DNA of 16,030 nt from a bacterium. Its GTDB lineage: Bacteria > AUK180. A program made the position numbers and the translations under genes. How positions within the stretch are numbered: position 1 is the stretch's first letter; the number at the start of each line of letters is the position of its first letter. The notes under the pieces are model-generated. The model worked only from the letters and a program-made list of their open reading frames with translations. It was not told where the DNA came from and searched no databases. The stretch lies in the NCBI GenBank assembly GCA_030622125.1, contig JAUXGM010000039.1, positions 1 through 16,030 on the forward strand. The letters are read 5' to 3'. This document shows, piece after piece, positions 1-16,030 of the stretch.

Positions 1-389
1 GATATCTTTATTAAATAACTCTGTGTAGAGAGGTACAAATTAACAGTTCTAAATTCCAATCTCGTATTGTTATTGACCCAATTAAATGTAATAGGATCAA
101 GAGGAGCCCCAAGCGTATTGTCTGCTGTAACAGGATAGATAACAAGATTACTTTCAACGGAACTCGTATTCATCGGTCTTGAGAAATCAAAATATCCTCC
201 TATCTGCGCAGGAAGCGGCAAAGCAACGAAATCAATACTATAACTAACATTAAATAACTCATGGCTTTTCGGTGCTGTTACATTCGTAGATGTTTCCAAT
301 GCCTCGTTTTCGGGCTCAAAAACCTTACAGGAAAAAAATGCTAATAACAATAAAACCAGCAAAAGAGAAAAAGAAATAATTTTCTTCAT
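1..389 (-). CDS. Predicted lipoprotein with Ig-like (Big_5-type) domain, partial
   Basis: Only the first 129 codons lie in the window; the C-terminus is beyond base 1. The protein starts MKKIISFSLLLVLLLLAFFSC, that is, two lysines, a long Leu-rich segment and Cys21. This is a type II signal peptide with a relaxed lipobox (FFSC rather than the strict LAGC type), so lipid attachment at Cys21 is inferred. About residues 50-115 contain FDFSRPMNTSSV followed by alternating beta-type segments, the signature of the bacterial Ig-like domain often named Big_5 or SbsA-like. This would be an adhesion or scaffold fold at the cell surface or periplasm; no enzymatic motif is seen. The ATG at 389 is preceded by GGAGG with good spacing. 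It lies 42 bp downstream of the outer-membrane-like gene with no terminator between, so the two are probably co-transcribed. The specific role is unknown. Confidence 0.8.
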   Translation of the reverse strand, partial: MKKIISFSLLLVLLLLAFFSCKVFEPENEALETSTNVTAPKSHELFNVSYSIDFVALPLPAQIGGYFDFSRPMNTSSVESNLVIYPVTADNTLGAPLDPITFNWVNNNTRLEFRTVNLYLSTQSYLIKI

Positions 390-431
390 AATATATCCTC
401 CATTTATTTTATCTTCTTTCATTTTCATTAA

Positions 432-2084
432 CTAAAAAAGATACCGGACGGAAAATCCGATCTCAGCGGGGTTTAAACTCATCTCAATATCTTTAAGTGT
501 AAACCTTGCATCAATATGCAGGTTCTTAACGGGTGTATAGCAAAGCCCAAGCTTGAAATCCGTTGTCTGATCGGTAGATGTTTCGCTATCCTTATCACCA
601 TAATGATAATTGCCTGGAGTAGTATCAGACCACCAACTTTCTGAGCCGCCATCATCCCAAGAATGATATTCTGTTTTTGTCTCTGTAAGAAGTTCATATT
701 CCCAGGTATCTCTATAATTTGCTATGTAATGTTCAACACCTGCACGCCATACCAATACATCCGATTTTCTTATCTCAACAGCGATCGGGAAACTTATGAT
801 GTTTCCTTCATATATCTCTTTGACCCTTTTAGAATTAGAATAGGTCTCGGTATAATGCCAATCATCCGAATCATTTGCCACACTATCTCCATCGTTAAAA
901 TCTTCCCTGTAGTTATATTTATAATCCTGTGTATAATCAATCGTTGTTTTATCCATTGGAACACATTTTATACCGGCAGAAAATTTAACCTTATCGTTAA
1001 ACGGTCTGTAATATCTTAAGAATAGACCAAGATTTCCATTCTTTACACCTGTTCCCGTTCGTGTTATATCATTTGTTTCTTTTTCCGTATATGTTTCTAT
1101 CAAGGAAGCGTTTGGGATTAATTCCTTATACTGTTCATCATAATTATATGTACCGTCTGCTACATCCGCATTTACATTTTTGTAAAAAAGATCGAGTGAG
1201 AATTTATGATCCTTCAACTTGTCATAATTGATCTTTATATTGAATCCAAGTCCCGAACCCGAATATGGTGAATTATCCCATATACTACTAATGTCGGAAC
1301 CTGTCTCTTTTCCTGTGTATAATTCCTGATATCCCGTGATTTGTCTATAATTATAAGTATACGTTATATCGTTCAGGTTTTCACCGTTCTTTATACTGTT
1401 ATAGGAAAAAACTCCTTCAATAGAGATATCTTTATCCATAGTATAGATCGAACCGATATTCAGATCAAATTCGCTCTTTTTTGTTTCATATTCGCCTTCA
1501 TCAATTGCATTCAAAGTCTGTAATACATCCCCGGTATGAAGATCATATCTTATATATTCATCAATCTCATTCCAGGATTCCGTATAATCATCAAGGTAAA
1601 GCGCAAGTCCGAGTCCAAGCCTTAACTTCTCTGTAAACTCTTTGCCATAGTTGATAAGAAGTTTGTATTCGTCTTCCCTTTCAATATAATCATCACTTTC
1701 AAAAAAAATATCCTTTTCGTCGGAGATACCATCGGAATCAATATCTGTGAAAGTAGCATCGGTCTCATCCTCATAATCTCCATAGTTGTATATCATTTTG
1801 GAGAAGTAAACTGAAATCGAACCCGATTTTTCGGAAAAATATTTCCGAAAAGCAATCTCAAATTCATCATAACCTGCACCTGATTGATTAAAAAGAGTAT
1901 AAAACTCTGCACCTTTGATCAATGAAAGCTGTGCCGGGTTTCGTAAGATCATATCCCAATTTCCTTCCAATAATCCGAATGATGTGTCATACCTCATCGT
2001 TGTCGGATTGTTGTAAAAGAAACCGGATGCACAAAGCAGGGTCGGTAATACAACCACTGCAAGAACCAATAGAAGTTTTTTCAT
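432..2084 (-). CDS. Putative outer-membrane beta-barrel protein with a TSP3-like calcium motif
   Basis: This is a 550-residue exported protein. Residues 1-20 (MKKLLLVLAVVVLPTLLCAS) are a signal peptide. Most of the rest alternates hydrophobic and polar residues, is rich in Tyr, Asp and Asn, and ends in VRYLF; a C-terminal Phe after alternating residues is typical of outer-membrane barrels. Near the N-terminus, RNPAQLSLIKG (48-58) resembles the start of many bacterial outer-membrane channel or transport-like proteins. Residues 114-125 (DIDSDGISDEKD) match the acidic loop of thrombospondin type 3 or dockerin-like calcium sites. The reading frame is open to an ATG at 2135, but that codon lies about 2 nt from the predicted transcription start and has no ribosome binding site. 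The ATG at 2084 has GGAGG (2089-2093) and begins the signal peptide, so it is chosen. Barrel fold and location are inferred from composition; the substrate is unknown. Confidence 0.72.
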   Translation of the reverse strand: MKKLLLVLAVVVLPTLLCASGFFYNNPTTMRYDTSFGLLEGNWDMILRNPAQLSLIKGAEFYTLFNQSGAGYDEFEIAFRKYFSEKSGSISVYFSKMIYNYGDYEDETDATFTDIDSDGISDEKDIFFESDDYIEREDEYKLLINYGKEFTEKLRLGLGLALYLDDYTESWNEIDEYIRYDLHTGDVLQTLNAIDEGEYETKKSEFDLNIGSIYTMDKDISIEGVFSYNSIKNGENLNDITYTYNYRQITGYQELYTGKETGSDISSIWDNSPYSGSGLGFNIKINYDKLKDHKFSLDLFYKNVNADVADGTYNYDEQYKELIPNASLIETYTEKETNDITRTGTGVKNGNLGLFLRYYRPFNDKVKFSAGIKCVPMDKTTIDYTQDYKYNYREDFNDGDSVANDSDDWHYTETYSNSKRVKEIYEGNIISFPIAVEIRKSDVLVWRAGVEHYIANYRDTWEYELLTETKTEYHSWDDGGSESWWSDTTPGNYHYGDKDSETSTDQTTDFKLGLCYTPVKNLHIDARFTLKDIEMSLNPAEIGFSVRYLF

Positions 2085-2096
2085 ATAGCCTCCTAT

Positions 2097-2124
2097 TTCT
2101 ATTTCCACAAAATTGGAAATAGAA
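2097..2124 (-). promoter_or_regulatory. 5'-UTR hairpin next to the ribosome binding site of the outer-membrane-like gene
   Basis: In the untranslated leader the minus strand reads TTCTATTTCC, 8 loop bases, then GGAAATAGAA: a perfect 10-bp stem (2097-2106 with 2115-2124). It ends 3 nt upstream of the GGAGG at 2089-2093. It is not followed by a T-run, so it is not an intrinsic terminator. A stabilising 5' hairpin or a translational control element is inferred. Confidence 0.55.
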
Positions 2125-2143
2125 TTTAACTTCATTACATTGT

Positions 2144-2172
2144 ATTTTACAAAAAAATAATAAAAAAGTCAA
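2144..2172 (-). promoter_or_regulatory. Sigma-70-type promoter for the outer-membrane/lipoprotein pair
   Basis: On the minus strand TTGACT (2167-2172) and TAAAAT (2144-2149) are separated by exactly 17 nt, and the spacer is very T-rich. The predicted start near 2137 gives a leader of about 53 nt to the ATG at 2084. It lies in the only gap (2085-2206) between the large operon and this gene pair. No convincing terminator separates it from the preceding gene, so read-through from the large operon may add to expression. Confidence 0.65.
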
Positions 2173-2206
2173 GTCAATTTCGTGTTTTTTTCAAAATAAG
2201 ATTTTT

Positions 2207-5200
2207 TTATTTGATCTCAACTTCCCATTCCATCATTTCTTTCAGTTTCAAAAGAGCGATTTTAAAATCCGCATATTCATTCGGCGGAACCTCACGCTTT
2301 TTTATTCGTATCCGGTAATTCACCGTGATCATTTTATCACTATTTTTCTTTATATCCAATTTAGCGGAAAATATATCATTATCAATAGGTGCATAGGTCG
2401 GGAGGTAAGCAAATTGATAACTTTCATCCAGTTTAAAGATCGTCGTTGCCTTCGTATTTGTTTCTGCCGGTAACAGCATCGGTGCCGTTATTGCTTTTTG
2501 AGTTCCGTAACTATCATAAAGTGAATATCTATTTATGAAGGGTCTAAATCTTTTATTATGCTTATTTACAAAATCTTCAATCGTCAATTGATACGAATAA
2601 TCAACCTTTTTGCTATCAATATCCGAAAGCAATTTGATATTGTCAACCTTCACCTTTGGGAAGACCGATGACCAGAATTGTTGAAGTGATTCCCGTGCCG
2701 TATCAAGATTATCGAGAAGATGTCTCGCTTCAAAAGCAGCGTTTCCCTCCTTAATAAGTTCTCTCTCTGCATTTAAACTCATATCACCATTTATGATGCA
2801 GCTATTTTTAATGGTAATCAAGTTATTCTGCTCGGGATTGTTCGTTATCTTCTTAAAATGATATGTCCTATTATCTATTTCATAAGCTAAGCCGTCCGTC
2901 AGATTATGAGGGACCTCCCATGGTAATCCCCAGTCAACGGTACCATCTACAATATATGGAAGCCCGGCGGGAGAATAGACGGTTAAAACGGCATGGTTGA
3001 ATATTGTTAATATCGGTAGGGTTTCAACCGAACCGATATCCCTTGTTCGGACAAGTGTAATATTTGATCTGATGCCGGCAAGATCAAAGAAGACCTTCAT
3101 CAATGTTGCCTTATCCTTACAATCACCGTATTTTTCTCTGATAACCTTTGAAGGAAATCTCGGTTGATAGCCGTTCAGCCCATATTCAATTCCAAGATAG
3201 TGTATCTCCCTTGATACATATTTAAAGATCGCCTCAACTTTTTTTTCAAAACCGTTCTGTTCGTCTATTTTCAATTCTTTATAGACTGAAATGATCTTTT
3301 TATTGGGTTTCAACCTCTCTTTAAATAAACTATAAACCCATTTGTAGACCTCATTCCAATCTTTGAATGTTGAGATAACAAGATATTTTCCATACTCCGA
3401 ATATGGGGCAATATATGGAAAAGAAACGATCTGCCTTAGACCATTGAATTGCCATTTTACATTTTTAAATTTCTCTCTTATTTCTATATCGGAACTATTT
3501 TTCGCATTGTAAAGTTTATAGTAGACCTTTTTATTTTTCGGTATTATCAATAGATAATCTTTTTTCAATGCAGGAAATTGATTTTGAATAAACTCCACCT
3601 GCCCCGGAAATTTACCCTTGAAGGTAAAATTCGAATACTGAATTATTCTGTATTTGAGATAAATCTTTGAACCGACTTGAAGATTATCGATAAATATAAT
3701 GAATTTTTGGAAATCAGAATAGATATTACCATAGCTTTGGACAGGCTCGGAATAATGTTGGGTTATAGGAAATAGAGTTCCATCCGGTGATATAACGATT
3801 GCCTTATCAAGCTCCACATACTCAGATGATGATGAATAATAGATCGGATAGTAACTCAATTTATCTATTCCCGAAATTTTATTTACATAGAACAAGCCCT
3901 CATAGAATTTTGTTGTACTGTTGGATTCATTAAGCTCGATTATATTTTTCTCATAGAGTTGGACTACATCCGCATCTTTTGCATAATCCGGTAGTACCAC
4001 TTTGTCTTTAATATTTAGATTTTTTTTCTCATAAAGTGTCCTGGCAATGTCCTTTTTTTCAGTAAGTTCCGCAACAAGATCAATTGCATTTTCATCCTGT
4101 GGTTTCCACTTTAATATCTCTTTTAATTTCTCAACCGCCTTATCCTTATCGTCTTTTATCAGATAATAATCTGCCTCAAGCCGTAATGCATCAATACTGT
4201 AAATGAACCTCCTATGAATTTTTTGTATTATTGATAGAAATTTATCATATTTCTTGCATTTTAAAAGTAGATCGGCATATTGAATATAGTAATATTCACT
4301 AAAAGGGCTTAATAAAAGTTTGTTTTTCGCAATCCCGAAGACTAATTTATTATCTGCAATATTTAGAGTATCAAACCTGCTTTTGATAGCATAAGAAATA
4401 TCAAAGTATGAATAAGGGTATCTCTCCAAAAAATTGCCGAAGTATATCTCCGTTTGCTTTTCATTTTTATTATAAATATCTTCGAATATATTGTCATAAA
4501 GCCGTCCGTAGTATTTTTTTTCTTTTATTAGATCAAAAAATTTCTTATATCGTTTGTCCCAATTTAAACCATCTATTATATTGATATATAATGCGGAATT
4601 GTAGTAATACCAGTTTTTTATTTTTTTAATATTTTGATATGCCAACTGATAATATCTACTGTTGTAAAACAGCTTTGCAGTTAAATAATTGCGAAAATCA
4701 CTGTAATCATTGTTGCTTATCTTATCATACCAAAATAGAGCATTATTATTATCCACCGAAAGTTCACCTAAAAAGTAGTAACCCCATTGAAGATCATTAT
4801 CATCTACGATCTTTTTTATGGTATTAAAATCCTTTTTCTCTTCCCGATTGAAATTTTTCAAATATCTTAGGGCAATTCCATATAAAACGGTCTCCTCAAT
4901 ATTCTTCGGAACCTTTTTATCAAAGAGAAGATCGACCTCCGAATAGAGAAGATCACCTTTCTTCTTATTGCCTATATCCTCATCCTTTAAAAAGGAAATT
5001 CTTTTATCGAAACTTAATTGAAGCTCCCAATAATCCTCTTGATTTCCGGTAAATATCTTCAGGGAATGTATTCCCCCTGTCAATTTGGCATTTATTTTAT
5101 AACAAAAACTCCCCTGCTGGTTCAATACCTCTTTTTTAAATACTTCCTTATCATCTATTTTTATCAATATCCCATCGGAAAATGAAAAATCTATTTGGTA

Positions 5201-5764
5201 TGTCCCATCCGAATCAACCTTAAAGTTGTTTCTTATCCTTGCACGGGTAAATTTACTCTCATTTAAGATATCCGACGGATATATTTTTGTATAAGGGAAA
5301 TCAACATAATGTTCGGTTACCATCTTGTTCTTCCCAAGTATTCGACCATCTTCCTTTGTGATCTCATCTATCTGTGAAAAATCACCGTAATCAAGAGGTC
5401 CTAAAATATAAAAATCTTTCATTATACCCAGATCATCAAGGATCTTTTCATCTAAAATACCTTTTTTCCTTTCTAAATAGAAAAGAAAATACTTTGCTGC
5501 CTGCGTATTTTGAGCCCTTAAAAATCGTTCAAGCTCTTCAAATCCAACCTTATAGGTAGAAACAATATCATAAATCCTATTTATTGCAACATATCTCTTT
5601 AATTTATCATTATTTTGATCATAATAATTTTCCCACAACTTTATTGCTTTTATCATATCGCCTTTCAACTCGGTTTTCAGTATAGTATTGAGATCGGCAG
5701 CAGTTTCACCGATAATGGAAAGCACAAATAGACCGAATATTAAAAATACCGTCAATCTTTTCAT
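2207..5764 (-). CDS. Large exported TPR / DUF3857 / transglutaminase-like protein with intact catalytic triad
   Basis: This is a 1185-residue protein with a signal peptide (residues 1-23, MKRLTVFLIFGLFVLSIIGETAA). In order it has: a beta-rich segment at about 165-250 (FSDGILIKIDDKEVF) resembling a PA14-like lectin fold; TPR-like helical pairs, clearest at about 500-575 (LKEILKWKPQDENA); a DUF3857-type beta domain at about 615-740; a transglutaminase-like core at about 830-945; and a C-terminal beta-rich domain like DUF3858. The core keeps the Cys-His-Asp triad: YGDCKDKATL with Cys882, FNHAVLTV with His924 and IVDGT with Asp940. Members of this fold cleave or crosslink amide bonds; the substrate here is unknown, and export implies the periplasm or envelope. 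Its ATG overlaps the upstream paralogue's stop by one base (TAATG), with GGAG seven nt before, so translation is probably coupled. It is the last gene of the ompH operon. Confidence 0.88.
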   Translation of the reverse strand: MKRLTVFLIFGLFVLSIIGETAADLNTILKTELKGDMIKAIKLWENYYDQNNDKLKRYVAINRIYDIVSTYKVGFEELERFLRAQNTQAAKYFLFYLERKKGILDEKILDDLGIMKDFYILGPLDYGDFSQIDEITKEDGRILGKNKMVTEHYVDFPYTKIYPSDILNESKFTRARIRNNFKVDSDGTYQIDFSFSDGILIKIDDKEVFKKEVLNQQGSFCYKINAKLTGGIHSLKIFTGNQEDYWELQLSFDKRISFLKDEDIGNKKKGDLLYSEVDLLFDKKVPKNIEETVLYGIALRYLKNFNREEKKDFNTIKKIVDDNDLQWGYYFLGELSVDNNNALFWYDKISNNDYSDFRNYLTAKLFYNSRYYQLAYQNIKKIKNWYYYNSALYINIIDGLNWDKRYKKFFDLIKEKKYYGRLYDNIFEDIYNKNEKQTEIYFGNFLERYPYSYFDISYAIKSRFDTLNIADNKLVFGIAKNKLLLSPFSEYYYIQYADLLLKCKKYDKFLSIIQKIHRRFIYSIDALRLEADYYLIKDDKDKAVEKLKEILKWKPQDENAIDLVAELTEKKDIARTLYEKKNLNIKDKVVLPDYAKDADVVQLYEKNIIELNESNSTTKFYEGLFYVNKISGIDKLSYYPIYYSSSSEYVELDKAIVISPDGTLFPITQHYSEPVQSYGNIYSDFQKFIIFIDNLQVGSKIYLKYRIIQYSNFTFKGKFPGQVEFIQNQFPALKKDYLLIIPKNKKVYYKLYNAKNSSDIEIREKFKNVKWQFNGLRQIVSFPYIAPYSEYGKYLVISTFKDWNEVYKWVYSLFKERLKPNKKIISVYKELKIDEQNGFEKKVEAIFKYVSREIHYLGIEYGLNGYQPRFPSKVIREKYGDCKDKATLMKVFFDLAGIRSNITLVRTRDIGSVETLPILTIFNHAVLTVYSPAGLPYIVDGTVDWGLPWEVPHNLTDGLAYEIDNRTYHFKKITNNPEQNNLITIKNSCIINGDMSLNAERELIKEGNAAFEARHLLDNLDTARESLQQFWSSVFPKVKVDNIKLLSDIDSKKVDYSYQLTIEDFVNKHNKRFRPFINRYSLYDSYGTQKAITAPMLLPAETNTKATTIFKLDESYQFAYLPTYAPIDNDIFSAKLDIKKNSDKMITVNYRIRIKKREVPPNEYADFKIALLKLKEMMEWEVEIK

Positions 5765-8700
5765 TATTTAACTCCTATCTTTAAAAGTGCCGCCTCTTTT
5801 TTATCCACCATAGTCGATTGGATGAGAATCTTGGTTAATTGACTCGGACTGTAAACATTATTCTCAATTTTTACCGTTCTCCGCACATTATACCCGTCAT
5901 TTACCTTTGAAATAGTGAAATGATAGTCAAAGGCACCGGCTATTTTTTTCTTATAATCCACCGTCTTTATTTTTTTAGTGGTGATAATATGAAGATTATC
6001 CTCCTGTAGTAATATACCATCTACAAAAAGCGGCATTACTCTCGGATAGTCCACGCCATAAGTATTTGATATAATCAATGGTTTTATCGGAAGATCGTAT
6101 ATCTCTCTCCCGCTTTTTTTCAAAAAACCGCCTTTTACGGAAATTGTGAGTTCATCATTGTTTTTTACTACATCTGCATCAGCAGTATCAACCTTAATGT
6201 ATGGAAATATCGTTCCTACGAATTGATTAACTATCTTCTCTTTTGTTTCGGCATCGAAAAAATATGTCTTATAGCTTGAATATGCCCCGATAAATTTAAC
6301 CTTAACATCTATGCTCTTATTTTCTAAGTCCCACACATAATCTATCTTTAAACCTGAACCCGTCCCAACGGAAAATTCCTTATTTATTGAATAATCCCTT
6401 CCGTTTTCCGTCATATAAGCAATTTTAATTTTACCGCTTTCACCACCAAACGGAATAAAAGGACTGCTGAATGTTGTCAAAATATTTTTTTCTTTATAAT
6501 TTAGAAGTATCCCCTGTCCATCTATTTGTCCGGGAAAGAATCTTTTGATCTCTTTGTTTCCGAAACCTGAAAATATAACAAATTTATTCGGTATCCGCCA
6601 ATAATCAAGTGCTGCTTTAAATATTCTTATTTTATCAAGTGGTCCGGCTTTTTTCGTTAATATTATGTTTAGTAAACTTTTATCCGAATCGGATGAGGTA
6701 TCCTCGGTATAATTTACTTCAAGATCATCGTATATGTCTATCATCTTTTTTTCTTTATCACCGGCAAAAGAATCAAAGTATTGTTTGATCTTAGAACCTA
6801 AAAATTTATCGGTAAATATTTCGTTATAAAAATTCTGCAAATATGTAGAAGGAAGCAACTTGGATTGAAGAATGATCGCTGTTGTAAAAGTATATGGATT
6901 CGGTATCCCTTTTTCCTGCTTTACCCTTTTTAAATTTTTAGCAGAATACAAATAGGTTCTATATCCCTTTAACACACTGCTTTTTGAATGTTCTTTCAAA
7001 ATATAATTTCTGTGTATAACGAATGGCTTCAAGTCAATTGCCTTCGGAATATCAACCTGAACCTTCCATTTTTTTATAGGATAAGTAGTTAATAATGTTA
7101 TCGGAGTTATTCCCGTATAGTAGATATTTAAAAACGGTCTTGAATAGTATCCGATTGTTGCATATTCTATAACCGAGCCAACCTCAAGTCCCTTTAATGA
7201 AATTTGATCCTTATTTGAACTATGGAAATAGTATTTTTTTCCATCGGAGTTTTGAATTTTAATAAAAATGGGATTACCGCCCGGAGTAAAATTTGTCAGA
7301 GCACCCACTCCTTTTTGATCATTTACTCTGATGATCCCATAATCAATCCTTCTGTATCCAAGATCCTTGAAAAAGGTTAATCGTGTTTTTTGATCTACAA
7401 TTTCAAATGGATATTTCTCCGTTTCATCAATAGTTCCCAATTTATCAGGTAATACCGGTCCAAAGATCTCATAGTCCTTTTCATCATCAATAGAAGCAAA
7501 TTTTTTAAGCATTCTATTTTTTATTTGCTCATATTCCGCATATTTATTTTTTTTCAAGTAATGCTTACATAAGAGATCATAATAATCACTGTTTTGCGGA
7601 AATCTATTTATCATATCAAGATAGACCTCTTTAATATTTTCCATTCCGTCATAGCCGCTTGCAGACAGTAATATCATAAGATCATATTTAAGGTCTTTAT
7701 TTTTTATCGTTTTTACGAAATCATAGGCTTCATCATATTTATGAAGAGATATAAGATAATTTAATTTCTTTGATATGAAATCCTCACTGAATATTCCAAC
7801 TTCTTCTATTCCGGCTAAAAGCTTTCCCATTTTAGAACTATCAAAATAATTTGAAAAATTATTATATAAATTGAGAACGGCAAGATCACTTACGTGATCC
7901 CTCACCTTGTTGAACAGGTATTTGGAAGCATAATTTTCAAGCCCCTCATCATTTCTTATGTTGGCAATATAATTGAAAAGAAAGATATTATTGCTATTCG
8001 GTTCAAGTTTAAGCAGATACTTTTTTGCCTCCTTTTTATTGCCGTTTATCATATAATTTTTTGCAATAAAAAAATCGGCAATATAATTATCATCCCAATT
8101 AAGCGTTGAGTTAGTGTAATAATTATAGGCATAATCCGAAAACCCTAAGATTGGAAATCTTTCACAAACAAAGCCGGCAAAAAATGAATATATCGGAGAA
8201 TCACTCTCCTTTAAAAGACCGGATATCATATTAAATGACTTGATACCGTTACCGTAATTCATAAAAATATTTGCAAGTTTAAATTCCGCCCTTTTTACTA
8301 CCATTGAATCCTTGAAATGATCTTGAATATCAACAACCTTGCAACTGTTTATCTTCCCTTTTTTAAAATTACCCTGCATCGGCAGGTAATAGTTACCTTT
8401 TTCATCAAAGAACTGGATCATAAATCCGAGATTGTTATCTTCCAAATAGTAGCCCTGTAATTCGTTGGATGCATCGATCTTTAAGAGTATCGTATGTTCA
8501 CCTTTTTTGACATCTATTTCAATTATTTTTTTTACAGAAGACGAGAGATCCATATATCTCTTTTCACAAACGAGCTTTCCATCAATAAACAACCGATAAG
8601 GAAAAGATGAAGCAGTGTTGATGTAGTATCTACCCGAACTTTTAAAGTTAACTGAATTTAGAAAGTAAACGATCCCGAATCTCTTATTATAGATACGGGA

Positions 8701-9294
8701 AAGATCAACCCAGCCATTTGAATTTACATTAACGGGATATGGTTTTTGTTTTCCGTAGAAGGTTGAATATTCCTTATCTATTTTCGGAGATTTTTCAAAA
8801 TCCAATCTATTTTCAAAATCAAGTATCCCGTCTTTTATAAAAGGTCCTATACAGTAATATTTATCAAGATAACCATATTCATCACTATTAAATGTGTTTA
8901 CATTCAATTTGTCAAGGATTGAGATAACATAGTTTGAATCAATATTAAAAACAATATCATTTACCTTCGATTGTTTTTTCTTAAGCAATTCCTTTAATTG
9001 TTCTTTATAAACCGATAGTTGATAGCTCTCCGTAAGATAGAACATTGAAAATTCCAAATTTAACGGTTTATTACCAAGTTCAATTGCTTTGAGAAAGTAT
9101 TCCGCACTTTCCTCATCACGCATATCCTTGTAAATACCATACTCAATATAACTATCTGCTGATGAAAGCCCTTTTTCCTTTGTTTCGGCAAGCAATGTGC
9201 TGAATGAATTTCCGAAAATCGCTATCTGACAAAAGGAAACTACAAGGATACTAATCCATATCCGTAATATCTTTTCCAAGAATGATCTTGACAT
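5764..9294 (-). CDS. Large exported TPR / DUF3857 protein with degenerate transglutaminase-like domain
   Basis: This is a 1176-residue paralogue of the next gene, with the same order of parts: an N-terminal hydrophobic export segment (about residues 9-28), a PA14-like beta segment at about 200-290 (YRLFIDGKLVCEKRY), TPR-like helices at about 330-620, a DUF3857-like domain at about 640-735, a transglutaminase-like region and a C-terminal beta domain. The catalytic centre is gone. Where the paralogue has YGDCKDKATLMKVF this protein has KKAGPLDKIRIFKA (Pro-Leu at about 886-887), and GILLNYKEKNILTTF, in the region holding the paralogue's His and Asp, has neither. It is therefore predicted to be a non-catalytic binding or scaffold partner. 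Two ATGs stand in tandem (9297 and 9294); the second is chosen because AAAGGAG lies six nt before it. The gene starts inside the LCP gene (44-bp overlap) and its stop overlaps the next start by one base. Confidence 0.85.
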   Translation of the reverse strand: MSRSFLEKILRIWISILVVSFCQIAIFGNSFSTLLAETKEKGLSSADSYIEYGIYKDMRDEESAEYFLKAIELGNKPLNLEFSMFYLTESYQLSVYKEQLKELLKKKQSKVNDIVFNIDSNYVISILDKLNVNTFNSDEYGYLDKYYCIGPFIKDGILDFENRLDFEKSPKIDKEYSTFYGKQKPYPVNVNSNGWVDLSRIYNKRFGIVYFLNSVNFKSSGRYYINTASSFPYRLFIDGKLVCEKRYMDLSSSVKKIIEIDVKKGEHTILLKIDASNELQGYYLEDNNLGFMIQFFDEKGNYYLPMQGNFKKGKINSCKVVDIQDHFKDSMVVKRAEFKLANIFMNYGNGIKSFNMISGLLKESDSPIYSFFAGFVCERFPILGFSDYAYNYYTNSTLNWDDNYIADFFIAKNYMINGNKKEAKKYLLKLEPNSNNIFLFNYIANIRNDEGLENYASKYLFNKVRDHVSDLAVLNLYNNFSNYFDSSKMGKLLAGIEEVGIFSEDFISKKLNYLISLHKYDEAYDFVKTIKNKDLKYDLMILLSASGYDGMENIKEVYLDMINRFPQNSDYYDLLCKHYLKKNKYAEYEQIKNRMLKKFASIDDEKDYEIFGPVLPDKLGTIDETEKYPFEIVDQKTRLTFFKDLGYRRIDYGIIRVNDQKGVGALTNFTPGGNPIFIKIQNSDGKKYYFHSSNKDQISLKGLEVGSVIEYATIGYYSRPFLNIYYTGITPITLLTTYPIKKWKVQVDIPKAIDLKPFVIHRNYILKEHSKSSVLKGYRTYLYSAKNLKRVKQEKGIPNPYTFTTAIILQSKLLPSTYLQNFYNEIFTDKFLGSKIKQYFDSFAGDKEKKMIDIYDDLEVNYTEDTSSDSDKSLLNIILTKKAGPLDKIRIFKAALDYWRIPNKFVIFSGFGNKEIKRFFPGQIDGQGILLNYKEKNILTTFSSPFIPFGGESGKIKIAYMTENGRDYSINKEFSVGTGSGLKIDYVWDLENKSIDVKVKFIGAYSSYKTYFFDAETKEKIVNQFVGTIFPYIKVDTADADVVKNNDELTISVKGGFLKKSGREIYDLPIKPLIISNTYGVDYPRVMPLFVDGILLQEDNLHIITTKKIKTVDYKKKIAGAFDYHFTISKVNDGYNVRRTVKIENNVYSPSQLTKILIQSTMVDKKEAALLKIGVK

Positions 9295-10384
9295 CATATA
9301 CTCCTTTGTTTTCTTTCAGGTATGTAAGTTTAATATTTAATGCATCTGCTATTTTTTCAACATCGGCATAATTATTCGTATAGTTAATGAGCACACTTTT
9401 TTCGTAATCCATTTTATCGGCATTCCTGATGGAAATCACATCATACCCAAGCCTTCTGACCTTCTTTGCGATCTTTTCGCCTAACCCGGGAACACCGTTG
9501 CCGTTTAATATTTCAACCAATAATTTTGTGCCTTTCTTCTTCTCTTTAAATAATGAATTGAAATCTTTCGATCTATCGGGGATCCAATAACTTCCCCTAT
9601 TGATGATCTCCGATCTACCGGGAAGTGTTCTCATTTTCATTTTATTCATATCTATCGTTCCTATTAATTTTTTCAAAAAATAGACCTCTTTAAATGTGAA
9701 ATTGGACTTTAAATTCGCTAAAATTAGGCTTACTACCTTTGAATTGTTTATAAAATCGTTCAACGATGCCTTGCTTAAAAGAGAATTAATAAAATCTTTC
9801 TGCCTCTCTATTCTACCTATATCCCCCCTGCCGTCACTCCTGTATCTTACAAATTCAAGGGCGCTTTTTCCGTCAAGATGATTTACATTTTTCTTGATAT
9901 CTATCAGCAACTTGCCGTTCTTATCAAGATAATACATATCTTTGGAAACATAAATATCAACGCCGCCGATCATATCAATTATTTTTGCAAAGGTATTGTA
10001 ATCCAATATGATATACCTTGTAACATCAATATTAAAATTGCCCTTTATAACTTGTTTTAATCTCTTATATCCAAGCTTTATTCCGCTTTTTACATAACCT
10101 CTTGAAAAAACGGTATTTATCTTTTTGAAATCCCCAAGATAGTTGATCCTTGTATCTCTCGGTATAGATAAAAGATGAACATGTCCTTTTTTGTCAATAT
10201 GCCCGATAATGATCGTATCCGCCCTTGATATATGTTCAACGGAATCAAGCCCTAAAATAAGAAAATTGAAGCTCCCTTTCTTTTTTATCATTTTTTCGAT
10301 CTCTGTTTTTGCAAGTAACTTATAGGTAATGAACCCGATTGCCAAAATAAGGATGAGCATTATTATTTTAGTATATTTTTTCAT
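9251..10384 (-). CDS. LytR-CpsA-Psr (LCP) family protein with LytR_C domain
   Basis: This 377-residue protein has one N-terminal membrane anchor (residues 6-24) and an outward-facing LCP domain. Family motifs are all present: FLILGLDS (41-48), SRADT (53-57), SIPRDT (73-78), GGVDIYV (140-146), LDGKSALEFVRYR (170-182) and GDIGRIERQ (187-195). The conserved Arg and Asp residues bind the pyrophosphate of the lipid-linked substrate. LCP enzymes transfer glycopolymers from undecaprenyl pyrophosphate carriers onto the cell wall or a similar acceptor. Residues 286-371 (LLVEILNGNGVPGLGEKIA) form the C-terminal LytR_C domain. The start overlaps the end of the yqeK-like gene by 17 bp, and its own end overlaps the next gene. 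LCP proteins are best known in Gram-positives, so the acceptor in this apparent diderm is open. Confidence 0.93.
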   Translation of the reverse strand: MKKYTKIIMLILILAIGFITYKLLAKTEIEKMIKKKGSFNFLILGLDSVEHISRADTIIIGHIDKKGHVHLLSIPRDTRINYLGDFKKINTVFSRGYVKSGIKLGYKRLKQVIKGNFNIDVTRYIILDYNTFAKIIDMIGGVDIYVSKDMYYLDKNGKLLIDIKKNVNHLDGKSALEFVRYRSDGRGDIGRIERQKDFINSLLSKASLNDFINNSKVVSLILANLKSNFTFKEVYFLKKLIGTIDMNKMKMRTLPGRSEIINRGSYWIPDRSKDFNSLFKEKKKGTKLLVEILNGNGVPGLGEKIAKKVRRLGYDVISIRNADKMDYEKSVLINYTNNYADVEKIADALNIKLTYLKENKGVYDVKIILGKDITDMD

Positions 10385-10898
10385 AATATTTCACCATTTC
10401 TATTGTATTCGGATGAATTGCCTGCTCGGTGGACTTAATATAATCTAATTTCATTTTAGAAGAGCATAGTAAACTTTCCGTTAATTTTTTTTCCAATAAA
10501 AGCCCCCGTATCTTTTTCGCTTTTGAAAATTTTCTATTGTATTCGGAAAAATCAATGACATATAAGAATTTCTCAAGTGTGGACATTTTAGCTTTTCCGG
10601 TAGGATGGAACAAAATTGCATTAAGTATGACCCGATCCTTGATCCCAAAGTCATGCTTGGCGATCTTATATGAGATTCGTGAATGTATTATGCCCGAATA
10701 GGGATATTTATTATATTCGGAATCGAATTTTTTTCCGGTATCATGAAGCAATATCGCTATTTTAAGATCATTGTAAAGATTGTCGGACAGATGATATATT
10801 TTTTTTACATCATCAAGTAGGTGCAACATACCTTCTATATGATGCCATCTTTTTTCCGTATAATAAGTTTTACTTTTATCTATAAAGTTTTTTTTCAT
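10368..10898 (-). CDS. yqeK: YqeK-like HD-domain nucleotide hydrolase
   Basis: This 176-residue protein has the HD-phosphohydrolase pattern: first metal-ligand His in RWHHIEG (18-24), the HD pair in ILLHDTGKKFD (49-59), GIIHSRISY with a further His, and FHPTGKAKMSTLEKFLYVID, which matches the YqeK signature HxTG..M..LEK....AD. The family hydrolyses symmetrical dinucleoside tetraphosphates (Ap4A) with bound metal; that activity is transferred by family, not shown here. The gene follows nadD with a 23-bp overlap, the usual nadD-yqeK pairing, which strengthens the call. No Shine-Dalgarno sequence precedes the ATG, so translation probably depends on coupling to nadD. The start cannot be much further in because the first family His is at about residue 19. 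Confidence 0.88.
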   Translation of the reverse strand: MKKNFIDKSKTYYTEKRWHHIEGMLHLLDDVKKIYHLSDNLYNDLKIAILLHDTGKKFDSEYNKYPYSGIIHSRISYKIAKHDFGIKDRVILNAILFHPTGKAKMSTLEKFLYVIDFSEYNRKFSKAKKIRGLLLEKKLTESLLCSSKMKLDYIKSTEQAIHPNTIEMVKYYEKIY

Positions 10899-11430
10899 TT
10901 ATATAATTTTCTACATTTTGCGGAACAAGACCGGGAATCGGAAGATTGGCTCTTACCCTTTCCTTTATCTCGGATGAGGATATGATCACCTCCGGAATAT
11001 CAACATATTCAAACGGCAGTGTTTCATAGAGTTCTTCTTCTTTTTTTATAACGAGTATCTTAATAATATCAAAGTATTCCGTCCATTTATACCAGGTTCT
11101 GAATATATTTGCCTGATCCGTCCCTATAAGCATATAAAGATCATCATACTTTTCCTTAAAATAACTTACCGTATCGATAAAATAGGAAACACCTGATCTT
11201 TTTAATTCAATATCCGATATCTCAAAGTTGTTGATATCTTTTAAGGCAAGCCTTAACATATTTAACCTATCTCTTGAAGTGATTTTCGGTTTTTTTTTGT
11301 GTGGTGGAATATCATTAAGAACAAAGAGGATCTTATCGAAATTATAGATTTCTCTAATCTTTACAGCGGTAATTATATGACCGTTATGGATCGGATTAAA
11401 TGTTCCGCCTAAAAGACATACTTTACTCAT
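10876..11430 (-). CDS. nadD: Nicotinate-nucleotide adenylyltransferase
   Basis: This 184-residue enzyme joins nicotinate mononucleotide and ATP to give deamido-NAD and pyrophosphate, the central adenylylation step of NAD synthesis in the cytoplasm. The nucleotidyltransferase signature GTFNPIHNGH is at residues 9-18, PPHKKKPKI at about 42-50 is the usual NadD loop, LIGTDQ holds the conserved G-x-D, and the C-terminal ISSSEIKERVR (150-160) matches the family ISSTxIRxR motif for ATP binding. Length is close to the family norm of about 190-215. The ATG overlaps the last codons of ompH by 8 bp (ATGAGTAA), so it is probably translated by coupling. nadD is normally essential, which makes the transposable element upstream of this operon notable. 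Confidence 0.95.
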   Translation of the reverse strand: MSKVCLLGGTFNPIHNGHIITAVKIREIYNFDKILFVLNDIPPHKKKPKITSRDRLNMLRLALKDINNFEISDIELKRSGVSYFIDTVSYFKEKYDDLYMLIGTDQANIFRTWYKWTEYFDIIKILVIKKEEELYETLPFEYVDIPEVIISSSEIKERVRANLPIPGLVPQNVENYINEKKLYR

Positions 11431-11986
11431 TATTATCTTCTTTTATTTTTTCCTCGGGGTGTAAACTGATATAATCACTGTTAAGTTTTTCTATGATGTA
11501 GATTGAAAGATCAACATCGGGAGTTGAAAAATAAACATCTTTCTTTTCCAGTATCAGGTTAAAACCATATTTCATCGCAATATCTTTTATCGCTCTGTAT
11601 ATATTTTTTAGGATTTCTTCATTAAGACTACTTTCTTTGATATCCAATTGTCCATCGATCTGTTCTTTTTTTATCTCATACTTTCTCTTTATTTTCAAGA
11701 TCGCTTCCCATCTTTCCCGTAATTCTTCCCTGTTCAATGACGGTTCATCAAGTTTTAATTGAAATATTGCATTATCAAGTGTCTCTTTTAAGGGAGCAAT
11801 TCGCTGATAATTTTCTTTCTTAATAAAGTCGAATTCATTCTGATAATTTTGTGCAAGTATATAGTTTGAAAGTACCTTTTGTATATCAATATAGCCTACC
11901 TTGACAAGTACCTCCGATTTTAGGGGTTGTCCATAACCAAGTACTAATGTAGCCAAAGCAATTACAAAAAAAAGTGTCCTTTTCAT
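11423..11986 (-). CDS. ompH: OmpH/Skp family periplasmic chaperone
   Basis: This 187-residue protein has a signal peptide (about 1-22, MKRTLFFVIALATLVLGYG) followed by the OmpH opening VKVGYIDIQKVLSNY (29-43), a long charged helical coiled-coil arm (about 45-120), and the closing part AIKDIAMKYGFNLILEKKDVYFSTPDVDLS (two stretches) typical of the family. Skp/OmpH trimers hold unfolded outer-membrane proteins in the periplasm on their way to the BAM machinery. The frame is open to an ATG at 11998, but the ATG at 11986 has GGAGG (11992-11996) five nt upstream and begins the signal peptide, so it is used. It is the first gene of the long minus-strand operon, and a transposable element ends four nt before its ribosome binding site. 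Confidence 0.88.
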   Translation of the reverse strand: MKRTLFFVIALATLVLGYGQPLKSEVLVKVGYIDIQKVLSNYILAQNYQNEFDFIKKENYQRIAPLKETLDNAIFQLKLDEPSLNREELRERWEAILKIKRKYEIKKEQIDGQLDIKESSLNEEILKNIYRAIKDIAMKYGFNLILEKKDVYFSTPDVDLSIYIIEKLNSDYISLHPEEKIKEDNNE

Positions 11987-12000
11987 AGTAACCTCCAATT

Positions 12001-12032
12001 ATGGGGACGGTGGTAGAAAAAGTAGAAAAATT
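12001..12032 (+). repeat. Left terminal inverted repeat of the RAYT element
   Basis: The 32 bases are the exact reverse complement of 12926-12957. They include two tandem copies of GTAGAAAAA (12013-12021 and 12022-12030). The last base is the first base of the transposase stop codon (as TCA on the plus strand, 12032-12034). The outer end lies 4 nt from the ompH ribosome binding site. Confidence 0.9.
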
Positions 12033-12883
12033 CAAAATTCATCTTTTAATATCTTCCCAATTGCGGATTTTTGATATCCAAAAAAACGAGCAATTTCGGA
12101 AAAATTATAACCGTATGCCACAAGTTCTTTAATAATTTTAATTCTATCTTCTTTTTTATTTCTATCCCATTTATATGCTAATATTTCTTTTATTTCAAAT
12201 CCAAACCTTTTTGCAATTGTTTGTGCATCAATTTTTATATTTCTTTTAGATAATCTCTTTTCAATAAACCTGCTTTTTTCTCTACCTTCATTTCGTTTCT
12301 CAAGTAAAAGATAATTTTCTTTACTTCCAATGCAATCTCTATAAACAGGATATTCAATATCTCCCGACTTCATAAATGCTACATATTTTTTCACTTCTAT
12401 GAATGCGGGTATTTTTTTTATGAGAATTAGATTCTCTTCTTTTTCTCCTTCATAAAATTTTGCACTGGAGTACTTATATTCACTCGGCATCTCTACAATA
12501 CCTGCTTTATCCGGGTTCAAATGAATATATTTTGCAAGATGCATTAAATAGATATCATCCAATACAATTTTTGATATGTATCTCCCTTGAAAAACATGAC
12601 CAACAAGGTTGTATTTATTATTAAAGTAAAGAGCATAATTTGTATTTAACCTTTTCATAAAAAGTTGAAGCGGATATTCATTTCTAAAAATATCAAAATG
12701 AACATGGTTTGTCATAAGACAATAAATATAAAGATCAATATCTGTTTCAGTTAATAACTTATTTAAAATTTGAAAATATTTTTCTCTATCTTCCGGTGAG
12801 AAGAAAATAGGGTTCTTCCTTTGCCCACGGCTAATCACATGATAGTGATAACCTTTTAAGTCTATTCTCGCTGGTCTTGCCAT
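12032..12883 (-). CDS. REP-associated tyrosine transposase (RAYT, Y1/HUH family)
   Basis: This 283-residue protein has the RAYT opening MARPARI...YHVISRG (1-20), the metal-binding HUH motif H60-V-H62 in MTNHVHF, and the probable nucleophilic Tyr119 in LAKYIHLNPDKAG, followed by EYKYSS (135-140). These are the hallmarks of single-strand transposases of the IS200/TnpA-REP superfamily. The C-terminal third (about 215-283) carries a helix-turn-helix-like region ending FSEIARFFGYQKSAIGKIL. All catalytic residues are present and the frame is intact. The family starts exactly at MARP, yet no Shine-Dalgarno sequence precedes this ATG; the promoter at 12889-12918 would start transcription at about the ATG, so a leaderless message is inferred. 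It is co-oriented with ompH and ends about 46 bp upstream of it. Confidence 0.93.
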   Translation of the reverse strand: MARPARIDLKGYHYHVISRGQRKNPIFFSPEDREKYFQILNKLLTETDIDLYIYCLMTNHVHFDIFRNEYPLQLFMKRLNTNYALYFNNKYNLVGHVFQGRYISKIVLDDIYLMHLAKYIHLNPDKAGIVEMPSEYKYSSAKFYEGEKEENLILIKKIPAFIEVKKYVAFMKSGDIEYPVYRDCIGSKENYLLLEKRNEGREKSRFIEKRLSKRNIKIDAQTIAKRFGFEIKEILAYKWDRNKKEDRIKIIKELVAYGYNFSEIARFFGYQKSAIGKILKDEF

Positions 12884-12888
12884 AATTT

Positions 12889-12918
12889 ATTATAACATAT
12901 TTTTTACAATTTTTACAA
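12889..12918 (-). promoter_or_regulatory. Predicted promoter of the RAYT gene
   Basis: On the minus strand TATAAT (12889-12894) is preceded after 18 nt by TTGTAA (12913-12918). The latter lies inside one of the 9-bp tandem repeats, so the repeat itself supplies the -35 element. The expected start of transcription falls at about 12882-12883, on the initiation codon. Confidence 0.5.
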
Positions 12919-12945
12919 TTTTTACAATTTTTCTACTTTTTCTAC
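12901..12945 (+). repeat. Five phased 9-bp units at the right end of the element
   Basis: Three copies of TTTTTACAA (12901-12927) are followed without a gap by two copies of TTTTTCTAC (12928-12945). The last two belong to the terminal inverted repeat; the first three are specific to the right end. They differ by a few bases at the same positions, suggesting expansion of one unit and divergence. Confidence 0.85.
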
Positions 12946-12957
12946 CACCGTCCCCAT
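12926..12957 (-). repeat. Right terminal inverted repeat of the RAYT element
   Basis: This is the exact reverse complement of 12001-12032, ending CCACCGTCCCCAT. The -35 box of the divergent EIIA operon starts ten bases beyond its outer end. Confidence 0.9.
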
Positions 12958-12966
12958 TTTTGCAAT

Positions 12967-12995
12967 TTGACAATAATGGAAATATTTCTTATAAT
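12967..12995 (+). promoter_or_regulatory. Consensus sigma-70 promoter of the EIIA/antiporter operon
   Basis: TTGACA (12967-12972) and TATAAT (12990-12995) are separated by exactly 17 nt: both hexamers match the consensus fully. The predicted start near 13002 leaves only about 13 nt before the ATG at 13016, just enough for the GGAG ribosome binding site at 13005-13008. Confidence 0.8.
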
Positions 12996-13015
12996 TTAGA
13001 AAATGGAGAAGAAAA

Positions 13016-13468
13016 ATGAAATTGATCGACATTTTAGAAGAAAATGATATTGCATTTAACAATGATCTTACAACAAAGGAAGATATACTTTTCTTTCTTG
13101 CAAAGCAATTGGAAAGTAATGAAAAGGAAATAAAAGGACTTTTTGGGGTTTTTAAAAAACGAGAGGCGGTAGCTTCAACAGGGATCGGTCATGGTATTGC
13201 AATTCCCCATGCAATATGTAAAGAATTTCCCGGAATAAAAGCAAAAATAATCATTTGTAGTAAGGGGATAAATTTTGAAGCCGTTGATTCAAAGCCCGTT
13301 TACATCTTTATTGGAATTGCCGCAAACATTGAAAGACAAAAATCCTATTTAAGCCTACTTACAAATACAGCAAGAATATTTTCAGGTAATGAACTTCTTT
13401 CTACCATCTTAAAAAAAGATAAGCCGAAAGAAATTATTAAAATTATAGAACAGCAAAGCAGATTATGA
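13016..13468 (+). CDS. PTS EIIA-2 domain protein, EIIA-Ntr (PtsN)-like
   Basis: This is a 150-residue stand-alone EIIA of the fructose/nitrogen type. The phosphorylation motif STGIGHGIAIPHA is at residues 54-66, with the phospho-accepting histidine at His65. The length is that of PtsN and no EIIB or EIIC is nearby, which argues for regulation rather than sugar uptake. Established work in enterobacteria shows EIIA-Ntr controlling potassium transport (TrkA, KdpD). Here the gene is first in an operon with a PII-like protein and two antiporter-fold proteins, so control of ion transport by phosphorylation state is inferred. It has GGAG 7 nt upstream of the ATG, and its last codons overlap the next gene (ATGA). 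Confidence 0.9.
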   Translation: MKLIDILEENDIAFNNDLTTKEDILFFLAKQLESNEKEIKGLFGVFKKREAVASTGIGHGIAIPHAICKEFPGIKAKIIICSKGINFEAVDSKPVYIFIGIAANIERQKSYLSLLTNTARIFSGNELLSTILKKDKPKEIIKIIEQQSRL

Positions 13469-13791
13469 TTGGAATTATTATTGTTTTAAAAAAAGAAGAA
13501 TTATTGGACGATATCCTTTCTGCTTTTGCAGAGCTGGAAATTTTTGATGTGAGTATTCTTGATGGAAATAATTTAGAAGGAATATTGGAGAAGGATCTAC
13601 CGCTTTTTGCCGGTTTGTTTGTATCAACAAATAGAAAGATGCTCTACAATAAATTTATTTTCGGCGTTTGTAGAGAAGAAGATGAATATAACGATCTTAT
13701 AAAACTTTTTAAAAAAAAGAAAATAGATTTTACAAAAAATAATACGGGGTTTATCACTACATTCAAATTAACCGACTTCATAGGAGAGTAA
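13465..13791 (+). CDS. Small PII-like (ferredoxin-fold) protein, putative regulator
   Basis: This 108-residue cytoplasmic protein begins MIGIIIVLKKEELLDDILSA, a beta strand followed by a helix. It continues with VSILDGNNLEGIL (29-41), LPLFAGLF (45-52), NKFIFGVCREED (62-73) and NNTGFITTFKLTDFIGE (92-108). The beta-alpha-beta plan and the phrases ILD-x-N and xNKxIF..., with a closing G-x-x-T-x-x-x-x-D-x-x-G, resemble small PII-like proteins that trimerise and sense nucleotides or ions; this assignment is by remembered pattern and is moderate. It overlaps the EIIA gene by 4 bp and is followed after 3 bp by the first antiporter-like gene, so it probably acts on the same transporter. The PII T-loop with its uridylylated Tyr is not recognisable. 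Confidence 0.6.
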   Translation: MIGIIIVLKKEELLDDILSAFAELEIFDVSILDGNNLEGILEKDLPLFAGLFVSTNRKMLYNKFIFGVCREEDEYNDLIKLFKKKKIDFTKNNTGFITTFKLTDFIGE

Positions 13792-13794
13792 TCC

Positions 13795-14835
13795 TTGATA
13801 GTTAAGTTTTCATTGCTGATATCATTTATCCTTTTTCTTGCATTTATTGATAGTCAGATCGGCTATTTAAAAATAAAAAACAGCGGCATATCCTATATTC
13901 TAAGAACTAAGATCCATTTTTTAATCATTGGTTTTCTTTTAAAGGGAGTAATTTTCAGAGAGGGACTCTATCCGTTTTTTACAGGTACCATTTATGTAAT
14001 TATCGGTTTTATGGGCTTTTTATTTGGATTTCAACTTCGGGAAAAATTTATTAAAAGGTTAAATTCCAAAAAAATGATCGAAATATTATTAAAGGGTTTT
14101 TTCTCTATAATACTTGTTTTCTTTATTGCCTATTTTCTATCTCAAAATATTTATATTGCCGCACTGATCACCATTTTTTCAACATCTATTTCTTACTTTT
14201 TCCTTTTCAAAAAAGACGACAATGCCGTTCCTGTTTATATTTTTAATCTATTGGTGATCTTTCTTTTTATATTTGTCGTTGAAAATCTTTATATTCCGAT
14301 TAAATTTGTTTTTTTAAAATTACTGCTATCATTTCTGTCTGCATACCTTATCTATTTAGCAATTGGGAAAAGAGAAAAGGTAGAAATATATATAATACTG
14401 ATCGGTTTTCTATTGTTGCTTTCCGGAATAGCAAAGGAATTATCCATTTCAAATCTAACATTTTCCTTTTTTGTAGGTTTTATTATTACAAATTTAAAGT
14501 TCCCATCAAAAGTTAAACTTGAAGAAACAATGCTAAAATTAGAAACCCCGCTCTTTTCATTTCTTCTTTTTATGATGGGCTTACTGATTACACGACCATC
14601 TACTTTTTACTTGATTGTGATCGGTATATTTGGGATAGCAGGACTTCTTATTCGTGGACTTCTCTATGGTAATTTTAAGTTTCAGATCCCAATCTCGCAG
14701 ATATCCATTCTATTTATCGTTGATTTTATCGGAATGTTCTCAGGGGAATTCATTACCTCCTTTATTATCATCTATCTTATCTCAAATCTACTTATTTTAG
14801 TAACAGGTAAAAAAAATGATTACAAGGTATCTTAG
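13795..14835 (+). CDS. Diverged CPA2-antiporter-like integral membrane protein
   Basis: This 346-residue protein consists of about ten or eleven hydrophobic helices. Family-like stretches are IGFMGFLFGFQLRE (70-82, compare the CPA2 'GL..LLFLVGLEL' helix) and LSISNLTFSFFVGFIITN (216-233) followed by LETPLFSFLLFMMGLLI (249-265), the usual late-core layout of KefB/NhaS4-type carriers. The helix that should hold the ion-binding Asp (about 145-162, VPVYIFNLLVIFLFIFVV) has no acidic residue, so transport activity is doubtful. The start is TTG at 13795, 8 nt after GGAG at 13783-13786; the next in-frame ATG (residue 73) is inside a helix. The gene ends 20 bp inside the following antiporter gene. It may be a regulatory or assembly partner of that transporter; this is inference. 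Confidence 0.7.
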   Translation: MIVKFSLLISFILFLAFIDSQIGYLKIKNSGISYILRTKIHFLIIGFLLKGVIFREGLYPFFTGTIYVIIGFMGFLFGFQLREKFIKRLNSKKMIEILLKGFFSIILVFFIAYFLSQNIYIAALITIFSTSISYFFLFKKDDNAVPVYIFNLLVIFLFIFVVENLYIPIKFVFLKLLLSFLSAYLIYLAIGKREKVEIYIILIGFLLLLSGIAKELSISNLTFSFFVGFIITNLKFPSKVKLEETMLKLETPLFSFLLFMMGLLITRPSTFYLIVIGIFGIAGLLIRGLLYGNFKFQIPISQISILFIVDFIGMFSGEFITSFIIIYLISNLLILVTGKKNDYKVS

Positions 14836-16030
14836 TTTCTCCTTATTAGCCATAATAATAGCGTTAATGGCTATCCTTAGTGTTCCGTCAAATATATTTT
14901 TAACTCTTGGTTTTATGGTAATTATTTCCTATTTATTAGGGGAGATTTTCGATCATTACAAATTACCAAAGGTTTCCGGATATCTTCTTGTCGGTATTAT
15001 TTTAGGACCGTTTGCACTCAATTTTATAAACATTGAGAGTGCCCTTTCTTTGCAATTCATTGATATGATCACCCTTACTATCATTGCTTTTGTTGTGGGT
15101 AAGGAACTTTCAATAAAAAAATTTAAAAAAGACCTAAAGATAATTATTACCTACACCTTTATCGTTATTTCAGCCACCTTTTTCTTTATGACATTATTTT
15201 CGTACATTATTTACCGTTTTTACCCTTTTATTGGGGAATTACCACATAAAGAAATGGTTATTGTTGCTTTGATCTTTGGTTTTTTAGCTCTTGCAAAATC
15301 TCCTCTAACTACGGTTGCTCTTATGAAAGAGACCAATGCCTATACGAGAACGCCAAGATTAATATTATCTATCACCGTGTTAAAAGATATTATCGTGCTC
15401 GTTGGCTTTGCACTTTTTATGTCGATTCTAAAAGCAAAGGAATTCGGCACAACGGGAAGCCATTTAATTTTCGGAACACTGTGGGAGATATTCGGTTCAT
15501 TTTTGATCGGCTTCGTAATCGGGATGCTCTCCCTACTCTATTTAAAGCATATTAAAGGGCAAAACCTGCTTATGCTGCTGATCCTTGCGATCTTTATAAG
15601 TATTCTCTCTGAGAAACTGCACATAAATAATCTATTGGTCGCAATATCGGTCGGATTTATCATTGAGAATTTTTCTGATCTCGGTGATGAATTTTTAACC
15701 AATGTTGAGATCATATCAACCTTTATCTATATCCTTTTCTTTTCAATAAGGGGGGCAAACCTTGATCTTGAAGTAGTCAAAAGAACCTACTTTATCAGTA
15801 TTCTGCTCCTTGTTTTAAGAACTATCATAACCTATTTTGCTTTACGATTTGCTTCAAAATTGCAAAAAGATACTCCATGGATATATAAATACGGCTGGAG
15901 CGGTTTTATAAATCAATCGGGAGTTACGCTTGCCATTGCTTTGATAATAAAAAACAGTTTTCCGCGATATGTAGATATTGTTGCCATATCCATTTCTCTC
16001 ATAGTAATTACCGACATATTGGGTCCCCCA
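14816..16030 (+). CDS. CPA2 family cation:proton antiporter (KefB/NhaS-like), partial
   Basis: The frame is open from ATG 14816 to the window end (405 codons), with the C-terminus missing. CPA2 hallmarks are: YKLPKVSGYLLVGIILGPFA (48-67), AFVVGKELSIKKF (91-103), LALAKSPLTTVALMKE (157-172), SITVLKDIIVLVGFALF (185-201) carrying the probable ion-coupling Asp191, and GWSGFINQSGVTLAIALII (360-378), equivalent to the family's 'G...RGE' helix though the usual Arg-Gly-Glu is replaced by Asn-Gln-Ser-Gly. It is predicted to exchange Na+ or K+ for H+ across the cytoplasmic membrane. The last visible residues (TDILGPP) belong to the final core helix, so a further C-terminal domain such as TrkA-N/RCK could follow beyond the window. 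It overlaps the preceding gene by 20 bp. Confidence 0.9.
   Translation, partial: MITRYLSFSLLAIIIALMAILSVPSNIFLTLGFMVIISYLLGEIFDHYKLPKVSGYLLVGIILGPFALNFINIESALSLQFIDMITLTIIAFVVGKELSIKKFKKDLKIIITYTFIVISATFFFMTLFSYIIYRFYPFIGELPHKEMVIVALIFGFLALAKSPLTTVALMKETNAYTRTPRLILSITVLKDIIVLVGFALFMSILKAKEFGTTGSHLIFGTLWEIFGSFLIGFVIGMLSLLYLKHIKGQNLLMLLILAIFISILSEKLHINNLLVAISVGFIIENFSDLGDEFLTNVEIISTFIYILFFSIRGANLDLEVVKRTYFISILLLVLRTIITYFALRFASKLQKDTPWIYKYGWSGFINQSGVTLAIALIIKNSFPRYVDIVAISISLIVITDILGPP

Follow-up and report, generated by a model that had tools for sequence, protein, structure and literature searches.

An operon joining an EIIA-2 protein and a PII-like protein to an unequal pair of CPA antiporter homologues: a candidate for metabolically gated ion transport

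The window, by which we mean the whole stretch of DNA that was analysed, is one entire contig (C141) of 16,030 nt and belongs to an assembly (G000) of 2.08 Mb in 192 contigs that is about 96% complete. Positions 13016-16030 of the + strand harbor four tightly packed genes, which encode a PTS family EIIA protein, a PII-like protein (PIIL), and two CPA antiporter homologues that are referred to here as subunits A and B (Table 1). The junctions between successive genes measure -4, +3 and -20 nt, the first being a 4-nt ATGA overlap, and this bears out the original prediction that all four genes overlap or lie within 3 bp of each other. The single consensus promoter that it proposed is also found, as a perfect TTGACA-17-TATAAT just upstream of the EIIA gene that is the sole perfect sigma-70 match in the region. 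Promoter-like matches occur overall at chance frequency, and only the perfect match is therefore worthy of note. An Rfam scan and a tRNA scan of the window were both empty. The gene for subunit B runs off the end of the contig, with a seeming continuation on another contig of the assembly, C155, which matches subunit B with 93% identity over residues 274-405 and then reads IFKLHLLKIKEKEENK. The C-terminus of B likely lies there (G000:C155, L025:6004-6450, - strand).

Table 1. Features of the four-gene operon, in positions of the window
Feature	Position	Strand	Evidence
Sigma-70-like promoter TTGACA-17-TATAAT (predicted)	12967-12995	+	12/12 consensus positions; 20 nt 5' of EIIA ATG
EIIA, PTS family EIIA-2, 150 aa	13016-13468	+	PF00359 E 8.4e-23
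Phospho-acceptor His65 of EIIA	codon 13208-13210 (CAT)	+	GIAIPH motif
PIIL, PII-like protein, 108 aa	13465-13791	+	AF2 model, structure matches, homologues over PF00543 cut-off
Subunit A, diverged CPA homologue, 346 aa, TTG start	13795-14835	+	A-protein profile E 1.8e-11; A clade; motif tables
Subunit B, CPA2 antiporter, 405 aa to contig end	14816->16030	+	PF00999 E 1.2e-32; B clade; K6-D7 motif
TM5 Lys190-Asp191 of subunit B	codons 15383-15388	+	motif alignment

The EIIA of the window lies well over the gathering score of PF00359 (81.4 bits, cut-off 27) but under the cut-off of the PtsN equivalog TIGR01419 (49.6 bits versus 138.7), and for the latter reason it is named EIIA and not PtsN. The earlier label, EIIA-Ntr, is loose in its reference to the Ntr type. 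Among related modules (see below), the active His is present in 54 of the 55 EIIAs that cover the site; the exception, in genome G225 (L106), has Asn instead, which means that phosphorylation is not universal among module EIIAs. In G000, as in each of its six closest relatives, EI and HPr are encoded once each, by adjoining genes, which lie on contig C107 in G000. A search with PF02378, the only EIIC family used, found no EIIC in G000, at 96% completeness, or in the six relatives. With EI and HPr encoded and no PF02378 EIIC detected, a regulatory phosphorelay is plausible, and the conserved His65 together with EI and HPr makes the EIIA phosphorylatable in principle. It is probably a regulatory protein. 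A second EIIA of the genome, on contig C39, was considered as a classical ptsN beside hprK and rejected, since its gene lies between V-type ATPase genes on the upstream side and a gene for a BPL/LplA ligase on the downstream side.

PIIL itself has no Pfam or NCBIfam match. In the homologue family gathered from relatives, two proteins pass the PF00543 cut-off of 25 (L064 with 36.7 and L066 with 30.2) and a third, L063, falls just under it; the passing members belong to other families than that of the window. A PIIL-profile search of PDB sequences yielded PII matches, but only weak ones, and the fold was therefore tested by structure. The AlphaFold (AF2) model of the window protein, made from three sequences with a pLDDT of 77, has the element order beta-alpha-beta-(helical T-loop region)-beta-alpha-beta. 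Its top 50 Foldseek matches (E about 1e-4) and its top 50 VIA matches are all PII or PII-like proteins, the best by VIA being PotN (Z 9.5) and SbtB (Z 9.3). The modelled protein has a ferredoxin-like PII fold, in agreement with what had been proposed for it. Several PII-like families are ranked side by side by both Foldseek and VIA, and the protein is accordingly not assigned to any one of these subfamilies. The family consensus is devoid of the GlnB uridylylation motif and the GDGK B-loop; its T-loop region reads PIFAGL, and PGTGILF stands where canonical PII proteins have GDGKIF. On account of these missing canonical motifs the protein is termed PII-like, rather than GlnB or GlnK.

The two remaining gene products differ in how readily they are recognized. 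Subunit B scores 113.7 bits against PF00999 (cut-off 26.2), although its product, cut at the contig end, stays under the cut-off of TIGR00932, the CPA2 subfamily 2a37 (46.6 versus 238.3 bits). Subunit A matches no Pfam family, PF00999 included, and no NCBIfam family, but the PF00999 cut-off is exceeded by several of the other A proteins. It is recovered by an A-protein profile built without its own family (E 1.8e-11) and by a profile of single CPA2s (1e-7), and its alignment to A proteins by hhalign has a probability of 97.5. An AlphaFold model of A from three sequences reached a pLDDT of only 40 and was left out.

In the motif scheme for CPAs of Masrati et al. (PMC6181914), positions 6 and 7 form the 'DD' of TM5, and position 8 is a Lys or Arg on TM10. 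D7 (D164), an essential residue, is shared by 94% of CPAs, while D6 together with K8 marks the electrogenic CPA2s (PMC6181914). The single CPA2s of the modules retain this arrangement, with D6 and D7 in 48/48 and K8 in 45/48. The A proteins have D6 in 11/16, D7 in 3/16 and K8 in 13/16. Those that keep Asp at the aligned D7 site are found at L108, L132 and L146, and the residue is absent from A of the window and of genomes G001 and G004, with the alignment of TM5 being unsure for the window protein. Window A is so strongly diverged that its motif columns align with little certainty; its TM5 has no recognisable DD or x-D site. The B proteins have D6 in 0/15, D7 in 15/15 and K8 in 0/15, position 6 being Lys in 12/15 and otherwise Gly, Ser or Arg, and position 8 never Lys or Arg. 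The charge motif of B would in this way be rearranged, with the TM10 Lys gone and a new Lys placed next to the ion-binding Asp of TM5.

The same pattern was found in a held-out test on five further genomes, in which D7 was missing from 5/5 A proteins and present in 4/4 B proteins, with neither D6 nor K8 in any of these four. PIIL lay upstream at 4/5 held-out loci, with an EIIA in both of these whose contig reached far enough; at the remaining locus, L167, A is present and no PIIL was found upstream. In a maximum-likelihood tree, the 16 A proteins form one clade (support 100/99) and the 15 B proteins another (support 100/100), although long branches are flagged, with that of window A among the longest. 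Judged from these alignments and the tree, A and B are an ancient unequal pair, and A is a diverged and shortened CPA homologue that appears to be without the ion-binding Asp and is not simply a second antiporter. The original prediction of paired antiporters is, in consequence, probably wrong, because one of its two members seems to be incapable of transport.

The exact order EIIA-PIIL-A-B, whose conservation had been set beforehand as one of two points on which the prediction would stand or fall, occurs in 10 of the surveyed genomes from 7 families (f1: G000, G001 and G004; f145: G149 and G284; f107: G111; f183: G210; f190: G225; f232: G317; f243: G336). The other point was the fold of the small protein, and neither outcome refutes the prediction. 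In a related arrangement, in G034, A and B come after a weak PIIL, and at L029 and L145 the A-B pair stands with no EIIA-PIIL. With this recurrence, chance or artefact as the origin of the operon can be rejected.

We regard it as reasonably likely that this operon specifies a metabolically gated heterodimeric antiporter, in which A would be a transport-dead, regulatory subunit and EIIA and PIIL would act as the sensors. The proposal is drawn from the observed linkage, homology, predicted PIIL fold, motif pattern, and EI and HPr; from these we infer the A-B dimer, its transport and ion, the ligand, and the direction of control. The alternative that comes closest, although we think it unlikely, is that EIIA and PIIL are dedicated regulators but that A and B are independent homodimeric transporters, or that A is a decaying paralogue, with no heterodimer being formed. 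Functional homodimers are what has been described for CPA antiporters with known structures, and A and B are also found apart, with A lacking B at L146-L148 and B lacking A at L027 and L154. Moreover, two ordinary antiporters, separate from the A-B type, make up the two-antiporter modules L037, L097, L099, L128 and L083, the first four having ordinary DD antiporters in tandem. Nevertheless, A has been kept as an ancient clade directly 5' of B in 10/10 EIIA-PIIL-A-B operons even though its ion-binding Asp is mostly lost, and plain decay would not preserve its other motif residues, as K8 is in 13/16. The 20-nt overlap of the A and B genes in the window, furthermore, suggests translational coupling.

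A second alternative concerns what is transported. In B, the Lys that adjoins the ion site could signify a changed stoichiometry, an electroneutral exchange or a changed substrate, and its presence within the ion site may mean that transport activity is altered or lost. The A-B pair might therefore be under the same control but move another solute, such as an anion, instead of exchanging cations for protons. This would fit the frequent Lys at position 6 of B and the absence of K8 from every B protein, as well as the AKSP of the TM4 crossover in window B, where a second Lys is found in the family of the window. There is also the example of the PII-like SbtB, which controls an anion (bicarbonate) transporter (PMC8352866). 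Against it, D7, the essential residue for cation/proton exchange, is kept in all 15 B proteins and in the four held-out ones, and we consider a different solute to be improbable.

The control genes extend far beyond this operon. The PIIL profile matched 66 of 386 broadly sampled genomes, and when the DNA around the matches was taken and its genes called, 78 PIIL places in 48 families were obtained. One match, to a 445-aa secretin-like protein (L067), was a false positive and was excluded. A CPA2 gene lies on the same strand within 2 kb at 54/78 places (33 families), an EIIA is fused or adjacent at 53/78 (31 families), and all three occur together at 43/78, in 24 of the 48 families and with varied gene orders; the sample behind these counts is partly non-independent, as some loci were first found via CPA2 and the seeds of the PIIL profile include CPA2-linked proteins. 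By chance, an EIIA or CPA would be expected in a 4-kb neighbourhood at about 0.3-0.4% per place, a figure based on 40 genomes of about 114 Mb with about 126 EIIA-2 and 95 Na_H_Exchanger matches. Fusions of EIIA to PIIL occur in 9 families, almost all beside CPA2, and CPA and EIIA are joined in one polypeptide in three genomes. The EIIA-PIIL pair is also found with Mrp (MnhE and the following genes; L075 and L076) and adjoining ClC-CBS (L066 and L082), whilst PIIL alone precedes Mrp at L061. The pair thus follows ion transporters of unrelated families. At about a quarter of the PIIL places (19/78), none of the three transporter types (CPA2, Mrp, ClC) is encoded within 2 kb. The full PIIL alignment contained no stretch conserved enough for a scan of genome contigs, and a scan with the CPA2 alignment A2 instead returned only three same-family MAGs.

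These associations also bear on the view that the four genes are merely co-expressed, with EIIA and PIIL acting elsewhere, for instance in transcription or on another transporter, and the antiporters being no more than neighbours. EIIA-2 domains are indeed found fused to many other proteins, including amino-acid permeases, octopine dehydrogenase, a glycosyltransferase and a PRD regulator. In addition, at 13/78 PIIL places the neighbourhood is free of EIIA as well as of all three transporter types. We nonetheless hold mere co-expression to be quite improbable, given a linkage that spans 24 families in differing gene orders, the EIIA-PIIL and EIIA-CPA fusions, and the recurrence of the pair beside Mrp and ClC.

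The gated heterodimer, which we favour, could operate as follows. A and B would form an unequal dimer of the CPA2 fold, within which B, holding the ion-binding Asp, would carry out transport, and A, having lost this residue, would serve as a docking or regulatory protomer. EIIA would take phosphate from the single EI-HPr pair of the cell and, in one phosphorylation state, would bind the cytoplasmic face of the dimer and inhibit it; by analogy with PtsN-YcgO this would be the unphosphorylated state. A PII-like trimer would report a second signal, probably an adenine nucleotide, with its T-loop acting on the same cytoplasmic face, as that of GlnK does on AmtB and that of SbtB on SbtA. PEP supply and the nucleotide signal would then jointly set antiport.

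If this is true, an ion circuit of many uncultured bacteria is tied directly to the PEP/pyruvate and nucleotide state of the cell, and control of antiporters by the PTS, so far represented by PtsN-YcgO in E. coli, is extended to a widespread genetic unit. It would also provide a natural experiment on the CPA mechanism, in which the ion-binding Asp and the Asp-Lys neighbours are split across two proteins, and the conserved motif pattern leads to testable predictions about electrogenicity and about what the second protomer contributes to the dimer. More tentatively, and with slightly more doubt than belief, we suggest that there exists a widespread class of heterodimeric, dual-switched CPA2s with a dead A and an active B of rearranged charge motif, and that EIIA-PIIL is a portable control cassette for CPA2, Mrp and ClC transporters.

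Neither a described module that joins an EIIA and a PII-like protein to an antiporter nor a heteromeric CPA2 is known to us, and a search of open-access full texts turned up no paper that brings these three components together and none on a heterodimeric CPA2. The earlier remark that no described system of exactly this composition was known stands to that extent, but the operon represents only one form of a module that extends much more widely. Its separate elements, the control of antiporters by EIIA and of transporters by PII-like proteins, are already known.

The proven precedent for direct control of an antiporter by EIIA is found in E. coli, where YcgO, a K+/H+ antiporter, is bound and inhibited by PtsN in its unphosphorylated form, the binding being weaker once PtsN is phosphorylated (PMC11808508). 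As is predicted for the module, that system places a monovalent cation/proton antiporter under the control of an EIIA from the same Pfam family, with a phosphorelay of the EI-HPr type upstream and no need for a sugar permease. However, YcgO is a CPA1 with RCK/CorC-like C-terminal domains, whereas the module would target CPA2s, and PtsN is a global protein, which also controls TrkA and KdpD (PMC13104625). PtsN-YcgO, moreover, involves neither a PII-like protein nor a second antiporter-like subunit. The closest parallels for PIIL are SbtA-SbtB and AmtB-GlnK, where the gene of a PII-fold protein likewise adjoins that of a transporter. SbtB, which ranks among the best structural matches of the window PIIL, inserts its T-loop into a cleft of SbtA (PMC8352866). 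These two systems, which involve a bicarbonate symporter and an ammonium channel, respectively, have a single sensor and no EIIA, and the window PIIL, unlike GlnK, is without the canonical PII motifs.

Each of the CPA exchangers covered by the review PMC9408914 is an antiporter encoded by a single gene. CPA2s of the NapA/GerN type have the D6-D7-K8 arrangement that is also seen in the single-copy CPA2s of the modules, and A and B are homologous to them. They differ in that B is without D6 and K8, A is mostly without D7, and the two are paired unequally. Antiporters with encoded partner subunits, like those of the module, are represented by KefC-KefF, KefB-KefG and Mrp. Mrp is unrelated in sequence to CPA2, and the Kef partners are, to our knowledge, not CPA homologues. 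Set against these systems, there is a real chance that the A-B pair constitutes a new type of antiporter.

The EIIA-PIIL sensor pair, formed by a PTS EIIA-2 family protein and a PII-like protein, switches among ion transporters of unrelated kinds. PIIL adjoins both Mrp antiporter operons (L061, L075, and L076) and ClC-CBS chloride transporters (L066 and L082), and is accompanied by EIIA in four of these five loci. The EIIA-2 domain is also found covalently attached to transporters and other proteins (see table). In the Na_H_Exchanger fusions, the two domains lie around 140-320 residues apart, with no domain assigned to the intervening stretch. EIIA-containing frames of 613-632 aa, close in length to the APC permease fusions, are found repeatedly, in many genomes that have PIIL. 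The other EIIA of G000, the genome that harbors the window, is directly preceded by genes for V-type ATPase subunits B and D and a 145-aa unknown protein, and is followed by BPL/LplA ligase and pantothenate kinase genes.

Features described in this part, with their locations
Feature	Location	Strand
Na_H_Exchanger (N-terminal) + EIIA-2 (C-terminal), one polypeptide	L160:1314-3785; L161:1368-3842; L162:1623-3701	
APC amino-acid permease + C-terminal EIIA-2, ~615 aa	L156:1201-3048; L157:1830-3686; L164:2111-3943	
Octopine-dehydrogenase-like protein + EIIA-2	L165:1636-3237	
Family 2 glycosyltransferase + EIIA-2	L158:982-2505	
Other EIIA of G000, contig C39	L038:214-4720	
A-B-B array, EIIA-PIIL absent	L151:3972-8091	
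Two-CPA2 array, EIIA-PIIL absent	L153:4181-6510	
B-B array, EIIA-PIIL absent	L154:4287-6724	
Very large protein, 1185 aa	window 2207-5764	-
Adjoining protein of similar size, 1177 aa	window 5764-9297	-
Lone IS200-like (Y1) transposase-type protein	window 12032-12883	-
TTTTTACAA repeat tract, upstream of transposase-type gene	window ~12900-12935	

Orphan PII-like proteins, near which CPA2, Mrp, and ClC genes are absent, adjoin a phosphoglycerate mutase (L062 and L081) or occur in MlaD/MlaE (L064 and L077), TatC (L078), or HAD phosphatase (L065 and L100) contexts, several sharing one context across different genomes. Within the window, the transposase-type gene is divergent from the EIIA-PIIL-A-B operon, and the two very large proteins, both with a LytR-CpsA-Psr gene upstream, are possibly paralogues.

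Finally, the tandem CPA2 arrays suggest that unequal CPA2 pairs extend beyond the EIIA-PIIL module.
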